64,000 bases of DNA, from the NCBI RefSeq assembly GCF_900107455.1, contig NZ_FNQB01000001.1, positions 2,232,001-2,296,000 of the forward strand. Reading direction: 5' to 3'. The position numbers and the translations under genes are program-made. This document shows, one piece after another, positions 1 through 64,000 of the stretch. The notes beneath the pieces are model-generated. The model worked only from the letters and a program-made list of their open reading frames with translations. It made no database searches and was not told the origin of the DNA. Source of the DNA: Asanoa ishikariensis. Its GTDB lineage: Bacteria > Actinomycetota > Actinomycetes > Mycobacteriales > Micromonosporaceae. Within the stretch, counting starts at the first letter, position 1; every line of letters begins with the position of its first letter.

Positions 1-2
1 GC

Positions 3-278
3 GCGGTCGACCGCGTTCGACTGATTCAGCAGCTGTACGTGGCAGGAATGACGAGCAGGACGATTGTGGGCCTGCTGCCGTCTTTCGAGACGGGCAAGGT
101 GGTGCCGGCGATGCTCGACCAACTGTCGGCCGAGCACAAACGCATCGACACGGAGATCAGCGGGCTCGTGGGTGCCCGCGACCGACTCGAGGCCATCATT
201 TCCAGGGCCACCACCGCCGGGAATGCGGGGCGGCCCTGTCACGACGAGGCGGTCGACCTCCCAGCAAGCCTCGGGTAG
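3..278 (+). CDS. MerR-family regulator, C-terminal part (runs off left edge)
   Basis: The open frame enters from the left edge and ends at 278. The visible residues read as the effector/dimerisation half of a MerR-type activator: a helix with LIQQLYVAGMTSRTI, then GLLPSF, then a coiled-coil segment (AEHKRIDTEISGLVGARDRL). This matches the usual order after the DNA-binding winged helix, which would lie outside the window. The short Cys/His-containing tail has no recognisable effector ligand set. The following 1.4 kb is decayed, so the gene may be the last intact piece of a disturbed locus or itself truncated. Confidence 0.6.
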   Translation, partial: AVDRVRLIQQLYVAGMTSRTIVGLLPSFETGKVVPAMLDQLSAEHKRIDTEISGLVGARDRLEAIISRATTAGNAGRPCHDEAVDLPASLG

Positions 279-419
279 CCACACGGACCACACCGGCATC
301 GTCAGAGCGGCCATCACCGTGGCCAGCCCATCGTGGCGAGTCCTGACCATCGCCGACCAACTACGCGAGATCGCCTCCGGCTACGACCGCAGCGCCGATC
401 GAGGCCGAACACGAGACAG

Positions 420-545
420 CCAGGCAGGCATACAACACCGACGGGATCGCGTAGCCGATCTGTTCCGTGCGGTTGCCCAGGTTGTCGATCGTCCACTTCG
501 TGCGGTACGCGCTGGACGAGCCGAGGCCGGAGCTGACCATGGAGC
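420..545 (-). pseudogene. YD/RHS-repeat-like fragment
   Basis: On the minus strand one frame reads YRTKWTIDNLGNRTEQIGYA, the kind of sequence seen in YD repeats of RHS-type polymorphic toxin proteins (aromatic-Asp, then LGNRT). Only about 40 residues are recognisable, with no start and no continuation. It is probably a relic; the match is short, so chance resemblance is possible. Confidence 0.3.
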
Positions 546-829
546 GGTTGCCAGTTTGTGAGTCCTACGACGCAGACATCGTTCGCTGTCGCGGCTCTCA
601 TACTCACCCGATGCTGGAACACGTCGACGATGAGATCGAGTAAACGCTGCGGGCCGTGGACTGGGCCAACCACCGCGCTGATCCTGCCGTGGTTATGGCC
701 GCGATCCGGCAACTGCGTCAGGTGCGACCAGCGCAGGAGAGCCAGGACACCTGCGACGAAGTCCTCGACGCCATCGGCCACAATCACTCGGGCTGGCTCC
801 CCATGCCAGGTCGAGGCTCGGGTCGGCGG

Positions 830-1244
830 CCCTGCAGGTCTCAGCTGGTTCTACCACGTTGACGACGCGTGGATGGGTTTGCAGGTGTTGACCGAGTACG
901 GCATCGCGGGCGACGTCCAACGAGCGAAGGCCCTGCATACCCGAGTGGAAGAAATCGCCATTTCGATCGCCAGTCGAGGCTCCTAAGAGTGGGTGTTGAC
1001 CGGTCTGGCCACCGCGGTCGCCGCCACCGGCGACTACGACCGAGCCGAACAGATCGTCCGATCCATTAGCAACCCGAACGTGCAGGCGGAAGCGCTGGCC
1101 GACCTGGCTGCAGTGGTTAATCCCGAGCGGAATCGAACTCTGATCGCTGATGCATTCACGCTCGGGCGGTGGACGATTCCTTTGCAGGCACTGGCTTGGA
1201 TTGACCCAACAACAATCCAGACCTTCGCGGACGAGTTTGAGTAG
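830..1244 (+). pseudogene. TPR-repeat protein, 3' remnant with in-frame stop
   Basis: The frame ending at 1244 contains LTGLATAVAATGDYDRAEQI followed by a helix with QAEALADLAAVV. This is the helix pair of a tetratricopeptide array in which each unit carries a GDxDRAE turn. The upstream part of the same frame has a second, weaker unit (IAGDVQRAKAL) and is cut by a TAA at 984-986. Intact relatives carry many tandem units; here at most two and the C-terminal cap remain, so this is a broken 3' end. Confidence 0.45.
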
Positions 1245-1259
1245 TCCTTTTCGAACTGT

Positions 1260-1410
1260 CAGCCCCGGCCCTGACCAGGGCCGTGTGGCGAACCATTGCT
1301 CGGGCACCCACTTCTCGTAGCTCTCCACGTCGGTGAACCCGAGCTCCGCGGCCAGGCGCATCGAACGGTCATTGGCGGTCTGGGTGCAGAGCACCACCCT
1401 TCGCTGGGAA
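1260..1410 (-). pseudogene. GNAT acetyltransferase, C-terminal remnant
   Basis: The minus strand reads RRVVLCTQTANDRSMRLAAE then LGFTDVESYEKWVPEQWF. This is the last beta strand and helix of a Gcn5-related acetyltransferase of the type that ends in EEWxxEQWF. The acetyl-CoA binding part should lie at higher coordinates, but that frame is broken near 1410-1450, so only the C-terminal 45-50 residues survive. Confidence 0.5.
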
Positions 1411-1679
1411 ACGCGCTGGCTACTACTACAGCGACATGGCCCTTTCCTGATGACGTGCGCCGCCCGCCGCAGATCCGTGGCGTGCGGCGCGCTCGTAGCT
1501 GCGGCCCGCCTCGGCGCCAACCGTCGGAGGGGAGGCGAGGCGGCCACGCCTCCACCTCAATGACCTGGGTGGCGGGTAGGCGCAGTCCGGAGCTGCGCGA
1601 ATGCCGTTCCGATCATGCCGCACCAACCGTGGGAACTGTTGCCATCCCGTGTGCAGAGCAAAGCCGCTCCGAGGGCACA

Positions 1680-2387
1680 ATGACCGGCGTGCCCATCGCC
1701 GCTCTGCGGGACGTCTGTCTCGACGCCACCGACGCGCTGATGCTCGCCCGCTTCTGGTCGGCCGCGCTCGGCGCGAGCTTCCACGACAACGGCGACAAGT
1801 CCGCGCGGATCGAGCAGGTCCGGCCCGGCGACCTGAGCATCTGGGTCGACCCCGTGCCCGAGCCGCGGACCGGCAGGACCCGGGTCCACCTCGACCTGCG
1901 GCTGCCCACCGCCGACCCGGCACCGCTGGTCGCGGCCGGCGCGACCGTGGTGCGCGCGCCCGACGACGAGATCTCCTGGTGGGTGCTGGCCGACCCGGAC
2001 GGCAACCAGTTCTGCGCGTTCCCGCCCCGGCCCGACGCCGCGCCGGCGGCCGTCGAGGTCTACGAGCTCGTGGTCGACTGCGTCGATTCGGCCGCCCAGG
2101 CGGCCTGGTGGGCGTCGATCACCGGCGGGCGGGTCGATGTCGGTGCAAGCGGGTCCTCCTCGGTGGTCGGCGCCGCCGGCGTGGAGTGGGAGCGCTGGGT
2201 CTTCTGCCCGGTCCCCGAGCGCAAGACGGTGAAGAACCGGATGCACTGGGACGTCAACCTCACCGCGGCCGACCCGGGTGAGCTCGTGGCGGCCGGCGCC
2301 CGCGTGCTCCGCGAGCCCGACGACGTGATCTCCTGGTGGATCATGGCCGACCGCGAGGGCAACGAGTTCTGCGCCTTCGTTCCTTAG
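1680..2387 (+). CDS. Two-domain VOC (glyoxalase/bleomycin-resistance fold) protein
   Basis: The 235-residue protein has two tandem vicinal-oxygen-chelate halves. Each begins with a short strand containing a D (CLDATDALMLARFW; CVDSAAQAAWW) and ends with a matching pair, PDDEISWWVLADPDGNQFCAF and PDDVISWWIMADREGNEFCA. This subfamily (glyoxalase-like domain, often annotated as glyoxalase/dioxygenase) usually has no known substrate. The clear metal-ligand His/Glu pattern of true glyoxalase I is not evident, so catalysis is unproven. The ATG at 1680 was chosen because the upstream frame has no family similarity. It ends 14 bases before the sirtuin gene on the same strand, so the two may be cotranscribed. 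Confidence 0.8.
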   Translation: MTGVPIAALRDVCLDATDALMLARFWSAALGASFHDNGDKSARIEQVRPGDLSIWVDPVPEPRTGRTRVHLDLRLPTADPAPLVAAGATVVRAPDDEISWWVLADPDGNQFCAFPPRPDAAPAAVEVYELVVDCVDSAAQAAWWASITGGRVDVGASGSSSVVGAAGVEWERWVFCPVPERKTVKNRMHWDVNLTAADPGELVAAGARVLREPDDVISWWIMADREGNEFCAFVP

Positions 2388-2401
2388 GGCACCATTGACG
2401 C

Positions 2402-3256
2402 GTGCCCGACCCGCTGTCCGCCTTGATCGACCTGGTGGCCGAAGGTGGCGTCGCCGTGCTGAGCGGCGCCGGCCTGTCCACCGAATCCGGCATTCCCGAC
2501 TACCGCGGCCCGACCGGGTCAGCACGGAAGTTCGCGCCGATGACCTACCAGACCTTCACCCGCGACACGGCGGCCCGGCAGCGCTACTGGGCACGCAGCT
2601 ACGTCGGCTGGCAGGTGATCGGCCGGGCGGAGCCCAACGCCGGCCACCGCGCCGTCGCCGGGCTCCAGAGCGCCGGGCTGGTCTCGGCGGTGCTCACCCA
2701 GAACGTCGACGGCCTCCACCAGGCGGCCGGCGCCCGCGACGTGATCGAGCTGCACGGCAGCATCGACCGGGTCGTCTGCCTCGACTGCGGCCAGACCACC
2801 GGCCGGGCCGAGCTCGACGCGCGGCTGCGGGCGGCCAACCCGGCGTTCGCCGCGCTCGCCGCGGCCGTCAACCCGGACGGCGACGCCGACCTCGACGACG
2901 CCTCCGTCGACGCGTTCCGGCCCGTCGACTGCGCCCGCTGTCGGACCGGGGTGCTCAAGCCCGACGTGGTCTTCTTCGGCGAGACCGTGCCGGCCGCGCG
3001 GGTCGACCGCTGCTTCGCCTCGGTGGCCGGCGCCCGGCTGCTGCTCGTGCTCGGCTCGTCGTTGACGGTGATGTCCGGGCGCCGTTTCGTGCTGCGCGCG
3101 GCCAAGCTGGGCATCCCGGTCGCGATCGTCAACCAGGGACCGACCCGGGGCGACGCGTACGCGGCCGTCAAGGTCGATGCCCCGCTCGGCACCGCCCTCC
3201 CGGCGCTGGCTGACGCGCTGACCCTCGCTCAGTCCGGCAGGTCGAACGAGCCGTAG
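2402..3256 (+). CDS. Sir2-family NAD-dependent protein deacylase (sirtuin)
   Basis: A 284-residue cytoplasmic sirtuin that would remove acyl groups from protein lysines using NAD. The signatures appear in order: SGAGLSTESGIPDYRG (NAD-binding loop), TQNVDGLHQAAG, the catalytic His in ELHGSID, a zinc-binding module with CLDC and CARC, then VLGSSLTVMSG and IVNQGPT. The TESGIPDYR form resembles the SIRT4-like class. The start is the GTG at 2402, 14 bases after the VOC gene stop. The 3' end overlaps the convergent reductase-like gene by 28 bases. Confidence 0.9.
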   Translation: MPDPLSALIDLVAEGGVAVLSGAGLSTESGIPDYRGPTGSARKFAPMTYQTFTRDTAARQRYWARSYVGWQVIGRAEPNAGHRAVAGLQSAGLVSAVLTQNVDGLHQAAGARDVIELHGSIDRVVCLDCGQTTGRAELDARLRAANPAFAALAAAVNPDGDADLDDASVDAFRPVDCARCRTGVLKPDVVFFGETVPAARVDRCFASVAGARLLLVLGSSLTVMSGRRFVLRAAKLGIPVAIVNQGPTRGDAYAAVKVDAPLGTALPALADALTLAQSGRSNEP

Positions 3257-3852
3257 ACGGCCCGGCCCGTCGGCCGGTAGACGTTGATCACGATGCCGGT
3301 GTCGGTGGTCCGGTGGTGCACCAGCTCCAGCCCCGTGGGCAGGCCCAGCACGTCGAACAGCCGCGCACCGTCGCCGACCACCACCGGCAGGGTCAGCAGC
3401 CGGTACTCGTCGACCAGGTCGTGCGACATCAGGTAGCGCGCGAGCTCGCCGCTGCCGTGCACCTGCAGCTCGCGGCCCGGCCGTTCCTTGAGCGCGGCCA
3501 CCGCGTCCGCGACCTCGTCGACGATCACCGTGACCGGCTCCCACTCCGCCGTGGTCAGCGAGCGCGAGGCGACGTACTTGTGCAGCGCGTTGAGCCGGCC
3601 GGCGATCGGGTGGTCGGCGTCGGTCACCGTCGGCCAGTACGAGGCGAAGATCTCGTACGTGCGGCGGCCGAGCAGGAACGCCTCCGCCCGGTCGTACACC
3701 TCGCCCATGAACGTGTTCATGCCCTCGTCGGCGTACGGGACCATCCAGCCGCCCCGGGCGAAGCCCCCGGTGGTGTCCTCGGTCGGCGCCCCCGGCGCCT
3801 GCATGACCCCGTCCACCGAGAGGAGCGTGGTCAGCGTGAGCTCCATGGCCAT
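3229..3852 (-). CDS. RibD C-terminal / dihydrofolate-reductase-like protein
   Basis: The 207-residue protein has the RibD-C (DHFR-like) fold that binds NADPH. It shows an N-terminal strand LTTLLSVDGVMQAPG, the central FLLGRRTYEIFASYWP segment, and a C-terminal ELQVHGSGELARYLMSHDLV followed by LPVVVGDGARLF. These are typical of the stand-alone YyaP/YwjB-like family, whose substrate is generally unknown. The start has GGAGAGGA upstream; two ATGs six bases apart (3852 and 3846) are both possible. It converges on and overlaps the sirtuin gene by 28 bases. Confidence 0.85.
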   Translation of the reverse strand: MAMELTLTTLLSVDGVMQAPGAPTEDTTGGFARGGWMVPYADEGMNTFMGEVYDRAEAFLLGRRTYEIFASYWPTVTDADHPIAGRLNALHKYVASRSLTTAEWEPVTVIVDEVADAVAALKERPGRELQVHGSGELARYLMSHDLVDEYRLLTLPVVVGDGARLFDVLGLPTGLELVHHRTTDTGIVINVYRPTGRAVYGSFDLPD

Positions 3853-3885
3853 GCTCCTCTCCGGGCGGGTTCGCTCCCTTCGACC

Positions 3886-4503
3886 CTATTCGCAGACCAC
3901 CCCGTCGTTGTCGCCATCGCGATACCAGCCGTACTCGGTCTCGCCGCGCCGATACGGGCCGTAGCCGTGCGCGATCGCGTCCTTGCAGGTGTCGAAGCGC
4001 GGGTCGGTGGTCGGCTGTTCGACCTTGGGTTTCGGCTTCGGTGGCGGGTTCGGTGCGTCGCCGCCGTTCGCCCTGGTCGCGCTCTCGCAGGCGACGCCGT
4101 CGCGGTCGGCGTCCAGGCCGGCCCGGTAGCCCGGTCGGCCCTTGCGCAGCGGCGCCTTGCCGGCGGCCCGGACGGCGGCACAGTTGGCGTAGCTGACCGG
4201 TGCGGGGCTGGGCTCGGTGGTGGGTTCGGCCGGTGCCGTGGGTTCGGGGTCGCTGGTCGGGTCGGCCGGGGGTGTCGGGTCGGCGGTCGTCGGCGCCGGG
4301 TCAGTGGCAGCGGCGGTGTTCGGCGCGACCACGGCCGCCTGGCGCTCGGCCGAGGGGCCGTCGTCGCCGGGCAGCAGAGCGACGAATCCGGCGGCGCCCC
4401 CGCAGCAGAGCAGCAGGCAGGCGCCGAGAATCACGCCGACCCGGCGGAGCGGGGAGAGCCTGGTGAACCAGTTGGACGCCACTGGCGGGGGAGGGTAGGA
4501 CAT
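3886..4503 (-). CDS. Membrane-anchored protein with two excalibur calcium-binding domains
   Basis: Starting at the ATG at 4503 (MSYPPPP), the protein has 205 residues: a short cytoplasmic Pro-rich N terminus, one hydrophobic segment (about 22-46), a long Pro/Thr/Glu-rich extracellular spacer, and two excalibur units. Each unit has the paired Cys and a calcium-loop-like acidic motif: YANCAAVRAAGKAPL with DADRDGVACE, and FDTCKDAIAHGYGPY with RDGDNDGVVCE. The family is exported and probably cell-wall associated. The 74 residues upstream of 4503 in the open frame are low-similarity read-through. Transcription may continue from, or be independent of, the neighbouring reductase gene. Confidence 0.8.
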   Translation of the reverse strand: MSYPPPPVASNWFTRLSPLRRVGVILGACLLLCCGGAAGFVALLPGDDGPSAERQAAVVAPNTAAATDPAPTTADPTPPADPTSDPEPTAPAEPTTEPSPAPVSYANCAAVRAAGKAPLRKGRPGYRAGLDADRDGVACESATRANGGDAPNPPPKPKPKVEQPTTDPRFDTCKDAIAHGYGPYRRGETEYGWYRDGDNDGVVCE

Positions 4504-4666
4504 CGCGCCAGTCTCGCCGCCGGCCGGCGCGGCGGGCATGGACCGACCCGGCCGACCGGGCCGATGATCGTCCGTGGCCGGGACCAGCAGGCGGAGCCGT
4601 CGGCTGACACCCGGTGACGGAGCGTGAACCCGGAATGTTCGCGCGGAGATGGGGGACAATTCGGTT

Positions 4667-5407
4667 ATGAGCGACGTTCTGGTCACCGGGGGCACCGGAA
4701 ACCTGGGCCGGGTGGTGTGCGACAAGCTGCGGGAGTCGGGTCACGAGGTGCGGGTGCTCAGCCGGCGGCCGCAGCCGGGCCAGTCCGTCCGGGGCGACCT
4801 GCGCACCGGCGAGGGCATACCGGCCGCCGTCGAGGGAATCCGGACGGTCTTCCACCTGGCCACCGCACCGCGCGGCGACGTCGAGGCGACCTCGCGGCTG
4901 ATCGCGGCGATCGGCCCCGGCGACACCCACCTGGTCTTCACCTCGGTCGTCGGCGTCGACCAGATCCCGCTCGCCTACTACACCGCCAAGGCCGAGTGCG
5001 AGCGGCTGATCGAGACCTCCGGGCTGCCGTTCACGATCCAGCGGGCCACCCAGTTCCACAGCCTGCTGCTCCGCGGGTTCCACCTGCAGCGCCGGATCCC
5101 GGTCCCGATGGTGTTCGCGCCCAACTGCGACTTCCAGCCGATCGACGTGCACGACGTCGCCGACCGCCTGGTCGAGCACGTCGACGCGGGGCCGCGGGAG
5201 CGGGTGCCGGACATCGGCGGCCCCGAGGTCCGCTCGGCCCGCTCGCTGGCCCAGTCCTACCTGACCGTGTCCGGCCGGCACCGCCGGGTCGTCGGCGTCG
5301 CCCTGCCTGGCCGGATCTACTCCGCCTTCCACGCCGGCGCGCACCTGACCCCCGACCACGCGCACGCGGGCCTGACCTTCGAGGACTTCCTCGCCGAGCG
5401 GTTCTAG
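4667..5407 (+). CDS. NAD(P)-binding NmrA-like / atypical SDR protein
   Basis: The 246-residue Rossmann protein begins VLVTGGTGNLGRVVCDKL (a TGxxGxxG dinucleotide loop) and has VFTSVVGVD and YYTAKAECERLIETSGL, where YxxxK is the usual atypical-SDR Tyr/Lys pair. The family includes NmrA-like redox sensors and NAD(P)H:quinone oxidoreductase-like enzymes; the substrate is unknown. The ATG at 4667 is preferred over 4649 because a GGGGGA lies at 4651-4656 at normal spacing. It is divergent from the excalibur gene and overlaps the stop of the convergent NACHT/WD40 gene by 4 bases. Confidence 0.82.
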   Translation: MSDVLVTGGTGNLGRVVCDKLRESGHEVRVLSRRPQPGQSVRGDLRTGEGIPAAVEGIRTVFHLATAPRGDVEATSRLIAAIGPGDTHLVFTSVVGVDQIPLAYYTAKAECERLIETSGLPFTIQRATQFHSLLLRGFHLQRRIPVPMVFAPNCDFQPIDVHDVADRLVEHVDAGPRERVPDIGGPEVRSARSLAQSYLTVSGRHRRVVGVALPGRIYSAFHAGAHLTPDHAHAGLTFEDFLAERF

Positions 5408-8400
5408 ACGGCCAGACCCAGTAGCCCGCGGTCAAGACCGATGACCAGGGTGCCGGCGGCGTACGCGCAGGACAGCGCGCGATGGTGCACCGGGATCGCG
5501 CGGACGCAGCGGCCGGTGACCGGATCCCAGAGCCGCACCGTCCGGTCCAGGCTGGTCGAGGCGACCAACTGCCGCCCGCCGGGCACCGGCAACGCGCAGA
5601 CCCCCGTCACCGCGGCCGTGTGCCCGGCCAGCACGTGGTGCGGGCGCCCGTCGGCCGGATGCCAGAGCCGGACCGTGCCGTCCGCGCCACCGGAGACCAG
5701 CAGGTCGCGGTCGTCGGCGGTGACCGTGCCGAGCGCGTCGACGGCGTCGGTGTGCGCGAGCTGCTGCCAGCGGGTGCCGCCGTCGAGGTCCCAGAGCCGG
5801 ACCGTGCCGTCCTTGTCGGCGGAGGCCAGCAGCTCGCGGCCGCCGAGCCGCACCGTGGTCAGCGCGGTCACCCAGCTTCGGTGGCCGAGTAGCACTCCGT
5901 AGGGCGATCCGTCGCGCGGGTTCCACAGCCGCACCGTGTCGTCGTCGGCGCCGGTCGCGACCAGCACCAGCCCGCCGGCGTTGACCGCGCAGATCGCGTT
6001 GACCCGCTCGTGGTGGTCGGCGAGCTCCGGACCGGCGCTGCCGTCGCGCAGGTCCCAGAGCCGCACCACGTGGTCGTCGCCGCCGGTGGCCAGCAGCGGC
6101 GCGTCGGCGTCGGGCACCGCGCAGACCGACGTGACCGCGCCCTCCCGGACCGGCAGGCGGGCCAGTGCGGCGCCGTTGGCCGGGTCCCAGATGCGCACGG
6201 TGCCGTCGGTGCCGGTGGACACCACCGCCGTGCCGCCGCGGAACGGCACCGCACGTACGGCGGCCACCGGACCCAGCCGGCCGCCGGCCAGCACCGACTC
6301 GGCCTGCCGGGTCACCGGGTCCCAGAGCCGGACCGTGCCGTCGTCGCCCGCGGTCGCGAGCAGGTCGCGGTCGCGGACCCGCAGTGTGCACACGGCGCGG
6401 ATCCAGCTCACGTCGCCGCGCAGGCTCGGCCGGGGCGTGCCGCTGCGGGCGTCCCAGAGGTGCAGCACGCCGCTCTCGTCCGTGGCGGTGAGCAGGACGG
6501 TGCCGTCGACCTCGACCGTGCACAGGTCCGTCAGCGGACCGGCCTGCGGGTCGATCGCGCTGAGCAGGTCGCCGGTCAGCGGGTTCCAGAGCCGCACCAC
6601 GCCGTCGTAACCGGCCGACGCCAACGCCACGCCGCCGCCGGCCCGCACCGCGCAGAGCGTGGTGGCCCAGCCGTCGTGCGCGACCACCGCGGTGGTGCAG
6701 GCGCCGGTCACCGGGTCCCAGAGTGCGATCACGCCGTCGAAGCCGGTCGCCGCGACGAGGCCGTGCGGCCCGACCGGCAGGTGGGTGACCGCCGTGGCCC
6801 AGCCGCCGAACCCGGTCAGCGAGTGCACGAGCGTGCCGTCGGCGGGGTTCCAGATCCGCACGGTGCGGTCGTCGCTCGCGGACGCCAGCAGCGTCGCCGC
6901 GCCGGGGACCGGCACCGCGCAGAGGTTGCGGACCCAGTCGGAATGACCGGTCAGGGTACGCAGGTGCGCGCCCGTGCCCGCGTGCCAGACGCCGATGGTG
7001 CCGTCGTGGCCGGCGGTGGCGAGCAGCGTGCCGTCCTCGACCTCGACCGCCCACACGCCGCGTACCCCGTCGGCATGCCCGGCCAGCACCCGCTCCACCC
7101 GGCCGGTCAGCGGGTCCCAGATCCGGACGGTGCCGTCCGCGCCGGCGGAGGCGAGGAAGTCGCGCCCGTCCATGGGCACGGCGCAGACGTCGTACACGGC
7201 GTCGGAATGTCCTTCTAGGACGGTCCGTTCGAGTCGCGGCGGGGTGTGCGCCCAGCGCGCCCGGTAGGCGGCGTCCTCCGTGACGGGCGCGCTGCCCAGC
7301 CGGTCGAGCCGGTCGACGACCGAGAACAGCGCCGCCCGCTCGGCCGGTGCGGCGTGCGCGGCCAGCGGCGTCCGGCGCAGCAACTGGACGCGGGCCAGCC
7401 CTTCGCGGGTGTCGGCCACCTCGGCGGCGGAGAGCAGACCGGCGAGATGGGCGTGCAGCACGTACGCGTCGTCGTTGAGCAAGGTGTCGACCAGGCCGGC
7501 CCGGTCGGCGTGCCGGGGCAGCATGCCGAGCAGGTAGTCGGGCGCCGAGGCCCAGCCGGCCGCGTGGCCGTGCCGGACCCAGGCGTAGAGCAGGTCGCGC
7601 TCGTCGTCGGCGCGGGCCGCCACCGTCGCGCGCGCGGCCAGCAGCGCGTCGTCGAGCGCCCGGTGCCGCAGCCGGTAGACGCCGGATGGCCCGTGTTCGC
7701 TGCTGCCGTGCTCGACCTGTCCGTGCTCGACCAGGGATGTGGTGGCCTGGGCGAAGGCGGCCAGGTCGTCGTCGGTGACGCGGCCGCCGAGCGCCTCGAT
7801 CGCGACCCGCCAGAGCCGCAGCGGCAGCCCGGGCGGCTCGGCGAAGGACAGCGCGGTCAGCGCCAGCCGGGCCGAGGTGGCGCCGGCGGGGGAGACGCCG
7901 CCCAGGTAGGCGTCGAGCGCCTCGGCGACGGACGCGGTGGACGCGACCCGGTGCGGGTCGACCGGCACGGCGTCGTTGCGGCCGTGCGCCCCGGCGACCA
8001 GGCCGGCGACGAGGAAGTTGCCGCCGGCCAGCGTGGCGATCCGGCGGGAGACCGGCTCGGCCCGCTCGGCGTCGGCGTACGGGTTGTCGGCGCGACCCTT
8101 GCTCTCCAGCCGCAGGGTGGCCATCGCGTGCGTGGCGAGGTCGGCCATGTTGACGTGCTCGGCCGAGTCGAGGTCGACCACGTCCGCGGCGGCCCCGAAC
8201 GCGCCCAGCAGGTCGCCCTGCTCGTCGGTCGGCCGGGTGCCGACGACGACCCGCACGCCGAGCAGGTCGCCCTGTTCCGCCAGCGGCACGAGCACCGTGC
8301 GGATGAGCTCCCGGGCCTGCGTGGGGGAGGCCGCCTCGTCGAGCGCGTCGATCACCAGGTTGAACCGGTCCGGCCGGGTGGCGAGCCGGTCGCGCAGGTG

Positions 8401-9348
8401 GGGCAGGAGGTCGCCGGGTACGGCGGGCAGCGCCGCCGACGCCGCGACGGCGATCTCGGTGGCCACCGCCAGGGCGTCCTTGCCGGCGGCGTGCACGGCG
8501 CAGGCGACGCTGCCCCGCGCGGCGGTGTCGCCGGGATCGAGCCGGGCCGCGGCGGCGTCGGCGGCGGTCACGATCCGGCCGAGCACGGCCGACTTGCCGA
8601 CCCCCGGAGCACCGGTGACCACCAGCAGGCGGCCGTCCGGACCGGGCCGGTCGAGCCAGTCGCCGACCACCCGCAGCACGGCGGCGCGGCCGCGGAACCC
8701 GTCTGTCCGGGTCCAGCCCCAGGCGGCGACGGCCTGTTCGCCGGCCGCGTCGAGCCGCCAGCCGGCCAGCGCGCCGAGCTTGAGGTCCGGCAGCGCGTCG
8801 CCGAGGCCGGTGGCGCGACCGTCACCACCGGCCGGACCCGCGGTGGCCGCCTGGACGACCAGCCCGACCACCGCCTGATAGTCGGGGGACCACAGCGGCG
8901 CGCCCGCGAACCCGGGCGCCAGACCGGTGCTGACGAGGCGGACCTGGCCGGTGTCGAACGGGTCGCCGACGGTGCCCTGTGCCGGGCGGCCGGCCGGGTC
9001 GTGGTCCGGGAAGCCGAACGACCACCACGGTCGGCCGGCGAGCTTGGCGAGCGGCGCGAGCCTTACCCGGGCGGGCCGCACCGGGTCGGGCACCGGGCCG
9101 TCGAGCGCGAGCAGGGCGAGGTCGGAGTCGCTGCCCTGGACCACCTGGCGGACCCGCGTGCGACCGAGCCCGGCCAGCGGAAAGCCGACCCAGAGCTCGT
9201 CGCGCGGCCGGCCACCGGACCGAACCAGTTGCGCGCAGGTGAGCACCCGGTCGGGCGCGACGACCACGCCGGCACCGATCGGCGTGGGGCTCTCCGCCGA
9301 CCCGTGGATCGCCACGACCCAGGGGAAGCTCGGCGGTGCGGCCCTCAT
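5404..9348 (-). CDS. Trypsin-like pseudo-protease / NACHT NTPase / 14-blade WD40 protein
   Basis: The 1314-residue protein has three parts. Residues 1-225 form a trypsin-fold domain, but the usual TCAHV is TCAQL (Gln40 at the His position) and the usual GxSGAP is GFAGAP (Ala148 at the Ser position); the Asp region (SDSDLALL) remains. Residues about 228-700 form a STAND/NACHT module with Walker A GAPGVGKS (246-253) and Walker B LVIDALDEA (331-339). From about 760 to the end come 14 WD40-type units (DGTVRIWDP and variants), the last one incomplete, enough for two seven-blade propellers. STAND proteins of this architecture sense a ligand through the propeller and oligomerise on NTP binding. The N-terminal effector looks catalytically dead, so it may act as an adaptor. 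Start ATG 9348 has GGGGAGGAG upstream. It is divergent from 9596. Confidence 0.9.
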   Translation of the reverse strand: MRAAPPSFPWVVAIHGSAESPTPIGAGVVVAPDRVLTCAQLVRSGGRPRDELWVGFPLAGLGRTRVRQVVQGSDSDLALLALDGPVPDPVRPARVRLAPLAKLAGRPWWSFGFPDHDPAGRPAQGTVGDPFDTGQVRLVSTGLAPGFAGAPLWSPDYQAVVGLVVQAATAGPAGGDGRATGLGDALPDLKLGALAGWRLDAAGEQAVAAWGWTRTDGFRGRAAVLRVVGDWLDRPGPDGRLLVVTGAPGVGKSAVLGRIVTAADAAAARLDPGDTAARGSVACAVHAAGKDALAVATEIAVAASAALPAVPGDLLPHLRDRLATRPDRFNLVIDALDEAASPTQARELIRTVLVPLAEQGDLLGVRVVVGTRPTDEQGDLLGAFGAAADVVDLDSAEHVNMADLATHAMATLRLESKGRADNPYADAERAEPVSRRIATLAGGNFLVAGLVAGAHGRNDAVPVDPHRVASTASVAEALDAYLGGVSPAGATSARLALTALSFAEPPGLPLRLWRVAIEALGGRVTDDDLAAFAQATTSLVEHGQVEHGSSEHGPSGVYRLRHRALDDALLAARATVAARADDERDLLYAWVRHGHAAGWASAPDYLLGMLPRHADRAGLVDTLLNDDAYVLHAHLAGLLSAAEVADTREGLARVQLLRRTPLAAHAAPAERAALFSVVDRLDRLGSAPVTEDAAYRARWAHTPPRLERTVLEGHSDAVYDVCAVPMDGRDFLASAGADGTVRIWDPLTGRVERVLAGHADGVRGVWAVEVEDGTLLATAGHDGTIGVWHAGTGAHLRTLTGHSDWVRNLCAVPVPGAATLLASASDDRTVRIWNPADGTLVHSLTGFGGWATAVTHLPVGPHGLVAATGFDGVIALWDPVTGACTTAVVAHDGWATTLCAVRAGGGVALASAGYDGVVRLWNPLTGDLLSAIDPQAGPLTDLCTVEVDGTVLLTATDESGVLHLWDARSGTPRPSLRGDVSWIRAVCTLRVRDRDLLATAGDDGTVRLWDPVTRQAESVLAGGRLGPVAAVRAVPFRGGTAVVSTGTDGTVRIWDPANGAALARLPVREGAVTSVCAVPDADAPLLATGGDDHVVRLWDLRDGSAGPELADHHERVNAICAVNAGGLVLVATGADDDTVRLWNPRDGSPYGVLLGHRSWVTALTTVRLGGRELLASADKDGTVRLWDLDGGTRWQQLAHTDAVDALGTVTADDRDLLVSGGADGTVRLWHPADGRPHHVLAGHTAAVTGVCALPVPGGRQLVASTSLDRTVRLWDPVTGRCVRAIPVHHRALSCAYAAGTLVIGLDRGLLGLAV

Positions 9349-9595
9349 CGCTCCTCCCCGTGCTAGCTCAGCTGACCGAATGGCTATCGTGCCCGGCCTG
9401 GCCGTTGCTAGGCAATATCGGCCCCTGCCGACTCGTCCGAACGGTTGCCGTGACCTTGCTTTTGGCCAGGGCTTATGGAGATCCACACCCGACAGTGATG
9501 TCGGATATCGGAAAACCCGGAGTGGACCTTGCTACCACGTTGGGTAGCTGGGGAGAATCGGCACGGTTCGCGCCCACCCTGACAGGAGCATCGGC
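9349..9595. promoter_or_regulatory. Divergent intergenic region of the conflict locus
   Basis: The 247 bases separate the NACHT/WD40 gene (minus) from the winged-helix gene (plus) and must hold promoters for both. No strong palindrome or textbook -35/-10 pair stood out. The coding starts on each side have clear ribosome sites only on the minus side (GGGGAGGAG). Confidence 0.4.
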
Positions 9596-10207
9596 ATGTC
9601 CGACGAGAAGCCGGTCACCTTCGCCATGCGCTGCATGCTGGTCATCCTGATGGCCGAAGCCCGCGAGCTGCCCAACGCGCGGATCGCCGACCGGGGTCTG
9701 GACCTGAAGAAGGAATACCGGGACCGCCTGGTCAGCCGGGGCTGGATCACGGTGCGCAAGGTCGGCCGGGGATACAGCCTCGAGCTCACGGAGGCCGGCT
9801 GGGCCGAGGCGATCGGGCAACTGTCCGCCGACCCGCCGGCGGGTGCCGGGGCCGGGGGTGCGGCACTTTATACCGTGCTCAATCGGCTGCGTGGTTTCCT
9901 CGACCGGTCCGACCTGGCGGCGTCCGAGCTCTTCGCCCCGGCCGAGAGCGACATCGACGTGCGCATCCGCAAGGCGTACGCGGAGATCGCCGTCAGCGCC
10001 GGTGAGCTGGTGTCGCTCGCGGCCCTCCGCCCACGTGTGACCGGCGCGGAGCGGGCCGGCGTCGACGCCGCCCTCGTCGCGCTGAGCACCGCTCCCGACG
10101 TGCGGATCGTCCCGGAGTCCAACCAGAAGACGCTCTCGGCGGAACAGCGCGACGCCGCCGTGCGGATCGGCAACCAGGACAGGCACTTGATCGCTATCGG
10201 TGTGTGA
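9596..10207 (+). CDS. Winged-helix protein of unknown function, partner of dual ATPase
   Basis: The 203-residue protein is not a family I can name. Residues about 8-75 look like a winged helix: helices MRCMLVILMAEA and IADRGLDLKKEYRDRLVSRG, then a wing WITVRKVGRGYSLELTEAG. The C-terminal part (about 90-203) is mainly helical and ends in a conserved-looking block PESNQKTLSAEQRDAAVRIG followed by NQDRHLIAIGV. It ends 43 bases before the dual-ATPase gene on the same strand, so the two are probably one operon. A plausible role is substrate or DNA adaptor, or regulator, for the ATPase; that is inference from position only. Confidence 0.75.
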   Translation: MSDEKPVTFAMRCMLVILMAEARELPNARIADRGLDLKKEYRDRLVSRGWITVRKVGRGYSLELTEAGWAEAIGQLSADPPAGAGAGGAALYTVLNRLRGFLDRSDLAASELFAPAESDIDVRIRKAYAEIAVSAGELVSLAALRPRVTGAERAGVDAALVALSTAPDVRIVPESNQKTLSAEQRDAAVRIGNQDRHLIAIGV

Positions 10208-10250
10208 GTGACGCGAGGCGGCTCGGTGCCTGAGGACGGGTAGGACAACG

Positions 10251-13200
10251 ATGGACGAGGTCGAGCGCCGGGCACTCAAGGCACTCCGGTTCAACTGGGC
10301 GCCGACGCCCGACGACGTGTGGCGGCAGCCGTCGTTCCACGTCGAGGGGCTGCACCGGGACGCCCTCCGGGTGATCCTCGACGGCGTCGAAGACGCCGAC
10401 CGCAGCGCCGACTCGAGCCCCGTCGGCGTCGCCGTGCTCGGCCAGCGCGGCAGCGGCAAGACCCATCTGCTCGGCTCGGTGCGCCAGCACGTACAGGCCG
10501 GTGGTGGCTATTTCTTCCTGGTCAGCCTGTTGGAGGCCAGCGCGTTCTGGCGCAGCACCGCACTGTCCATCCTGGACGGCCTCAACCGTGAGACGGCCGA
10601 GCGGGAGAGCCAGTTGCGGACCTTCCTGCGCCGGCTGGCCGACCTGATCGGCGCGCCGCGGGCGGTGCGGCGGGCGGTGACCGGCGAGGCCGAGCTGACC
10701 CGGCCGATCCTGGACGCGTTCGTCGACCTGCTGCGCAAGCACAACAGGCAGGTCGGCATCGACTGCCAGGACACGGCGCGGGCGATGGTGCTCCAGGCCG
10801 CCGACAAGCTCGGTGACCAGGACGTCGGCTACGAGTTCCTGTGCTCCAACGACGAGCTCGAGCCCGGTCAGCGGGCCGCGTGGGGGATGCGCCGGGCGCG
10901 GCGGTCCGCGCAGGAGATCGTCCGCGACATCTCGCGACTGCTGGCCCTGACCGGCCCGACCGTCATCGCGGTCGACCAGATCGACCTGCTGATCAACCAG
11001 GCGGCGAAGTCGCTCGACGGCGAGACCCGCCTGGAGTGGCGCGCCGCGCTGCTGCTGGAGCAGATCGCCGGCGGGCTGATGGCACTCCGCGAGACCACCC
11101 GCCGCACGCTGTCGGTCGTTGCCTGCCTCGACGAGTCGTGGTCGCTGGTCAAGACCCAGGCCACCGACACCGTCCAGGACCGGTTCCGGGAGGCGGTGCA
11201 GCTCCGTCAGATCGGCAGTGCCGAACTCGGCCGGGAGCTGATCGCCCGGCGCTTCGCGGAGCCGTTCAACGACCAGGGCTTCGTGCCGGCGTACGCCACC
11301 TGGCCCGTGCGGGCCTCCGCTTTCGTCGAGGCGGTCCAGTTCACGCCGCGCGAGCTGCTGCGCACGATCGACACCCACGTGCGGGGCTGCCTGCGCGACG
11401 AGACCGTGCGCGAGATGCTGCGCCTGGTGCACGACTCCGTGGCGGGTCCGGCGGTGGTCACAGAGGAACCGACCACCGACGACGAGTTGGCCGCTGTCGA
11501 CGCCCGGTTCGCGGCGCTGCTCGGGGCAGCGGACGCTTCGGCGGCGCTCGACCCGGCGACCGAGGACGTGGTCGTGCCCGAGTTGCTCGAGGCCGGCCTG
11601 ACCGCCTGGATCGGCTCGCGGGGTGGTGCGGGGGAGCTGTTCGGGCTCGACCCGCACCCGGGCAGCAAGCCGGCACTGCACGCGCGGCTGCGGCGCAGCC
11701 TCGACGAGCGCACCGAGGACGAGGAGCACTGGGCGTTCCGCGTCATCGGTGCCCGGCACCCGATCGCGGCGCTCAACAGGATCCGCAACGCCAGCACGGC
11801 CGCCGGCCTGACCGAGGGCGTAGCCAAGCGCAAGCTGTTCTTCCTCCGCAACGAGCCGTGGTCCGGCGGCGCGCGGACGACCGAGGTGATCGAGACGTTC
11901 AGCCGGGCCGGTGGGCGCACGCTGGCGTTCCCGGAGAGCGACGTGGTCGCCCTGGTCGCGCTGCGACAGCTTCTCCGCGAGCGCGGGTACGAGACGCTGC
12001 GGCCGTGGTTCGTCAGCCGCCAGCCGGCGGATCGGGTCGCGTTCCTGCGCGAGGCACTGGCGGGGGCGGACTCGGTCCCTCCTGCGGCGGCGGTTGATGC
12101 GCCGGTGCCGGTTGGTCCCGCCGGTCCGGAGCTGCCGGCGGCTCCGCCTGCGGCGGTCAGTCGGGCCAGGCAGGCGGGGCTGTCCGTGGTGGGCGGCTCG
12201 GCGATGGCAGGCGGTGCTGGGGCCGAGGGCGGCCCAGCGGTGCGCGCCGTCTCGGCGGTCCCGGATGCGTCGGGCGCGGCGGTCCCGAGCGAGCCCGCTG
12301 CCCCGGGTGGCCCTGCGGGGCAAAAGGGTGCGGCCGAGTCGGCTGGTCCGGCGGTGCGCGGTGGCTCGGCTTCGTCGGGCGGGCCGGCGGTTCCGGGTAG
12401 TTGGGCGGCTCGGGATGGTGCTGCCGCCGCGGGTGGTTCGGCGGTGCGCGATGGCGCGGCTTCGTCGGGCGGGCCGGCGGGTCCAGGTGGTTGGGCCGCT
12501 CGGGATGGTGCGGCCGCCTCGGGTGGTCCGGCGGTGCGCGATGGTGCGGCCGCGGCGGGTGGTCCGGCGGTGCGCGATGGCTCGGCTTCACCGGGTGGGC
12601 CTGTGGTTCCGGGTAGTTGGGCGGCGCGGGAAGGTGCGGCCGCGTCGGGTGGCTCGGTGCGCGACGCTTCGGCTTCGCCGGGTGGGCCGGCGGCTCCCGG
12701 CAGTTGGGCCGCGCGGGACGGTGCCGCCGCGTCCGGCGGCTCCGCGGTGCGCGACGGCTCAGTCTCGCCCGGTGGGCCGGCGGCCCCAAGCGGTTGGGCC
12801 GCGCGGGACGGCTCGGCAGTGCCTGGTGGCCGGGACGCTGCGACTCCGGCGGTCGGGCCCGTCAGCCCGGCTGCACCGACGCTCGCGACTGTCCGAAGGC
12901 TGCCGGTGCGCGTACCCCGCGATGATCGGGATCCTGGTTCGGTGATGCTCGGGCAGTCGGTTCAGGACGGCCGGTCGGTGTCGGTCGAGCTGGCGGCCCT
13001 GCGCCGGCATGCGGCGATCTTCGCCGGCTCCGGGTCGGGCAAGACCGTGCTGATCCGGCGGCTGGTCGAGGAGTGCGCGCTGCGTGGCGTGTCGTCGATC
13101 GTGCTGGACCCCAACAACGACCTCGCGCGGCTCGGTGACCCGTGGCCCCAGCCGCCGGCCGCCTGGGACGAGCTCGAGACGGCCCGGGCGGAGGCGTACC

Positions 13201-14180
13201 ACCGGAACACCGACGTCGTGGTCTGGACCCCGCGGCGGACCGCGGGTCGGCCGCTGAGCTTCCGGCCGCTGCCCGACTTCGCCGGCATCCTCGACGACCC
13301 GGACGCGTTCGCCGCCGGCGTCGACGCCGCCGTGGCGTCGCTCGCGCCGCGGGCCAACGTCGACGGCGCCTCCGCGAAGGCCCGCATCGGCAATGCGGTG
13401 TTGCGGGAGGCGCTGACCGCGTACGCCCGCGGTGGTGGAAGTGACCTTCGCGAGTTCGTCCTCTATCTCACCCGGTTGCCGGCCCGCGCCAGCCAGCTCG
13501 ACAACGCCCCGAAGGTCGCCAACGACATCGGCCAGCTCCTGCGCGCGACGATGGTCAGCGACCCGCTCTTCGGCGGTGACGGCGCGCCGCTCGACCCCGG
13601 TGAGCTGCTGCGCCCCGCGCCGGGCTTCCGTGCCCGGGTCTCGGTGATCAGCTTCATCGGCCTGCCCGACGACGGTCAGCGGCAGAGCTTCGTCAACCAG
13701 CTCCAGCTCGCGCTGTTCGCCTGGATCAAGCGCAACCCGGCCGGCGACCGCCCGCTCGGTGGCCTGTTCGTGATGGACGAGGCGCAGACCCTGGCCCCGT
13801 CCGGCGCGATGACCGCGTGCACGCAGAGCACGCTGGCGCTGGCGTCGCAGGCCCGCAAGTACGGGCTCGGGCTGGTGTTCGCGACGCAGGCGCCCAAGGG
13901 GCTGCACAACCGGATACCCGGCAACGCGGCGACGCAGCTGTTCGGCCTGCTCAACAGCCCGACCCAGATCGAGGCGGCGAAGGAGATGGCGCGGGCCAAG
14001 GGCAGCGACATCTCCGACGTGGCCCGGCTGCGCCCGGGCGTCTTCTACGCCGCCGTCGACGGTGCCGGCTTCGCCAAGCTGCGGGCGCCGCTGTGCCTGA
14101 GCCACCACCCGGCCAGCCCGCTCACCGTCGAAGAGGTCATCGCCCGCGCCCAGGACCCAGAAGAAGACGACGACGAATAA
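10251..14180 (+). CDS. Dual ATPase: AAA/STAND-like domain + repetitive linker + HerA/FtsK-type ATPase
   Basis: The 1309-residue protein contains two P-loop engines. The N-terminal one has Walker A GQRGSGKT (64-71) and a Walker-B-like strand TVIAVDQIDLLI (about 237-248). The C-terminal one has GSGSGKT (about 926), VLDPNNDLARLG, the Walker B LFVMDEAQTLAP (about 1170) and the sensor ATQAPKGL, which together mark the HerA/VirB4/FtsK family of DNA-pumping ATPases (DUF87-like). Residues about 610-880 are a Gly/Ala/Ser/Pro linker with tandem units (see repeat). The tail is acidic (EEDDDE). HerA ATPases act as hexameric DNA or RNA translocases, often with a nuclease; no nuclease is fused here and the upstream winged-helix gene is the only obvious partner. 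Confidence 0.85.
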   Translation: MDEVERRALKALRFNWAPTPDDVWRQPSFHVEGLHRDALRVILDGVEDADRSADSSPVGVAVLGQRGSGKTHLLGSVRQHVQAGGGYFFLVSLLEASAFWRSTALSILDGLNRETAERESQLRTFLRRLADLIGAPRAVRRAVTGEAELTRPILDAFVDLLRKHNRQVGIDCQDTARAMVLQAADKLGDQDVGYEFLCSNDELEPGQRAAWGMRRARRSAQEIVRDISRLLALTGPTVIAVDQIDLLINQAAKSLDGETRLEWRAALLLEQIAGGLMALRETTRRTLSVVACLDESWSLVKTQATDTVQDRFREAVQLRQIGSAELGRELIARRFAEPFNDQGFVPAYATWPVRASAFVEAVQFTPRELLRTIDTHVRGCLRDETVREMLRLVHDSVAGPAVVTEEPTTDDELAAVDARFAALLGAADASAALDPATEDVVVPELLEAGLTAWIGSRGGAGELFGLDPHPGSKPALHARLRRSLDERTEDEEHWAFRVIGARHPIAALNRIRNASTAAGLTEGVAKRKLFFLRNEPWSGGARTTEVIETFSRAGGRTLAFPESDVVALVALRQLLRERGYETLRPWFVSRQPADRVAFLREALAGADSVPPAAAVDAPVPVGPAGPELPAAPPAAVSRARQAGLSVVGGSAMAGGAGAEGGPAVRAVSAVPDASGAAVPSEPAAPGGPAGQKGAAESAGPAVRGGSASSGGPAVPGSWAARDGAAAAGGSAVRDGAASSGGPAGPGGWAARDGAAASGGPAVRDGAAAAGGPAVRDGSASPGGPVVPGSWAAREGAAASGGSVRDASASPGGPAAPGSWAARDGAAASGGSAVRDGSVSPGGPAAPSGWAARDGSAVPGGRDAATPAVGPVSPAAPTLATVRRLPVRVPRDDRDPGSVMLGQSVQDGRSVSVELAALRRHAAIFAGSGSGKTVLIRRLVEECALRGVSSIVLDPNNDLARLGDPWPQPPAAWDELETARAEAYHRNTDVVVWTPRRTAGRPLSFRPLPDFAGILDDPDAFAAGVDAAVASLAPRANVDGASAKARIGNAVLREALTAYARGGGSDLREFVLYLTRLPARASQLDNAPKVANDIGQLLRATMVSDPLFGGDGAPLDPGELLRPAPGFRARVSVISFIGLPDDGQRQSFVNQLQLALFAWIKRNPAGDRPLGGLFVMDEAQTLAPSGAMTACTQSTLALASQARKYGLGLVFATQAPKGLHNRIPGNAATQLFGLLNSPTQIEAAKEMARAKGSDISDVARLRPGVFYAAVDGAGFAKLRAPLCLSHHPASPLTVEEVIARAQDPEEDDDE
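12350..12850 (+). repeat. Tandem coding repeats in the dual-ATPase linker
   Basis: Within the ATPase gene a unit of roughly 30 codons recurs about five times with small changes. In protein form it alternates GSWAARDGAAASGG and PAVRDGSASPGGPA. At the DNA level, GCGGTGCGCGATGG and GGTGGTCCGGCGG recur. The units stay in frame, so gain or loss would lengthen or shorten the spacer between the two ATPase domains without breaking the gene. Confidence 0.75.
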
Positions 14181-14911
14181 TTCGCTTCCCGGCGCGCCGA
14201 TTTCGATCTACATTTATTGACGTAAGAGCGACCCCAGACAACGACGGACAGGACGACACCATGATGCGGCCCGCGGTCTACAGAGACGCAGACGCGAGTG
14301 GCTGGTTGCTGTGCCGACTCGCCCTGGATAGGTGGACCAGCTAGCTCTGGCCAGCGCTGACGCCGCCTATCCCGACCCGGGACGGGCGGCTTTTCCGTTT
14401 CCATTTCTCTTTTTTCGCACGTGCCGGTGGCACGGCGCTATTCAGCATGCACTTTTTCAGCTTTCACAGAAGGGAGGCGTCTCCAATGACCCTGTTCTTG
14501 AATTCCGCCGGCACGACGCGTCCCGGCTGGCCCGACGGCCCGCAGACGTTGCGCGCACCGCGCTGAAGCGCACTGCGACCAGCCGCCGTCGTGCTTGCCG
14601 CAGAGCCGGCCGTCCGGCCTCGTGAAGACCGGTCGCTCGTCGATCAACGCGTCGAGAGCGTCCAAGTCGGAAGCGAACCGGGCGGCCCGCAGCGATCGCG
14701 CGGTCGAGCCTCACAACGCCCATGGCGCGACCACCCAGGCGACGATCTAGGTGCAGACCCGCAGCGCAGCGCCCGGGGTGGGGTCAGGCACGTCTAGATC
14801 AACCGCGACGGCAGCCTCCTGGGCACCACCACCGTCGGCGGGTCGCACCCGCCTCAGGTGGTCGCGAACACCACACACGGGATACGATCCCGGCGCCGGT
14901 CCCGCCGGCAC
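14181..14911. other. 730-bp non-coding stretch before the tRNA
   Basis: No frame here resembles a known protein convincingly. It holds one likely terminator (14360-14392) and otherwise degenerate sequence with scattered stops on both strands. Confidence 0.5.
14360..14392 (+). terminator. Hairpin with T-run downstream of the dual ATPase
   Basis: The arms GCCGCCTATCCCG and CGGGACGGGCGGC pair over 13 positions with one wobble and one mismatch, enclose a 3-base loop, and are followed by TTTT. It lies 180 bases after the ATPase stop and reads on the plus strand. Confidence 0.6.
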
Positions 14912-14985
14912 GGGGCCGTAGCTCAGCCGGTTAGAGCAGGGGACTCATAATCCCTCGGTCGCGGGTTCGAGCCCCGCCGGCCCCA
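14912..14985 (+). tRNA. tRNA with anticodon CAT (Met, or Ile2 after lysidine modification)
   Basis: The cloverleaf is complete at 74 bases: acceptor GGGGCCG pairing with CGGCCCC, D stem GCTC/GAGC, anticodon stem GGGGA/TCCCT around loop CTCATAA, T stem GCGGG/CCCGC around TTCGAGC, and discriminator A. The CCA end is not encoded. Anticodon CAT with ACTCATAAT context occurs both in elongator tRNA-Met and in the isoleucine tRNA whose C34 becomes lysidine; the initiator type is excluded by the normal first base pair (G1-C72). I cannot decide between Met and Ile2 by eye. Confidence 0.93.
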
Positions 14986-14986
14986 C

Positions 14987-15039
14987 AAATGGCTTCCTAA
15001 GCTGTGTCCGCTTCGCGGTCACGGCTTAGGAAGCCATTT
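14987..15039 (+). terminator. Long 20-bp-arm inverted repeat directly after the tRNA
   Basis: AAATGGCTTCCTAAGCTGTG is mirrored by CACGGCTTAGGAAGCCATTT with a single mismatch around a 13-base centre containing GCTTCGC. It begins 2 bases after the tRNA discriminator. The stem is long for a terminator and lacks a T-run, but its position suits 3' end formation or processing of the tRNA transcript. Confidence 0.6.
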
Positions 15040-15049
15040 GTCATCCCGA

Positions 15050-15094
15050 TTCCGGGGGCGACCCCCGGAGACCCCACGGTGTGGTGGGCGCGGT
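15050..15094 (+). repeat. 45-bp repeat, copy 1 (second copy at 60772-60816)
   Basis: The block starting TTCCGGGGGCGACCC and ending GTGTGGTGGGCGCGGT recurs at 60772-60816 with 43 of 45 positions the same by my alignment. It includes a small GC hairpin (CGGGGG/CCCCCG). Similar GGGGGCGACCCCC blocks are common after genes in actinomycetes. Confidence 0.6.
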
Positions 15095-15111
15095 TCGCGG
15101 TATGCGAGGTC

Positions 15112-15135
15112 GGACCCAACGTTGCCGTTGGGTCC
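15112..15135. repeat. Perfect inverted repeat GGACCCAAC-N6-GTTGGGTCC
   Basis: Nine-base arms flank a six-base loop in the non-coding stretch after the tRNA. No T-run follows. It could be a second processing or termination structure. Confidence 0.5.
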
Positions 15136-15224
15136 GAGCTCGCCGGTTCGGCGTTTCAAGATCCCGTCGCGCCGCGTGGGATCTGGTGGAGCGCCACGAC
15201 GCCGCCACGACGATCTGGTCCGGA

Positions 15225-15280
15225 TCGGTGGGTCGGCCGTCGATCGCGACGGGTGCGCAGGTTCGAATCCTGCCCTCGAT
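15225..15280 (+). other. tRNA-like T-arm fragment
   Basis: GCAGGTTCGAATCCTGC (inside 15257-15273) is a perfect T stem-loop, preceded by a possible anticodon-type stem CCGTCG/CGACGG. No matching acceptor or D arm can be drawn, so this is a fragment or mimic of a tRNA 3' half. The same T-arm sequence occurs inverted at 15376-15390 inside the neighbouring dispersed repeat. Confidence 0.35.
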
Positions 15281-15390
15281 TAGAACCGGCGCGGCTTTGT
15301 CCGCCTACGGCCGTTGAGCTGCGTGTTTAGAAAGAGTCGAGTCGCGTGTGGGGGCGCGTCTGCCTCGCCCTGAACGATTCGAACCTGCGC
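15270..15390 (+). repeat. Dispersed intergenic repeat, partial copy A
   Basis: It aligns with the second half of the full copy at 30485-30684: CCGGCGCG, GAGCTGC then GTGTTTAGAA, then GGGCGCGTCTGCCTCG, ending GATTCGAACCTGCGC. The first half of the element (with CGTTCCCATGCTTGGCGTGA) is missing. It sits between the tRNA hairpins and the NiCoT remnant. Confidence 0.6.
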
Positions 15391-15409
15391 CAATTGACAT
15401 GCTCTCGCG

Positions 15410-15659
15410 GCCAGTACACGCCCATGATCGCTTGCAGAGGTTCTCGGATCATCGGCACGATCGAGCTCATCGGCGTCATCGCCGACCAGGCACACAGGGT
15501 CCGATCGCCGCCATCGCCTCGATTCCGCTCGACTACGCCGGGTACGTCATCGTGGCCCTCTTCGTCGTGTCCTGGCTGGTCGCGATCGCGATCTGGCGCT
15601 TCGCGCGGGTCGAGGAGCGCTGGTCGGCGAACGTGGCGTCCCGGCCGTCGGAGTCCTGA
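15410..15659 (+). pseudogene. NiCoT (HoxN-type) nickel/cobalt permease, frameshifted 3' remnant
   Basis: One frame reads SRIIGTIELIGVIADQAH, the NiCoT segment seen near the C terminus. A second frame then reads SIPLDYAGYVIVALFVVSWL followed by VAIAIWRFARVEERWSA and stops at 15659. Together they form the last two membrane segments of a HoxN/NixA-type permease, joined by a frameshift near 15480-15500. The rest of the gene is absent. Its position beside the superoxide dismutase and other nickel genes suggests a former member of the same nickel regulon. Confidence 0.6.
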
Positions 15660-15681
15660 GTAAACCCTCCACGTAGGGTTG

Positions 15682-15698
15682 TTGCACATTGTTGGCAA
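15682..15698 (+). promoter_or_regulatory. Nur-box-like site before the superoxide dismutase
   Basis: TTGCAC-ATTGT-TGGCAA fits the Streptomyces Nur pattern tTGCaa-N5-ttGCAA at 9 of 12 specified positions. It lies 52-68 bases before the start codon, where a repressor would block transcription. In Streptomyces coelicolor, nickel-bound Nur represses sodF. A stronger match lies upstream of the ABC importer at 18595. Confidence 0.45.
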
Positions 15699-15749
15699 CA
15701 GCGTAAGAGTTGCAGCAGTGGCGATCCATCGCTTGGAGGACAACACCAG

Positions 15750-16364
15750 ATGGCTGTTTACACGTTGCCGGACCTGCCTTACGACTACGCGGCGCTCGAG
15801 CCGCACATCAACGGGCAGATCCTCGAACTGCACCACGACAAGCACCACGCCGCGTACGTCAAAGGCGCCAACGACGCCCTCGAACGGATCGAGGAGGCGC
15901 GCAACGCCGGGAACTTCGCCAGCATCGTCGGCCTGGAGAAGACGCTCGCGTTCAACCTGTCCGGGCACGTGCTGCACTCGCTGTACTGGGCCAACATGAC
16001 CCCGGACGGCGGCGACCGGCCTGACGGCGACTTCGGTGAGGCGATCAACGAGTTCTTCGGCTCGTTCGAGGGCTTCCACGGCCAGCTCTCCGCGGCCACC
16101 ACCCTGGTGCAGGGCTCCGGTTGGGGCGTGCTGTCCTACGAGCCACTCTCCGGCCGGCTGATCGTCGAGCAGGTCTACGACCACCACGGCAACGTCGCGC
16201 AGACGTCCGTACCGCTGCTCGCCTTCGACGCCTGGGAGCACGCGTACTACCTCCAGTACCGCAACGTGCGCCCGGACTTCGTGAAGGCCATGTGGGAGGT
16301 CGTCAACTGGCCGGACGTGGCTGCCCGGTACGCCGCCGCGAAGGCCGGGAACAAGCCGGTCTGA
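15750..16364 (+). CDS. sodF: Superoxide dismutase, Fe/Mn family
   Basis: A 204-residue cytosolic enzyme that converts superoxide to oxygen and hydrogen peroxide. The expected metal ligands are present: His28 (LELHHDKHH), His76 (GHVLHSLYW), and Asp160 with His164 ([12 protein letters not shown]). Length and motif spacing are normal. The start ATG follows GGAGGA. The Nur-like site upstream and nickel transport genes downstream suggest the iron enzyme made when nickel is scarce (sodF type), as in Streptomyces; the metal itself cannot be decided from sequence alone. A strong hairpin follows the stop. Confidence 0.92.
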
Positions 16365-16368
16365 TGCC

Positions 16369-16410
16369 CCGTAGCGGGGTGGCGGGCCGCCATCCGCCGC
16401 CCCGCTACGG
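16369..16410 (+). terminator. 17-bp-stem hairpin after sodF
   Basis: CCGTAGCGGGGTGGCGG pairs with CCGCCGCCCCGCTACGG (one wobble) around an 8-base loop, 5 bases after the dismutase stop. There is no T-run, as is common in actinomycete terminators. Confidence 0.7.
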
Positions 16411-16539
16411 CCGGCGCTCGAATGTTCACGTCAGCGACCCTTGAAGATCACCTTCGAGTGCCTCCGCAGGTCAGGGGCGGTGGAGAGACTGGACCGTTCG
16501 TAAGGCCCGCCCCACCCGGAGTGTGTTCGCGTGATCTCC

Positions 16540-16649
16540 CCTGTAGCCGTGCCCCGCAGCTCGCCGCTGTGATCGGGCTGATCCTGGCGATCGCGGCAGG
16601 CGTCCTGTTCACGATGCGCCGCCTGCTTCGTCAGAAGGTGCTGGCATGA
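16540..16649 (+). pseudogene. 3' end of a membrane protein gene coupled to the NicO gene
   Basis: The frame ending at 16649 closes with one hydrophobic helix and a basic tail (AAVIGLILAIAAGVLF, TMRRLLRQKVLA) and overlaps the NicO start by 4 bases (ATGA). NicO genes in actinobacteria are often preceded by an exported protein with a C-terminal membrane anchor, and this looks like such an anchor. The preceding part of the frame (from 16422) shows no domain, so I read it as a truncated upstream partner. Confidence 0.4.
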
Positions 16650-17434
16650 GCGTGATCGCACTGTCGGCCACCTCCGTCTCGGACCGCCTCCAGGACCTGA
16701 TTCAGACTCCCGGTGTGCCGGCCGTGGCGTTCGTGGTCGCCTTCCTCGCCGGCGCCTGGCACGCCGTCACACCCGGCCACGGCAAGACCCTGGCCGCCGC
16801 CTACCTGGCCGGCTCCAAGGGACGCGTCCGAGACGCCGCCTGGCTCGGTGGCTCCGTCGCGGTCATGCACACCATCTCGGTCCTGGTCATTGGCGTCGCC
16901 TGGACGTTCCTGTCGCTGTCGGACGTCGTTCGGATGGAACAGCTCACCGCCTGGCTCCAGGTCGCCGCGGGCGTGCTCGTGGTGTGCATCGGCATCTGGA
17001 TGCTGCGGCGCCACCTGCGCGGCCACAGCCACTCTCACGAGCATGACCATGACCATGACCACGGGCACAGTCATGGCCACACGCATGACCACCAGCACGA
17101 GCCATCGAAGCGGCCCGGCCTGTTGCTGCTCGGCGTCTCGGGCGGCCTCACGCCTTCACCGGCCGCGTTCCTGGTCCTGGCCAGCGGGCTGTTTCTCGGT
17201 CGTGGCGCGTTCGCCCTGCTGCTGGTCATCATGTTCGGGATTGGCATGGCCGTCGTGCTCTTCGGGGTTGGCGTTCTTGCCGTCGCGGGCAGCAGCATCA
17301 TCAGCCGGAGTGCTCGTTCGATCAAAGCTCTCACGCTCGCCAGCCGGGTCACTCCGATCCTGGCCGCCGGCGCTGTCACCATCTTCGGCGCCGGCCTGGT
17401 CGCCGTCGCGGCGGTCCATCTCACGACCGTTTGA
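16646..17434 (+). CDS. NicO/RcnA-family nickel/cobalt transporter
   Basis: The 262-residue membrane protein has about six hydrophobic segments. The first carries the NicO signature HAVTPGHGKTLAAAYL. The central hydrophilic loop is a His/Asp run (HSHSHEHDHDHDHGHSHGH), typical metal-binding sequence of this family. The second half has GGLTPSPAAFLVLASG, the mirrored motif. RcnA-type members export nickel and cobalt, while related actinobacterial proteins import them; direction cannot be told from sequence. The ATG overlaps the stop of the truncated upstream frame. It converges on the GNAT gene at 17156-17857. Confidence 0.85.
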   Translation: MSVIALSATSVSDRLQDLIQTPGVPAVAFVVAFLAGAWHAVTPGHGKTLAAAYLAGSKGRVRDAAWLGGSVAVMHTISVLVIGVAWTFLSLSDVVRMEQLTAWLQVAAGVLVVCIGIWMLRRHLRGHSHSHEHDHDHDHGHSHGHTHDHQHEPSKRPGLLLLGVSGGLTPSPAAFLVLASGLFLGRGAFALLLVIMFGIGMAVVLFGVGVLAVAGSSIISRSARSIKALTLASRVTPILAAGAVTIFGAGLVAVAAVHLTTV

Positions 17435-17857
17435 CGCGGCGTCGAGGCTGAGGATCAGGCTGTAGTCGCGGAATCCCAGCGCGCGCCAGAACGCGAGGCC
17501 GCGCTCGTTGTGGACCAGGGCGTCGAGCTTGACGGGCTTGTCGCCCCAGCGTTCGAGCAGCGCGGTGAAACCGGCGCGGCCGAGGCCTTTGCGGCGGTGG
17601 TCGCGGCCGACGAAGAACTGGCGCACGTAGATGCCGTCCTCGTCATTGCGCCATACCGCGTACGCGACCGGCAGCCCGTCACGGTCGACGATCGCGACGG
17701 CGTACCGATCGCCGGAGATCCAGCGCCGCATCCGCGCTTCGAGGTCGGCGTTGGTGGCGGTGCTGTGATGGCGTTGGTCCTCGATCAGGTGTCGATTCAG
17801 CACCGCGAGGAGTGGGGCGTCGGCCAGGGCGGCCGGGCGGACGACGAGCGCCGTCAT
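17156..17857 (-). CDS. GNAT N-acetyltransferase with odd C-terminal extension
   Basis: Residues about 1-145 form a Gcn5-related acetyltransferase: YVRQFFVGRDHRRKGLGRAG contains the acetyl-CoA loop (RRKGLGRAG), then LDALVHNERGLAFWRALGF. The frame continues for some 90 residues of Asp/Gly/Glu/Gln-rich sequence without a stop, and this extension lies entirely opposite the 3' third of the NicO gene. The domain would normally end near 17420. The extension is probably accidental read-through after loss of the native stop. The start overlaps the preceding acetyltransferase stop by 4 bases, so the two acetyltransferases form an operon. Confidence 0.7.
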   Translation of the reverse strand: MTALVVRPAALADAPLLAVLNRHLIEDQRHHSTATNADLEARMRRWISGDRYAVAIVDRDGLPVAYAVWRNDEDGIYVRQFFVGRDHRRKGLGRAGFTALLERWGDKPVKLDALVHNERGLAFWRALGFRDYSLILSLDAASNGREMDRRDGDQAGAEDGDSAGGQDRSDPAGERESFDRTSTPADDAAARDGKNANPEEHDGHANPEHDDQQQGERATTEKQPAGQDQERGR

Positions 17858-18396
17858 GGCGTGGTCGGGGGGCGCGGCGGGCTGGCGAAGACGATCGCCC
17901 CGGCGGCCATGCCGAGGGGTCGCCAGCCGCGGCGACGATAGAAGCCGACTGCGCGGGTCGCGGACGCGGAGGTCAGCAGCCAGGCTGATCGGCCGGCGAC
18001 GACCGCGTCGAGCAGGGTCCGGCCGTTACCGACGCCTTCGGCATCCGGGCGCACGGCGAGCTCGAGGACTTCGAAGCACCCGCACAGGTCGTTCACTCCA
18101 GCGCCGAGCGCGGCACTGGCCTTGGGGTACGACCGTCCGGTCGGAAATGGTGCGGCGGTTGGGTAGCCGTAGGCGAAGCCGGTCAACGCGCCGGACCGGT
18201 CCCGCGTCACGGCGGCGGTGAAGTCCGGGCGGCTTGACTCGTCAGGCAAGCGAGCGGTGAAGGCGGCGATCGCGGCGCTGTCCTCGTTCCACGGCGGGCG
18301 GGAGAACACCGCGGCGTAAACCCGGGTGAGGTCCTCGGCCAGGGTGACGAAGGCGGTGGCCGGCACCGCCTCGATGGCCGTCGACCGGTTGCTCAT
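17854..18396 (-). CDS. GNAT N-acetyltransferase
   Basis: A 180-residue acetyltransferase: FEVLELAVRPDAEGVGNGRT contains the V-x-G-x-G-x-G/A type CoA loop (EGVGNGRTLLDAV), followed by ATRAVGFYRRRGWRPLG. It starts at the ATG at 18396 (MSNRSTAIEA); the longer open frame upstream has no family similarity. No good ribosome site is visible, so a neighbouring start is possible. The stop overlaps the next acetyltransferase (ATGA). The substrate is unknown; the pair is divergent from the nickel importer operon. Confidence 0.75.
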   Translation of the reverse strand: MSNRSTAIEAVPATAFVTLAEDLTRVYAAVFSRPPWNEDSAAIAAFTARLPDESSRPDFTAAVTRDRSGALTGFAYGYPTAAPFPTGRSYPKASAALGAGVNDLCGCFEVLELAVRPDAEGVGNGRTLLDAVVAGRSAWLLTSASATRAVGFYRRRGWRPLGMAAGAIVFASPPRPPTTP

Positions 18397-18594
18397 GGGC
18401 TGCCAAGCGTGGAAGTGGCGGCGCCCACAAGGTTGAGGACCATCGCGGTGGGCGCCGCCCGACCCTGCGGCGGAGTCCGGCGGCAGGGCAGTCGGTGTGG
18501 AACGACCCAACCTTGCAGGTCCCCTGAGGAGGCGATCGGTGTGAGCGGCACGCCGGGCCGATCGGGTCGTTCCACGACGTTCACTATCCCGTTA

Positions 18595-18611
18595 TTGCCA
18601 AGACTTTGCAA
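18595..18611 (+). promoter_or_regulatory. Nur-box-like site before the ABC importer operon
   Basis: TTGCCA-AGACT-TTGCAA matches the Nur consensus tTGCaa-N5-ttGCAA at 11 of 12 positions with exact 5-base spacing. It lies 53-69 bases before the GTG start of the substrate-binding protein. In Streptomyces coelicolor, Nur controls the nikABCDE nickel importer, so this site supports nickel as the substrate of the operon. Confidence 0.6.
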
Positions 18612-18663
18612 CAACCAGGATGATGCAGGAGCACCGCACGCCCCTCGAACCCCGGAGTGCCCT

Positions 18664-20247
18664 GTGATCCGCCGTGTCCCCGCCGTCCTCGTCGCCTGCG
18701 CCCTCGCGCTCGCCGCATGCTCGACGAGCCCGACCACCAGCGGCGCCGCCGCCTCCAGCGCCGGGACGTTCGTCGTCGCCACCGCCGGCGAGCCGGACAC
18801 CCTGAACCCTGTGCTCAACTACGGCGTCGACGGCGCCTCGCTGATCTTCGACGGGCTCGTCGCCCGCGACGCCGGCAATGCCCTCGTGCCGGGCCTGGCC
18901 GCCGCGCTGCCGACCGTCTCGCCCGACGGCAAGACCGTGACCGCGACGCTGCGCGACGGGGTCACCTTCCACGACGGCACCCCGCTGACCTCCGCCGACG
19001 TCGTGTTCACGTACCAGGCGATCCTCGATCCCAAGGTCGACTCGGTGATCCGGTCAGACCTGGACATGCTCGCGTCGGTCACCGCTCCCGACCCGAAGAC
19101 CGTGGTGTTCACGCTCAGGTACGCGTACGCGCCGTTCCTGCAGCGTCTCGCGCTCGGCATCGTGCCGGCGGCCGCGCTGCGGGGCAAGGACGTCAACCAG
19201 GCCGACTTCAACCGCAAGCCGATCGGCACCGGCCCCTACCGGGTCGAGTCGTGGACGCCGGGCGACCGGCTCGTGCTCACGGCCAACAACACGTACTTCG
19301 GCGGCAAGCCCGCCAATGCGAAGGTGGTCGTCGCGTTCGTCGCCGACGACAACGTCCGCGCACAGCGGATGCGGGCCGGCGAGTTCGACGCCGCCGAACT
19401 CGCACCGAAGCTGGCGGCCGGGTTCGACTCCGTCGGCGGCTACCAGGTGCACAAGGTCGACACCGCCGACTACCGCGGCGTGATGCTGCCGATGGGTAAC
19501 CCCGTCACCGGCGATCTCGCGATCCGGAAGGCGCTCAACTCCGCCGTCGACCGCACCGCGATGATCGGCGGGGTCCTCGGTGGTGCGGGCGAGCCGGCGT
19601 ACGGGCCGGTGCCACCGACCTCCGAGTTCGCCGAGCCCACCGCCGCGGGCCGGCCGGGCTCCGATGCCGCCGCTGCGACCGCCGCGCTCGACGCCGGCGG
19701 CTGGGCCGCCGGTGGCGACGGGATCCGGGCCAAGGGTGCTCAACGGGCGTCGTTCACCCTGATGTACCCGGCCACCGACAGCCTGCGCAAGGAGCTCGCT
19801 CTGGCGGTCACCGCCGACGCGAAGAAGGTCGGCATCGAGATCAAGCCCGAAGGCCTGACCTGGGACGCGATCGACACTCGGATCAGCAAGGACGCGCTGC
19901 TGATGGGCTTCGGCACGCCGTACGACCCGGACTTCACCTCGTACAAGCTGTTCAGCTCGCAGTTCGCGGGGCAGGGCTACTTCAACCCGGGCCACTACAA
20001 GTCGCCTGTCGTGGACGAGGCGCTCCAGGACGGCCGCGATCTCGCCGACCCGGCCGCGCGCAAGGCCGCCTACAGCACCTTCCAGAAGCAGCTCGCCACC
20101 GACCTGCCCTGGCTGTTCCTGGCCTACCTCGAGCACACGTACGTCGTGAAGGATGCTGTCGCGGGTGTGCAGCCGCGGGTCGAGGCCCACGAGCACGACG
20201 TCGCCAACAGCATCTGGTGGAACATCCACACCTGGACGCGTAAGTGA
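18664..20247 (+). CDS. ABC importer substrate-binding lipoprotein, family 5 (NikA/DppA-like)
   Basis: A 527-residue lipoprotein: a short signal peptide with lipobox LALAAC (Cys19), then a family 5 solute-binding domain with GEPDTLNPVLNYG, LRDGVTFHDGTPLTSADVVF, PIGTGPYRVESWTPGDRL and a C-terminal PWLFLAYLEHTYVV. This family binds oligopeptides, dipeptides or nickel chelates. It is first in a five-gene operon (binding protein, two permeases, two ATPases) in the NikABCDE order with 4-8-base overlaps, and a Nur-box-like site precedes it. Nickel is therefore the favoured substrate; a peptide is the alternative. Confidence 0.85.
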   Translation: MIRRVPAVLVACALALAACSTSPTTSGAAASSAGTFVVATAGEPDTLNPVLNYGVDGASLIFDGLVARDAGNALVPGLAAALPTVSPDGKTVTATLRDGVTFHDGTPLTSADVVFTYQAILDPKVDSVIRSDLDMLASVTAPDPKTVVFTLRYAYAPFLQRLALGIVPAAALRGKDVNQADFNRKPIGTGPYRVESWTPGDRLVLTANNTYFGGKPANAKVVVAFVADDNVRAQRMRAGEFDAAELAPKLAAGFDSVGGYQVHKVDTADYRGVMLPMGNPVTGDLAIRKALNSAVDRTAMIGGVLGGAGEPAYGPVPPTSEFAEPTAAGRPGSDAAAATAALDAGGWAAGGDGIRAKGAQRASFTLMYPATDSLRKELALAVTADAKKVGIEIKPEGLTWDAIDTRISKDALLMGFGTPYDPDFTSYKLFSSQFAGQGYFNPGHYKSPVVDEALQDGRDLADPAARKAAYSTFQKQLATDLPWLFLAYLEHTYVVKDAVAGVQPRVEAHEHDVANSIWWNIHTWTRK

Positions 20248-21230
20248 GTCGTCGCTTCGTCGGCGCTGGACGAGTCGTCCGGCGCCGGCTGCTCGTCGCC
20301 GTGCCCATCCTGGTGCTCACCAGCATCGGCATGTTCGCCCTCGGCGCGGCGTCCCCGATCGACCCGGCCAAGCAGTACGCGGGCTCGGCCGCGTTCACCG
20401 CCAACCCCGACGTCCTCGCGCAGATCCGCGCCAACTGGGGCGTCGACGACCCACTGCCGGTGCAGTATTTCCGGTGGATCGGCAACCTGCTGCGCGGCGA
20501 CCTGGGCTGGTCGACCAGCCGCCACGAGCCGGTGGCGTCGGTGATCGCCGCCCGGGCCGGGTGGACTCTGCTGCTGGTCTCGCTCGCCCTGGCCATCGTC
20601 CTGTTGGCCAGCCTGCTGCTCGGTGCGCTGGCCGCGTACCGGCGCAATGGCATCTTCGACCGTGCGCTGCGCGCCGCCGCGTACGCCATCGAGTCCATGC
20701 CCGTGTTCTGGATCGGCCTGGCCTCGATCGCCGTGTTCGCCCTCGCGCTGGGCTGGCTACCCGCCGGCGGCCTGACCGACATAACCGCCAGCGGCACCGG
20801 CTTCGGGGACGTGGCTCACCACCTCGTGCTGCCGGTGCTGGTGCTGGCCGTCTCGCAGGCACCCTGGTTCGTGCTGTTCGTCCGCGACGGCGTCGCCGAC
20901 AGCCTCCGCGACGACCACGTCCTGGCCGCCCGCGCCCGCGGCCTACCCGGCCGGACTGTCCTGTTCGGACATGCGCTGCGCACCGCGCTGCTGCCGTTCA
21001 TCACCCTGATCGGCACGCACCTGCCGGAGCTCGTCGGCGGGGCGATCCTGGTCGAGACAGTGTTCTCACTGCCCGGACTCGGCGGCGTCACCGTCCAGGC
21101 CGCGCTTGGCAGCGACTTCCCGCTCCTGGCCGCGATCACCCTGCTCACCACGGCCGCTGTGCTGACCGCCAACCTCGCGACGGATCTCGCTTATGCCGCC
21201 GCCGACCCCAGGATCCGCCTCGATGCTTGA
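20244..21230 (+). CDS. ABC importer permease, NikB/DppB type
   Basis: The 328-residue inner-membrane protein has an N-terminal membrane segment, an extracellular loop with the DPPB-type LRGDLGWS, and the binding-protein-dependent permease domain. The cytoplasmic EAA loop LAARARGLPGRTVLFGHALR contacts the ATPase, and LVGGAILVETVFSLPGLG is the family end motif. The GTG start overlaps the stop of the binding-protein gene (GTGA), indicating translational coupling. It pairs with the next permease to form the channel. Confidence 0.88.
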   Translation: MSRRFVGAGRVVRRRLLVAVPILVLTSIGMFALGAASPIDPAKQYAGSAAFTANPDVLAQIRANWGVDDPLPVQYFRWIGNLLRGDLGWSTSRHEPVASVIAARAGWTLLLVSLALAIVLLASLLLGALAAYRRNGIFDRALRAAAYAIESMPVFWIGLASIAVFALALGWLPAGGLTDITASGTGFGDVAHHLVLPVLVLAVSQAPWFVLFVRDGVADSLRDDHVLAARARGLPGRTVLFGHALRTALLPFITLIGTHLPELVGGAILVETVFSLPGLGGVTVQAALGSDFPLLAAITLLTTAAVLTANLATDLAYAAADPRIRLDA

Positions 21231-22086
21231 CGCCCTCCCCGGCCGCCGTATCTTGCGCCTGCGGCCCGGCCATGCGGGCACTCTCGTGGCCGCCACGGTC
21301 CTTACGGCCGCGATCGTCGCCTGCGTTCTCGCCCCGGTGCTGTGGCCCCTCGACCAGAGCGCCATCTCCCTGGACCAGACCCGCCTGCCACCATCGTGGG
21401 CACATCCGGCCGGCACCGACGACCTCGGCCGCGACGTCGCCCTGCGGGCTCTCTACGGCCTGCGCGTCTCTCTGCTGGTTGGCGCCGTCGCGGCGCTGGT
21501 CGCCACCGTGATCGGTGGAATCGTCGGCGGCATCGCCGGCACCCTGGGAGGCCGCGTCGACCGGCTCCTCATGCGGGTCGTCGACACCGTCGCCGCCCTG
21601 CCGCACCTGCTGCTGGGCATCTTCATCGTCGCGATGCTGCGGCCCAGCCTGGGTGCGGTCATCGCCTCGATCGGGGTGACGCATTGGCTGTCGACGGCGC
21701 GGATCGTCCGCTCGGAACTGCTGAGCCTGCGCAACCGGCCGTTCATCGACGCGGCCATCAGCGGCGGGGCCGGTCGCCGGCGCATCCTGACCCGCCACCT
21801 GTTGCCGCACGTACTGCCCCGGCTGGCCCTGGCGACCACCCTGATGATCCCGCACGCCGTCTGGCACGAGACCGCGTTGTCGTTCCTCGGGCTCGGCCTG
21901 CCACCGCACCTGGCCTCACTCGGCAACATGATCAACGACGGTCAGGGCTCGCTGCTCACCGGCGCCTGGTGGGCCAGCATCGCCCCCGGTGCCGTCATCG
22001 TCGTGGTCACCCTCGCCATCGCCGCCCTGGCCGCGCGGTGGCGCGAACACCTCGATCCACGGGTACGAGCGGAGCTGGAACTGTGA
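21223..22086 (+). CDS. ABC importer permease, NikC/DppC type
   Basis: The 287-residue permease has HPAGTDDLGRDVALRALYGL near the N terminus (the DPPC hallmark HxxGTDxxGRD), five to six membrane segments, the coupling loop DAAISGGAGRRRILTRHLLP, and ETALSFLGLGLPPHLASLG. ATG 21223 overlaps the stop of the first permease by 8 bases; an in-frame ATG at 21193 is also possible. It forms the translocation pore with NikB-like. Confidence 0.88.
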   Translation: MLDALPGRRILRLRPGHAGTLVAATVLTAAIVACVLAPVLWPLDQSAISLDQTRLPPSWAHPAGTDDLGRDVALRALYGLRVSLLVGAVAALVATVIGGIVGGIAGTLGGRVDRLLMRVVDTVAALPHLLLGIFIVAMLRPSLGAVIASIGVTHWLSTARIVRSELLSLRNRPFIDAAISGGAGRRRILTRHLLPHVLPRLALATTLMIPHAVWHETALSFLGLGLPPHLASLGNMINDGQGSLLTGAWWASIAPGAVIVVVTLAIAALAARWREHLDPRVRAELEL

Positions 22087-23003
22087 CCACGCCACGCCTT
22101 TCGGTCGACGGGCTCACCGTCAGGTTCCGGCTGCGGACGGCGGTCGTACACGCCGTCACCGATCTGTCTCTGACCGTCCAACCTGGAGAGCTGCTCGCCG
22201 TCGTCGGTGAGTCCGGGTGCGGCAAGTCGGTGCTCGCGCACACGCTGCTGGGTCTGCTGCCCCGCAACGCCACCGTGTCCGGCCGTGCCGTTCTCGACGA
22301 GGACACGTCGTTGTTGACCGGACGGCTGACGGGGGTGCGTGGCCGGCGGGTCGGGCTCGTGCCGCAGAGCCCGGCCACCGCCCTCAACCCGGTGCGCACC
22401 GGGCGGCGGCTGCTCGAGGAGACGCTGCGGGCGCACGGCCGGCCACGCACCGACGCCGATCGGGTCGCCGCCGACGTCGGGTTCGACCCGATCGACCTCG
22501 ACCGTTATCCGCACGAGCTTTCCGGCGGCATGGCGCAACGGCTGTGCACGGCGCTCGCGCTGGCACCCGAGCCGCCGCTGCTGATCGCCGACGAACCCAC
22601 TACCGGCCTGGACCGGCCACTCGTCGACCACACCCTCGACCTGCTGCGCCGACGCTGCGACGCCGGCAACACGGTCATCCTGATCACCCACGACCTCACC
22701 GCAGCGCAGCGGGTCGCCGACCGCGTGGCCGTCATGTACGCCAGCCGAATCGTCGAGGACCAACCCACCAACGCCTTGTTCGCCACGCCCGCGCACCCGT
22801 ACACCGCAGGTCTGCTCGACGCGCTGCCCGACCGCGGCTTCCGCGCTGTCCCCGGGCATCCGCCCATGCTCACCGCGCTCCCGGCAGGCTGCGCGTTCGC
22901 ACCACGCTGCACCCGCGCGAACGACGCCTGCGCGACCATGCCGAACCTATCCGGCCCGGCCCGGTGTCACCATCCGCTCATCGAACAGGAGGTCGCGGCG
23001 TGA
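22083..23003 (+). CDS. ABC importer ATPase, NikD/DppD type
   Basis: A 306-residue cytoplasmic ATPase: Walker A GESGCGKS, Q-loop VPQSPATALNP, signature LSGGMAQRL, Walker [13 protein letters not shown], and switch His in ITHDL. The C-terminal oligopeptide/nickel importer extension is present with HPYTAGLL and the Cys set CAFAPRCTRANDAC, where iron-sulfur cysteines are known in related importers. The GTG start overlaps the previous stop (GTGA). Paired with the next ATPase. Confidence 0.9.
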   Translation: MTTPRLSVDGLTVRFRLRTAVVHAVTDLSLTVQPGELLAVVGESGCGKSVLAHTLLGLLPRNATVSGRAVLDEDTSLLTGRLTGVRGRRVGLVPQSPATALNPVRTGRRLLEETLRAHGRPRTDADRVAADVGFDPIDLDRYPHELSGGMAQRLCTALALAPEPPLLIADEPTTGLDRPLVDHTLDLLRRRCDAGNTVILITHDLTAAQRVADRVAVMYASRIVEDQPTNALFATPAHPYTAGLLDALPDRGFRAVPGHPPMLTALPAGCAFAPRCTRANDACATMPNLSGPARCHHPLIEQEVAA

Positions 23004-23689
23004 GCGAGCTCGCGGCACACGGCGTCAGCGTCGCCTACGGCCGGCAGCGGGTGCTCGACCAACTGTCCCTCCACATCGGAGCGGGCGAGACGGTCGGGCT
23101 ACGCGGTGCCTCCGGAGGCGGTAAGTCCACGCTTGTGCGGGTGCTCGCCCTGGTACAGGCGGCCGACGCCGGCCACGTCAGTCTCGACGGTGTGCGGATC
23201 ACGGGCGCACGCCATCACGTTCCGGCCGCCGCCCGGACCCGGATCGGCGTGCTGTTCCAGAGCCCACGCGGGGCCACCGACCCACGGCTGCGGCTCGACG
23301 ACATCGTCGCCGAACCGCTCCGCGCCACCGGTTACCCGGATGCCGCAGTCCGGGAGCGGGTCAGTGAGCTGGCCGACCTGGTCGGGTTGACCCCCGACCT
23401 GCTCATCCGTCGCCCGCACGCGATCAGCGACGGCCAGCTCCAACGCGCCTGTCTGGCCCGTGCCCTCGCCCATCGCCCGGGCTACCTGCTCTGCGACGAG
23501 GCGACCGCGATGCTCGACGCCTCCACCCAGGCCCACGTCGCCCGGGTCCTCACCGATTACCAACTCGAAAGCGGTGCAGGCATCCTCGTCGTCAGCCACG
23601 ACCAACCTCTGCTCACCCGATGGGCCGACCGCGTCATCGACCTCCAACCACAGACCCACGAACACCGCCACGCCGCGACTTCCGTCTGA
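23000..23689 (+). CDS. ABC importer ATPase, NikE/DppF type
   Basis: A 229-residue ATPase with Walker A GASGGGKST, Q-loop LFQSPRGATDP, Walker B YLLCDEATAMLD and switch His VVSHDQ. The signature is ISDGQLQRA instead of LSGGQ, a modest departure that keeps the second Gly and Gln. It lacks the C-terminal Cys extension and is shorter than DppF, which fits NikE-type subunits. Last gene of the operon; the GTG start overlaps the previous stop (GTGA). Confidence 0.85.
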   Translation: MSELAAHGVSVAYGRQRVLDQLSLHIGAGETVGLRGASGGGKSTLVRVLALVQAADAGHVSLDGVRITGARHHVPAAARTRIGVLFQSPRGATDPRLRLDDIVAEPLRATGYPDAAVRERVSELADLVGLTPDLLIRRPHAISDGQLQRACLARALAHRPGYLLCDEATAMLDASTQAHVARVLTDYQLESGAGILVVSHDQPLLTRWADRVIDLQPQTHEHRHAATSV

Positions 23690-23775
23690 AATGCACGGAG
23701 GAGGCTGCTGTCGGCCGCTTCCGGTACGGGAGCGGTTCGTCGGTGTCCTGCGGCGGCCCACCACTATCAGCTCGC

Positions 23776-24825
23776 TCAGGCCGCGGCGCGGTCGGTGAGG
23801 GGGCGGCGACGCAGTGCGGTGTCGGTCAGTGAACGCGGGGGCAAGGGAGCGTTGGGGTTGTACAGGTTAGTCCCGGGCGGCACGATCTCGTCGATCCGGT
23901 CGAGGGCCGCATCGTCCAGGGCTAGCGCGGCGCCCTTGAGGAGATCCTCTAGCTGCGGCATGGTCCGCGGGCCGATGATCGCCGAGGTGACGGCCGGGTG
24001 GGCCACGGTGAACGCGATGGCGAGCTGCGGAAGGGTGCAGCCGATGTTTTCCGCGAGTTCGACGAGCTGCTCGACGACGTCGAGCTTGGCGGCGTTTTCC
24101 GCGATCGTGGGATCGAATCGTTCCGGCCGGATTGCGGGACGGCCGGTTGCCAGGTCGATGGGCTGGTTCTTGCGGTACTTGCCGGTGAGGAACCCGAAGG
24201 CCAGTGGGCTCCAGACCAGCACACCCATCCTGTAGCGCTGGCAGACGGGCAGGACCGAGGCTTCGATCCCGCGGGCCAGGATCGAATACGGCGGCTGCTC
24301 GGTGCGGAAGCGTCCGAGGCCACGACGCTCGGAGACGTGATGCGCCTCGACGATCTCCTCAGCCGGGAACGTCGAGCAGCCGAAAGCGCGGATTTTCCCC
24401 TGGCGCACGAGGTCGCTGAGCACCGAGAGCGTCTCCTCGATGTCGGTCGCGTAGTCGGGGCGGTGGACCTGGTAGAGGTCGATCCAGTCGGTGTTCAAGC
24501 GCCTGAGGCTGTCCTCAACCGCCTTGAGGATCCAACGCCGCGAGTTGCCACTGCGGTTGCGGCCCTCGCCCATCTGGAAGTGCACCTTGGTGGCCAATAC
24601 AACGTCATCACGGCGCCCCCGCAGCGCCCTGCCCACGATCTCCTCGGACTCTCCCTGCCCGTACATGTCGGCGGTATCGACGAAGTTGATCCCCTGATCC
24701 AGGGCGGCATGGATGATACGGACACAATCGTCGTGGTCGGAGTTGCAGCCATCCTGGAACATCATGGTCCCGAGGCAGTAGGCACTGACTTGAATACCAG
24801 TTCCACCGAGGGTGCGGTAGCGCAT
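23776..24825 (-). CDS. Aldo/keto reductase
   Basis: A 349-residue NADPH-dependent (beta/alpha)8-barrel reductase. The catalytic tetrad is recognisable: Asp and Tyr in NFVDTADMYGQGESE, Lys in VVLATKVH, His in LYQVHRPD. NADP-binding sequences at the C-terminal end include SAIIGPRTMPQLED. It resembles the YghZ/Tas/voltage-channel-beta-like branch acting on aldehydes and ketones; the substrate is unknown. A MerR-type promoter lies upstream and a broken divergent MerR gene follows, so the enzyme was probably induced by that regulator. Confidence 0.9.
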   Translation of the reverse strand: MRYRTLGGTGIQVSAYCLGTMMFQDGCNSDHDDCVRIIHAALDQGINFVDTADMYGQGESEEIVGRALRGRRDDVVLATKVHFQMGEGRNRSGNSRRWILKAVEDSLRRLNTDWIDLYQVHRPDYATDIEETLSVLSDLVRQGKIRAFGCSTFPAEEIVEAHHVSERRGLGRFRTEQPPYSILARGIEASVLPVCQRYRMGVLVWSPLAFGFLTGKYRKNQPIDLATGRPAIRPERFDPTIAENAAKLDVVEQLVELAENIGCTLPQLAIAFTVAHPAVTSAIIGPRTMPQLEDLLKGAALALDDAALDRIDEIVPPGTNLYNPNAPLPPRSLTDTALRRRPLTDRAAA

Positions 24826-24888
24826 GGTGATGCGTCCCTTACTTATTCAGCCGTGATTACAGAGCGACAGACGCGTCGATTGCACGGG

Positions 24889-24919
24889 ACCGTAGGATCT
24901 AGAGTCGGCTCTAGGTCAA
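24889..24919 (-). promoter_or_regulatory. MerR-type promoter/operator for the aldo/keto reductase
   Basis: On the minus strand TTGACC (-35) and TACGGT (-10) are separated by 19 bases, the overlong spacing that MerR activators correct. The spacer holds the perfect palindrome CTAGAGCCGACTCTAG arms (CTAGAG/CTCTAG, 24899-24914). This form, CTTGACCTAGAG...CTCTAG, is typical before oxidoreductases controlled by MerR proteins. Confidence 0.7.
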
Positions 24920-24935
24920 GCCGCTGGCCTGAACG

Positions 24936-25271
24936 CTGAGCATCGGGCAGGTCGCAGAACGCACCGGCTTGAGCGTCCACGCGCTGCGCTTCTACGAGCA
25001 CGAGGGCCTCTTCGTCAACCCTGTGCGACGCGTACCTGGCGGGCGCCGCCTCTACACCCAGGATGACGTGGACTGGCTCACCGTCTGCATCATCTTGCGC
25101 GCCTCCGGCATGCCCCTGCCGCGCTACGCCGATGCGCCGACCTCGTCCGAAAAGGAGCCGCCGGGTCGCTCTACCGGGTCGACTGGGACGCCGACAGTCG
25201 GTGATCGTTCGCGGGGCTACCCTGATGACAGCGCAACGCGCTGTTCGATCACGACCTTGCCCAACTTCTGA
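24936..25271 (+). pseudogene. MerR-family regulator, truncated
   Basis: The frame reads SIGQVAERTGLSVHALRFYE then HEGLFVNPVRRVPGGRRLYT, the MerR winged helix, through to IILRASGMPLPR. After that it loses similarity and ends about 100 residues in, without the effector-binding half. The expected first codon is CTG at 24936 rather than ATG, and the only usable start is the TTG at 24969, inside the recognition helix. It is divergent from the reductase and faces its MerR-type promoter, so it is very likely the broken cognate activator. Confidence 0.65.
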
Positions 25272-25333
25272 TCATGGGTTTGGGATGTTCTGCGGGTTCC
25301 CGGCGGCGCACCAGGCTCGAACCGCGATGCAGG

Positions 25334-25354
25334 CTCTCTCTCTCTCTCTCTCTC
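25334..25354. repeat. (CT)n microsatellite, about 21 bp
   Basis: An uninterrupted CT dinucleotide run. Such runs are unusual in high-GC actinobacterial DNA and are prone to slippage, but no gene depends on this one. Confidence 0.85.
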
Positions 25355-25395
25355 GCACCGCCGCAGTGGCAGCCGTCGATAAGGTGCGTCGGACC

Positions 25396-25594
25396 GCTAG
25401 CTGGCCAGCCGCCATGATGCCGTAACGATCGCCAGGTCAGGGTTGATCGAATCACGTTCCCATGTTTGGCGTGACCCGCCCTCGATTCGAGCCTGCCCGA
25501 ACTCGACTGCGGCACATGGTTGACCTGCGGTTGCAGAGTCGCATGGGCTGCGCTTGGGGCGCGTCTGCCTCGACCAGGTGGGCCGAACCTGCGC
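25396..25594 (+). repeat. Dispersed intergenic repeat, full copy C
   Basis: This roughly 200-bp copy starts GCTAGCTGG, contains GATCGCCAGGTCAG, CGTTCCCATG and TTGGCGTGACCCGCCCTCGA, a variable middle, then GGGGCGCGTCTGCCTCGACC and ends CCGAACCTGCGC. It aligns end to end with copies B, D and E in the same orientation. Confidence 0.7.
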
Positions 25595-25683
25595 GCACCG
25601 GTTTGGCCGCGCTGCAGGAAGGGCGCACTGGCGCAGCTATTACGAGCGGTGCGACGGGGCCGTGAAGTCGCTCAGGGGTTTTA

Positions 25684-25908
25684 TCACCGCGTTGTATAGG
25701 CAACCGCGCGGGCTGAGGTAAGCGCGATGTCGTAAATCATGTCTTCTTGGCCGCCAACGAGGCCGCGACGGCCGCACTCCATCAGGAGCTCGCGGACATC
25801 GACGTTGTATCTCTCGGCCGCGATCTCAGCGTGCGGTAGGAACGACGAGCAGACGCCTGCGCGTGGTGACGAAGACGTTGGTGACGAGCACCGCCCAGGA
25901 TCAGGCCT
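25684..25908 (-). pseudogene. 4-hydroxy-2-oxovalerate aldolase, C-terminal remnant
   Basis: The last 75 residues of this frame match the tail of the MhpE/BphI/HsaF aldolase family of aromatic and sterol meta-cleavage pathways: [20 protein letters not shown], then [20 protein letters not shown], then [10 protein letters not shown]. Intact enzymes have about 340 residues with the barrel N-terminal to this. Nothing of the barrel is recognisable upstream, and no pathway partners are near. Confidence 0.6.
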
Positions 25909-25968
25909 GCGACGAAGATCTGCTTGCGCGGTGCCTAATCGGTCTTCCCGCAACACCTCGCGGGCACC

Positions 25969-26802
25969 TCAGTGTTCGGTGCTGAAGAACCGTAGCAACA
26001 GCGGGCCGACGGTCTGTGGGTCGACGACGTGATCCGGCACCTCGAGGGTCTCCCGTTGAGCGTGGGGTAGTAGGTCTGCGAGCTCGTCGGCTGCGCGGTC
26101 GAAGAAGTCCGAGGGCAGGCCTGCCATATAGGGGGCCGTGATCGGTCCTCCGGTGGTGACCAGGACCGGTTGGGTGACCGTTGCCAGTCGATCGGCCGGC
26201 AATTGGTAGCGGTTGAGGAAGACGCTGTCGTGGACCAGCGTGGGCGCGAGGGCGACCGAATGCGCCCAATGCGCCGTCTGCTTGCCTGCCGCTTTCCTGG
26301 CCGCGATGTTGTCGTCGGAGGCGCCGGTCATGCGCATGAACAGTTCGAGAACCTCCTCGTCTCGCCCGGCGTCGAAGGCGCGTCGGGTGTCTGCGATGTA
26401 CTCCTCGAATCGCGGGCGTATGTCGTCTCCGACCGCGTAGGGCACCTCCCAGACGGCGATCGTGTCGATGGCTGACCCTGCCGCGGCGGCTTCCAGCGCC
26501 AGCGCGCCGCCTGAAGACGCCCCGAACAGGTGTGCCGAGCCGCCCGCCTCCGCGATCAACGCATCCAGGTCCTCGATCTCCCTTTCCACGGCGTACGGCT
26601 CGGTGAAGCCGCTCGCGCCGCGTCCCCGACGGGCATAGTTGTAGACCGTGAAGTGCTCGGCGAGAGCTGGCGCCAAGGGAGCGTTCTCCACCCCCTCGTC
26701 GAGTGCCCCGCCCACCAGAATGACGGCCGGACCGCTTCCTTCCCTGTCGTAGGCGATGGTGGTGCCATCGTTTGATGTCACGCGAAAGGCCATCTCGTTC
26801 AT
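25969..26802 (-). CDS. Alpha/beta-fold hydrolase
   Basis: A 277-residue cytoplasmic hydrolase. The strand-turn VILVGGALD is the oxyanion region, and LFGASSGGALALEAAA holds the nucleophile Ser in the GxSxG elbow. A C-terminal His lies in EVPDHVVDP. The family is large and the substrate cannot be named. It is transcribed on the minus strand just after the DoxX gene (27 bases between them), so it is probably last in the PadR-DrrAB-DoxX-hydrolase run. Confidence 0.85.
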   Translation of the reverse strand: MNEMAFRVTSNDGTTIAYDREGSGPAVILVGGALDEGVENAPLAPALAEHFTVYNYARRGRGASGFTEPYAVEREIEDLDALIAEAGGSAHLFGASSGGALALEAAAAGSAIDTIAVWEVPYAVGDDIRPRFEEYIADTRRAFDAGRDEEVLELFMRMTGASDDNIAARKAAGKQTAHWAHSVALAPTLVHDSVFLNRYQLPADRLATVTQPVLVTTGGPITAPYMAGLPSDFFDRAADELADLLPHAQRETLEVPDHVVDPQTVGPLLLRFFSTEH

Positions 26803-26829
26803 CTCACATCTCCGTTCGAGAGGTTTGTC

Positions 26830-27252
26830 TCAGCGCCTGAGCAGCGTGCCGACGACGGCCTCGGTGCGCGACCACCGCGCCCTTGCGATCACGGCCGCCA
26901 CGACGAGAAAGGCGAGCGGCAGCCAAGGGCTCTGCTCGAGCACGAACTGATCGGTGATGACAGCACCGGTCAGCAATGCCGCCAACCCGAGACTGGCCAG
27001 GCCCGCCAGAGCCGGGATCAGAAGTCCAACCCCTCCCGCGACCTCCAGCGCTCCGACCAGGTACCGGAGCCACTGGCCAGCCCCGATGTCGGCGAACATG
27101 TCCACCATGACCGGGTCGCCGGCGAGCTTCGAGATTCCGCCGCCGGCGATTATCGCCGCCAGCACGACTTGCAGAATCCAGACCCCGATGCTGCTCGCCC
27201 GCCCGGGCGTGTGCGCAACGGTTTCCGAGTTGTTCTTGGGGATGGTGCTCAT
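26830..27252 (-). CDS. DoxX-family integral membrane protein
   Basis: A 140-residue membrane protein with four hydrophobic helices: WILQVVLAAIIAGGGISKLAG, LRYLVGALEVAGGVGLLIP, LGLAALLTGAVITDQFV and LPLAFLVVAAVIA. The glycine-rich first helix ending in a GxxK motif is typical of DoxX. ATG 27252 is preferred over the longer frame because AAGGAGAG sits at ideal spacing. DoxX proteins are linked to respiratory or redox stress; the exact role is unknown here. Confidence 0.8.
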   Translation of the reverse strand: MSTIPKNNSETVAHTPGRASSIGVWILQVVLAAIIAGGGISKLAGDPVMVDMFADIGAGQWLRYLVGALEVAGGVGLLIPALAGLASLGLAALLTGAVITDQFVLEQSPWLPLAFLVVAAVIARARWSRTEAVVGTLLRR

Positions 27253-27355
27253 TCGGCTCTCCTTGTCGTGTCCGGGTCTGGTACCGGTGATGGCGTTGGC
27301 CGAGTGGGCCGGGTTGTCGGAGTTGATTTCGACCAAGTGCTCGCGGTAGCGGCAT

Positions 27356-28201
27356 CTACTTCTTGTTGCGGTAGAGGACCATGGTGATGGGGCCGAAGAC
27401 CGCGACGAGAAGTACGGACGAGACGAGCACCCAGCCGATTTCCCCGGCGGGCACCGAGCCGTGCATCAGGCCGCGTACCACGGTCGCCAGGTGGGTGATC
27501 GGGTTGACCTCGACGACCGCCTGCAGCCATCCGGGCATCGTCTTCGGGTCCACGAAGATGTTGCTCCCGAACGTCAGCGGGAACATCAGCATCATGCTGA
27601 CCCCCGCCACCGAGTTCGGCGTGCGCAGGATCAGGCTGAGCATCGTCCACAGCCACGACAGGCAGAACGAGAACACCAGCAGCAGCGCCACCGACAGCAC
27701 CACGCCGACCGCGCCACCCTCCGGCCGGAACCCGAGGACCAGGCCGAGCGTGATCACGATGGCCGACCCGATCGAGTAGCGCATCACATCGCCGAGCAGG
27801 GCGCCGACCAGCGGGGATGGTCGCCACACCGGGAGCGCCCTGAACCTGTCGAACACGCCCTTTTGAATGTCGGTGTTCAGCGTTATGCCGGTGTTCATGG
27901 TGGTCATGACGTTCGCCTGCACCAGGATGCCGGGCAGCAGGAACTGTAGGTACGCCTGTGTCGACCCGGCGAGCGCGCCGCCGAACAAGTAGGTGAACAT
28001 CAGCGTGAACATGATCGGGAACATGGTCACGTCGACGAGCTGCTCGGGCACGTGTTTGATCTTCAGCAGCGCCCGCCAGCCGAATGTCAACGAGGTGAGC
28101 ACCGGGCCGGGGCGAGACGGCCGCTCACCGGCCAACAGCACACTGCGCAGCGCGTCCTCGGTGACCGGCGCCGACGCCTGCTCCGCGGTCGTGGCATTCA
28201 T
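27356..28201 (-). CDS. ABC-2 type exporter permease (DrrB-like)
   Basis: The 281-residue permease has six hydrophobic segments and the ABC-2 features seen in daunorubicin-resistance Drr[21 protein letters not shown], then [20 protein letters not shown] (the cytoplasmic coupling helix), and a C-terminal [17 protein letters not shown]. It would form the membrane half of a drug or lipid efflux pump with the ATPase whose stop it overlaps by 4 bases. Confidence 0.88.
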
Positions 28202-29163
28202 GCGGCATCCTCCTCGGGTGTCTCCTCGGCGGCGTGTCCGGTCAGGGTGAGGAACACCTCGTCCAGGCTCGGCTGACCGAGCGCGAACTCGGTGACGTCG
28301 ATGCCGCCGCGGGACAGCTCGGCCACGGAACGGGCGACCCGCTCGGGGTCGGAGATCCGCGCGGACAGCGCGGCCGGGTCAGCGGAGAGCTCGATCGGCA
28401 CGTCGAGCGCAGCGGCGAGGACCCGTTCGGCCTCGGCCCGCTGCTCGGGCGCACGCAGGCGTACATGCAGCGAGCCCGCGCCGACCGATGCCTTGAGCTG
28501 GCCGCTCGAGCCCTCGGCGATGACCTTCCCGTGGTCGATCACCGCTATCCGGTCGGCCAGCTGGTCGGCCTCGTCGAGGTACTGCGTGGTCAGCAACACG
28601 GTGGCGCCCTCGGCGACCATGCCCCTGACGATCTCCCACACCTGGTTCCTGCTGCGCGGGTCGAGCCCGGTCGTGGGCTCGTCGAGGAAGATCAGTTCGG
28701 GGGTGACGACCAGGCTCGCCGCGATGTCGATGCGCCGGCGCATCCCGCCGGAGTACTTCTTCACCTGCCGATCGGCGGCCTTGGCGAGGCCGAACGCGTC
28801 GAGCAGGTCGGTCGCCCGCTCCCTGCCTCGGCGGCGTGAGTAGCCGAGCAGTCTGGCGAGCAGCAACAGGTTCTCCACCCCGGTGAGGTCCTCGTCGACC
28901 GACGCGAACTGCCCGGTGAGGCCCACCCTGCTCCGCACCGCCTGGGCGTCACGCACGACGTCGTAGCCGAGCACTTGCGCCTCTCCGGCGTCGGGGCGCA
29001 GGAGCGTGGCCAGCATGCGGATCGTGGTGGTCTTGCCCGCCCCGTTCGGACCGAGCACGCCGTACACGCCCCCGGCGCTCACGGCCAGGTCCACACCGGC
29101 GACCGCGTGGGTCGTGCCGAAGCTCTTCTTCAACCCTCTCGTCTCGATCGCGAGCTTTCCCAT
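28198..29163 (-). CDS. ABC exporter ATPase (DrrA-like)
   Basis: A 321-residue ATPase: Walker [12 protein letters not shown]-loop [16 protein letters not shown], signature [10 protein letters not shown], Walker [13 protein letters not shown], switch His replaced by Gln ([11 protein letters not shown]) as in DrrA, and a DrrA-type C-terminal regulatory domain ending [14 protein letters not shown]. It powers the DrrB-like permease downstream (4-base overlap). A palindromic PadR operator pair lies between it and padR. Confidence 0.9.
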
Positions 29164-29398
29164 GGGTTCGATTCCTTCCCTCGGCGTTGCGAACGGACTG
29201 GTGAGCTAGTCAAGTTTGACTACTTAGCCAAAGTACACGAGGACGAAACGTCTAGTCAAGGTTGATTAGGCGCGCATCTTGAGGTGATCGGGGACCGTTC
29301 GCCACGAACCCGGATCATCGGCCATGGCGTAGGCGCCCTCAGACAGTCGTTTGCTCAGGCTCTTCGCCCACTCCAGTTCGGTGCGCGCCTGCCCCGCC
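29131..29398. repeat. Tandem duplication, unit 1 (drrA start + operators + padR 3' end)
   Basis: This segment is repeated at 29874-30139 in direct orientation, about 743 bases further right, with only scattered substitutions. It covers the first codons of drrA, the intergenic operators and the C-terminal codons of padR. It produced an exact-looking MGKLAIxTRGL fragment upstream of padR. Confidence 0.75.
29207..29269 (-). promoter_or_regulatory. Two PadR-type palindromic operators between padR and drrA
   Basis: TAGTCAAGTTTGACTA (29207-29222) is a perfect 16-bp palindrome. CTAGTCAAGGTTGATTAG (29252-29269) is a second near-perfect one and overlaps the padR stop codon. Both share the half site TAGTCAA. 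PadR repressors next to DrrAB-like pumps bind such sites and release them on drug binding. Confidence 0.65.
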
Positions 29399-29859
29399 CA
29401 CAGTTCGGCCTGATCGCGGACGTGCTCGGGGGTGTCCCGATTGGGGTGCTCCCGCCACTCGGCCTGCACTACGAGCTCCGCTTCCAGGCGCGCGACCCGC
29501 TCGTTAACCTGCGCGATGGCATCTGTCCTGGTCAGCATGGGCAACATGGCGATGGACGCGTTGAGCATGTCCGGGTCGTGGGTGCGCCGCAGGCCGTCGC
29601 GGACCAGTTCGACCATCTCGTCACGTCCCCGAGCTGTCGCGCGGTACAGAACGCGCTCCGGCCCGGAGTTGCCCGGCTCGGCGTGTTCGGTGAGGAGGCC
29701 ATCAGCCGCCGCCTTCTTCAGCGCGTGATAAATCGAGCCGGGCTTGATCTTGGCCCAACTCTCCGCACCCCAGCTCTGCAGTTCGGACCGCACCTGGTAG
29801 CCATGCGCGCCGCCGGAGAGGTGCACGATACCGAGTACCAGGAGCTTCGTCGCCGACAT
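29266..29859 (-). CDS. PadR-family transcriptional regulator
   Basis: A 197-residue regulator: a PadR winged helix (LLVLGIVHLSGGAHGYQVRS, KIKPGSIYHALKKAAADGLL, LYRATARGRDEM) followed by a Vir-like helical C-terminal dimerisation domain. The ATG at 29859 follows GGAGGTGG at good spacing; the longer frame to 29907 is the duplicated drrA start and is not used. It lies immediately upstream of drrAB on the same strand and probably represses that exporter and itself, since operator copies lie on both sides of the gene. Confidence 0.88.
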   Translation of the reverse strand: MSATKLLVLGIVHLSGGAHGYQVRSELQSWGAESWAKIKPGSIYHALKKAAADGLLTEHAEPGNSGPERVLYRATARGRDEMVELVRDGLRRTHDPDMLNASIAMLPMLTRTDAIAQVNERVARLEAELVVQAEWREHPNRDTPEHVRDQAELWAGQARTELEWAKSLSKRLSEGAYAMADDPGSWRTVPDHLKMRA

Positions 29860-29873
29860 GCGCCCACCTCCGC

Positions 29874-30139
29874 TCAACCCTCTCGTGTCGATCGCGAGCT
29901 TTCCCATGGGTTCGATTCCTTCTCCCGTGTTGCGAACGGATTGGTAGAGACTAGTCCAGTTTGACTACTTGGCCAAAGTACACGAGGACGAAACGTCTAG
30001 TCAAGGTTGATTAGGCGCGCATCTTGAGGTGATCGGGGACCGTTCGCCACGAACCCGGATCATCGGCCATGGCGTAGGCGCCCTCAGACAGTCGTTTGCT
30101 CAGGCTCTTCGCCCACTCCAGTTCGGTGCGCGCCTGTCC
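29874..30139. repeat. Tandem duplication, unit 2 with truncated padR tail
   Basis: This second copy of 29131-29398 carries the drrA start fragment (in frame with padR), the operators (TAGTCCAGTTTGACTA at 29952-29967, now with one mismatch, and CTAGTCAAGGTTGATTAG at 29997-30014) and the last about 42 codons of padR. After 30139 the match jumps to 29436, i.e. about 40 bases are deleted, and continues to about 30188. Confidence 0.7.
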
Positions 30140-30188
30140 CGATTGGGGTGCTCCCGCCACTTGGCCTGCTCTACGAGCTCCGCTTGCG
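30011..30188 (-). pseudogene. padR 3' fragment created by duplication
   Basis: The minus-strand frame reads ARTELEWAKSLSKRLSEGAY then AMADDPGSWRTVPDHLKMRA and stops, the same as the end of the intact padR. Upstream it runs into a deletion and unrelated sequence, so no regulator can be made from it. Confidence 0.7.
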
Positions 30189-30272
30189 CGCCCGCCAGGG
30201 TGGTGTCCACTCCCACCAACACTAGGGTGCCCTCCTGGTCCGGGTGGTGTCAGCACTGACCTACAAACGGTG

Positions 30273-30458
30273 CTGGTGGAGACCTCCAAAGCCAGCCAGG
30301 CGATCGGCTCACCCGAAACAGTCCACCGGACGCTCGCCCGACTACAACAAGACACCGCAGCGGACGAACTGATGCTCACCACAATCGTTTACGACGTTCA
30401 CGATCGAACGCGCTCTTTCGAACTTGTCGCCGAGCACGCTGCCGGGACGCCCCACTAA
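30273..30458 (+). pseudogene. Luciferase-like (LLM) flavin monooxygenase, C-terminal remnant
   Basis: The frame ends with AIGSPETVHRTLARLQQDTA, ADELMLTTIVYDVHDRTRSF, ELVAEHA and a stop. This is the conserved tail of the LLM family (G-x-PETV, then the ADELM strand and the DxxDRxRSxEL helix). The flavin-binding barrel that should precede it is missing; instead the fragment abuts the padR duplication. Confidence 0.6.
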
Positions 30459-30968
30459 CCCTCTGAGCAACTAAGCCGGACACGGCTAGCTGGGCAAACG
30501 CCACGATGCCGCTACGACGATCAGGTCCGGGCTGTTCCAATCCCGTTCCCATGCTTGGCGTGACCCGCCCTCGACAACGACCGGCGCGACTCTGTCCACC
30601 AACAGCCGCTGAGCTGCATGTTTAGAACGATCCACGTGGCGTGGGGGGCGCGTCTGCTTCGGTCTGGGTGATTCGAACCTGCGCACGTCAGACCCCATGG
30701 TTCGGACTGCTTAGAGCGCCAAGATCATCCAATGCGCGACGTCGCTTCCCCGGACAATGCCGCCGATAGGGACGAAGATCGCTCGTGGGCTGAGGTACCT
30801 GTTGACGCCGTGATTCCTTTGATCCACAGTTGGCCGGCACTTTGACTGCGTCAATGGGGAGGCACAGGTGGGCGGTCAGTCAGTGGCTGGGTTGGGTTCG
30901 GTGGCGGTTTCGCTTGCTGTCGGGCTGCGCGCGGCGCCGCGTCGACCCATCGCGTCGGGGCGGGCGGT
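30459..30968. other. Non-coding stretch with dispersed repeat copy B
   Basis: Apart from repeat copy B and a possible promoter region for 30969, I see nothing coding here. Confidence 0.6.
30485..30684 (+). repeat. Dispersed intergenic repeat, full copy B
   Basis: This 200-bp copy starts GCTAGCTGGGCAAACGCCA, contains CGTTCCCATGCTTGGCGTGA and CCCGCCCTCGA, then GAGCTGCATGTTTAGAA, GGGGGGCGCGTCTGC, and ends GGGTGATTCGAACCTGCGC. It aligns with partial copy A over its second half and with C, D and E at both ends. Confidence 0.7.
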
Positions 30969-31850
30969 ATGACGACCGTTATTCAACGCGCAGGGTCGCG
31001 CGCCAACGTCGGAAGCCGTCCAGTCAGGATTGGGGTTCGCGCGTTGGCCTGTGTGGTCGCGCTGACGGTCGCGGCATTGTTCGCAGCCGGCGGCGCGTGG
31101 CTCGGCTGGAGGTGGGCCGCGGAACTACCGGATGACGTCGAAGCCGGCGGCCTGGCGATGTCTGCCGCTCCAGGCTTGTCCATCGCTAAGGTCGACCGCC
31201 TAGATCCGGTCTTCAGCTACCAGCACTCAACGGGGCTGGCCACTCAGATTTTTGGCTCAGACAATTACAACGGCGGCTACGTTCTGCTCAGCATGGACCT
31301 GCCCAACGGTTCCTACAGTTCGGTGCTGACAGGAGTCGAGGCCAATCTGCGGCAGCAAGGCTGGAAAGTTGTGCCCACATCCTCAGCCCGCGAGCTGAGC
31401 GCGACGCGTGACGACCTGGCCCTCATGGTCGTGCCGGTCAGCGATGGAGCGGTCCTTCCCGAACTGACACCGAAAGCGCAGCTGGGAATAGAGTTCGTAC
31501 GCCCCCAGCCGGCAGCCGTTCTGCCACTGACCTTGGTTGGTTGGCTGGTTGGACTTCTTCTTGGCGGACTGATGGTCCTCGCGGTCGCCCGCCGACCGTC
31601 TACACGGAAAGCGTCAGGGCCGGTCGCTGCGGCGTTGGCCAGCGTTGGAACGCTCCTGCTGTTGCCCGCCACAGTGCTCAGTAGCGGCGACATCATTTAC
31701 GCCCAACTGATCCAGTCCGCGATGGTCTCACCGCCGGCACCGTGGACTGCTTACACCTTTATCGTGATTCGTCCGCTGTCCATGCTAGGAATTGTCTTCC
31801 TGATATCTGCGTCTGTTTTACCCATATTGCCTCGCAGGCGTGACCGCTGA
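30969..31850 (+). CDS. Membrane protein of unknown function
   Basis: The 293-residue protein is not one I recognise. It has an N-terminal membrane segment (ALACVVALTVAALFAAGGAW), an extracellular domain of about 140 residues, then three more membrane segments (LTLVGWLVGLLLGGLMVLAV; VGTLLLLPATVLSSG; LSMLGIVFLISASVLPIL) and a basic end RRRDR. Its base and codon use, especially near the 3' end, is visibly less GC-rich than the neighbours. It is alone between two direct copies (B and D) of the 200-bp dispersed repeat, which suggests an acquired cassette. Confidence 0.7.
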   Translation: MTTVIQRAGSRANVGSRPVRIGVRALACVVALTVAALFAAGGAWLGWRWAAELPDDVEAGGLAMSAAPGLSIAKVDRLDPVFSYQHSTGLATQIFGSDNYNGGYVLLSMDLPNGSYSSVLTGVEANLRQQGWKVVPTSSARELSATRDDLALMVVPVSDGAVLPELTPKAQLGIEFVRPQPAAVLPLTLVGWLVGLLLGGLMVLAVARRPSTRKASGPVAAALASVGTLLLLPATVLSSGDIIYAQLIQSAMVSPPAPWTAYTFIVIRPLSMLGIVFLISASVLPILPRRRDR

Positions 31851-32472
31851 TGCAACTCGGTGTGCGGGAGCCCGGCGCCAGCGTCACCTCAGCTGGCATT
31901 GGGACATGGTTCGCGTAGCCCTCGGACACCGGTTAGAGGCGCCTTCCGCCTGCGCGCCTCAGGTCTATCTGGGCAAACACCATGACGCACTGACGATCAC
32001 CACGTCGGCGTTGATCGAACCCCGTTCCCATGCTTGGCGTGACCCGCCATCGAGATAGACCTGCGCGTCCGCCGAATTTGCCAGCTCAATGGGTGGGTCT
32101 CGATGCGTTTAGGGGCGCGTCTCGGCCCGTCGAGGTGGGGCTCGAACCTGCGCACGACGAATCGACAAGGCGATGGCCGCGCGCCAGCACAGCAACGATG
32201 ACCGCTGCAATCACGTAGGCGCTCCATCCGCGGCCGTCGAGCTCAACATGTCCGAGGTTGCGGGGGACGAGGATCTCCAGACAACTTCATCTTGAGGATC
32301 TCGACCCGGACGACGATCTGGCATCGTCATGTGTGAAGGACAGACGGCGACCATTGGGCCACGACCGTCAGTGACCGATCACAGCGTCGATGGATCCGCC
32401 ATCGAATCGTCCACGTCATCGGCAGGGACTGTCCTGCTCGCCGGCATTCGGTGACGGCTGCGCGGCGTTGCA
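31851..32472. other. Non-coding stretch with dispersed repeat copy D
   Basis: It contains repeat copy D (31964-32153) and otherwise degenerate sequence up to the ADH terminator. No coding frame is supported. Confidence 0.6.
31964..32153 (+). repeat. Dispersed intergenic repeat, full copy D
   Basis: This 190-bp copy has CTATCTGGGCAAACACCATG at the left, CCCGTTCCCATGCTTGGCG in the first half, and GGGGCGCGTCTCGGCCC, then GCTCGAACCTGCGC at the right. It is about 1.5 kb from copy B in the same orientation, with the membrane protein gene between. Confidence 0.65.
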
Positions 32473-32510
32473 CCGGCTCGGGCGCGACATCCTGGTCGCG
32501 CCCGAGCCGG
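32473..32510 (-). terminator. Perfect 16-bp hairpin after the alcohol dehydrogenase
   Basis: CCGGCTCGGGCGCGAC and GTCGCGCCCGAGCCGG are exact complements around a 6-base loop. The hairpin lies 12 bases beyond the dehydrogenase stop, at the end of the wrbA-SDR-ADH operon. No T-run. Confidence 0.75.
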
Positions 32511-32521
32511 CGAGGTCGTGG

Positions 32522-33613
32522 TCAGGGCAGGATCACGGCCTTCAACGGCTCGCCGCGACCGACGGCGTCGATCGCGGCCTGCGCCTCGTCGAGCGCGAAG
32601 CGGTGCGTGACCATCTCGGCGAGTGGGTATCGCCGGTGGACGGCGCGGGTGACCTGGAGCGTCTCGTACATATGCCGCGGTGTCGTGTAGGCCGAGCCGA
32701 TCACGCGGATGTTGTGGTTGTTCAGGTACCGCGGCTCGACCGGCGACGTCCCGGGCGCGGACCACAGGCCGATGATCACGTACGAGCCGTCGGGTGCGAC
32801 CAGCGGCAGACCTTCGGTGAACGCGGGCACCCGGCCGGCGGCCTCGATGATGACGTCGGCGCCGCGGCCGTCCGTGATCTCCTTGACCGCCTCGGCCCGC
32901 GAGCGCTCGTCGGTCCGGGTCACGTCGATCGTGGTGGTGGCGCCCAGCTTCGTGGCCATTTCCAGCCGGTTGGGCGGTGCGCCGAGAACCGTGACGCTGC
33001 TCGCGCCGGCGAGGTGCGCCAGGAGCGTGGCGGCGAGGCCGACCGGGCCGGAGCCCTGCACGAGCACGTGTTGCCCGTACCGGATGCCACCGAGGCGGTT
33101 CAGGGCGTGCAGCACCGTCGGCATGGCGCAGCCGAACGCGATCAGGGCCTCGGCGGGGACGTCCGCGGGCACCTTGAAGAACGCCGTGCGGTCCGGCAGC
33201 CAGGCGTACTGGGCGTACGTACCCACCGGTGGCTTGTCCGCGTGTTGGTGCAGCTGGAAGGTCACCAGGTTGGGGCACATCGACACGTCTTCGACGACGG
33301 TGCAGTAGTAGCAGCGGTAGCAGGGTTGCGCCGGCTGCCAGTAGACGAGGTCGCCTACCGCCACCGGTTCGCCGGCGCTGTCGGTGGTCACCTCGGGGCC
33401 GAGTTCCGCGATGCGGCCAATGGCCTCGTGGCCGAGGACCATCGGGTTGGGCAGGGTGATGTCACCGGACTGCAGGTGGTGGTCGGTGCCGCAGACGCCG
33501 GACATCTCCACCGACACGATGACCTCGCGGCCAGACGCCGACGGCGTGGGACGCTCCCATATCTCCAGCGGCGCCCCGGGCTTGACGAGGACGGCGCGTT
33601 TGACGGTACGCAT
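32522..33613 (-). CDS. Zinc-dependent medium-chain alcohol dehydrogenase
   Basis: The 363-residue MDR enzyme oxidises an alcohol with NAD(P). The catalytic zinc ligands are in SGVCGTDHH (Cys) and LGHEAIGR (His-Glu). The structural zinc lobe is present in a spaced form, CYRCYYC with a further Cys in SMCPN. The nucleotide-binding motif is GSGPVGL. The start ATG is 18 bases after the SDR stop, so it is the third gene of an operon with the SDR and WrbA-like genes. Substrate unknown. Confidence 0.88.
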   Translation of the reverse strand: MRTVKRAVLVKPGAPLEIWERPTPSASGREVIVSVEMSGVCGTDHHLQSGDITLPNPMVLGHEAIGRIAELGPEVTTDSAGEPVAVGDLVYWQPAQPCYRCYYCTVVEDVSMCPNLVTFQLHQHADKPPVGTYAQYAWLPDRTAFFKVPADVPAEALIAFGCAMPTVLHALNRLGGIRYGQHVLVQGSGPVGLAATLLAHLAGASSVTVLGAPPNRLEMATKLGATTTIDVTRTDERSRAEAVKEITDGRGADVIIEAAGRVPAFTEGLPLVAPDGSYVIIGLWSAPGTSPVEPRYLNNHNIRVIGSAYTTPRHMYETLQVTRAVHRRYPLAEMVTHRFALDEAQAAIDAVGRGEPLKAVILP

Positions 33614-33631
33614 GATTCTCCAATCGATCGT

Positions 33632-34384
33632 TCAGCGGGCGTAGCCGCCGTCGGCCATCACCGTTTGTCCGGTGATGAAGGCGGCGTCGTCGCTGGTCAG
33701 GAATGCGATGGTGCCGACGAGGTCCGCCGGCAGGCCGTTGCGCTTGATCGCCTGAGCCTGGGCGGCCGCTGCAAGGGCCTCCGGTGGGTGGGCCTGCAAC
33801 ACGCCCGGGGTGATGGTGAGGGTGGGGCCGACCGCGTTGACGGTGATGCCGTACGGGGCGAGGTCGTTGGCCAGGCCTCGGCTGAACCCGATGTTGCCCA
33901 TCTTGCTGGCCATGTAGTGGGACAGGCCCGGTGCGGCGGTGACGATGGAGTTCGACGTCAGGTTGACGATTCGTCCCCAGCCGCTTGGCTTCATGTTGGG
34001 CAGCACGGCCTTAACCATGAGGAATTGCGAGTCGAGGTTGACCGCGAGCACCCGCCGCCACGTCTCGTAGTCGAGCTCGTCGATGTCGCGGAACGGGAAG
34101 ATGCCGGCGTTGTTGACGAGGATGTCGGCGCGGCCGAGCCGGCGTTCGATCTCGGTGCCGACGGCGGCCGTCTGCTCCGGGTCGGACACGTCGGCGGTCA
34201 GCCCGATCGCCGTACGGCCGGCCGCGGTGAGGTGTTCGATGGTCTCCTGCGGGTGTTGCAGGTCGACGGCGACGACGGTCGCCCCCCGTTCGCCTAGGCC
34301 GAGGGCAACGGCCTGACCGATGCCACGGCCGGCGCCGGTGACGACGGCGACCCGGCCCGCGTGTGTCTGAAAAGTGGTGGTCAC
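33632..34384 (-). CDS. Short-chain dehydrogenase/reductase (classical SDR)
   Basis: A 250-residue Rossmann enzyme: TGAGRGIGQ (cofactor loop), NNAG, catalytic Ser in NLTSNSIV and YMASK (Tyr/Lys), and a C-terminal TGQTVMADGGYAR. An Asp follows strand 2 (VVAVDLQ), which favours NAD over NADP. It sits between wrbA-like and the ADH on the same strand. The operon may process a hydroxylated or carbonyl compound; the substrate is not deducible. Confidence 0.9.
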   Translation of the reverse strand: MTTTFQTHAGRVAVVTGAGRGIGQAVALGLGERGATVVAVDLQHPQETIEHLTAAGRTAIGLTADVSDPEQTAAVGTEIERRLGRADILVNNAGIFPFRDIDELDYETWRRVLAVNLDSQFLMVKAVLPNMKPSGWGRIVNLTSNSIVTAAPGLSHYMASKMGNIGFSRGLANDLAPYGITVNAVGPTLTITPGVLQAHPPEALAAAAQAQAIKRNGLPADLVGTIAFLTSDDAAFITGQTVMADGGYAR

Positions 34385-34421
34385 TGGATTGCCTTTCTTT
34401 GCCGAATTGACCGGTCGCGGA

Positions 34422-35060
34422 TCACGCGATCGCGCCAGGGAGGTTCCGTCGGCCCGCCTTCAACTGGGCGGTGACCGTCGCGACGCGCCGGCCCTGGTAA
34501 AGACCGGCGGCGCGGGCGGTGGCATCGACCGGGATGTCTCCCTGGTTGCCGACGACGTGCGAGGTGCCGTAGGGGTTGCCGTCGTCGAACTTGACGGCGT
34601 CGGTGAACCCGGGCGGGACGACGATCCCGCCGAAGTGGTAGACGGAGTTGTAGAGCGCCAGCAGAGTCGATTCCTGGCCGCCGTGGAGCTGCGAGGTCGA
34701 GGTGAACCCGCTATAGATCTTGTCGGCCAGCATTCCCCTGACCCACAGGCCGCCGAGGGTGTCGAGGAACTGCTTGAGCTGGCTGGCGACGTTCCCGAAG
34801 CGGGTGGGGCTTCCGAAGATGACGCCGTCGGCCCAATGAACGTCGTCCGGCGTCGCCAGCGGCACGTGAGCGGTGGCCGCGGCGTGGGTGGCCCACGGGC
34901 GGCTGCTCGCTACCGCCTCGTCGGGCGCCAGCTCGGCGACCCGCAGCAGCCGCACGGTCGCTCCGGCCGTGGCGGCGCCGGCGCCGACGGCCTCGGCGAG
35001 TTGGTGCACAGTCCCGGTGGATGAGTAGTAGATGACGGCGATGTTCACGTCGGCGGACAA
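34422..35060 (-). CDS. wrbA: WrbA-type NAD(P)H:quinone oxidoreductase (flavodoxin fold)
   Basis: A 212-residue flavodoxin-like protein: IAVIYYSSTGTVHQLAEAV (FMN phosphate loop), GSPTRFGNVASQLKQFLDTL, and YSGFTSTSQLHGGQESTLLA, the WrbA signature. It reduces quinones by two electrons. The start is debatable: the TTG at 35060 has GAAGGAGG eight bases upstream and gives a protein of normal WrbA length; the GTG at 35048 and ATG at 35102 have poorer sites. First gene of the operon with the SDR and ADH, divergent from the large LuxR regulator. Confidence 0.85.
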   Translation of the reverse strand: MSADVNIAVIYYSSTGTVHQLAEAVGAGAATAGATVRLLRVAELAPDEAVASSRPWATHAAATAHVPLATPDDVHWADGVIFGSPTRFGNVASQLKQFLDTLGGLWVRGMLADKIYSGFTSTSQLHGGQESTLLALYNSVYHFGGIVVPPGFTDAVKFDDGNPYGTSHVVGNQGDIPVDATARAAGLYQGRRVATVTAQLKAGRRNLPGAIA

Positions 35061-35321
35061 GGGAGAGCCCTCCTTCGGGAGGCGGAAACGGTCGGGTTTC
35101 ATGACGCTGGATCGAGCGTCGCCAGCAGGTCGCACCGCGACATCAGCAGGAATCCCCAGGCGTCCGTGACGGACGGCTCCCCACGGCTCCGACCGGCGTG
35201 GGACCTACTCCCCATACGAGTGGCCGCAGTGGCCGGTATCGGCCCCGACGCGAGGTTTCGGCCCCTCGGCGTCGACCCGGTTCAGAGGCGGAGTCACCGC
35301 GGGCCATGCCAACCTTGAGGC
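35061..35321. promoter_or_regulatory. Divergent control region between wrbA operon and LuxR regulator
   Basis: The 261 bases must contain promoters for both directions. No clear palindrome or consensus promoter was seen by eye. The arrangement suggests the regulator controls the redox operon. Confidence 0.4.
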
Positions 35322-38312
35322 GTGGAAAGCGCCCTCGTCAGCCCGGTATTCGTCGGTCGGGCAAAGGAGCTGGGCGAGCTGCGGCGGGCCGCGTCGGCGG
35401 TGGAGCAGGGCGACGGCCAGTTCATCCTCGTGCGGGGCGAGGCTGGGGTCGGAAAGAGTCGGCTGGTCGAGGAGTTCGTCAACGGCCTGGATCCCGAGCA
35501 AGCGGTGACCGCACGCGGGCGCGGTGTCGAGATCGACGGAGACAGCTTCCCCTTCGCACCGTTCACCGCGGTCCTGCGGGCGTTCCGCCGACGGCTCCCC
35601 GACGAGGTCGACGCCGCGATCCAGGGCCAGGAGGCCCTACTGGCACGGATCGTGCCGGAGTTGGTGACGAACGGCACCGAGCTCGACCGGCACGGGGATG
35701 AGGCTGCCCACCTCTACGAGATCGTCGCGCGACTACTGGAACGGCTAGCGTTCCACCGGCTGCTCGTGGTGATCATCGAGGACCTGCACTGGGCGGACGC
35801 GGCGTCGCGGCAACTGCTCGAGTACCTCGTCCGTACCCCGCGTTCCGGGCGGCTCCTGATCATCGCGACCTACCGCACCGACGACATCCATCGCCGGCAT
35901 CCGCTGCGGCCGTTCCTGGCCGAGATGGACCGGCTGCGGACGGTCCACCGGATCGAGGTCGCCCGGTTCGACCGGGTGGAGGTGGCGAACCAACTCGTCG
36001 GGCTGCTCGGCGGCCTACCGGAACCGGCCGTGCTCGACGAGATCTTCCACCGGTCGGACGGCAACGCGTTCTTCGTCGAGGAACTCGCCCGGCTGCACCG
36101 GGAACAGGCGGGCCTGGGATTGGACGACCTGCGCGACGTCCTGCTCGCCCGGCTGGACGCGCTCCCTGAGCCGAGCCAACGGATCGCCCAGGTGACGTCA
36201 CAGAGCGGCGCCGTGATCGGATATCCGTTGCTGCGGGCGGTGGCCGGGCTCTCCGAGGACGAGCTGACCGACGGGCTCCGGGCGATCATGATCCCGCAGA
36301 TCCTCGTACCTGAACCCGACGGCTCGTCCTACCGGTTCCGGCACTCGCTGGTGCGCCAGGCGGTCGGCGAAAGCCTGTTACCGGGGGAACGGGCCCGGAT
36401 CAACCGGCGGTTCGCCGAGGTGCTGGAGGCCGACCCTACGTTCGTGCCGGGCGACGAGCTCACCGGCCGCCTCGCCCAGCACTGGTACGCCGCACACGAC
36501 GCCGTCAAGGCACTGCGGATGAGCGTGGCCGCCGCGGACGTCGCGGGAAGCCGCTACGCCCACATCGAGCAGCAGCGGATGCTGGAACGCGCGCTCGAAC
36601 TATGGGACCAGGTGCCGGACGACGTACGGTCGAGCCTGCCAGCGGTGCACGTCGCCGACAGGCTGTGGCGCGAGAACCGCAAGCCCGCCGAAGCCGGTCC
36701 GGACCGCTTGGACCTGCTGGCCACCGCGGTCGACGCCGCCCGCTGCGGCGGAAACCTCGAGCGGGCCCTGCACCTGACCGGGACCGCGCTGGAGTCGATG
36801 TCGGCCAGCCCTGGGTCACCGTCCAACCGGGCCGCGTGGTTCTGGGTCCGCCGTTCCCAAGTGATCCAGGACCTGAATCTCGGCGACGGTTGGCAGGAGC
36901 TGCAGCAGGCGCAAGAGGCCCTCCGCGACCTGCCACCATCGTTCCTGCACGCATCGTTGCTTACCTACATCGCGAACTGGAGTGGACGGCATCAACCGGG
37001 GCCGGAGAGCCTCGCGATCGCCGAGCGGGCCGTCGACGTTGCTACCGAGATCGGCACGGAGAAGACGGAGTTACGCGCCAGGATCATCCGATCCTGGCTG
37101 CGCGCCGAGTCCGATCTGGACGGTACGAGCGTCGCCGAACTGTACGAGGTGCGGCAGCGGGCTGAGACACTCGGCCTGACCGACATCATCGGGCGCGCCA
37201 ACCAGAACCTGCCCTGGGTCGTGGAGGGAATGGGCAGATCGGCCGAGGCCATCACCGCGGCGCGCCACGGCATCGAGGTATGCCGGGAACGCGGCATGGC
37301 CGACGCCGAGGCGTGGGTACGCATCAACCTTGCGGTGTCCCTGTTCGCGGTGGGCGACTGGGTGGAGTCCGAGGCGGAGCTCGACCGGGCGGCGGTGGTG
37401 GCCCGGTCGCACAAGCCCCTCGGCACCGTCATGAGCCGGCGCGCGTACAGCCTGCTGCTGCGGGGACATCCCGAACCGGCCGCGGAGCAGGTGGCACTCG
37501 CCCGCGAGCTGCTGGGCAGCCGGGACCTCCAGCCGCAGCTGCTGATCCCCCTCACGCACTACGGCATCGCGGTCGAGGCCGGGCGCAACCACCTCGACGT
37601 GGCTCGGGCGGAGTTCCTCCGTGCTGACGCCGACGGATTGACGACGGGGCCGGTGCGGTACGCGTTGCCGATGCTCTGCACCGCCGCCCGGATCGAGGCG
37701 GAGGCGGCACCGGCAGGCGGGCGATCAACGCCCGTTCTGGAGGCCGTGCGGCGCGCCGCCGATCAGCTTGAGACCGTGTTCCCGGTCTCCCGCGCGTTCG
37801 CCTCGCTGTTGCGGGCCGAGCTGGGGCGGGCGGGCGGGCTGGACGATCCCCAGCCATGGGCGGCCGCCGTCGCGGCGTTCGAGCCCTTGAACCGTCCCTA
37901 CGAGCTCGCTGTCGCGTTGCTGGGGCAAGGCAGGGCCCTGCTAACGAGCGATCAGGGGCGTCAGGTGGACGACACCCGGTTGGCGCGCGCGTACGCCATC
38001 GCCAGCTCGTTGGGCGCCGCGCCGCTCGTCGCCGACATCGCCGCACTCACCGGCGGAACGGGCATCCCGGCGCTGCCATCGTCCGAGCCACCGCCCGGTG
38101 ACCTGGCGTCCTTCGGCCTCACCGCCCGCGAGGTCGATGTGCTGCGACTGGTCGCGCGCGGCTACAGCAACCTACGCATCGCGAACGAGCTCTACATCTC
38201 GCAGAAGACGACCAGCAACCACATCACCCATATCCTCGCCAAACTGCGCGCGTCCAGCCGGACAGAAGCCGTTGCGATCGCGCACCGGCATGGCCTTCCG
38301 GTGGCACGCTGA
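35322..38312 (+). CDS. LAL-type (large ATP-binding) LuxR-family regulator
   Basis: A 996-residue regulator. The N terminus has FVGRAKELGELR then Walker A GEAGVGKS and Walker B LLVVIIEDLHWADAAS, i.e. an AAA_16/MalT-like NTPase. A long helical TPR-like middle (about 380-900) follows. The C terminus is a LuxR helix-turn-helix, FGLTAREVDVLRLVARGYSN then LRIANELYISQKTTSNHITH. Such proteins bind an inducer through the middle region and activate on ATP binding. The start is the GTG at 35322. Divergent from wrbA-SDR-ADH, which it likely controls; the SDR gene at 38432 on its own strand is another candidate. Confidence 0.88.
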   Translation: MESALVSPVFVGRAKELGELRRAASAVEQGDGQFILVRGEAGVGKSRLVEEFVNGLDPEQAVTARGRGVEIDGDSFPFAPFTAVLRAFRRRLPDEVDAAIQGQEALLARIVPELVTNGTELDRHGDEAAHLYEIVARLLERLAFHRLLVVIIEDLHWADAASRQLLEYLVRTPRSGRLLIIATYRTDDIHRRHPLRPFLAEMDRLRTVHRIEVARFDRVEVANQLVGLLGGLPEPAVLDEIFHRSDGNAFFVEELARLHREQAGLGLDDLRDVLLARLDALPEPSQRIAQVTSQSGAVIGYPLLRAVAGLSEDELTDGLRAIMIPQILVPEPDGSSYRFRHSLVRQAVGESLLPGERARINRRFAEVLEADPTFVPGDELTGRLAQHWYAAHDAVKALRMSVAAADVAGSRYAHIEQQRMLERALELWDQVPDDVRSSLPAVHVADRLWRENRKPAEAGPDRLDLLATAVDAARCGGNLERALHLTGTALESMSASPGSPSNRAAWFWVRRSQVIQDLNLGDGWQELQQAQEALRDLPPSFLHASLLTYIANWSGRHQPGPESLAIAERAVDVATEIGTEKTELRARIIRSWLRAESDLDGTSVAELYEVRQRAETLGLTDIIGRANQNLPWVVEGMGRSAEAITAARHGIEVCRERGMADAEAWVRINLAVSLFAVGDWVESEAELDRAAVVARSHKPLGTVMSRRAYSLLLRGHPEPAAEQVALARELLGSRDLQPQLLIPLTHYGIAVEAGRNHLDVARAEFLRADADGLTTGPVRYALPMLCTAARIEAEAAPAGGRSTPVLEAVRRAADQLETVFPVSRAFASLLRAELGRAGGLDDPQPWAAAVAAFEPLNRPYELAVALLGQGRALLTSDQGRQVDDTRLARAYAIASSLGAAPLVADIAALTGGTGIPALPSSEPPPGDLASFGLTAREVDVLRLVARGYSNLRIANELYISQKTTSNHITHILAKLRASSRTEAVAIAHRHGLPVAR

Positions 38313-38431
38313 GCCATCGACCGGCGGTCTCGGAGAACTGCCGTCCGGCGCCCTCGTGGATGGGACGATCGAACCAGCACCTAGTTGCCGAGGCATCACT
38401 TCAGCCGTCACTGCAACCGCGGGAGTTCACG

Positions 38432-39139
38432 GTGGCCACCATCCTTATCACCGGTGCCAACAAGGGCCTGGGCTTCCAGACCGCCCTACAGCTCGTGGCC
38501 GCCGGGCACCAGGTGTACGCCTGCGCACGCGACGCCGAACGTGGGCGCCGAGCCGCCGACGAACTCAATGCAAGCTTCATGCTGCTCGACGTGACCGACG
38601 ATGCCTCCGTGGCGGCGGCCGCCGAGAAAGTGGATGCCGACGGCGGGCTGGACGTCTTGGTAAACAACGCCGGCATCGAACCGCGCCAAGCCGACGGTGG
38701 CTTCATTCCGGCCGCCGAGGTCACCGCTGACCTCGCCCGCCGTGTCTTCGAAACCAACGTGTTCGGGCACATTCGGATGATGCACGCGTTCCTGCCCCTG
38801 CTGGAACGTTCCGCCGCCCCGGTTGTGGTCAATGTCAGCAGCGGCGCGTCGCTGTTACGCGAACTTAGTGACCCCGAAAATCCGGCGCACCTCTATCCGG
38901 ACATCACCTATCCGGCGTCCAAAGCCGCCGTCACTACGCTGACCGTCCAGTATGCCAAGGCGTACCCTGGCATGCGGATCAACGCCGTAGATCCCGGCTT
39001 CACCGCCACCGATCTCAATTTCCACGCCGGCCACCAGTCCATTGAGCAGGGCGCGGAGATCATCGTACGGATGGCCCAGATCGGTCCGGACGGTCCCAGC
39101 GGCGGGTTCTTCGACGCCCGAGGGGTTGTCCCCTGGTGA
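38432..39139 (+). CDS. Short-chain dehydrogenase/reductase
   Basis: A 235-residue SDR: LITGANKGLGFQTA (TGxxxGxG cofactor loop), VLVNNAGIEP, catalytic Ser in VVNVSSGAS and Tyr/Lys in TYPASKAAV, then INAVDPGFTATDL. The GTG at 38432 (VATILITG) is chosen because GGGAG lies six bases upstream; the 24-residue extension in the open frame is not SDR-like. It resembles carbonyl-reductase-like members. It stands 119 bases after the LuxR regulator. Confidence 0.85.
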   Translation: MATILITGANKGLGFQTALQLVAAGHQVYACARDAERGRRAADELNASFMLLDVTDDASVAAAAEKVDADGGLDVLVNNAGIEPRQADGGFIPAAEVTADLARRVFETNVFGHIRMMHAFLPLLERSAAPVVVNVSSGASLLRELSDPENPAHLYPDITYPASKAAVTTLTVQYAKAYPGMRINAVDPGFTATDLNFHAGHQSIEQGAEIIVRMAQIGPDGPSGGFFDARGVVPW

Positions 39140-39374
39140 CCCGCGCCCAACCTGAACCTCGTGTTAAGCCGTCGGCTACTTTCCCGTGTTCGGATGGGCC
39201 CGAGCCTCCAAGACGCTACGCACCCCAGCAATCCAGCGACCACACTCCGGCGGATGGCCTGCCAGCCTGGGTGCGGCTTCCCGGCGCGAGCGAGAAAATG
39301 ACAGAGGTGTGCCGGAAAGTCGCGGGCCTCGATCACCCGCGGCGAAGTGGTCTCGACGTGGCGGTGCGTCGGCG

Positions 39375-39722
39375 ATGTCCGGAACCGTTGTCAAGGTGCG
39401 CAATCCAGGCCGGGTGGCGTGGTCCGCCGCCGTAGCGGTGGTCCTAGTCGGTTGCCACTCCGAGTCGCCCGACACCGACCCATCCCCATTTCCACCATGC
39501 GGGCTTCCGCGGCTGCCGCGTACGGGCCGGACCTTCCACATCGAGCCGTCGGGACGCCGCCTGGCCACTGGCGCTCAACCAGCCGAGTTGACGATCGCGG
39601 GGCCGGCTTCCGAGTTGTACCTGCTGCTGTGGAACCGCACCGGGACCGAAGATGTCGAACTTAGCGGCGACGAAACCGTCCTGGACCTCTGGCGGGCACG
39701 GGCCAAGGTCACCTGGAGCTGA
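39375..39722 (+). pseudogene. Chimeric frame: lipoprotein-like start fused to maleylpyruvate-isomerase-family tail
   Basis: From the ATG at 39375 the frame begins like a lipoprotein (VRNPGRVAWSAAVAVVLVGC, lipobox VLVGC). Then from about 39525 it becomes the C-terminal domain of the maleylpyruvate isomerase / MDMPI family: GRTFHIEPSG, AELTIAGPASELYLLLWNRT, ETVLDLWRARAKVTW. A complete MDMPI protein has a 150-residue DinB-like N-terminal part, absent here. The frame is best read as a 3' remnant with an accidental hydrophobic lead; a short secreted protein cannot be excluded. Confidence 0.45.
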
Positions 39723-39801
39723 TCAGCGACTCGACGCTCTCTGCAAGACGCAGGCCCGCAACGCACTTCGTCATAGGCATCGGCCTCGCCACGATCCCGT
39801 C

Positions 39802-40835
39802 GTCACGCTGGCTCGCGGACCCCGGCAGTGCCGTCGCCATCATCCGGTAACGGCTCGATGGGCGCTGCGGGCAGGTCACGAGCGGCGTCGGGTAAGAGCT
39901 CTGCCGCGTCGTCGGGTGCGGGTTCGCCTGGGTCGATCGGTGGGTACCGGTCGGGGTCAAGGTTCGGCAGCGTCATCAGCCGAGTATCGGTCAGCCCTGG
40001 CCCGCGTTCAGGATTCACGCGCCGGTGCGGGCCAACCCTTGCAAGTTGATTGCCGGACCTTCCCGCGGCATCCGAGGAACGAAGTGGCGCCTTCCGCCGC
40101 CCTATTCAGCGGTCGATGCCATGCCACGTAATGCTTGCCCAAGCCTGAAAATCTAGCGAATTGGTCGTGCATGGGGTCCGCGTGCCGCCGGTTGGCGCGC
40201 GGACCCCATGCCTGCTGTCGGTCTGTTACTGGTTGAGAGGAAGAGCGAGGTCGGTGACGGTCCAGCCGTTGGCGAAGGATCCGAGGCGCCAGGCTGCTCC
40301 GTTCGTCAGAGAGATGGCGTACAGCGAGCTTCGACCTTGGGTGTTCAAGGCGGCGAAGCCGCGCAGGTCGACGGCCTTGCCGCCGCGCAGGGTCGAGTAG
40401 ATGTCGAATCCGGCGTGGATGCCGGCGTCGACGCCGAGCTTGCCGACGAAGGCGAGTTGTCCCGAGTTCGCGGGAGACTGCAGGGCGACCTGGTCGAGGT
40501 TGGTGTCGATGTCGTACAGGACGGTGCCGGTGTCGGGGTTGAGGTCGTTGTTGGTGTAGGCGGCGCCGGTCAGGCCGGCGGCCGCGCCGGGGGTAGGCGG
40601 GTAGGTCAGGGTGGTGTCGTTGGTGGTCGTTCCGCCGACCACGTCGTGGCGCAGGTTCTGACCGGTGTTGCTGATCACGCGGAGCCGGTCGGCGGCCGGG
40701 TTGAAGTCGACGCCGAAGGACGTGCCGGACAGCCCGACCGTGAGCTGGCTGACTTTCGACGCCGTGGCGTTGCCGACGGACAGGAGGTAGACGCCTCCGG
40801 CGTTGCCGACGCCGTAGAGACGGCTGTTCTGGACC
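39802..40835. repeat. Segmental duplication, copy 1 (other copy 57154-58239)
   Basis: The match begins at GTCACGCTGGCTCGCGGACC and ends at GGCTGTTCTGGACC in both copies, direct orientation, about 17.4 kb apart. Two blocks are nearly identical (about 39802-40050 and 40225-40835); the stretch between them differs. The right breakpoint falls inside the DUF4394 gene. Confidence 0.8.
39803..40018 (-). CDS. Small acidic Pro/Asp-rich protein (conserved in both duplication copies)
   Basis: A 71-residue frame, MNPERGPGLTDTRLM then TLPNLDPDRYPPIDPGEPAP, rich in Asp and Pro, of no family I know. The equivalent frame in the other duplication copy (57155-57370) is the same length and differs at only a few residues. 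The stop is kept in both, and an internal ATG (MTLPNLD) could also be the start. It lies 208 bases downstream of the DUF4394 gene on the same strand. Conservation within a recent duplicate is weak evidence for coding. Confidence 0.4.
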   Translation of the reverse strand: MNPERGPGLTDTRLMTLPNLDPDRYPPIDPGEPAPDDAAELLPDAARDLPAAPIEPLPDDGDGTAGVREPA

Positions 40836-40939
40836 CGGTAGTCGATGCCGATCAGGCGGTTGTCGCCTTGCAGGCCCCGTACCCGACCGATCGACGCGGC
40901 CCGTTCGGGACGGCCTCTATCGCGTTTGGAGCGGGCCAT
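40226..40939 (-). CDS. DUF4394 protein, N-terminally truncated copy
   Basis: A 237-residue protein whose body is the DUF4394 beta-propeller-like repeat: IGRVRGLQGDNRLIGIDYRV, SFGVDFNPAADRLRVISNTG, LVYDIDT-like turns and AFVGKLGVDAGIHAGFDIYS. Intact members carry a signal peptide and some 60 further N-terminal residues and are secreted; here these are replaced by a short basic start MARSKRDRGRPERAAS. AGGAG is correctly spaced before this ATG, and the 100 bases upstream are unusually AT-rich, so expression is possible, but the product would not be exported. Near-identical to 57630-58241. Confidence 0.65.
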   Translation of the reverse strand: MARSKRDRGRPERAASIGRVRGLQGDNRLIGIDYRVQNSRLYGVGNAGGVYLLSVGNATASKVSQLTVGLSGTSFGVDFNPAADRLRVISNTGQNLRHDVVGGTTTNDTTLTYPPTPGAAAGLTGAAYTNNDLNPDTGTVLYDIDTNLDQVALQSPANSGQLAFVGKLGVDAGIHAGFDIYSTLRGGKAVDLRGFAALNTQGRSSLYAISLTNGAAWRLGSFANGWTVTDLALPLNQ

Positions 40940-41063
40940 CTGCCCATCTCCTAGGCATCATGAATCACGTAAAACAGTCATAACGCGCAAATATGTATAA
41001 ATCATCAAGCTGAACCGCGGCTTCGCTGCCCCACGCGACGGCTGCACCCGTGATCGGAGGGGT

Positions 41064-41468
41064 CTACTTACGACCTTCGGTCATATTGCTCGGAGCCCGG
41101 CCCGCAGAGCGCGCGACTCGCACTGACCACCACACCAGCGGCGCCTGAAGCGGCAGCCTGGCGTAGGCGACCGCGCGCGGGAGCGGCCGACGCCGCCGCC
41201 AGTCGATCGCCATCTTGACGTTGGCCGGGAACACGGCGACGAACAGCGCCGCAGCGGCCAGCCCGCCTACCGCGCGGGACGGCCGGCAGGCGACCGCGCC
41301 CGCGACCGCCAGTTCGGCGGCGCCGCTCGCATAGGTCCACGCCCGCGCCGGCCCGGGAAGCCGGCGCGGGACGATGCTGTCGTACGGTCGCGGCGCGGCG
41401 AAGTGGGTCAGGCCCGCCACCCCGAGCAACAGGGCCAACGCGAACGCGTCACGGTCATTAGGTGCCAT
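41064..41468 (-). CDS. Small DoxX-like membrane protein
   Basis: The 134-residue protein has four hydrophobic stretches (FALALLLGVAGLTHF; YASGAAELAVAGAVA; VGGLAAAALFVAVFPANVKM; LQAPLVWWSVRVA). THFAAPRPYDSIVP, then the ASGAAEL helix and VFPANVKMAID, are features of DoxX/YkgB-like proteins. The function is unknown. It stands alone between the DUF4394 gene and a non-coding stretch. Confidence 0.7.
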   Translation of the reverse strand: MAPNDRDAFALALLLGVAGLTHFAAPRPYDSIVPRRLPGPARAWTYASGAAELAVAGAVACRPSRAVGGLAAAALFVAVFPANVKMAIDWRRRRPLPRAVAYARLPLQAPLVWWSVRVARSAGRAPSNMTEGRK

Positions 41469-41699
41469 GCCCGAGTATCACCTGACGGACACGCGTGAAA
41501 CCCGCCGCACCGAGCAGGAACCGTGGGCCGGTTGCATCGACGCCACAATCTCCATGAACCTTCCCTGGCAGGACACCACGGCGAAGGCGACGGCTCCTGC
41601 GGCTGCTGAGGTAAGGCCGGCCTAGCTCAACGGGAGCGCAGAATTTCCACCAGCTGCCCACCCAGCAACCCCCTACGGCGCAGTCAATCGCCCACCTGC

Positions 41700-41738
41700 A
41701 CGTCCGTGGACAAGGACAACCGCCTAGACGGTGCGCAG
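41700..41738 (+). repeat. 39-bp direct repeat, left of the rifampicin monooxygenase unit
   Basis: ACGTCCGTGGACAAGGACAA followed by CCGCCTAGACGGTGCGCAG recurs at 45798-45836 with 34 of 39 positions equal by my alignment, in the same orientation. The rox unit (42206-45677) lies exactly between. Confidence 0.6.
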
Positions 41739-41748
41739 CTTGTGGGAA

Positions 41749-41803
41749 CGAGCCGAGTCGCGTGCAGGGCGCGTCTCCGGCGGTCCGGGTGATTCGAACC
41801 TGC
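41749..41803 (+). repeat. Dispersed intergenic repeat, partial copy F
   Basis: The sequence GAGCCGAGTCGCGTG, then GGGCGCGTCTCCGGCGG, then GGGTGATTCGAACCTGCGC matches the right end of copies A, B and E. The left part is absent. Confidence 0.6.
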
Positions 41804-42205
41804 GCGCTCCGTGGCTCGGCATAGGTCGCCTAGGAAACCCGGCGCTGGCCGGCTCTGCCGCGGTGTCGCCGCGATCAACGCGGCTTCTCGCGCCGATCGC
41901 GACAGGACCGGCGATCGGCGCCGGCGACGGCGCGCACGCGTGGCCGCGCCTAGCAATGAACCTCGCCCGTGGTCGCGCCGCCGCCCAAAATCTGATCGAA
42001 TCATCCTGAATGGATGCCAAGCTCGGACACCAGAATCGGTTCAGGTGGGTGCAGCAGCGCGGTGCCGATGCGCAGCCGCTCGGCCGCTCAGCGGTGGGCC
42101 GTGCCCCCACGCCGTGCGGCCGCTGCCCGCGGACCGCTCGCTGCCTACCCCCGCCACCAGCGCGCGATGTGTCAGTCGCCCGCGACGCCCGTTCGCGGCC
42201 TAGTC

Positions 42206-44034
<1,829 letters not shown>

Positions 44035-44075
44035 TCACCCAATCAACCAAGTGTTCGTCGTACGGGCGCAACCGG

Positions 44076-44924
44076 TCACGCCGGACCGGTGCCCGGGGCC
44101 GGCACAGCCTTCTCGGCGGCGCGACTGACCGCTTCCCAGCCGGCCCAGGTGTCCATGCGTCGCCTGGAGATGTCGAAGGCCAGGTCATAGACCATGCTGC
44201 CGAGAAGCAGACGTAGCGGCGGGGTATCACTGTCGACCAGCGTCATCAGCGCATCCGCGGCCAACCGGGGTTCGCTGTCGATGGATCCTTCGGCCCACTG
44301 CTTGGCCAACTCCGCGCGCAGCGGGTCGTACACCGAGTTCGGCGTGGTCGCTCGGCTGTTCGTGTAGAGGTCGGTCCAGTACCCGCCGGGCTGGACGATG
44401 GTGACCTTGACGCCGAACTCGGCGGCCTCGGCGGCCAGTGCCTCGCTGAGGCCCTCCAGCGCGAACTTGCTCGCGCTGTAGAGCCCCGTGCTGGGAAAGC
44501 CTCCGAGCGCGCCGATGCTGGAGATCTGCACGATGTGCCCGCTGCCCTGGTCCCGCAGACGCGGCAGGACGGCCTGGCTCACCCACAGCGCGCCGAAGAA
44601 GTTGAGGTCGAGCTGCGCGCGGGCCTCGGCCTCGGTGAACTCCTCCACCATGCCGGTGAACAGCGCCCCGGCGTTGTTCACCACGACGTCGAGCCGGCCG
44701 AACTCCGCGACCGCTCGGTCGACCACGTCGAAGACCGCCGAACGGTCGGTGACGTCGAGCGGCAACGCCAACAGCCGATCCGGGTGTTGGGCCGCGAGAT
44801 CGCCCAGCGGTGACACGTCCCGGGCCGCCCCGACGACCCGGTCTCCGGCGGCGAGCGCGCCCTCCGTGAACGCGCGGCCGAGGCCACGGCTGGCCCCGGT
44901 GACGAACCAGACCCTGTCTGACAT
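44076..44924 (-). CDS. Short-chain dehydrogenase/reductase
   Basis: A 282-residue SDR: FVTGASRGLGRAF, VVVNNAGALF, catalytic Ser in QISSIGALGG and Tyr/Lys in LYSASKFALEG, then VTIVQPGGYWTDLY. It belongs to the retinol/3-ketosteroid-like oxidoreductase group; the substrate is unknown. It is the first gene of the operon with rox and the VOC gene, divergent from the TetR gene at 45060. Confidence 0.9.
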   Translation of the reverse strand: MSDRVWFVTGASRGLGRAFTEGALAAGDRVVGAARDVSPLGDLAAQHPDRLLALPLDVTDRSAVFDVVDRAVAEFGRLDVVVNNAGALFTGMVEEFTEAEARAQLDLNFFGALWVSQAVLPRLRDQGSGHIVQISSIGALGGFPSTGLYSASKFALEGLSEALAAEAAEFGVKVTIVQPGGYWTDLYTNSRATTPNSVYDPLRAELAKQWAEGSIDSEPRLAADALMTLVDSDTPPLRLLLGSMVYDLAFDISRRRMDTWAGWEAVSRAAEKAVPAPGTGPA

Positions 44925-44999
44925 TTCATCGTTTCCCTTCTACGTCGAACGCTGCCGGTGCGGCGCGAAATGTTGCTCGGCCGCTTGTGGCGACACGCT

Positions 45000-45039
45000 A
45001 CGTGCCGTGCAGTTTGACTGTCAACACGACACGTGCCGT
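45000..45039. promoter_or_regulatory. Operator/promoter region between SDR-rox operon and TetR gene
   Basis: ACGTGCCGT occurs twice as a direct repeat (45000-45008, 45031-45039), and TTGACTGTCAA (45014-45024) is a perfect palindrome between them. On the minus strand TTGACA is a perfect -35 element followed after 18 bases by TAGCGT, a fair -10, firing toward the SDR. A TetR dimer here would block that promoter. Confidence 0.55.
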
Positions 45040-45059
45040 TTCCTGCTAGAGTCGCTGAC

Positions 45060-45677
45060 GTGCCCACCACGCCGAACCCCCTGCGCCGCAACGAGGCCAG
45101 TCGCCGGGCCATCCTGGACGCGGCGCTGCGGCTATGCGCCGAGAATGGCTACGGACGGCTCACGATCGAGGCCATCGCGGCCGGCGCCGGCGTCAGCAAG
45201 AAGACGATCTACCGATGGTGGCCCTCCAAGGGAGCCGTCGTCCTGGACGCCGTCGACGACCTGGCATCGACGGTCGCCGACCACCCATACACCGGCGACC
45301 TCGCCGCGGACCTCCGCACACAGATGGCGGCGGTCATCGCTCTACTCACGCCAGCGAGCACGTCCGCCGTCGTCGGTCTGATCGCCGAGGCCCTGCACGA
45401 CGACGCGCTGGGAGACGATCTACGAGAGCGGCTGGTCCGGCCACGCATCGACGCATTCAACAGGCGCATGCACCAGGCGCAGCGTGACGGTCAGCTCGCC
45501 GCCGACGCCGATCTGGACGTCGCCGTCGATCTGGTCTACGGGCCCCTCTATCACCGGCTCGTCTTTCACCTCGGCATGCCCAACGCCGAGCAGCTCCACA
45601 CGCTCGTGGCACACGCCCTCCGCGCATTCGTCCCGGCCCCACAGGACAACGACGCCAATGCACCACCGACGAGCTGA
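45060..45677 (+). CDS. TetR-family transcriptional regulator
   Basis: The 205-residue repressor has the TetR helix-turn-helix in RRAILDAALRLCAENGYGRL and AIAAGAGVSKKTIYRWWPSK, and a TetR_C-type ligand domain with ALHDDALGDDLRERLVRPRI. The start is the GTG at 45060. It is divergent from SDR-rox-VOC and probably represses it, with release by a drug or metabolite; that link is inferred from position and the operator-like sequence between them. Confidence 0.88.
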   Translation: MPTTPNPLRRNEASRRAILDAALRLCAENGYGRLTIEAIAAGAGVSKKTIYRWWPSKGAVVLDAVDDLASTVADHPYTGDLAADLRTQMAAVIALLTPASTSAVVGLIAEALHDDALGDDLRERLVRPRIDAFNRRMHQAQRDGQLAADADLDVAVDLVYGPLYHRLVFHLGMPNAEQLHTLVAHALRAFVPAPQDNDANAPPTS

Positions 45678-45797
45678 GTTCTCTGCCCAAAGCTGGGTTC
45701 CACCGGCACCGACCTGGCGACGGACTCGTCCCTGTTGCCGGGGCGCCGGTGCGTGGCCGGTCGTAGAGCCGGGGTCATGTTGTCAGCCCCGACGTAG

Positions 45798-45836
45798 ACG
45801 TCCGTGAGCAGGGGCAACCGCCCAGACGGTGCGCAG
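45798..45836 (+). repeat. 39-bp direct repeat, right of the rifampicin monooxygenase unit
   Basis: Partner of 41700-41738. Its last 8 bases are also the first bases of the following hairpin. Confidence 0.6.
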
Positions 45837-45880
45837 TTGAGAGCTGTATCCCGCTAGGGGTACAGCTCCAAACTGCGCAC
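45829..45880. terminator. 20-bp-arm hairpin
   Basis: GTGCGCAGTTGAGAGCTGTA (45829-45848) faces TACAGCTCCAAACTGCGCAC (45861-45880); 18 of 20 positions pair around a 12-base loop. It may terminate the TetR transcript (150 bases upstream) or be the structured end of a repeat element. Confidence 0.5.
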
Positions 45881-45926
45881 GAGTTCTCTCACCGGAACGA
45901 GCAGCTCGAGCGCAGGGGCTACAACC

Positions 45927-46127
45927 GCTAGCTGGGCAACCGCCAGGACGCGCTGACGATCGCCAGGTCAGCGTTGATCGGATTCCGTTCCCATGCTTGG
46001 CGTGACCCGCCCTCGATTCGAGCCTGCACGAGCTCGATCGCGACAGTCAGCTGACCAGCAGATACCTAAGCAGGCGGGCCGCGTTTGCGGGCGCGTCTGC
46101 CTCGACCGGGGTGGATCGAACCTGCGC
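45927..46127 (+). repeat. Dispersed intergenic repeat, full copy E
   Basis: This copy of about 201 bp has GCTAGCTGGGCAACCGCCAG, GATCGCCAGGTCAGCGTTGA, CGTTCCCATGCTTGGCGTGA, CCCGCCCTCGATTCGAGCC, a variable centre, GGGCGCGTCTGCCTCGACCG and ATCGAACCTGCGC. It is the clearest copy and serves as reference for the family. Confidence 0.72.
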
Positions 46128-46598
46128 GCCACGATCGAGCCCTACCGGTGCGGAGCCTTCAGCCGGCGGTCCGGTCGTCGGGGTGGTGGCCGCTTTCCGG
46201 GAAGTCGCGTTCGCTCATGCGGGTAGCTGTCGTCGCGGCGGGGTCGGTGTCCGACGGCAATGCGGTCCGGTCGGTCACAGCCCAAGCGGTGGAAACACCA
46301 ACCCGCCTAAATGGATGGTGTGGCGCCGCAGCGAACCCCACGATCGCTTGAGCGATCACGGGGGCGAGATGCAGGAGGCCGCGCTCGCCAAAATCGACGG
46401 CCCGACTCTCCCGGCGATGAGTTGCGCGAGCTGACCGAGTAAGCCGTCATGGTCTGTCTCTCGAGCGACGACGGCACCCGCCGCGGCTTCGACACGGATT
46501 TCTTTGCCGTGACGTCTGCTGCAGGCCGATGACCCTAACCGTTTGAGGCAATCGCGACGGCCGCCATCGACGAGCTTCACGCAGGGAATTCACCGTGA

Positions 46599-47357
46599 TT
46601 ATCTATGCCGACCGACGGCTCGTCGTCTGCTAGGCGGCGACCCGACGGACCGTTCCACCAGGTCCGACTGCAAACCGTTCGCGACGGCCGACGGCGACCG
46701 GCGGCCGACGATCGCCGGTGCTTCACGCACGAGCTCGTCGTTCGTGAGGGCGTCCACCATGAACAGGGCGAAGTCCACCCGGCGGGTCAGGTTGGTCTTG
46801 AGGATGGGGTCACCTACGTGTCGGCTCCACACAGGCAGGCCCTGGCTTTCGCCCTCCTCCAGGTCGCTGCCGCGCACGACGGTCCATCTGGTATCGCTGG
46901 CGAAGATCCGTCGGCAGGCTTCGACCTGATCGTCGAGGTCGGCGAAACGGGCGAGTTTCGCGAGCGGGCCGGCGATCTTCACGAGCGCTTTGAGTTTCCA
47001 GGAGTACCGATCCCGGCCGTCGCAGGTGATATGCCATCCGGACGAGAACACGAGGCGTGCTGCGGGCGGAGCATGGTCGAGCACGGCCTGGGCCGTTCCC
47101 GTCGAGTAACCGTGCACGCCGCGCGGGACCAACACGGTTAAAACGCCGTCGCACCCGGCAACTGCGCGCTTGATGACCTCTCGGTCGTCGGTCGCTCCCG
47201 CGAGGACGGTGATGCGCCCCTTGAACGCGTCGAGCTTGGCCACGCTGGCTTCTCGGCACACACCGACAACCTCGTACCCGCGATCGAGGGCGTGCTTGAC
47301 CATGTACTGGCCGAGCTTTCCGGACGCCCCGACGATGCAGATCTTCAAGTCCTTCAT
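46599..47357 (-). CDS. NAD(P)-binding oxidoreductase (NmrA-like)
   Basis: A 252-residue Rossmann protein: ICIVGASGKLGQYMVKHALD (G-x-x-G-x-x-G cofactor loop), VLAGATDDREVIKRAVAGCD and WTVVRGSDLEEGESQ. It resembles the NAD(P)H-binding atypical SDR family. The catalytic YxxxK is not obvious; SWKLKALVKIAG occupies that region. The C-terminal 30 residues are Arg/Ser-rich and may be read-through. Single-gene unit; substrate unknown. Confidence 0.78.
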   Translation of the reverse strand: MKDLKICIVGASGKLGQYMVKHALDRGYEVVGVCREASVAKLDAFKGRITVLAGATDDREVIKRAVAGCDGVLTVLVPRGVHGYSTGTAQAVLDHAPPAARLVFSSGWHITCDGRDRYSWKLKALVKIAGPLAKLARFADLDDQVEACRRIFASDTRWTVVRGSDLEEGESQGLPVWSRHVGDPILKTNLTRRVDFALFMVDALTNDELVREAPAIVGRRSPSAVANGLQSDLVERSVGSPPSRRRAVGRHR

Positions 47358-47421
47358 GTCTTCGCTCCTCGCGCTTCCAGGGTTTCGGTAAGGAAGGTCG
47401 CGGGCGCCGGCGTCGGTGCGC

Positions 47422-48117
47422 TCATCGCGTCGAAACGATCACGGGCTGCTCGCCCGGATCAGTACCTCCGGTGTCGAGCCGGAACGGCGGGTAGACGTCG
47501 GTCATGAGCGACGTGTACGCGGCCACCCGCAGCACCCACCGGTTGAGGCCAAGGATCAAGCTGTACAGGCCGGCGGGATAGCGTCCGGTCACCGCCAGCG
47601 CGATCGCGGCGATGAGGACCAGGAGCCCGATGAGGCCGCTGCTGGCCCACGTGTAGTTCTGCGTGTCGGAGCGGGTGGCGAGCCAGGTGCCGCCGCCGGC
47701 GAAGAACGCGACGATCAGGTAATGCGGGATGGCCAGCAGCCACCACTTGACCAGGACCAGGCCGCGGGAGAGATGTTCGGGGTAGGGCACGTGCAGTTGG
47801 GCGGGGTAGTCGGGTACCTCAGCCAGTGTGAACGGCGGATACCGGTCGGTGCCCAGGGCACTGTAGGCGTAGTAGTTGGCGCGCCAGGTCCACCGCATGA
47901 CGCCGAGATTGAAGTCGAAGAGCGGCCGGGGGTAGCGGCCGGTGAACAGGATCGCGAAGAACGCCACCACGGAGAGCACGACGAACGCGATCCACAGGAA
48001 GACGAGGGTGACGTAATGCGGGATGATCAGTACCCATTTCACCAGCCACAGCCAACGTGACAGATGTGGATCCATACGCGCGTCCACGCGTACCGGATAA
48101 CTGATTGCTGCGGCCAT
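47422..48117 (-). CDS. DUF4389 membrane protein
   Basis: A 231-residue protein with a duplicated pattern typical of DUF4389: LWLVKWVLIIPHYVTLVFLW then FTGRYPRPLFDFNLGVMRW, and again LVLVKWWLLAIPHYLIVAFF then VTGRYPAGLYSLILGLNRWV. There are two pairs of membrane helices, each followed by an RYPxxL loop. ATG 48117 has AAGG upstream; the extra 21 residues in the open frame are not conserved-looking. Function unknown. Confidence 0.8.
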   Translation of the reverse strand: MAAAISYPVRVDARMDPHLSRWLWLVKWVLIIPHYVTLVFLWIAFVVLSVVAFFAILFTGRYPRPLFDFNLGVMRWTWRANYYAYSALGTDRYPPFTLAEVPDYPAQLHVPYPEHLSRGLVLVKWWLLAIPHYLIVAFFAGGGTWLATRSDTQNYTWASSGLIGLLVLIAAIALAVTGRYPAGLYSLILGLNRWVLRVAAYTSLMTDVYPPFRLDTGGTDPGEQPVIVSTR

Positions 48118-48724
48118 GATGGTTCGCCTTCCACCGGCGGCTGTCGTCGCCAGGTATGGGCACGGCGTAAGACCGGTCACCCGATGGGTGACATCGATGA
48201 CGATCCTGGGAACGGATCGCCTGCCAACGCTCGGCCCTCAAACTGGAGGTGGTCCCTATGGGACTGCCGAGGTTCTGGGCAGCACGCCCGGTGGGCGCTG
48301 GCCCGCCAACGAACTGACGAACTGATCCGGGAACGACCCTACGCGCAATCGGCGCGGTCACGGGTAATCCGACGGGGGTAACTACGGTTCAGCGGCAATG
48401 CGGGCGCCGACGAGTCACTTCCACTGACCAGAGGCGTAGGCTGCGGCCGTCGCCCGGATCCCCGATGGCGTGATAGTCCGCTGTCAGCGGACGCGCCCAC
48501 GGAGGTCGAGAGTTCCATCCCCGGTCGGCTTCAAAGTTTCGAGCTACTTTCCCGACGCGCCAACGCGTCGCGGGATTCAGCGTGTGCCCACTGTGCACTG
48601 ACGCGACGCTAGCTCAGCAGAGGAGAACGACCGTGCCCATGCACGCCCAACCTAAAAGCGGCATTGACGCCGAGCAGATCGATCGGGGTCCGCCAACCCA
48701 ACACCGCGCAGCGGCCAAGCTCTT
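48118..48724. other. 600-bp intergenic stretch
   Basis: I see no gene or clear repeat here. It separates the DUF4389 gene (minus) from the ABC exporter (plus), so promoters in both directions are expected. Confidence 0.5.
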
Positions 48725-49624
48725 ATGATCATCGTCGAGCGGCTCACGAAGAAATACGGCGGGTTCACTGCGGTCGACGACGTCAGCTTCGTCGCGAGGC
48801 CCGGTCGGGTGACCGGTTTCCTCGGTCCGAACGGCGCCGGCAAGTCGACCACGATGCGGATGATGGTCGCCCTCACCGCACCCACCTCGGGAAGCGCCAC
48901 CGTCCTCGGACGCCGGTTCGCGGACCTGCCCAACCCCGGGCTCGAGGTCGGCGTGCTCCTGGACGCCTCCGCACAGCACGCCGGTCGCACCGGCCGGGAG
49001 ATCCTCGCCATCGCGCAACAGACGCTCGGGCTGCCGGTCGCCCGCCTGCGCGAGATGACCGACCTGGTCAGCCTCACCGACGCCGAGGCGGACCGACGCG
49101 TCGGCAACTACTCGCTCGGCATGCGACAGCGGCTCGGCATCGCCACCGCCCTGATCGGCGACCCGGAAGTGCTGATCCTCGACGAGCCCGCCAACGGCCT
49201 CGACCCGGCCGGCATCCGCTGGATGCGGGACCTGCTGCGCGGCCACGCGGACCGGGGCGGCACTGTCCTGCTCTCCTCACACCTGCTCAACGAGATCGAG
49301 GTCATCGCCGACGACATCGTGATGATCGGCAACGGCCGGATCGTCTCGCAGGGCGCGAAGACCGATCTCCTGCACGCCGCGGGCACCGTCGTGCGCGCCG
49401 AGGACCTGAACGCACTCGATCGGGCCCTGGCCGCGTGGGGTCTGGAGGTGCGCCCGTCCGAGGACGGTGCACTGCATACCGATGCCGACGCCGTACTCGT
49501 CGGGAAAGTCGCCTTGAACGCCGGCATCGCCCTCACCGAACTGCGGGCCGCCCACGGCGCAGGCCTCGAGGAGATGTTCCTTGAGCTCACCGCCGGCACC
49601 CAGCGCGAAGGGGCAGCGGCATGA
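48725..49624 (+). CDS. ABC exporter ATPase
   Basis: The 299-residue ATPase has Walker A GPNGAGKSTT, a Q-loop replaced by VGVLLDASAQH, signature YSLGMRQRL, Walker B LILDEPANGLDP and switch His in LSSHLLNE. The SLGMRQR form and the C-terminal MFLELTAG are typical of bacitracin/antibiotic-type ABC-2 exporters in actinomycetes. It overlaps the permease start by 4 bases (ATGA), and the pair is one exporter. Confidence 0.9.
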   Translation: MIIVERLTKKYGGFTAVDDVSFVARPGRVTGFLGPNGAGKSTTMRMMVALTAPTSGSATVLGRRFADLPNPGLEVGVLLDASAQHAGRTGREILAIAQQTLGLPVARLREMTDLVSLTDAEADRRVGNYSLGMRQRLGIATALIGDPEVLILDEPANGLDPAGIRWMRDLLRGHADRGGTVLLSSHLLNEIEVIADDIVMIGNGRIVSQGAKTDLLHAAGTVVRAEDLNALDRALAAWGLEVRPSEDGALHTDADAVLVGKVALNAGIALTELRAAHGAGLEEMFLELTAGTQREGAAA

Positions 49625-50424
49625 CCACCACCGCGATCCCGTACGTACGGCCACCCCGCCCTGCCGTACACCCGGCGCCTCTGTCCCGACTGATCCGGGT
49701 CGAGCGGCGCAAGATGTTCAACACCCGCTCCGGCTTCTGGCTGATCGCCAGCATCGTCATCGCGACCGCGCTCGCGACCATCGCGGTCATCCTGTTCGCC
49801 CCAGACAGCGAGCTGACCTACTCGACGTACATCCAGGCGATCCGTCTCCCGATCGCTGTGATCCTGCCGATCATCGCGATCCTGTCGGTCACCAGCGAGT
49901 GGAGCCAGCGCACCGGGCTGACCACCTTCACCCTCGTGCCGCGCCGGCGCCGAATCATCGCGGCGAAGGCGATCTCATCGGTCGCCATCGGCGTCCTCGC
50001 CGTCCTGGTCGCCCTGGCGATCGGAGCTCTGGGCAACCTGGCCGGCGCCGGAATCACCGGCACCCCATTGGTGTGGAACGCATCGCCTCTCGAATGCCTG
50101 CACTTCGTCGTCGGCAGCATCCTGAACCTGATGATCGGGTTCATGCTCGGCGTGCTCATCCGCGCCTCGATCGGCGCGGTCGTGGCGTACTTCCTCTACC
50201 AGTTCCTGCTGCCCGGCATCCTGGGCCTGCTCGCCTCCAGCCAGAACTGGTTCCAGGACCTCCAACCCTGGATCGACCTGCAGTACGCCCAAAGCCGCCT
50301 GCACCTGTTCGACGGCCCCCTCACCGGTGAGCAATGGGCCAACATCGCCGTCACCGGCGCGATCTGGCTCCTCATCCCGCTGACGATCGGGCTCAGGTTC
50401 GTCGTCCGGTCCGAGGTCAAGTAA
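49621..50424 (+). CDS. ABC exporter permease (ABC-2 type)
   Basis: A 267-residue membrane protein: an amphipathic N-terminal LIRVERRKMFNTRSGFWLI (the LxxxELxKxxxxRS/W motif of this permease family), then six hydrophobic segments. The cytoplasmic loop EWSQRTGLTTFTLVPRRRRI is the characteristic EWxxRT...P element that follows the second helix. Partner of the preceding ATPase. Confidence 0.87.
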   Translation: MTTTAIPYVRPPRPAVHPAPLSRLIRVERRKMFNTRSGFWLIASIVIATALATIAVILFAPDSELTYSTYIQAIRLPIAVILPIIAILSVTSEWSQRTGLTTFTLVPRRRRIIAAKAISSVAIGVLAVLVALAIGALGNLAGAGITGTPLVWNASPLECLHFVVGSILNLMIGFMLGVLIRASIGAVVAYFLYQFLLPGILGLLASSQNWFQDLQPWIDLQYAQSRLHLFDGPLTGEQWANIAVTGAIWLLIPLTIGLRFVVRSEVK

Positions 50425-50454
50425 CGCCGTCGCACGCTCAGATCGGAGACCGAC

Positions 50455-51008
50455 ATGACCATGACCGCCGCTCGACCCCCCACCGCAACGCCACCAGCCC
50501 CGATGACCTCGCTGAGGCGAACCGCGCTGGCCGCGGGGGTCCTCTACCTGCTCACCTTCGTCTCGATCCCGATCCTTTTCCTGTACGGCCCGGTGAAGGA
50601 AGCGAACTTCGTCCTCGGTCCGGGCTCGGACACCTCGTGACCCTGCGCAGGGACGGAGCCGGAGCCGACGCACTGGTCACCACCCAGGCCCTGGTCGCCT
50701 TGCACGACTGGATCTTCGTGCTCGGACCGGGCTTCATCCCCGCCGTGAACGCCCTGCTGCTGGGCACCCTGCTCTACCGCTCCCGCCTCGTGCCGCGCGG
50801 CCTTCCGCTGCTCGGCTTCGCCGGCGCGGCCCTGCTCGTCATCTCGGTCGCCATCACCCGGTTCACCGCCGGCGATCTGTCCGGGCCGGTACCGCTGTTC
50901 GCCATCCCGATCGCGCTGTGGGAGTTCTCGCTCGGCGTCTACCTGGTCGTCAAGGGCTTCAAGTCCTCCACCATCACCACAGGTGCGTGGTCGCCCAAGG
51001 AGGCGTAA
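50455..51008 (+). pseudogene. DUF4386 membrane protein, internal deletion and frameshift
   Basis: The first frame (50455-50640) gives a DUF4386 N terminus, ALAAGVLYLLTFVSIPILFL, and stops. A second frame ending at 51008 gives VTLRRDGAGADALVTTQALV, LHDWIFVLGPGFIPAVNALL, RLVPRGLPLLGFAGAALLV and GVYLVVKGFKSS. In the family about 70-80 residues lie between these parts, including the helix with the conserved RxxE; here they are missing and the frames do not match. The gene is dead unless the window has a sequencing error. Confidence 0.7.
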
Positions 51009-51174
51009 CGTCTGCCTCGTCGCCCTAGTCCCCGGTGGCGTGCCGATCCGCCAACCCGCGGACCGCACCCTTCCAGCGGTTGAGGTCTCATGAGCGGGCG
51101 ACTCGATTTTCGACGGTCGTGACGGGGCTGCCCTTTGGGTTCAACGGCTCCAGCCGCTCTTTGAAAGGAACCCC

Positions 51175-52017
51175 GTGCCGACTGATCGAACCGTCCGCCG
51201 TTCCCGACTGCGATCGCTCGCCCTCGTCGCCATCTTGACGGTTGTCACCGCCGTCGTCCCCGGCCAGGCCGCGTCGGCGGACACCAGCGCGGCAAGCCAT
51301 CAAACCAAGCCGACCGTCGTACTCGTACACGGCGCCTGGGCCGACGGCTCCTCTTGGAACGCCGTCGTGCAACGCTTGCACCGCGCCGGCTACCCGGTCC
51401 GCGTGCCACCCAACCCGCTACGGAGCCTGCCCGGCGACTCCGCCACGGTAGCCAGCTTCCTGTCCACCATCACCGGACCGATCATCCTTGTTGGACACTC
51501 CTACGGCGGCGCCGTCATCAGCAACAGCGCCACCGGCAACACCAACGTCAAGGCGCTGGTGTACGTGGACGCGTTCGCACCGGCCGCAGGCGAGACCATC
51601 TTCCCGCTCAGCGGCGCCGACTCCGCCCTGGCCGTCGACCCGACGACTGTGTTCGACTTCGTGCCCTACCCTGGCGCACCGGCCGGCGACGTCGACCTCT
51701 ATCTCAAGCGCAGCGTGTTCCTGACGTCCTTCGCCAACGGTGTCGCGCCCGACACCGCCGCGCTGCTCTACGCCACCCAACGCCCGATCGCCTTCAGCGC
51801 GGGCAACGAGCCCTCCGGCACCCCGGCCTGGAACACGATCCCGTCCTGGTACCTGGTCGGCACCCAAGACAAGATCATCACCCCGGCGCAGCAACGGTTC
51901 ATGGCCCAACGCGCCGGCGCCCACACGGTGCAGGTACGAGGCGGCCACCTGACCCCGGTCTCCCACCCCGGCGCCGTCGCCAAGCTCATCACCACCGCGG
52001 CACGCGCGACCGCCTGA
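51175..52017 (+). CDS. Secreted alpha/beta hydrolase (EstA/salicylate-esterase-like)
   Basis: A 280-residue protein with a Sec signal peptide (RSRLRSLALVAILTVVTAVV, cleavage near AASA). The mature part has VVLVHGAWADGSSWNAVV (oxyanion HG), IILVGHSYGGAVISN (nucleophile GHSYG) and a C-terminal His in VRGGHLTPVSHP. The family includes plant-type methylesterases and actinomycete extracellular hydrolases. The GTG start follows AAAGGAA by five bases. It lies upstream of an SDR on the same strand. Confidence 0.87.
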   Translation: MPTDRTVRRSRLRSLALVAILTVVTAVVPGQAASADTSAASHQTKPTVVLVHGAWADGSSWNAVVQRLHRAGYPVRVPPNPLRSLPGDSATVASFLSTITGPIILVGHSYGGAVISNSATGNTNVKALVYVDAFAPAAGETIFPLSGADSALAVDPTTVFDFVPYPGAPAGDVDLYLKRSVFLTSFANGVAPDTAALLYATQRPIAFSAGNEPSGTPAWNTIPSWYLVGTQDKIITPAQQRFMAQRAGAHTVQVRGGHLTPVSHPGAVAKLITTAARATA

Positions 52018-52103
52018 CCGCCTCACCGGTCGCCTGCCGGCCGCGGTTCGCGGTCGACGGGCGACCGGGGAGGCCCCGGCACCAATTCGCCGAGGAGTGC
52101 GTG

Positions 52104-52892
52104 ATGGACCTACAACTGTCGGGCAAGGTCGCGGTCGTCACCGGCGCCAGCAGAGGAATCGGCCTGGCCGTAACCCGGGCACTGGCCGCGGAAGGCGTCC
52201 GCGTCACGGCCGGCGCCCGGCAACCGACCGATGAACTGACGCAACTGGCAAGCACGTACCAGGTCCACCCGGTGACCGTGGACCTTGGCACTCCCGACGG
52301 CCCGGCCCGGCTCGTCGACGAAGCGGTCGCCGCTTTCGGTGGCCTCGACATCGTGGTCAACAACGTCGGCGCCGCGCGACCACGCGTGGACGGATTCCTG
52401 TCGGTCACCGACGAGGACTGGCTCTCGACCCTGACGATCAACTTCCTCGCCGCGGTACGAACCACCAGGGCCGCGCTGCCCCACCTCTACGCCCGAGGTG
52501 GTGGCTCGATCGTGACGATCTCCTCGGTCAACGCGACACTGCCCGACCCGCTGGTCATCGATTACAGCGCCGCCAAGGGCGCACTGGCCAACTTTTGTAA
52601 GGCATTGTCCAAAGAGGCGGGACCACGCGGGGTAAGGGTCAACACAGTCAGCCCCGGACCGGTCGCGACCGCGCTCTGGCTCGGGGGTGACGGTGTCGCC
52701 GCCACCGTAGCCACCGCCACCGGCAGCACCCCGGAGGCGGTTGCCAAGGAGGCGGCCAGCGGCTCGGTAACCGGCCGCTTCACCCGACCCGACGAGGTGG
52801 CGGACCTGGTCCTCGTCCTGGCCAGCGAACGCGCGGGCAACACCGCCGGCGCCGACTTCGTCATCGACGGCGGCCTGATCACCACACGGTGA
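52104..52892 (+). CDS. Short-chain dehydrogenase/reductase
   Basis: A 262-residue classical SDR: VAVVTGASRGIGLAVTRALA, VVNNVG, catalytic Ser in VTISSVNATL and Tyr/Lys in IDYSAAKGALANF, then VRVNTVSPGPVATALW and GADFVIDGGLITT. ATG 52104 follows GAGGAG. It is probably cotranscribed with the secreted hydrolase 86 bases upstream. The oxidoreductase substrate is unknown. Confidence 0.9.
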   Translation: MDLQLSGKVAVVTGASRGIGLAVTRALAAEGVRVTAGARQPTDELTQLASTYQVHPVTVDLGTPDGPARLVDEAVAAFGGLDIVVNNVGAARPRVDGFLSVTDEDWLSTLTINFLAAVRTTRAALPHLYARGGGSIVTISSVNATLPDPLVIDYSAAKGALANFCKALSKEAGPRGVRVNTVSPGPVATALWLGGDGVAATVATATGSTPEAVAKEAASGSVTGRFTRPDEVADLVLVLASERAGNTAGADFVIDGGLITTR

Positions 52893-52926
52893 AACCGGCG
52901 ACCAGCGCACCGGGATCGGACGATCC

Positions 52927-53502
52927 CTAGCCAGTAGGGGGCGCTGCCAACGGAACGGAGATGGAGACCCGGGTCACTGTCCCGGACGAGCCGCTCGATA
53001 TCGACATGGTGTCGCATAGTCGTCGGGCAACCCACAGTCCCATCCCGCCAACGGACGTCGGCTCAGGGGGCGAGGTCCGGGTGAGGTGGGGGACAACATC
53101 GAACCCGGGACCATCGTCGCGTACCTCGCATTCAAGTGCCGCCGTCCGCCAGACATAGAGCCTGCCGACGCCGCCTCCGTGTCGGATCGCGTTGGTCATG
53201 ATCTCGTTGACTGCCACGGTGAAGTCGTCGGCGCGGTGCGTGCTCAGGCCGGCGCGGCGAGCGAGTACGCCGATCTGGCGCCGGATATCGCGGATCCTGT
53301 CCGCGCCGAACCGTGCGGACAACAGCGGTTGCTCCTGGATACCCGGACCTGGCGAACGTTGACCGTTGCTCGACTTTTGGGGGGTCACGGATAGCTCGCC
53401 GCGGGCGATCTGGCCGAGCAGCGCCGAGTGCTCGGCTTCGGCCGGCTCTGGCGACCGGTCAACACCCAAGCCTGCGGATATCGGCGTTCGCTCGTCCAAC
53501 AT
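52927..53502 (-). CDS. Anti-sigma-factor-type Ser/Thr kinase (HATPase_c, RsbW-like)
   Basis: A 191-residue protein with a GHKL ATPase at its C-terminal end: N box FTVAVNEIMTNAIRHGG, G1 box VRDDGPGFD, G2 box GGMGLWVARRLCD. The N-terminal 70 residues are low complexity. RsbW/SpoIIAB-type proteins bind sigma factors and phosphorylate anti-anti-sigma partners; streptomycetes and relatives have many orphan copies. ATG 53502 has GGGAGG five bases upstream and is preferred over the longer frame. No sigma or STAS gene is adjacent. Confidence 0.82.
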   Translation of the reverse strand: MLDERTPISAGLGVDRSPEPAEAEHSALLGQIARGELSVTPQKSSNGQRSPGPGIQEQPLLSARFGADRIRDIRRQIGVLARRAGLSTHRADDFTVAVNEIMTNAIRHGGGVGRLYVWRTAALECEVRDDGPGFDVVPHLTRTSPPEPTSVGGMGLWVARRLCDTMSISSGSSGTVTRVSISVPLAAPPTG

Positions 53503-53640
53503 CGATCCTCCCGGCGGTTGTGACACCACCGGGGGCCAGGGCGGCGAGAGATCCATCTAGCCCGCTCAGTCACCGGCTAAATGCTGTTTGCAGAATAGCC
53601 GTGCGACAGAGTGGCCGCTTGACGGCGACCGCGATAGACC

Positions 53641-54183
53641 TCAACTCATAAGACAGGTTTGACACAGCATGGCGACGATGGTCGTCGCCGCGCGATCGTT
53701 GGCGCCGGTTTCGATCGTCGATGGGACGAGGAGCCAGTACGCGGTGCTCGGTCCGCGGCCGCACAGGTCGCAGGTAATCTTGATGGCCGGCCCGAGCTGT
53801 CGCGCACACGGACCGCAGAACAGGCCGCCAGGCAGCCAGGTCAGCCAGTGTTGCGCCGCGGGTGCCGACGGACGCAGGTGGATGCAGTGATCGACGCGTC
53901 CCCTCAGGGTAGTTTCACGCCATGCAGCCAGCAGTGCCACACGGGCATCGACCGGAGCGGGCGCGCTGTGGCCGACGCGTCGCTGCTCCGGTCCACCCGG
54001 GTCCAGGCGTTCTGGCGCCTTGCGGCTCATGCGGTCCTTACGCGGGCGACGAGTGCGGCCTTGCGAGGAAGCTACCGCTTCCGGGGCCACGCCGCCGATC
54101 AACGCCGCACGGCTGCCGCGAGACGGGGAACCGTACCAGCCGGCACGCCGCGCCGAGTACGGCTTGATCGTCACGGTGGTCAC
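53641..54183 (-). CDS. Hypothetical protein with C-terminal Cys pairs (zinc-ribbon-like)
   Basis: A 180-residue frame not assigned to a family. The C-terminal 80 residues look genuine and carry FCGPCARQLG, TCDLCGRG and LCQTCL, three CxxC pairs that could bind zinc, plus an upstream DHCIHLRPSA. The N-terminal half is Arg/Ser/Pro-rich and may be non-coding; an ATG at residue 52 (MSRKAPE) is an alternative start. It stands alone between the RsbW-like gene and the hydrolase. Confidence 0.5.
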   Translation of the reverse strand: MTTVTIKPYSARRAGWYGSPSRGSRAALIGGVAPEAVASSQGRTRRPRKDRMSRKAPERLDPGGPEQRRVGHSAPAPVDARVALLAAWRETTLRGRVDHCIHLRPSAPAAQHWLTWLPGGLFCGPCARQLGPAIKITCDLCGRGPSTAYWLLVPSTIETGANDRAATTIVAMLCQTCLMS

Positions 54184-54376
54184 CGTAGCGGTACCGATTT
54201 CTATCTCTGGCTGCGCCAGTTCGGTTCAGCTGATCGGCAGCAGTCGACGACTGGTCAGCCGCCCGAGCTGTGGCTGGGCTCATTCCTGAGACCGACTTCG
54301 CGCGCGTCGTCGGTCGGGTGGCAGCAGGTCTGCCGGTCGGTGGCCAGCCCCGCGTCGGCGCACCGGAGCGTGCGAC

Positions 54377-55237
54377 TCAGTTCGTGGGTGGATCGATCGC
54401 GTCTGACACCAGCGCCATCACCTCGTCCAGGTGAGCCGGGGTGGTCAGGTGGCCCGCGCCGGCGAACACACGAACGTCAAGGTTCATGGCCGCGCGCACC
54501 GCGGGCGCCAGCCGCTGGGGTGGCAGGAACCGGTCATGTTCGCCGACCCCGACCACGCACGGCCGCTCGGCGCGACGTGACAGCAGCCCGGCGGGCAGGG
54601 GCGGGGGAGCCAGAGTCGGGCGGCAAGAGGTCGCCATCAGCGTCATCCATTCCACTTCGGTCTCCGGCGGTTCGGTGCCGGGACCGACGAACAGCCGAAG
54701 CATGCGACGGCTGTGTTCGGCGGTGGGGCGCGACAACCAGGCGGCCGAAGCCAGCGCCATCTGCGGGTCGACCCGCAGCCGGATGAAGCCGGCCGGAGAG
54801 ATCAACGCCCGCGCCGCGATGCGGGACGAGTCCGCGGACAAAGCCACAGCGGCACCCAGGGAGTTGCCCACCATCACGACCCGGTCGTCACACGTGGCGT
54901 CCAGAATCTCGTCTAGGACCCGGCCGTACCAGGCAAGCCGGGCCCGGCGCGGCCGATGAGCATCGCTGAGTCCGGGCTGACCGGGAAGATCGACCACGAT
55001 GGTGGCCCAGCGAGCCGACAGCACCCGCAGCCACGGCAGAGCGACCGCAGCGTTGGAGCCTGTTCCTGGCACCATGACGACCTGCGGTCGCCCGCTGCCG
55101 GCAGACGTCAGGTGCACCAGGCCGGCGCTGGTGTCCACGATCGCCTTGGTCAACGGGAAGTCAGCTCGCGCCAGCACCTCCGAACACCATCGCCGCACTG
55201 CGTGCTGACCGCCTGCGTTTTTGTAGACCGTCGACAT
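54377..55237 (-). CDS. Alpha/beta-fold hydrolase
   Basis: A 286-residue hydrolase: VVMVPGTGSNAAVALPWLRV (oxyanion region), VVMVGNSLGAAVALSA (nucleophile GNSLG), VVGVGEHDRFLPPQ (acid) and FAGAGHLTTPAHLDEV (His). The start at ATG 55237 begins MSTVYKNAGG; the open frame extends far upstream through the NhaA gene on the same strand in another frame, but that part is a shadow. It follows nhaA by 29 bases and may be cotranscribed. Substrate unknown. Confidence 0.85.
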   Translation of the reverse strand: MSTVYKNAGGQHAVRRWCSEVLARADFPLTKAIVDTSAGLVHLTSAGSGRPQVVMVPGTGSNAAVALPWLRVLSARWATIVVDLPGQPGLSDAHRPRRARLAWYGRVLDEILDATCDDRVVMVGNSLGAAVALSADSSRIAARALISPAGFIRLRVDPQMALASAAWLSRPTAEHSRRMLRLFVGPGTEPPETEVEWMTLMATSCRPTLAPPPLPAGLLSRRAERPCVVGVGEHDRFLPPQRLAPAVRAAMNLDVRVFAGAGHLTTPAHLDEVMALVSDAIDPPTN

Positions 55238-55266
55238 CACGCCGGTGCGTTCGGGCCGGTGCCGCC

Positions 55267-56565
55267 TCACCGCGACGTCTCTTCTTCGTACACGTCGGGT
55301 ATGCCGTCGGCGTCTCGGTCGCGCTCCTCCTCGGCGCACAAGCGCCGGTAGTGGCGGTTGCGAGTGCGCAGCACGACGGCCGCCAGCGCGGCCGCCACCA
55401 CCGAACCGAGCAGGATGCCAAGCTTGGCATGGTCGTCGCGCGTAGTCCCGACGCCGAACGCGAGCTCGCTGATCAGCAGCGAGACGGTGAAGCCGACGCC
55501 GCCCAACATGGCCAGGCCGAACACGTCCCACCACGAGAGCCCGTCGGCCAACTGGGCGCGGGTGAACCGCTGGACCAGCCAGGTGGACGCCGTGATGCCG
55601 ATGGTCTTGCCGACGACCAGAGCGAGCACGATGCCGATGGTGACCGGATCGCGCAGGCTGGCCGCCAGCCCTCCACCCCCGGCGATGGAAACCCCAGCCG
55701 CGAAAAACGCGAACAACGGCACGGCTACTCCCGCCGACAGCGGCCGCCACCGATGTTCGAAGTGCTCCGCGAGGCCGGGACCGGCGCCGGGTGAGCGACG
55801 GACGACCGGCACCACGAACGCGAGCAGGACGCCGGCGACGGTGGCGTGGATCCCTGAGGCGTGGACCAGGATCCAGGTGGCGGCGGCGAGCGGGAGCAGC
55901 AGCCACCACGACCGGACCCGGCGCTGCACGAGCAGCGCGAAGGCGGTCAGCGGGACCAGCGCGAGCAGGAGCGGAGCCCAGGCGAAGGAGCTGGAGTAGA
56001 AGATCGCGATGATGGTGATCGCGATGAGGTCGTCGACGACGGCGAGGGTGAGCAGGAACGTGCGCAGTGCCGCGGGTAGATGGGTGCTGATCAGTCCGAG
56101 GACGGCGAGCGCGAAGGCGATGTCGGTGGCCGTCGGCACCGCCCATCCGATCGGGGCACCGTCGGTGCCGAGCTGGTTGACGACGAAGTAGATGACCGCG
56201 GGTATGGCGACGCCGCCGATGGCCGCCGCCACCGGTAGCGCGGCTCGGCGCGGATCCCGCAGGTCGCCGGCGACGAACTCGCGTTTGAGCTCGAGTCCCG
56301 CGACGAAGAAGAAGATGGCAAGCAGGCCGTCGGCGGCCCATGCGGCCAGCGACAGGTTCAGGTGCCACGCGGCCGGGCCGATCTCGGTCGCCGACAACGT
56401 GCGATATCCGCCGGACCAAGGGGAGTTGGCCCACACCAAGGCCACGACGGCGGCGGCCAACAGGAGCAGACCGCCAGCGGTCTCGGTGCGGAGGATGTTG
56501 CCGACCCGGGTCGTCTCGGCCCAACTGCCGCGCCTGAAAAGCCAGTTCTGAGTGGTTTTCGGCAT
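55267..56565 (-). CDS. nhaA: Na+/H+ antiporter NhaA
   Basis: A 432-residue inner-membrane antiporter with about 12 helices. It has the NhaA hallmarks [40 protein letters not shown] and [20 protein letters not shown], whose paired Asp binds the ion, and [16 protein letters not shown] near the end. It exchanges protons for sodium and supports pH and salt tolerance. ATG 56565 is preferred to the in-frame TTG at 56592. The C terminus ends in an acidic tail ([17 protein letters not shown]), short and hydrophilic. Confidence 0.93.
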
Positions 56566-56661
56566 AGGCGGAAGCCCTTCGTCGGTCGGCAATAACGTTG
56601 CCGACCAGGCTTCCCGGCGCTCCGTTTGTCAGTCTACGGCATCCGAGCAGGCAGGTCCGAC

Positions 56662-57012
56662 CTAGCGATCGACGGGCGACGACGTCCTCGTTCGCGTCCC
56701 GAGATGTCGCATCCACCGCTGGCCGCGACCGAGCACGGCGGCAAGCCCCAGAAACGCCAGGTATGGCACGCCGTCGTTACGGCCGTCGACGGCCAGCAGA
56801 AATGTCGCGGCGCCGACGGCGGTCACCGCCAGCCACGCCCGCAGATCGGGCACCAGGGCCGACACGACGGCGACAGCGGCGGCTACGGCCAGCAGCCGCC
56901 CGACGGTGGTAGGCACGGCGACCGTGGCTGCGAAACCGACGGCGGCGACGGCGACACCTCCCGCGAACGCGGCTGAGATGATCGATATGTGCTCGTTCTC
57001 GTGGGCGGACAT
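56662..57012 (-). CDS. Small membrane protein of unknown function
   Basis: A protein of about 116 residues with four hydrophobic stretches (IISAAFAGGVAVAAVGFAAT; VGRLLAVAAAVAVVSAL; AWLAVTAVGAATFLLAV; VPYLAFLGLAAVLG) and a basic C terminus. The start could be the ATG at 57012 (MSAHENEH) or at 57021. I do not recognise a family. It lies 97 bases upstream of nhaA on the same strand. Confidence 0.55.
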   Translation of the reverse strand: MSAHENEHISIISAAFAGGVAVAAVGFAATVAVPTTVGRLLAVAAAVAVVSALVPDLRAWLAVTAVGAATFLLAVDGRNDGVPYLAFLGLAAVLGRGQRWMRHLGTRTRTSSPVDR

Positions 57013-57153
57013 CGGACCCATTTCCAAGGGCGAGGAGGGCAGGGGCGCTCCCCTCCATGGCAGCGCATCAAGGCCCTACGCGCCACAGTCTTGACGCATC
57101 CCATACGAAGACACGTCGCGCCTCACCAGGTCGTCAGCAGCACCGAACTCGCT

Positions 57154-58239
57154 GTCACGCTGGCTCGCGGACCCCGGCAGTACCGTCGCCATCGTCCGGT
57201 AACGGCTCGATGGGCGCTGCTGGCAAGTCACGAGCAGAGTCCGGTAGGAGCTCTGCCGCGTCGTCGGGTGCGGGTTCGCGGGGGTCGATCGGTGGGTACC
57301 GGTCGGGGTCAAGGTTCGGAAGCGTCATCAGCCGAGTATCGGTCAGCCCTTGCCTGCGTTCGGGATTCACGCGCCGCTGCGGGCCAACCCTCGCAGGGGA
57401 ATGCCGGATCCTCCTGCTGGATTCAGCGCAACGAGATGGGCGTTTTCGCGGGGGCGGACAGCGCGCAACCGTTTCGAAGGTGAGGTAGCCCTTGCGCCCG
57501 GCCTACTCAGCGGTCAAGGCGATCTCGAATAGGGCTCGCGTAAGTCGGGAGATCAACCATTTGCGGTGTGCGAGGGGGCCCGCGTGCCGGCGGTTTGGTG
57601 CGCGGACCCCTCCGTCCTGCTGTGAGCTGTTACTGGTTAAGGGGCAGCGCGAGGTCGGTGACGGTCCAGCCGTTGGAGAAGGATCCGAGGCGCCAGGCTG
57701 CTCCGTTCGTCAGAGAGATGGCGTACAGCGAGCTTCGACCTTGGGTGTTCAAGGCGGCGAAGCCGCGCAGGTCGACGGCCTTGCCGCCGTGCAGGGTCGA
57801 GTAGATGTCGAATCCGGCGTGGATGCCGGCGTTGACGCCGAGCTTGCCGACGAAGGCGAGTTGTCCCGAGTTCGCGGGAGACTGCAGGGCGACCTGGTCG
57901 AGGTTGGTGTCGATGTCGTACAGGACGGTGCCGGTGTCGGGGTTGAGGTCGTTGTTGGTGTAGGCGGCGCCGGTCAGGCCGGCGGCCGCGCCGGGGGTAG
58001 GCGGGTAGGTCAGGGTGGTGTCGTTGGTGGTCGTTCCGCCGACCACGTCGTGGCGCAGGTTCTGACCGGTGTTGCTGATCACGCGGAGCCGGTCGGCGGC
58101 CGGGTTGAAGTCGACGCCGAAGGACGTGCCGGACAGCCCGACCGTGAGCTGGCTGACTTTCGACGCCGTGGCGTTGCCGACGGACAGGAGGTAGACGCCT
58201 CCGGCGTTGCCGACGCCGTAGAGACGGCTGTTCTGGACC
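57154..58239. repeat. Segmental duplication, copy 2 (other copy 39802-40835)
   Basis: Direct repeat of the DUF4394 region. Left and right limits coincide with those in copy 1 (GTCACGCTGGC... and ...GGCTGTTCTGGACC). Between the small-protein block and the DUF4394 block the two copies diverge and this one is longer by about 50 bases. Confidence 0.8.
57155..57370 (-). CDS. Small acidic Pro/Asp-rich protein, second copy
   Basis: A 71-residue frame, MNPERRQGLTDTRLM then TLPNLDPDRYPPIDPREPAP, with the same length as 39803-40018 and only a handful of residue changes. No known family. Same position relative to the DUF4394 gene as in copy 1. Confidence 0.4.
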   Translation of the reverse strand: MNPERRQGLTDTRLMTLPNLDPDRYPPIDPREPAPDDAAELLPDSARDLPAAPIEPLPDDGDGTAGVREPA

Positions 58240-58241
58240 AT
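57630..58241 (-). pseudogene. DUF4394 protein, more strongly truncated copy
   Basis: The frame opens at 58241 with MVQNSRLYGVGNAGGVYLLS and continues almost residue for residue like 40226-40939 (differences include LGVNAG for LGVDAG, STLHGG for STLRGG and GSFSNG for GSFANG). The first 34 residues of copy 1 and the whole secretion signal are missing because the duplication ends here. The upstream sequence is unrelated and has no clear ribosome site. Confidence 0.7.
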
Positions 58242-58384
58242 TTCGCGGTCGTGTTGGCGGGTTGGCCCGCTGCGGGCGGATTCGATCGCGCTATAACCGC
58301 CGGTTTGAGTCGGGCCACATCGGGTCCACGGTTTGGTGGTGAGGTTCGCGCTGGGCTGGAAGGCGACTCAGCCCACTTGACGGG

Positions 58385-60706
58385 TCATGCTCTAGGGGCG
58401 ACTTCCCGGGGTGCCGGCGGGGTGGTCGGACGCGTGGATGGCGTCGGCTTCGGCGTCCTGGTCGGCTCAGGCTCGGGTGTGGGCTCGGTCGACGGCGTCG
58501 GTCGCGGCGTGTCCGCCGGCTCGGGGCTGGCGGTCGGTGGAGCTGGCGTTTCCGCGCTGGGCGGCGCGGACGGCGTCTCCCCGGGGAACTTGGGCTCCCC
58601 GAACCGGTAGTCGTCGGGGTTGAGCTCCATCGCCTTGGCCGCATCCGTCATGAACTGCTGCCAGATCCGCCCCGGATGGCTCGCACCGAACACGTCGTAG
58701 CTGCCGTCTTTTGTGCGCAGCGGCTTGCCGTCCTTGGTGCCCAGCCACACGGCCGCGGCGATCGCGCCGGTGTAGCCGACCATCCATGCGTGCTGGTTCT
58801 GGGTGGTGCTCTTTCCCGCCTGCCAGGTGCCGGTCTTGCCCGCCGCGTCCCAGCCCGGGACCTTCGCGGCCTCGACCCGGCGCAGGGTCCAGTTGAGCTG
58901 GTTGGCCTGCTCCGCGTTCAGTCCCACGTCCGTCCGTGTGAGCTGCTCTTCGTAGATCTTGTCGTCCCCTTTGGACACCGACCGGACGAAGTGCGATTGT
59001 GCGCGCTCGCCGCCGGCCGCGAACGTCGCCATGCCGTTCGCGTGGTCCTGCACTGTGATGCCGTACTGGCCGATGCCGACTTCGGTGGAGAACCGGGACG
59101 CCGCGTCCGTTTCGCCCAGGGCGACCCGAACAGGTTCGGGCTTGCCCCGCTCGTTGGCCCACATCGACTCGACGCCGGCCTTGCGGGCCATGTCGATGAC
59201 GGCGGGCACGCCGAGCTGCTCGGTGAGCGCGAAGTATGTGGTGTTCAGCGACGCGACGGTCGCCTCCCAGAGCGTGCACTCCGGTTGGCACGCCGCACTG
59301 CCGGAGTTGCGGATCGGCCCGGCCGCGGTGTCACGGGTGCGGCCGCTCTTCGGAAACTCCTTGGTCGCCGGGGAGTCGAACCGCTGCTTCGGCGAGATGT
59401 CCTGCCGCACCGCCTCCGCTAGGTCGTATACCTTGAAGGACGAGCCCGGCGGGTGCTGCCCGAACCCGGCGGCGTTTCCCTCGTCGTCGAAGTACCACCC
59501 CGCGTAGTCGGCCCCGAGGCCGTCGTCGCCGCCGTAGTACGCAAGCACCCGACCGCTGCCGGGTTCCACCGCCACCAGAGCGGACTGCCAGTTCTTGGGC
59601 TGTCCCCGGACCACCTCCGGTGCCTTCTCGCCGCGGATGTTCGCGGCGGCCTCGGCCGCGTCCTGCGCCCGCTTGTCGACCGTCGTCACGATCCGGAAGC
59701 CGCCGTTGCGGACGTAGTCGAACGGGCGATCCTTGAACGGCTCGGTGCCCCGCAACTCGCTCAGCACGTGGTTGACGACCAGCCCGGTGGGCCGGTCGAG
59801 GCCGGACTGACCGGCCCGGGGATCGTAGTCCCGGACCGTATCCGGGTAGGCGAGGTCAGCGCCTTCGGCCGCCGTCAGATAGCCGAGCGCGACCATCCCG
59901 TCGCGGATGTAGCGCCACCGATCGATCGAGTTCTGGCGCGCCTTGTCGTTGCGCTTCGGGTCGTAGCCGGGCTGTCCCTCGGGGTCATCCGGGTTCGCCT
60001 CCGGCTGCTTGACCATCGCTGCCAGCACCGCGGCCTCTGAGGGCATCAGCTGGCTCTCGCGTGAGGCGTCCTTGCGGGCCGTCTTGCCGAAGAACGCCTG
60101 CGCCGCCGCCTCGATGCCGTACGCGCCGCGGCCGAACGGCACGGTGTTGAGATAGAAGCCGAGGATCTCCTCTTTGCTGTGCTCGTCGTCCAGCTTCCAG
60201 GCCATGACGGCCTCGCGCAGCTTGCGGGAGTACGTGACCCCCTTCAGGTCAGCGGCGATCCTGGCGTACTGCTGGGTGATCGTCGAGGCGCCCTGCCGGT
60301 CACCGCCGGTGACGTTGTTCCACGCGGCGCGCATTACACCGCGGAAGTCGATGCCTTCGTTCGTCCAGAACGTCCGGTCCTCGGCCGCCACGATGGCTTG
60401 TTTGACGGCGTCGTTCATCTGCTCGTACGCCAGGATCGTGCGGTTCTCCGTGCCGAGCTTCGCCATCGGCGTCTTCCCGTCGGCGTAGTAGAGCGTCGTC
60501 GACTCGGGCAGCACCAACTCGTCGGGCGGCGGCACGGTGTCGACGTAGAGCGCGCCGATCGCCGCCCCGCCACCGCACATGACCAGCAGCACGGCCAGGC
60601 CGCCCACCCGCCACGTCCTGCGGCGCGAGCGCTTGCCGGCGGCTTTGGCAGGTTGGCCGGTGCTGGTGCCGGCCGGCGCCACCGCGTCGCTGGGAGTCTG
60701 GGGCAT
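58385..60706 (-). CDS. Bifunctional penicillin-binding protein (PBP1A/PonA type)
   Basis: A 773-residue peptidoglycan synthase with a cytoplasmic basic N terminus and one membrane helix (about 33-52). The GT51 transglycosylase has AAEDRTFWTNEGIDFRGVMR, QGASTITQQYAR and GFYLNTVPFGRGAYGIEAAA. The penicillin-binding transpeptidase follows with PPGSSFKVYDL (catalytic Ser and Lys), SLNTTYF, and KTGTWQAG. A long Pro/Thr/Glu tail (about 705-773) follows. It polymerises and cross-links peptidoglycan outside the membrane. Single-gene unit just beyond the DUF4394 duplication. Confidence 0.92.
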   Translation of the reverse strand: MPQTPSDAVAPAGTSTGQPAKAAGKRSRRRTWRVGGLAVLLVMCGGGAAIGALYVDTVPPPDELVLPESTTLYYADGKTPMAKLGTENRTILAYEQMNDAVKQAIVAAEDRTFWTNEGIDFRGVMRAAWNNVTGGDRQGASTITQQYARIAADLKGVTYSRKLREAVMAWKLDDEHSKEEILGFYLNTVPFGRGAYGIEAAAQAFFGKTARKDASRESQLMPSEAAVLAAMVKQPEANPDDPEGQPGYDPKRNDKARQNSIDRWRYIRDGMVALGYLTAAEGADLAYPDTVRDYDPRAGQSGLDRPTGLVVNHVLSELRGTEPFKDRPFDYVRNGGFRIVTTVDKRAQDAAEAAANIRGEKAPEVVRGQPKNWQSALVAVEPGSGRVLAYYGGDDGLGADYAGWYFDDEGNAAGFGQHPPGSSFKVYDLAEAVRQDISPKQRFDSPATKEFPKSGRTRDTAAGPIRNSGSAACQPECTLWEATVASLNTTYFALTEQLGVPAVIDMARKAGVESMWANERGKPEPVRVALGETDAASRFSTEVGIGQYGITVQDHANGMATFAAGGERAQSHFVRSVSKGDDKIYEEQLTRTDVGLNAEQANQLNWTLRRVEAAKVPGWDAAGKTGTWQAGKSTTQNQHAWMVGYTGAIAAAVWLGTKDGKPLRTKDGSYDVFGASHPGRIWQQFMTDAAKAMELNPDDYRFGEPKFPGETPSAPPSAETPAPPTASPEPADTPRPTPSTEPTPEPEPTRTPKPTPSTRPTTPPAPREVAPRA

Positions 60707-60771
60707 CGAAGAGCAATACCCGCTCGAGTCCTTCTCGAATCAGTTCGTAAACCAGGCTGACGCCGGACAGG

Positions 60772-60816
60772 TTCCGGGGGCGACCCGTGGAGACCCCACG
60801 GTGTGGTGGGCGCGGT
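60772..60816 (+). repeat. 45-bp repeat, copy 2
   Basis: Partner of 15050-15094: TTCCGGGGGCGACCCGTGGA and so on to GGGCGCGGT. Copy 2 lies 66 bases upstream of the penicillin-binding protein start. Confidence 0.6.
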
Positions 60817-60900
60817 CCTCGCCTGCCGGCATCGGGGCCGTCGCTAGATGGATCAGCAACCCGCGACCGTGGCCCCGCAGGCCCCACCAAAGGACTTGAT

Positions 60901-60962
60901 CTCGCTCCTCAGCTGCGGCTTCGCGGTTCGTACAGCACAAGATCGTCGACCCGGATGTGGCG
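60901..60962 (+). repeat. 62-bp repeat, left of the TetR/isomerase pair
   Basis: CTCGCTCCTCAGCTGCGGCT to CGTCGACCCGGATGTGGCG recurs at 62935-62996 in direct orientation with 53 of 62 positions equal by my count. The TetR/MDMPI operon and an HflX fragment lie between. Confidence 0.65.
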
Positions 60963-61068
60963 AGCCCGATCCCGAGGCGCCGGCCGCGCTGCGCGCATGA
61001 CAGATGTGCTGGCGATGCGGCGTGTCCGTCGAAGCCGCTTGACGAGTCAGAACGCCGTGCCGCAAACT

Positions 61069-61083
61069 CCTAACTGTGTTAGG
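61069..61083. promoter_or_regulatory. Palindrome overlapping the TetR start codon
   Basis: CCTAAC-TGT-GTTAGG is a perfect 6+3+6 palindrome that includes the GTG start (61076-61078) of the TetR gene. Autorepression by the TetR protein is the simple reading. Confidence 0.55.
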
Positions 61084-61687
61084 CGAAACGAAGCGCGATA
61101 GGAAAGCCGAACGTCGTTCGGAAACGCGGCGTGAGATCGTCGATGCCGCCTGGCGGCTCGCCCACGACAAGGGCCTCGCCCAGGTGACCTTGCGCGATGT
61201 GGCCGAGTCGGTGGGGATGCGGGCGCCGTCGCTCTACACCCATTTCAAGTCCAAGAACGACATCTACGACGCGATGTTCGGCGATGCCTGGAACCAGTAC
61301 CAGGAGTACGAGGCGGCCGCCCGGGCGAGCGAGCCGAAGAACAGCCGGGCCGCGATGCGGCACTACGCCCGGGTCTACTTCGACTTCGCGGTCGCCTTTC
61401 CGGCACGCCATCAGCTGATGAGCCTGCGGACCGTTCCCGACTTCACACCGAGCGAGGCCGCGTACGCATCATCGGTTGCGGCGATGGAGCACTTCGCCGC
61501 CCGCATGCGCCAGCACGGCGTGGACGGCCAGGACGACCTCGACCTGTTCGTCGCGATCGTCGACGGTCTGGTCACCGCCCAGCTCGCCAACGATCCGGGC
61601 GGCGAACGGTGGTCCCGGCTCCTGGATCGCGCCATCGACATGTTCGCCGACAACCTCGGCATCACCAGCGAAGGGAGCCCACCATGA
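61076..61687 (+). CDS. TetR-family transcriptional regulator
   Basis: A 203-residue repressor: TRREIVDAAWRLAHDKGLAQ then DVAESVGMRAPSLYTHFKSK form the helix-turn-helix, followed by a TetR/WHG-type ligand domain. The GTG at 61076 has no ribosome site and lies inside a palindrome, so translation may be leaderless or begin slightly downstream. The stop overlaps the next gene (ATGA), so it is cotranscribed with the isomerase-like protein. Confidence 0.87.
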   Translation: MLGETKRDRKAERRSETRREIVDAAWRLAHDKGLAQVTLRDVAESVGMRAPSLYTHFKSKNDIYDAMFGDAWNQYQEYEAAARASEPKNSRAAMRHYARVYFDFAVAFPARHQLMSLRTVPDFTPSEAAYASSVAAMEHFAARMRQHGVDGQDDLDLFVAIVDGLVTAQLANDPGGERWSRLLDRAIDMFADNLGITSEGSPP

Positions 61688-62481
61688 CCACAACCCGGAC
61701 CCCTGAGATCAGCCGGTACGCGCCGCGGACGGCGTCGCTCGACCGCGACCTGGCCACGCAGCTCGCGGTCACGGAATACCAACGCGGCGAGGAACTCCTG
61801 ACCCAACTTTCTGCCGAGCACTGGTCCGCACCAACCGTCAACACCGGCTGGGACGTCCGGGCGACCGCAGGTCACATGATCGGCATGATGGAGATGATGG
61901 GCAGCCTTGCCCAGCTCATCTACCAGCAGATGGCCGCGCAGCGAGTGGCTCGAAGCGCCGGCGCGCCGGTGTCGATCGACGCGTTGACCGCGTTACAGGT
62001 GCGCCGCAACGCCGGGCTGACGGTCGACGAGCTCATCGGTAAGTACCGCACGCTGGTCCCGAAAGCGGTGCGCGGGCGCCAGCGGGTACCGGCCGTCATC
62101 CGGCGCCGGACGCTTCCCGAACGCCAACTCGTCGGCGGCCGGCTGGAGCGTTGGACGCTCGGCTATCTCATCGACGTCGTCCTGACCCGCGACCCGTTCA
62201 TGCATCGCCTGGACATCCACGCCGCGACTGGTCTACCACCCCAGATCACCGGCGAACACGAAGGCCGCATCATCGACGGCGTCGTACAGGAGTGGGCCGA
62301 ACGTCACGGCAGGCCATACACGCTGCACCTGACCGGGCCCGCGGGCGGTCACTGGTCCACCGGAACCGGCGATCCGATCCGCCTGGACGCCCTGGACTTC
62401 TGCCGCGTCACGTCCGGGCGACCCGCCGCCACGTCGAACGTCGAGCCCGCCGGACTCCTCACCACCGCGGTGCCGTTCTGA
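61684..62481 (+). CDS. Maleylpyruvate isomerase-family (MDMPI/DinB-like) protein
   Basis: A 265-residue protein with an N-terminal DinB-like helical domain typical of the mycothiol-dependent maleylpyruvate isomerase family: LLTQLSAEHWSAPTVNTGWD and VRATAGHMIGMMEMM, then TRDPFMHRLDIHAATG, where metal-binding His are expected, and a C-terminal domain HLTGPAGGHWSTGTG with DALDFCRVTSGR. Such proteins use mycothiol, the actinobacterial thiol; here the reaction is unknown. Overlaps the TetR stop by 4 bases, so its expression is probably controlled by that repressor. Confidence 0.85.
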   Translation: MTTTRTPEISRYAPRTASLDRDLATQLAVTEYQRGEELLTQLSAEHWSAPTVNTGWDVRATAGHMIGMMEMMGSLAQLIYQQMAAQRVARSAGAPVSIDALTALQVRRNAGLTVDELIGKYRTLVPKAVRGRQRVPAVIRRRTLPERQLVGGRLERWTLGYLIDVVLTRDPFMHRLDIHAATGLPPQITGEHEGRIIDGVVQEWAERHGRPYTLHLTGPAGGHWSTGTGDPIRLDALDFCRVTSGRPAATSNVEPAGLLTTAVPF

Positions 62482-62549
62482 CACCGCGCACTGCCCCGAC
62501 AAGACCAGGCCTGCGCATCTCGGCAGAGTCGCTTGTCTAGCCAGTCCCT

Positions 62550-62840
62550 TCACGTGCCGGAGGCAGTTCGTTGATGTTCCGTAAGTGGGTTCACGAACAC
62601 GACAGCACCGACCTCCGCCGCCCGGCACGCCTGCGCGATCTCTCGCGCCTTGCCCCGGCTCAGCAGCGTCCGCCGCGAGAACGGCACGGCCATCTTGTGC
62701 GCGCCGCCATGCGAGACACCCCGCCGCTGGACGTGCCGGCTCACGACCCGCCCGCCGTGGGCCTCCACATTGGCCGCCAACACGTCGAGCCTCGCGCCGT
62801 ACGCCCTATCCTTGGCCGAGAACAGGCCTACGAGCGCCAC
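62550..62840 (-). pseudogene. HflX-type GTPase, N-terminal-domain remnant
   Basis: The frame reads VALVGLFSAKDRAYGARLDV, GGRVVSRHVQRRGVSHGGAH, FSRRTLLSRGKAREIAQACR and AAEVGAVVFVNPLTEHQRTA. This is the N-terminal domain of HflX (GTP-binding ribosome-rescue factor), ending at the point where the linker helix should begin. The GTPase domain is missing and the frame stops. An independent short paralogue cannot be excluded, since the domain itself is intact. Confidence 0.65.
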
Positions 62841-62934
62841 GTCAGTGCTTGCCAGCACGGAGGTTGGTGGCTCGGTCGGATACTGCCGCACGAGGTCATG
62901 CTGTCAGACGCCACACCGGTATGGGCTCGTCGGC

Positions 62935-62996
62935 CTCGCTCCTGAGCTGCGGCTTGGCCGTGCGCACAGCACGCTGTCGTCGACCCGGATGTGGCG
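62935..62996 (+). repeat. 62-bp repeat, right of the TetR/isomerase pair
   Basis: Partner of 60901-60962: CTCGCTCCTGAGCTGCGGCT to CGTCGACCCGGATGTGGCG. Confidence 0.65.
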
Positions 62997-63064
62997 GGGT
63001 ACGAACCGAGAGGCACTGCCGGCCCGAGCTGATACCCGCTGGCGAGTCGGTGCGCGGATTGCCG

Positions 63065-63994
63065 CTATCCAAGGGGCAGTCGACGGGCGGTGACCGAGGT
63101 CTGCCGGGAGGACTCGAGCTGTACGGCGGTCCTGATCAGGCTGGCCAGGGCTGGTGAGCGGCTGTGCGTGGGCCAGGCGATGTGGGTGACGACGGGCGGC
63201 GCGTCGGTCAGCGGGATGGCGGCGTGCTCGGGCCACATCCAGGCGTGCGCGGATTCCGGCACTACCGCGACGGTGCGGCCCAGGGCGACCAGTTGGGCCA
63301 ACTGCGTCTGGTCGTGGATCTCGGGGCCCGGGCCGGGCGCGTACACGCCGTGTCTGGGCCAGCGTGCTCGTGGGAGATCGGGGAGGTCGGTGATGTCGGC
63401 CACGGACAAGGTCTTGCGCGCGGCGAGGGGGTGTCCGGCGGGCAGGACGGCGAGCTGACCCTCGGACATGAGCTCTTCGCTGTCGAACCCGGCGAGGGAG
63501 TTGTACGGCACGTGCATGAGTGCGACGTCGGCGCTGCCGTCGCGTAGCCGTGCTTCCTGGTCGGTCATACGGCACTGCAGGACCTCGACCTCGGCGGCGT
63601 CGGGCTGGGCCGCGTACGCGTCGAGGAGATTCTGGAGCAGTTCGTGAACCGCGGCGGTCTTCACCGCCAGCACCAGACGGTTGCGCGCACCACCCGGGTT
63701 GTCGGCTCCGCCGGCGCGGCGGGTGCGGCGGGCGGCGGCGGTGGCCGCGTCGAGTGTCGCGCGGCCCTCGGACAGCAGCACCCGCCCGGCAGCGGTCAGC
63801 GCGACGCCACGGCGGTTGCGTTCCAGCAGGCAGACGCCGAGGCGCCGTTCGAGCTGCTGGATCGCGCGCGACAGCGGCGGCTGGGCCATGCCGAGACGTT
63901 CGGCGGCCCGGCCGAAGTGCAGCTCCTCGGCGACAGCCACGAAGTACCTCAGCTCGCGGGTCTCCAAGGTATCCACCGCCGCAGCGTACGCCAC
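63065..63994 (-). CDS. LysR-family transcriptional regulator
   Basis: A 309-residue regulator: LRYFVAVAEELHFGRAAERL then GMAQPPLSRAIQQLERRLGV form the LysR winged helix, followed by a periplasmic-binding-like effector domain (LVLAVKTAAVHELLQNLLDA, RDGSADVALMHVP). Starts at GTG 63994, or at GTG 63973 (VDTLETREL), which would suit the family better. A divergently transcribed target gene, if present, lies beyond the right edge. The 3' end lies close to the 62-bp repeat. Confidence 0.88.
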   Translation of the reverse strand: MAYAAAVDTLETRELRYFVAVAEELHFGRAAERLGMAQPPLSRAIQQLERRLGVCLLERNRRGVALTAAGRVLLSEGRATLDAATAAARRTRRAGGADNPGGARNRLVLAVKTAAVHELLQNLLDAYAAQPDAAEVEVLQCRMTDQEARLRDGSADVALMHVPYNSLAGFDSEELMSEGQLAVLPAGHPLAARKTLSVADITDLPDLPRARWPRHGVYAPGPGPEIHDQTQLAQLVALGRTVAVVPESAHAWMWPEHAAIPLTDAPPVVTHIAWPTHSRSPALASLIRTAVQLESSRQTSVTARRLPLG

Positions 63995-64000
63995 TGATAC

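What the first reader, a model, noticed from the sequence alone, without database searches (positions are those of the whole stretch)
9596..14180. Candidate undescribed two-gene system: winged-helix protein plus AAA-linker-HerA double ATPase
A 203-residue winged-helix protein with an unfamiliar C-terminal block and a 1309-residue protein containing both an AAA-type ATPase and a HerA/FtsK-type translocase are adjacent (43 bases apart) and divergent from a STAND sensor protein. HerA-type ATPases recur in anti-phage systems, normally with a nuclease, Sir2 or DUF4297 partner. None is present here, and the fusion of two motors is not an architecture I can name.
Basis: partly seen in the sequence, partly recalled or inferred. 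Interest (0 to 1): 0.75.

Follow-up and report, generated by a model that had tools for sequence, protein, structure and literature searches.

The report
Nuclease-less HerA module beside NACHT gene
A DNA-binding protein and a double ATPase are encoded side by side in nearly every relative examined, joined by interchangeable partner genes of anti-virus type; in this genome's copy the usual DNA-cutting partner is missing and a NACHT-WD40 protein, built like animal immune sensors, stands in its place.

Summary
In detail: a 203-aa winged-helix protein (9596-10207) and a 1309-aa AAA-linker-HerA ATPase (10251-14180) lie 43 bases apart, divergent from a trypsin-NACHT-WD40 gene (5404-9348). The pair is a fixed unit: 146 of 153 loci examined carry both, next to each other. 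The partner varies. Of 144 non-duplicate loci, 77 have a DUF559-type nuclease gene, 26 the NACHT-WD40 gene, 10 AbiU/AIPR, 9 a P-loop (perhaps STAND) gene without nuclease, 6 PDC-M55, 5 PDC-M02, 2 CARF-HEPN, 9 none seen. The NACHT loci form one clade among nuclease loci, so the nuclease was probably replaced once. The window's genome also has a nuclease-bearing paralogue (L016). The kind is not undescribed: Rakesh et al. 2024 (PMC10853773) predicted 'HerA/FtsK capture' systems of Orc/CDC6 AAA+, restriction-type nuclease, HerA and wHTH. The window looks like a nuclease-less variant, and its trypsin domain lacks the catalytic His and Ser. Most likely role: anti-invader defence, the NACHT-WD40 protein sensing and the wHTH-AAA-HerA motor acting on DNA. 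Partner exchange supports defence; the mechanism is inference. No flanking gene tested matched a defence model.

The parts
9596..10207 (+). 203-aa protein, apparently two winged-helix domains (about residues 9-76 and 119-201)
   Evidence: ORF; AF2 model; Foldseek hits are mostly MarR/ArsR-type winged-helix proteins, prob up to 1.00, best E 1.4e-2, matched residues not stated; directly upstream of the ATPase in 146 of 153 loci
10251..14180 (+). 1309-aa AAA-linker-HerA double ATPase
   Evidence: ORF; Pfam AAA_22 and DUF87; PADLOC mad8 E 2.8e-19 on the HerA half
10251..11420 (+). N-terminal AAA+ domain, probably Orc1/Cdc6/TnsC-like; Walker B reads DQxD
   Evidence: AF2 model of residues 1-610, pLDDT 81.8; Foldseek ranks 1, 3 and 5 are TnsC and Cdc6/Orc1 at prob 1.00, ranks 2 and 4 are Cdc48 at 0.92 and 0.85, all E about 2e-3 to 4e-3; DQ in 135 of 135 aligned relatives
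11463..12050 (+). middle alpha/beta domain, possibly the inactive REase of published capture systems
   Evidence: order of strands and helices in the model; no nuclease-type invariant residues seen and no profile match to the DUF559 nuclease (hhalign probability 0.2%)
12075..12911 (+). A/G/P/S-rich repetitive linker, variable between species
   Evidence: tandem repeats with 90- and 126-base periods; composition; alignment
12912..14153 (+). HerA/FtsK-type translocase domain, Walker A GSGSGKT, Walker B DEAQ
   Evidence: DUF87; GKT in 135 of 135 and DEA in 135 of 135 aligned relatives
5404..9348 (-). divergent trypsin (His and Ser missing)-NACHT-WD40 gene
   Evidence: Trypsin_2 E 9.6e-11, NACHT E 6.7e-6; 11 WD40 stretches; Walker A/B intact, His and Ser absent; first 720 residues have no second match in this genome at E 1e-10
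9489..9504 (.). inverted repeat CCGACA-4-TGTCGG in the divergent promoter region; its inner arms (CGACA/TGTCG) are kept in six Asanoa-clade loci
   Evidence: the surrounding 34-base block occurs once in the genome with up to 3 mismatches

Best explanation
The window holds a nuclease-less variant of the HerA/Orc-Cdc6 type of anti-invader system. Shown by gene-neighbourhood comparison: the wHTH gene and the AAA-HerA gene are a fixed pair, partner genes of defence type are exchanged around it, and in one clade a divergent trypsin-NACHT-WD40 gene, usually with Trypco1, is present and the nuclease absent. Inferred: the wHTH protein and the AAA ring load the complex on DNA; the AAA ring, whose Walker B always reads DQ, is a nucleotide-bound switch or scaffold rather than a fast hydrolase; HerA pumps DNA. 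In nuclease-bearing relatives the DNA is delivered to the nuclease. In the window the NACHT-WD40 protein senses the invader, its trypsin domain is a leftover or adaptor, and the wHTH-AAA-HerA motor itself acts on invader DNA (blocking, displacing or halting replication or packaging) or brings the cell to dormancy.
For: Fixed pair: (146 of 153). Partners that match known or candidate defence families, one representative each: AbiU E 8.3e-112, PDC-M02A/B 4e-71 and 4.8e-141, PDC-M55A/B/C 3.9e-153, 3.7e-65, 7.3e-222, CARF-HEPN 1.7e-131, DUF559 E 2.3e-11; other members by profiles grown from these. At least 11 changes of partner class by parsimony on one quick tree of 135 ATPases. NACHT stays while outer flanks vary: 18 families among 26 left-hand and 21 among 24 right-hand outer genes. 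HerA motifs intact. Trypsin His and Ser absent. Patchy spread: 36 of 296 genomes of the class, four of them weak HerA-only; 93 of 150 of the family.
Against: No function was tested. Eight of the window's flanking genes match no PADLOC model at E 1e-5, so the locus is not in an evident defence island. One relative's ATPase found no match in 50,697 phage records and 3 of 72,556 plasmid records, one of these an 11.9-Mb record, so mobility is modest; in Asanoa (6 loci) and another clade (4 loci) the left flank is shared, that is, vertical descent. No catalytic effector other than the motors and the NACHT NTPase is visible, so the blocking step has no direct support. The Orc/Cdc6 assignment is weak: Cdc48-type folds rank second and fourth. 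Nine of 144 loci show no partner (two are cut by contig ends).
Confidence: 0.6

Rival explanations
1. The NACHT-WD40 protein is the executor and the wHTH-AAA-HerA complex is the DNA-side sensor: HerA stalling on invader DNA triggers NACHT oligomerisation, as in STAND-type abortive infection.
For: The NACHT gene occurs where the nuclease gene is absent, in one clade among nuclease loci. In the 18 Trypco1 loci where it can be read, residues aligned with the trypsin His, Asp and Ser are present, so there it may be a working protease effector.
Against: In the window, five other Asanoa-clade loci and L007 the His and Ser are missing or the domain is deleted, leaving NACHT and WD40, which are usually sensing and assembly domains (recalled).
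Confidence: 0.3
2. A chromosomal DNA-handling machine (segregation, conjugation or repair), not defence.
For: HerA/FtsK domains serve such roles; in one genus (L048, L079, L080, L082) and in Asanoa the locus keeps its neighbourhood; weak matches to CedD, TraD and terminase models; no defence gene among eight flanking genes tested.
Against: Patchy presence, several copies in some genomes, partners of AbiU, CARF-HEPN, PDC-M02 and PDC-M55 type, a copy between ribosomal-protein genes in a Tsukamurella plasmid record. I noticed no relaxase or transfer gene as a constant neighbour, by eye only.
Confidence: 0.1
3. Two independent systems side by side: the pair works alone or has lost function, and the NACHT-WD40 gene is merely co-located.
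For: The genes are divergent, not one operon; nine of 144 pairs have no partner seen.
Against: 26 loci of the clade over several genera keep the NACHT gene while most outer flanks differ; no second match to its first 720 residues in the genome; purifying selection.
Confidence: 0.14

Closest known systems
Orc/CDC6-coupled HerA/FtsK capture systems (Rakesh, Aravind, Krishnan 2024, PMC10853773; sections 22 and 26 read whole, other passages)
   Same: AAA+ of probable Orc/Cdc6 type, HerA/FtsK, wHTH and, in 77 of 144 relatives, a restriction-type nuclease, in one or several polypeptides; predicted anti-invader role; NACHT fusions to related Orc/CDC6 copies are mentioned
   Different: The window has no such nuclease and a separate trypsin-NACHT-WD40 gene. 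The main text holds none of the words trypsin, WD40, DUF559 or AIPR; its supplements could not be read here
MADS, protein Mad8 (PADLOC model mads_8)
   Same: best PADLOC model for the HerA half: E 2.8e-19 here, 4.5e-25 in the own paralogue
   Different: no other MADS model matched the window's three proteins at E 0.1; the AAA half is not covered
DUF4297-HerA (PMC11291478, abstract and outline seen) and Sir2-HerA, NurA-HerA (recalled)
   Same: HerA motor plus a separate effector
   Different: here HerA is fused to an AAA domain and paired with a winged-helix protein; HerA models match only in part
BREX-related capture (BRC) systems (PMC12839542, passages)
   Same: HerA/FtsK with Orc/Cdc6 AAA+, a wHTH-type protein and a STAND NTPase
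   Different: BRC has seven components including PglZ, DUF6079 and DUF4007; none appears in the Pfam lists of the window's three proteins (third list cut at 25 of 50)
Trypco-trypsin conflict systems (Kaur et al. 2020, PMC7159879, passages)
   Same: Trypco1 gene beside a trypsin-domain gene
   Different: there described with MoxR-vWA ternary systems; here beside wHTH-AAA-HerA

Membership tests
Orc/CDC6-HerA/FtsK capture system | Orc/CDC6-clade AAA+ ATPase | tested here: inconclusive
   AAA+ is clear; TnsC (7ufi) and Cdc6/Orc1 (2qby) rank 1 and 3 at prob 1.00, E 2.1e-3 and 2.6e-3, but Cdc48 ranks 2 and 4, and nothing is below E 1e-3; Pfam ORC-CDC6-like only E 0.058
Orc/CDC6-HerA/FtsK capture system | HerA/FtsK domain | tested here: met
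   DUF87 E 2.2e-10; motifs intact
Orc/CDC6-HerA/FtsK capture system | wHTH component | tested here: met
   winged-helix gene
Orc/CDC6-HerA/FtsK capture system | inactive REase inserted between AAA core and C-terminal wHTH | tested here: inconclusive
   middle domain has a fitting element order; no profile match to the DUF559 nuclease; that part alone was not searched by fold
Orc/CDC6-HerA/FtsK capture system | active REase (the paper says 'usually') | tested here: not met
   window: nuclease profile found nothing in 1049 translated stretches; relatives: 77 of 144 loci have it
Orc/CDC6-HerA/FtsK capture system | HerA domain in the paper's clades 2, 4 or 5 | not tested
   the paper's alignment was not available
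MADS | set of eight mad genes (recalled) | tested here: not met
   only mad8 matched among the three proteins; eight flanking genes gave no PADLOC match; the rest of the window was not scanned
DUF4297-HerA / Sir2-HerA | stand-alone HerA with a DUF4297 or Sir2 partner | tested here: not met
   no such domain in the matches of the two proteins; HerA is fused to an AAA domain
DndFGH | DndF, DndG and DndH proteins | tested here: not met
   no Dnd or Dpt model among the matches of the three proteins

The most novel reading that the evidence does not exclude
The wHTH plus AAA-HerA pair is a general plug-in DNA-motor platform around which at least six unrelated partner types are swapped, and in Micromonosporaceae an NLR-like trypsin-NACHT-WD40 protein has replaced the nuclease, giving a defence system in which a DNA translocase and a bacterial NLR work as one. 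Within it, the protease was disabled in two lineages together with loss of Trypco1, leaving a form with no hydrolytic effector except the motors.
Probability: 0.45. Interest if true: 0.82.

Novelty: new variant of a known kind. Interest (0 to 1): 0.6.

Why it matters
If right, one DNA-pumping core serves many immune outputs, and an NLR-type protein can take the place of a nuclease. It also ties several unexplained candidate defence genes (PDC-M02, PDC-M55, AbiU) to one shared motor in actinomycetes, and offers a natural test of what Trypco1 does, since its absence goes with death of the neighbouring protease. All of this can be tested in laboratory Streptomyces.

Tried and rejected
Chance neighbour: rejected by 146 of 153 loci for the pair and by the NACHT clade with mostly differing outer flanks (script 97 stopped with an error after printing these counts, the rest was redone). 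Middle domain as relative of the DUF559 nuclease: hhalign probability 0.2%. Sequence match of the AAA half to solved structures: best E 0.029, to a radical-SAM chain; the whole ATPase matches solved HerA-type helicases only in part (best E 2.5e-5, residues 1148-1264). The wHTH profile matched calmodulins (best E 0.0044), taken as chance. PHROGs gave only partial hits to the ATPase: two of unknown function (6.4e-12, 8e-4), terminase 1.5e-11, Zot-like 0.0018. A wHTH operator for the whole family: the palindrome is in 8 of 144 loci with 500 upstream bases, all Asanoa clade, two of them duplicates, so it is local. Island boundary at tRNA-Met 14912: a tRNA-Met is also downstream in L005, L006 and, turned round, L136 and L140, not in L145, so it is more likely old synteny. 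L060-L063 match only HerA and have no wHTH; not counted as members. Partner identities rest on one or two representatives per class; others were assigned by profiles grown from them. PDC-M55 component C was seen in 2 of 6 loci only. The 638-aa and 588-aa 'STAND' partners have no Pfam, PADLOC or NCBIfam match; the name rests on a P-loop seen by eye. Loci L087-L186 are 100 places chosen from the listed matches, whose list was cut; several genomes give more than one locus. Dropped before counts: duplicates L137 (=L005) and L142 (=L006), judged by equal contig length and genus; nine more of the 144 were left out of the 135-row tree (split, short or degenerate ATPases). Viral contigs was not scanned.

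Full report
Observation. The ATPase has an N-terminal AAA domain (AAA_22, E 2.2e-8) and a C-terminal HerA-type domain (DUF87, E 2.2e-10), joined by about 280 residues of A/G/P/S-rich repeat. Of 13 aligned relatives only the window and L005 have a long linker. dN/dS is 0.12-0.17 against L005 and 0.21-0.31 against L006. The divergent protein matches Trypsin_2 (E 9.6e-11) and NACHT (E 6.7e-6, a hair under the curated score) and WD40 (11 stretches).

The 203-aa protein. An AlphaFold2 model on 12 sequences (pLDDT 80.2, pTM 0.44) shows two winged-helix-like domains. Foldseek finds mostly MarR- and ArsR-type winged-helix proteins, probability up to 1.00 but E no better than 0.014, and does not say which of the two domains matched. 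So the 'unfamiliar block' is probably a second winged helix.

The AAA domain. A model of residues 1-610 (pLDDT 81.8) gives TnsC and Cdc6/Orc1 at ranks 1, 3 and 5 with probability 1.00, and Cdc48 at ranks 2 and 4 with 0.92 and 0.85 (E 2e-3 to 4e-3). Orc/Cdc6 type is therefore likely, not shown. Its Walker B reads D-Q-x-D in 135 of 135 aligned relatives; HerA's G-K-T and D-E-A are kept in 135 of 135. I infer a nucleotide-binding switch or scaffold joined to an active pump.

The pair is fixed. A pattern scan of the genome collection (84,980 species) gave 11 loci; all 11 have the wHTH gene directly upstream. Searches of 296 genomes of the class (36 with a match, four of them weak and HerA-only) and 150 of the family (93 with a match), plus plasmid records (3 of 72,556), led to 153 loci, of which 146 carry both genes on one strand with at most 106 bases between the matched parts. 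The seven others are cut or fragmentary (L043, L049), degenerate (L055) or distant HerA-only (L060-L063). A plasmid of the alphaproteobacterium Methylobacterium aquaticum (L084) has nuclease, wHTH and AAA-HerA in the same order, so the unit crosses phyla. The loci are not all independent: several genomes give two or more, and 100 were picked from a cut list.

Partners change. With two duplicates removed, 144 loci divide into: DUF559-type nuclease 77 (nine also with a P-loop 'STAND' gene, one with CARF, one with a RAMA-CBS gene), trypsin-NACHT-WD40 26, AbiU/AIPR downstream 10, 'STAND' alone 9, PDC-M55 6, PDC-M02 5, CARF-HEPN 2, none seen 9 (L089 and L120 of these are cut by contig ends). Nuclease and NACHT gene never occur together (0 of 146). 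Representatives were identified by Pfam and PADLOC. Eleven aligned nucleases keep invariant E, D and E-x-D residues, as restriction-type nucleases do (recalled). On one quick tree of 135 ATPases the classes need at least 11 changes; the tree has long branches and weak forks, and parsimony cannot tell gain from loss.

The window's class. The 26 NACHT loci lie in one clade of 27 with L089, cut at a contig end, among nuclease-bearing rows (10 of 10 in one starred clade in the smaller tree). The outer genes mostly differ: 18 families among 26 left and 21 among 24 right neighbours; six Asanoa loci and four loci of another clade do share their left neighbour. The window's genome holds no second match to the trypsin-NACHT part at E 1e-10, but has a nuclease-bearing paralogue of the pair with a RAMA-CBS gene downstream (L016). 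The simplest reading is one replacement of the nuclease by a NACHT gene. Eight flanking genes of the window match no PADLOC model, so the locus does not sit in an evident defence island.

A dead protease. A Trypco1 gene lies between the NACHT and wHTH genes in 19 of 26 loci (Pfam-checked in L009, PF19493). In 18 of these, residues aligned with the trypsin His, Asp and Ser are present; the nineteenth (L088) has a split gene whose His and Asp could not be read. Pfam's trypsin model matched the window but not L009 or L010, the two Trypco1 loci tested, so the triad there rests on my alignment and recalled motifs. In all 7 loci without Trypco1 the His and Ser are missing (WIN, L005, L006, L007, L140, L145) or the trypsin domain is gone (L136). 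These are two lineages on the tree, Asanoa and L007. So the window's trypsin domain is very unlikely to be a working protease, though the gene stays under purifying selection.

How it probably works. Shown: a conserved pair, exchange of partner genes, absence of the nuclease and of the catalytic trypsin residues in the window. Inferred: wHTH and AAA load the complex on DNA, HerA pumps, a partner acts. In the window the only enzymes left are the motors and the NACHT NTPase. I favour NACHT-WD40 as sensor and the motor as the part that acts on DNA; the reverse is the main rival.

What is known. Eight searches of the paper library gave one clear match in kind: Rakesh et al. 2024, PMC10853773, whose section 22 (read whole) describes neighbourhoods with an Orc/CDC6 ATPase, an inactive REase, an active REase, HerA/FtsK and wHTH, in one or several polypeptides, and predicts an anti-invader role. 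It mentions NACHT fusions to related Orc/CDC6 genes; its main text holds none of the words trypsin, WD40, DUF559 or AIPR. A 2026 paper (PMC12839542, passages) adds BREX-related capture systems. Supplements and papers outside the open library were not readable, so I cannot say that this variant is absent from print. In PADLOC 2023 the best model for the ATPase is Mad8 of MADS, on the HerA half; the wHTH protein has only weak CARF-type hits.

Verdict. A real, conserved, probably defensive unit; a new variant of a known kind, not an undescribed kind. The spread of partners and the NACHT-for-nuclease exchange are the interesting parts.

Noticed in passing
26 NACHT loci; window 5404-9348: Absence of the Trypco1 gene goes with loss of the trypsin His and Ser or of the domain (7 of 7), its presence with triad-like residues (18 of 18 readable), in two lineages.
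   Followed up: partly
window 9489-9504: Inverted repeat within a block of 36 identical of 39 columns in the divergent promoter region of six Asanoa-clade loci; a candidate operator.
   Followed up: partly
L055-L059 (one unnamed genus): Diverged ATPase copies; in L055, L057 and L058 about 110 residues of the HerA domain are missing and the linker is long. All five lie beside divergent genes that look like Ser/Thr protein kinases by eye.
   Followed up: no
L085; also L072 and L075: The three-gene unit lies among ribosomal-protein genes: between rplN and rpsQ with VapBC and a DEAD-box helicase gene in Tsukamurella; near such genes by eye in L072 and L075. A possible insertion hotspot.
   Followed up: no
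L125, L134, L135, L176, L183, L184: PDC-M55 A and B genes sit next to the pair (component C seen in L125 and L184 only), in four of the six with a further gene that looks Abi-like by eye but has no family match.
   Followed up: partly
L006:14297-15781: A gene resembling a serine recombinase by eye overlaps the tRNA-Met downstream of the unit; in the window a tRNA-Met is at 14912-14986.
   Followed up: no
L016:13597-14955; also L152 and L153: RAMA-CBS protein directly downstream of the own-genome paralogue; related genes lie next to the pair in L152 and L153.
   Followed up: no

Follow-up and report, generated by a model that had tools for sequence, protein, structure and literature searches.

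In SIR2-HerA and other two-gene HerA defense systems, a HerA-type motor partners an effector gene. A counter-invader class, the "HerA/FtsK capture systems" (Rakesh, Aravind, Krishnan 2024, PMC10853773), is described in the main text of that paper as combining a HerA/FtsK ATPase with an Orc/CDC6 AAA+ ATPase, an inactive REase, an active REase, and a wHTH "in single or multiple polypeptides," and the capture model proposed there is the one adopted here. The locus that we analyzed lies in a 64,000-nucleotide stretch of DNA (the window, whose positions are used unless another locus is named) from Asanoa ishikariensis, the genome of which comprises 9.09 Mb in 11 contigs. It carries a HerA/FtsK ATPase and a wHTH component, and no active REase was found; because the nuclease is missing, the locus was judged to resemble such systems in its probable mode of action but was not filed as a full capture-system member. 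The initial annotation had called it a candidate undescribed system. This does not hold for the general class, published in 2024 according to the main text of PMC10853773, but three features are apparently new.

Gene layout at the Asanoa locus

The upstream gene of the pair, P0001 (9596–10207, forward strand, ATG start), was delineated from its ORF, Pfam, a predicted model, and the family alignment, and encodes a double winged-helix adaptor of 203 residues. Only one Pfam model, the wHTH family DUF6293_C, matches P0001, and its score of 22.7 bits is below the cut-off of 27. The predicted model (mean pLDDT 92.7) shows a wHTH-like order of elements at about residues 9 to 64 and again at about residues 119 to 201, consistent with two winged-helix domains linked by a helix. 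The first domain is placed at about residues 1 to 75 by the model and the family alignment (within 9596–10207, forward strand), and the second occupies the C-terminal block, about residues 115 to 203 (9938–10204, forward strand), according to the model and a domain profile. MarR/ArsR-type proteins were the best fold matches of the model, albeit weak ones (best E 0.0076; none below 0.001). The winged-helix assignment made in the initial annotation is thus supported by the model, with the Pfam match sub-threshold. The C-terminal block that had been called unfamiliar is predicted to be a second wHTH, although it belongs to no named family in the profile libraries used. An NCBIfam search gave nothing over the cut-off.

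Forty-three bases downstream is P0002 (10251–14180, forward strand, ATG start), a motor of 1309 residues for which the ORF, Pfam, PADLOC, and models indicate the order AAA, REase-like region, linker, and HerA. Pfam matches AAA_22/AAA_16 at around residues 50 to 250 and DUF87 (HerA) at residues 900 to 995 (E 2.2e-10), and the motor domain matches PADLOC mad8 (2.8e-19) and HerA models. Motifs read off the forward-strand sequence comprise an AAA-domain Walker A, GQRGSGKT (10440–10463), whose key residues are invariant in the family alignment, a HerA-domain Walker A, GSGSGKT (13026–13046), likewise invariant, and a HerA-domain Walker B, LFVMDEAQ (13764–13787), in which the D and E are invariant. 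A full-length homologue from A. iriomotensis (L075, 1076 residues) was modeled as a stand-in for the 1309-residue window protein, and its best structure matches are HerA and TrwB, with further matches to anti-phage HerA structures. Pfam, the Walker motifs, and the homologue model therefore agree with the earlier proposal that an AAA-type ATPase and a HerA/FtsK-type translocase reside in one protein. Identification as a conjugation coupling protein was rejected because the TrwB matches reflect a common ATPase fold.

The AAA domain can be placed only tentatively in the Orc/CDC6 class: of 49 family members compared at E ≤ 0.01, 45 match AAA_16 and 2 match an ORC-CDC6-like model, and the best E for the AAA half in a PDB profile search was only 0.0037. 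The REase-like region after the AAA domain (approximately 11568–11930, forward strand, by homology mapping from the L075 model) has a predicted alpha-beta-beta-beta-alpha-beta order and lacks a recognizable catalytic motif. It gave no match in a PDB profile search, and a wHTH following the REase was not identified in the L075 model. The Ala/Gly/Pro/Ser-rich linker (12096–12920, forward strand), defined from sequence and dN/dS, is the fastest-changing part of the motor in the dN/dS comparison and consists in part of tandem repeats of 90 to 126 bp (12327–12811).

Divergent from the pair is P0003 (5404–9348, reverse strand), separated from it by a 247-bp intergenic region (9349–9595) in which a profile search found no Trypco1 gene. 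Its length of 1314 residues assumes a start at 9348; the mechanical ORF extends to 9486. Profiles and alignment divide P0003 into trypsin-like, NACHT/STAND, and WD40 portions, and both Trypsin_2 (PF13365, E 1.9e-11, 8860–9276) and NACHT (PF05729, E 8.1e-6, 8221–8631) exceed their cut-offs. The neighbor first annotated as a STAND sensor of the NACHT/WD40 kind also has an N-terminal trypsin-like domain that had been missed. By alignment and profile this domain (8734–9348, reverse strand) is catalytically dead: the catalytic His is Gln and the catalytic Ser is Ala, and thus the His-Asp-Ser set that characterizes trypsin-type STAND proteins is not intact, although the fold still matches Trypsin_2. 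A profile of 11 trypsin parts recovered serine proteases from the PDB (best 1.4e-4), and single-sequence PDB searches with the trypsin and NACHT parts gave no useful match.

Lengths, strands, coordinates, the 43-base gap, and the divergence from the STAND gene all agree with the initial annotation. Its statement that a nuclease, Sir2, or DUF4297 partner is lacking is correct for adjoining genes, since the annotated window neighbors of P0002 are P0001 and Sod, with neither a Sir2 nor a DUF4297 gene adjacent, but the window does contain, at a distance of some 6 kb from the wHTH gene, a Sir2-family gene (2402–3256, forward strand; PF02146, E 1.2e-39). Because a cluster comparable in length and placement (cluster 19) lies upstream in all six Asanoa loci, this gene probably reflects Asanoa synteny and is not a partner. 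The annotated immediate flanks of the pair are metabolic and transport genes, and the 13 flanking proteins tried revealed no defense island, which we counted against a defense role. With no nuclease, no Trypco1, and no protease catalytic residues, the window locus has no active effector recognizable by profiles or alignment.

Linkage of the pair and exchange of the third gene

We gathered 32 stretches from relatives, 80 named loci (the best 80 of 233 matches), and three loci from a plasmid collection, and with the window included, 116 sequences of at least 6.5 kb were gene-called with our own script. Five sequences that yielded no complete motor gene (L080, L081, L053, L063, and L066) and six duplicates (L042, L045, L049, L052, L072, and L073) were dropped, leaving 105 loci, a set that leans to near relatives. 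Shorter loci and L154 to L179 are outside this set.

At every one of the 105 loci, a member of the P0001 family precedes the motor gene on the same strand, which answers in the affirmative whether the wHTH gene stays linked to homologues of the ATPase. The two genes were called as neighbors at 101 of the 105 loci; among these 101, the gap does not exceed 50 bp in 91, and the genes overlap by exactly 4 bases (−4) in 59. The pair survives in a Methylobacterium plasmid locus (L011). Its presence is patchy: strong matches (>300 bits) occur in 21 of 41 relatives, and in a phylum sample the pair was found in 4 of 296 genomes at E ≤ 1e-30, with six candidates scored per genome. The wHTH and AAA-HerA genes are a conserved unit, the core of the system, and chance ORFs were rejected on the basis of conservation and dN/dS. 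Elsewhere in the window genome, on a different contig, lies a further copy that has DUF559 as its partner (L060), and two copies with different partners also share a genome in the cases of L056 and L044 and of L067 and L068. In Tsukamurella tyrosinosolvens "plasmid 22" (L010, 10293–15261), a DUF559-wHTH-motor set is located amid ribosomal-protein genes, between rplN and rpsQ together with other genes.

The designation as a two-gene system proved too small, because at most loci the pair is accompanied by a third gene that can be exchanged. As counted with profiles built on these loci themselves, a DUF559 protein precedes the wHTH gene at 63 of 105 loci, a divergent NACHT gene is present at 24 (with a Trypco1 gene in between in 17 of these), and an AIPR/AbiU-like protein lies downstream at 9. 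Another 9 loci have none of the three, among them L120, with an Mrr-type gene downstream (PF04471), and L061, with just 972 bases of upstream sequence. No locus among the 105 has two of the three partner types. Pfam was applied to five DUF559, two AIPR, and one Trypco1 proteins, and the respective models exceeded their cut-offs in all five (PF04480) and in both (PF10592), with PF19493 found in the one Trypco1 protein; one AIPR-type protein compared with PADLOC AbiU matched at 8e-112. The D/E/H columns are invariant among 39 aligned DUF559 partners. In this family a nuclease partner is the norm; the window locus lacks one. At four AIPR-type loci (L096, L116, L126, and L130), three conserved genes lie directly upstream of the wHTH gene, and at L096, the sole locus of the four that was profiled, this trio matches a pPIWI_RE three-gene island.

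On the HerA tree, loci of the NACHT type form a clade of 23 (SH-aLRT 100) plus the distant L067, a pattern of two changes, or perhaps of a single origin. Because the NACHT type appears to have arisen once or twice, the mutual exclusivity of partners does not represent many independent events, and a history of many independent partner swaps was ruled out. The exchange of a nuclease for a protease/STAND sensor in one branch is, as far as these sequences indicate, apparently new. Linkage of the NACHT/WD40 gene to the pair, the other association suggested at the outset, is thus a property of this branch (the 23-member clade plus L067), but a similar gene exists without the pair in L154. There, at about 8781–11290, a Trypco1 gene is followed by a trypsin/NACHT protein with an intact triad, and no HerA pair lies within 19 kb. 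Within the NACHT type, whole motor length ranges from about 1030 to 1490 residues.

Alignment of the 24 NACHT proteins revealed that the 17 with an adjacent Trypco1 gene all retain the His-Asp-Ser triad, and that the seven without Trypco1 are also without the triad (the window, L074, L075, L043, L044, L046, and L077). L077 is from Paractinoplanes lichenicola and the other six are Asanoa loci, in one of which (L046) no trypsin part was found. With three more Trypco1 loci whose triads are intact (L154–L156), Trypco1 and the triad are retained jointly in 20 of 20 cases and lost jointly in 7 of 7. No Trypco1 remnants were scored in the intergenic gaps of six of the seven loci, and at L044, where the wHTH gene was uncalled, a six-frame search with the Trypco1 profile was negative. 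On the HerA tree L077 is surrounded by relatives with an intact triad, which makes two losses the simplest reading, and the joint loss apparently represents two events.

In comparison with A. hainanensis, which has the nearest motor gene on the tree, dN/dS is 0.17 for the wHTH gene, 0.13 for the AAA half, and 0.11 for the HerA part, and values between the window and four Asanoa loci are 0.10 to 0.37 for all domains except the linker. These values indicate that purifying selection acts on the window lineage. The dead trypsin-like domain has dN/dS values of 0.22 to 0.36 against the same four loci and therefore seems to be retained as a protein rather than as an enzyme. The neighborhood of trypsin-like peptidases and Trypco1 is already known, as the excerpted text of PMC7159879 documents. 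The joint loss of Trypco1 and the protease catalytic residues in Asanoa, with selection persisting, is apparently new and would tie the uncharacterized Trypco1 family to trypsin function.

The second wHTH domain in phage ORFs

Some P0001 matches lie away from any motor gene, and all four that were retrieved (L162–L165) contain the C-terminal domain only. In the putative prophage L163 the domain occurs twice in an ORF adjoining a head-protease/major-head gene, and in the putative prophage L165 the ORF looks portal-containing by reading alone. In viral contigs, all 10 confirmed relatives match only residues 116 to 202. A profile of the C-terminal domain matched all 14 viral-contig and prophage loci, with 21 copies and up to four per ORF, and a profile of the N-terminal wHTH matched 0 of the same 14. 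PHROGs comparisons, which covered 5 of the 10 viral contigs and one prophage, placed portal, terminase, or major-head proteins adjoining the domain or in the same ORF in L166, L167, L168, L169, and L172. Named phage records searched with the shared domain and the prophage ORF gave no match. The second wHTH of the adaptor thus apparently turns up, unaccompanied by the first, in ORFs of viral contigs, several of them by portal or terminase genes, which seems to be new here. Its presence in both the adaptor and portal-adjacent phage ORFs makes the domain a candidate for phage sensing, or for phage blocking of the system.

A tree of the shared-domain copies is weak and does not cleanly separate adaptor and phage copies, and therefore no direction of transfer can be read from it. 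A phage-borne form of the whole pair was rejected: the four HerA matches are distant (27–29% identity), with none close. Small viral-contig proteins of 93 to 151 residues consist of little beyond the shared wHTH (L173, 5502–5783; L174, 587–1042; L175, 3035–3490), and these are possible decoys or inhibitors.

A capture model and its relation to described systems

We tentatively favor a reading, one that may well be wrong, in which the wHTH and AAA-HerA proteins form the constant core of a system that captures the DNA of invaders, probably phages, and in which the third gene provides an output that can be swapped. This reading draws on the linkage and short gaps, the partner exchange, the mad8/HerA matches, the pPIWI_RE neighbors, the wHTH shared with phage, the purifying selection, and the model in the main text of PMC10853773. 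Counted against it are the lack of a nuclease, Trypco1, and protease catalysis at the window locus, the few NACHT origins, L154, the non-defense flanks, the scarcity of ORC-CDC6-like matches (2 of 49), and the lack of a named-phage match. We infer a defense role, a DNA substrate, an order of events, and the entire window-specific mechanism as follows. The double-wHTH protein would serve as a targeting adaptor whose first wHTH binds DNA and whose second engages DNA or a phage packaging/ejection protein, where the same domain occurs. Powered by ATP, the N-terminal AAA domain with its REase-like module would act as a switch or as a loader, and the flexibly linked HerA ring would grip the DNA of the invader and pump it. 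At loci of the common form, a nuclease of the DUF559 or AIPR/AbiU type would then receive the DNA. In the branch of the window, the nuclease gene would have been replaced by the divergent NACHT/WD40 sensor with its trypsin-like domain. In Asanoa, the protease-dead STAND protein may be a sensor or scaffold gating the motor, whose grip on DNA would be the interference step; of all steps in the model, this gating of a motor that has no nuclease is the one held with the least confidence. Unlikely, by our estimate, is an extended version in which the second wHTH is a phage head-module domain through which the invader is recognized at packaging/ejection by sharing or decoy, the nuclease has been swapped for an NLR-like STAND protein, and the Asanoa sensor acts independently of protease activity, with motor capture as the immune act.

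The divergent rather than co-directional orientation of P0003 would also suit two separate modules, a HerA capture pair that no longer has its nuclease and, next to it by coincidence, a trypsin/NACHT/WD40 conflict protein that functions on its own. The occurrence of Trypco1-NACHT without the pair in L154 (the L155 sequence is too short to tell) and the few switch events on the HerA tree point the same way. However, the same arrangement recurs at 24 of 105 loci in many Micromonosporaceae genera, never with DUF559 or AIPR, and 10 of the 11 relatives with a strong NACHT-protein match have the NACHT gene at the pair, L154 being the exception, and we consider separate modules somewhat less likely than a single system.

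A role in chromosome maintenance or DNA transfer (repair, segregation, or conjugation coupling) instead of defense might be suggested by the best fold matches, which include repair HerA and conjugative TrwB, and by the upstream neighbors kept between Asanoa species (clusters 8, 19, and 20). We regard this role as improbable given the patchy presence across relatives, the replacement of one kind of partner by another (nuclease, AbiU-like, or STAND), and the genomes in which two copies differ in their partners (L060 and the window, L056 and L044, L067 and L068). Similarly, the Asanoa locus has no active partner and its linker is repeat-expanded and fast-changing, as might be expected of a decaying, functionless remnant, but its frames are open, both sets of ATPase motifs are retained, and the low dN/dS values extend to the dead protease domain, so that decay is very unlikely. 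The capture reading is the one carried into the comparison below.

Assignment to SIR2-HerA, DUF4297, or BRC systems was rejected because the partners are missing. The motor here is fused to AAA and has a wHTH adaptor with no adjacent Sir2/DUF4297, unlike SIR2-HerA-type systems. From MADS, mad8 is the sole profile that matches window proteins, and it is the motor that resembles it. BREX-Related Capture likewise has a HerA translocase with AAA+ and wHTH components, but the excerpts of PMC12839542 define it by PglZ, DUF6079, DUF4007, and others, none of which was recognized in the families profiled here; Pfam and PADLOC matches of the pair and the neighbors tested include no PglZ nuclease. The Trypsin/STAND and Trypco1 conflict systems share the trypsin-like domain, the NTPase, and the Trypco1 neighbor, but in the excerpts of PMC7159879 and PMC10907252 they are described with vWA-MoxR-VMAP and others, not as the partner of a HerA pair. 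The nuclease-protease pairs of PMC12799240 resemble P0003 in that proteases are fused to STAND-type sensors and swapped among immune systems. According to the excerpts of that paper, an MBL nuclease accompanies the trypsin, whereas here the nuclease and the trypsin/NACHT gene are mutually exclusive. The HerA/FtsK capture systems are alike in joining HerA/FtsK with AAA+, an REase-like module, a wHTH, and a nuclease partner, as the main text of PMC10853773 presents them; DUF559, AIPR, AbiU, WD40, and trypsin are absent from that main text, its supplements lying outside the comparison. Relative to that main text, the family analyzed here differs in having a branch that lacks the nuclease and is partnered by a trypsin/NACHT/WD40 protein, and in a wHTH domain common to phage, and it supplies concrete genes for testing a HerA class proposed from comparative genomics, with one motor core and interchangeable nuclease or STAND partners.
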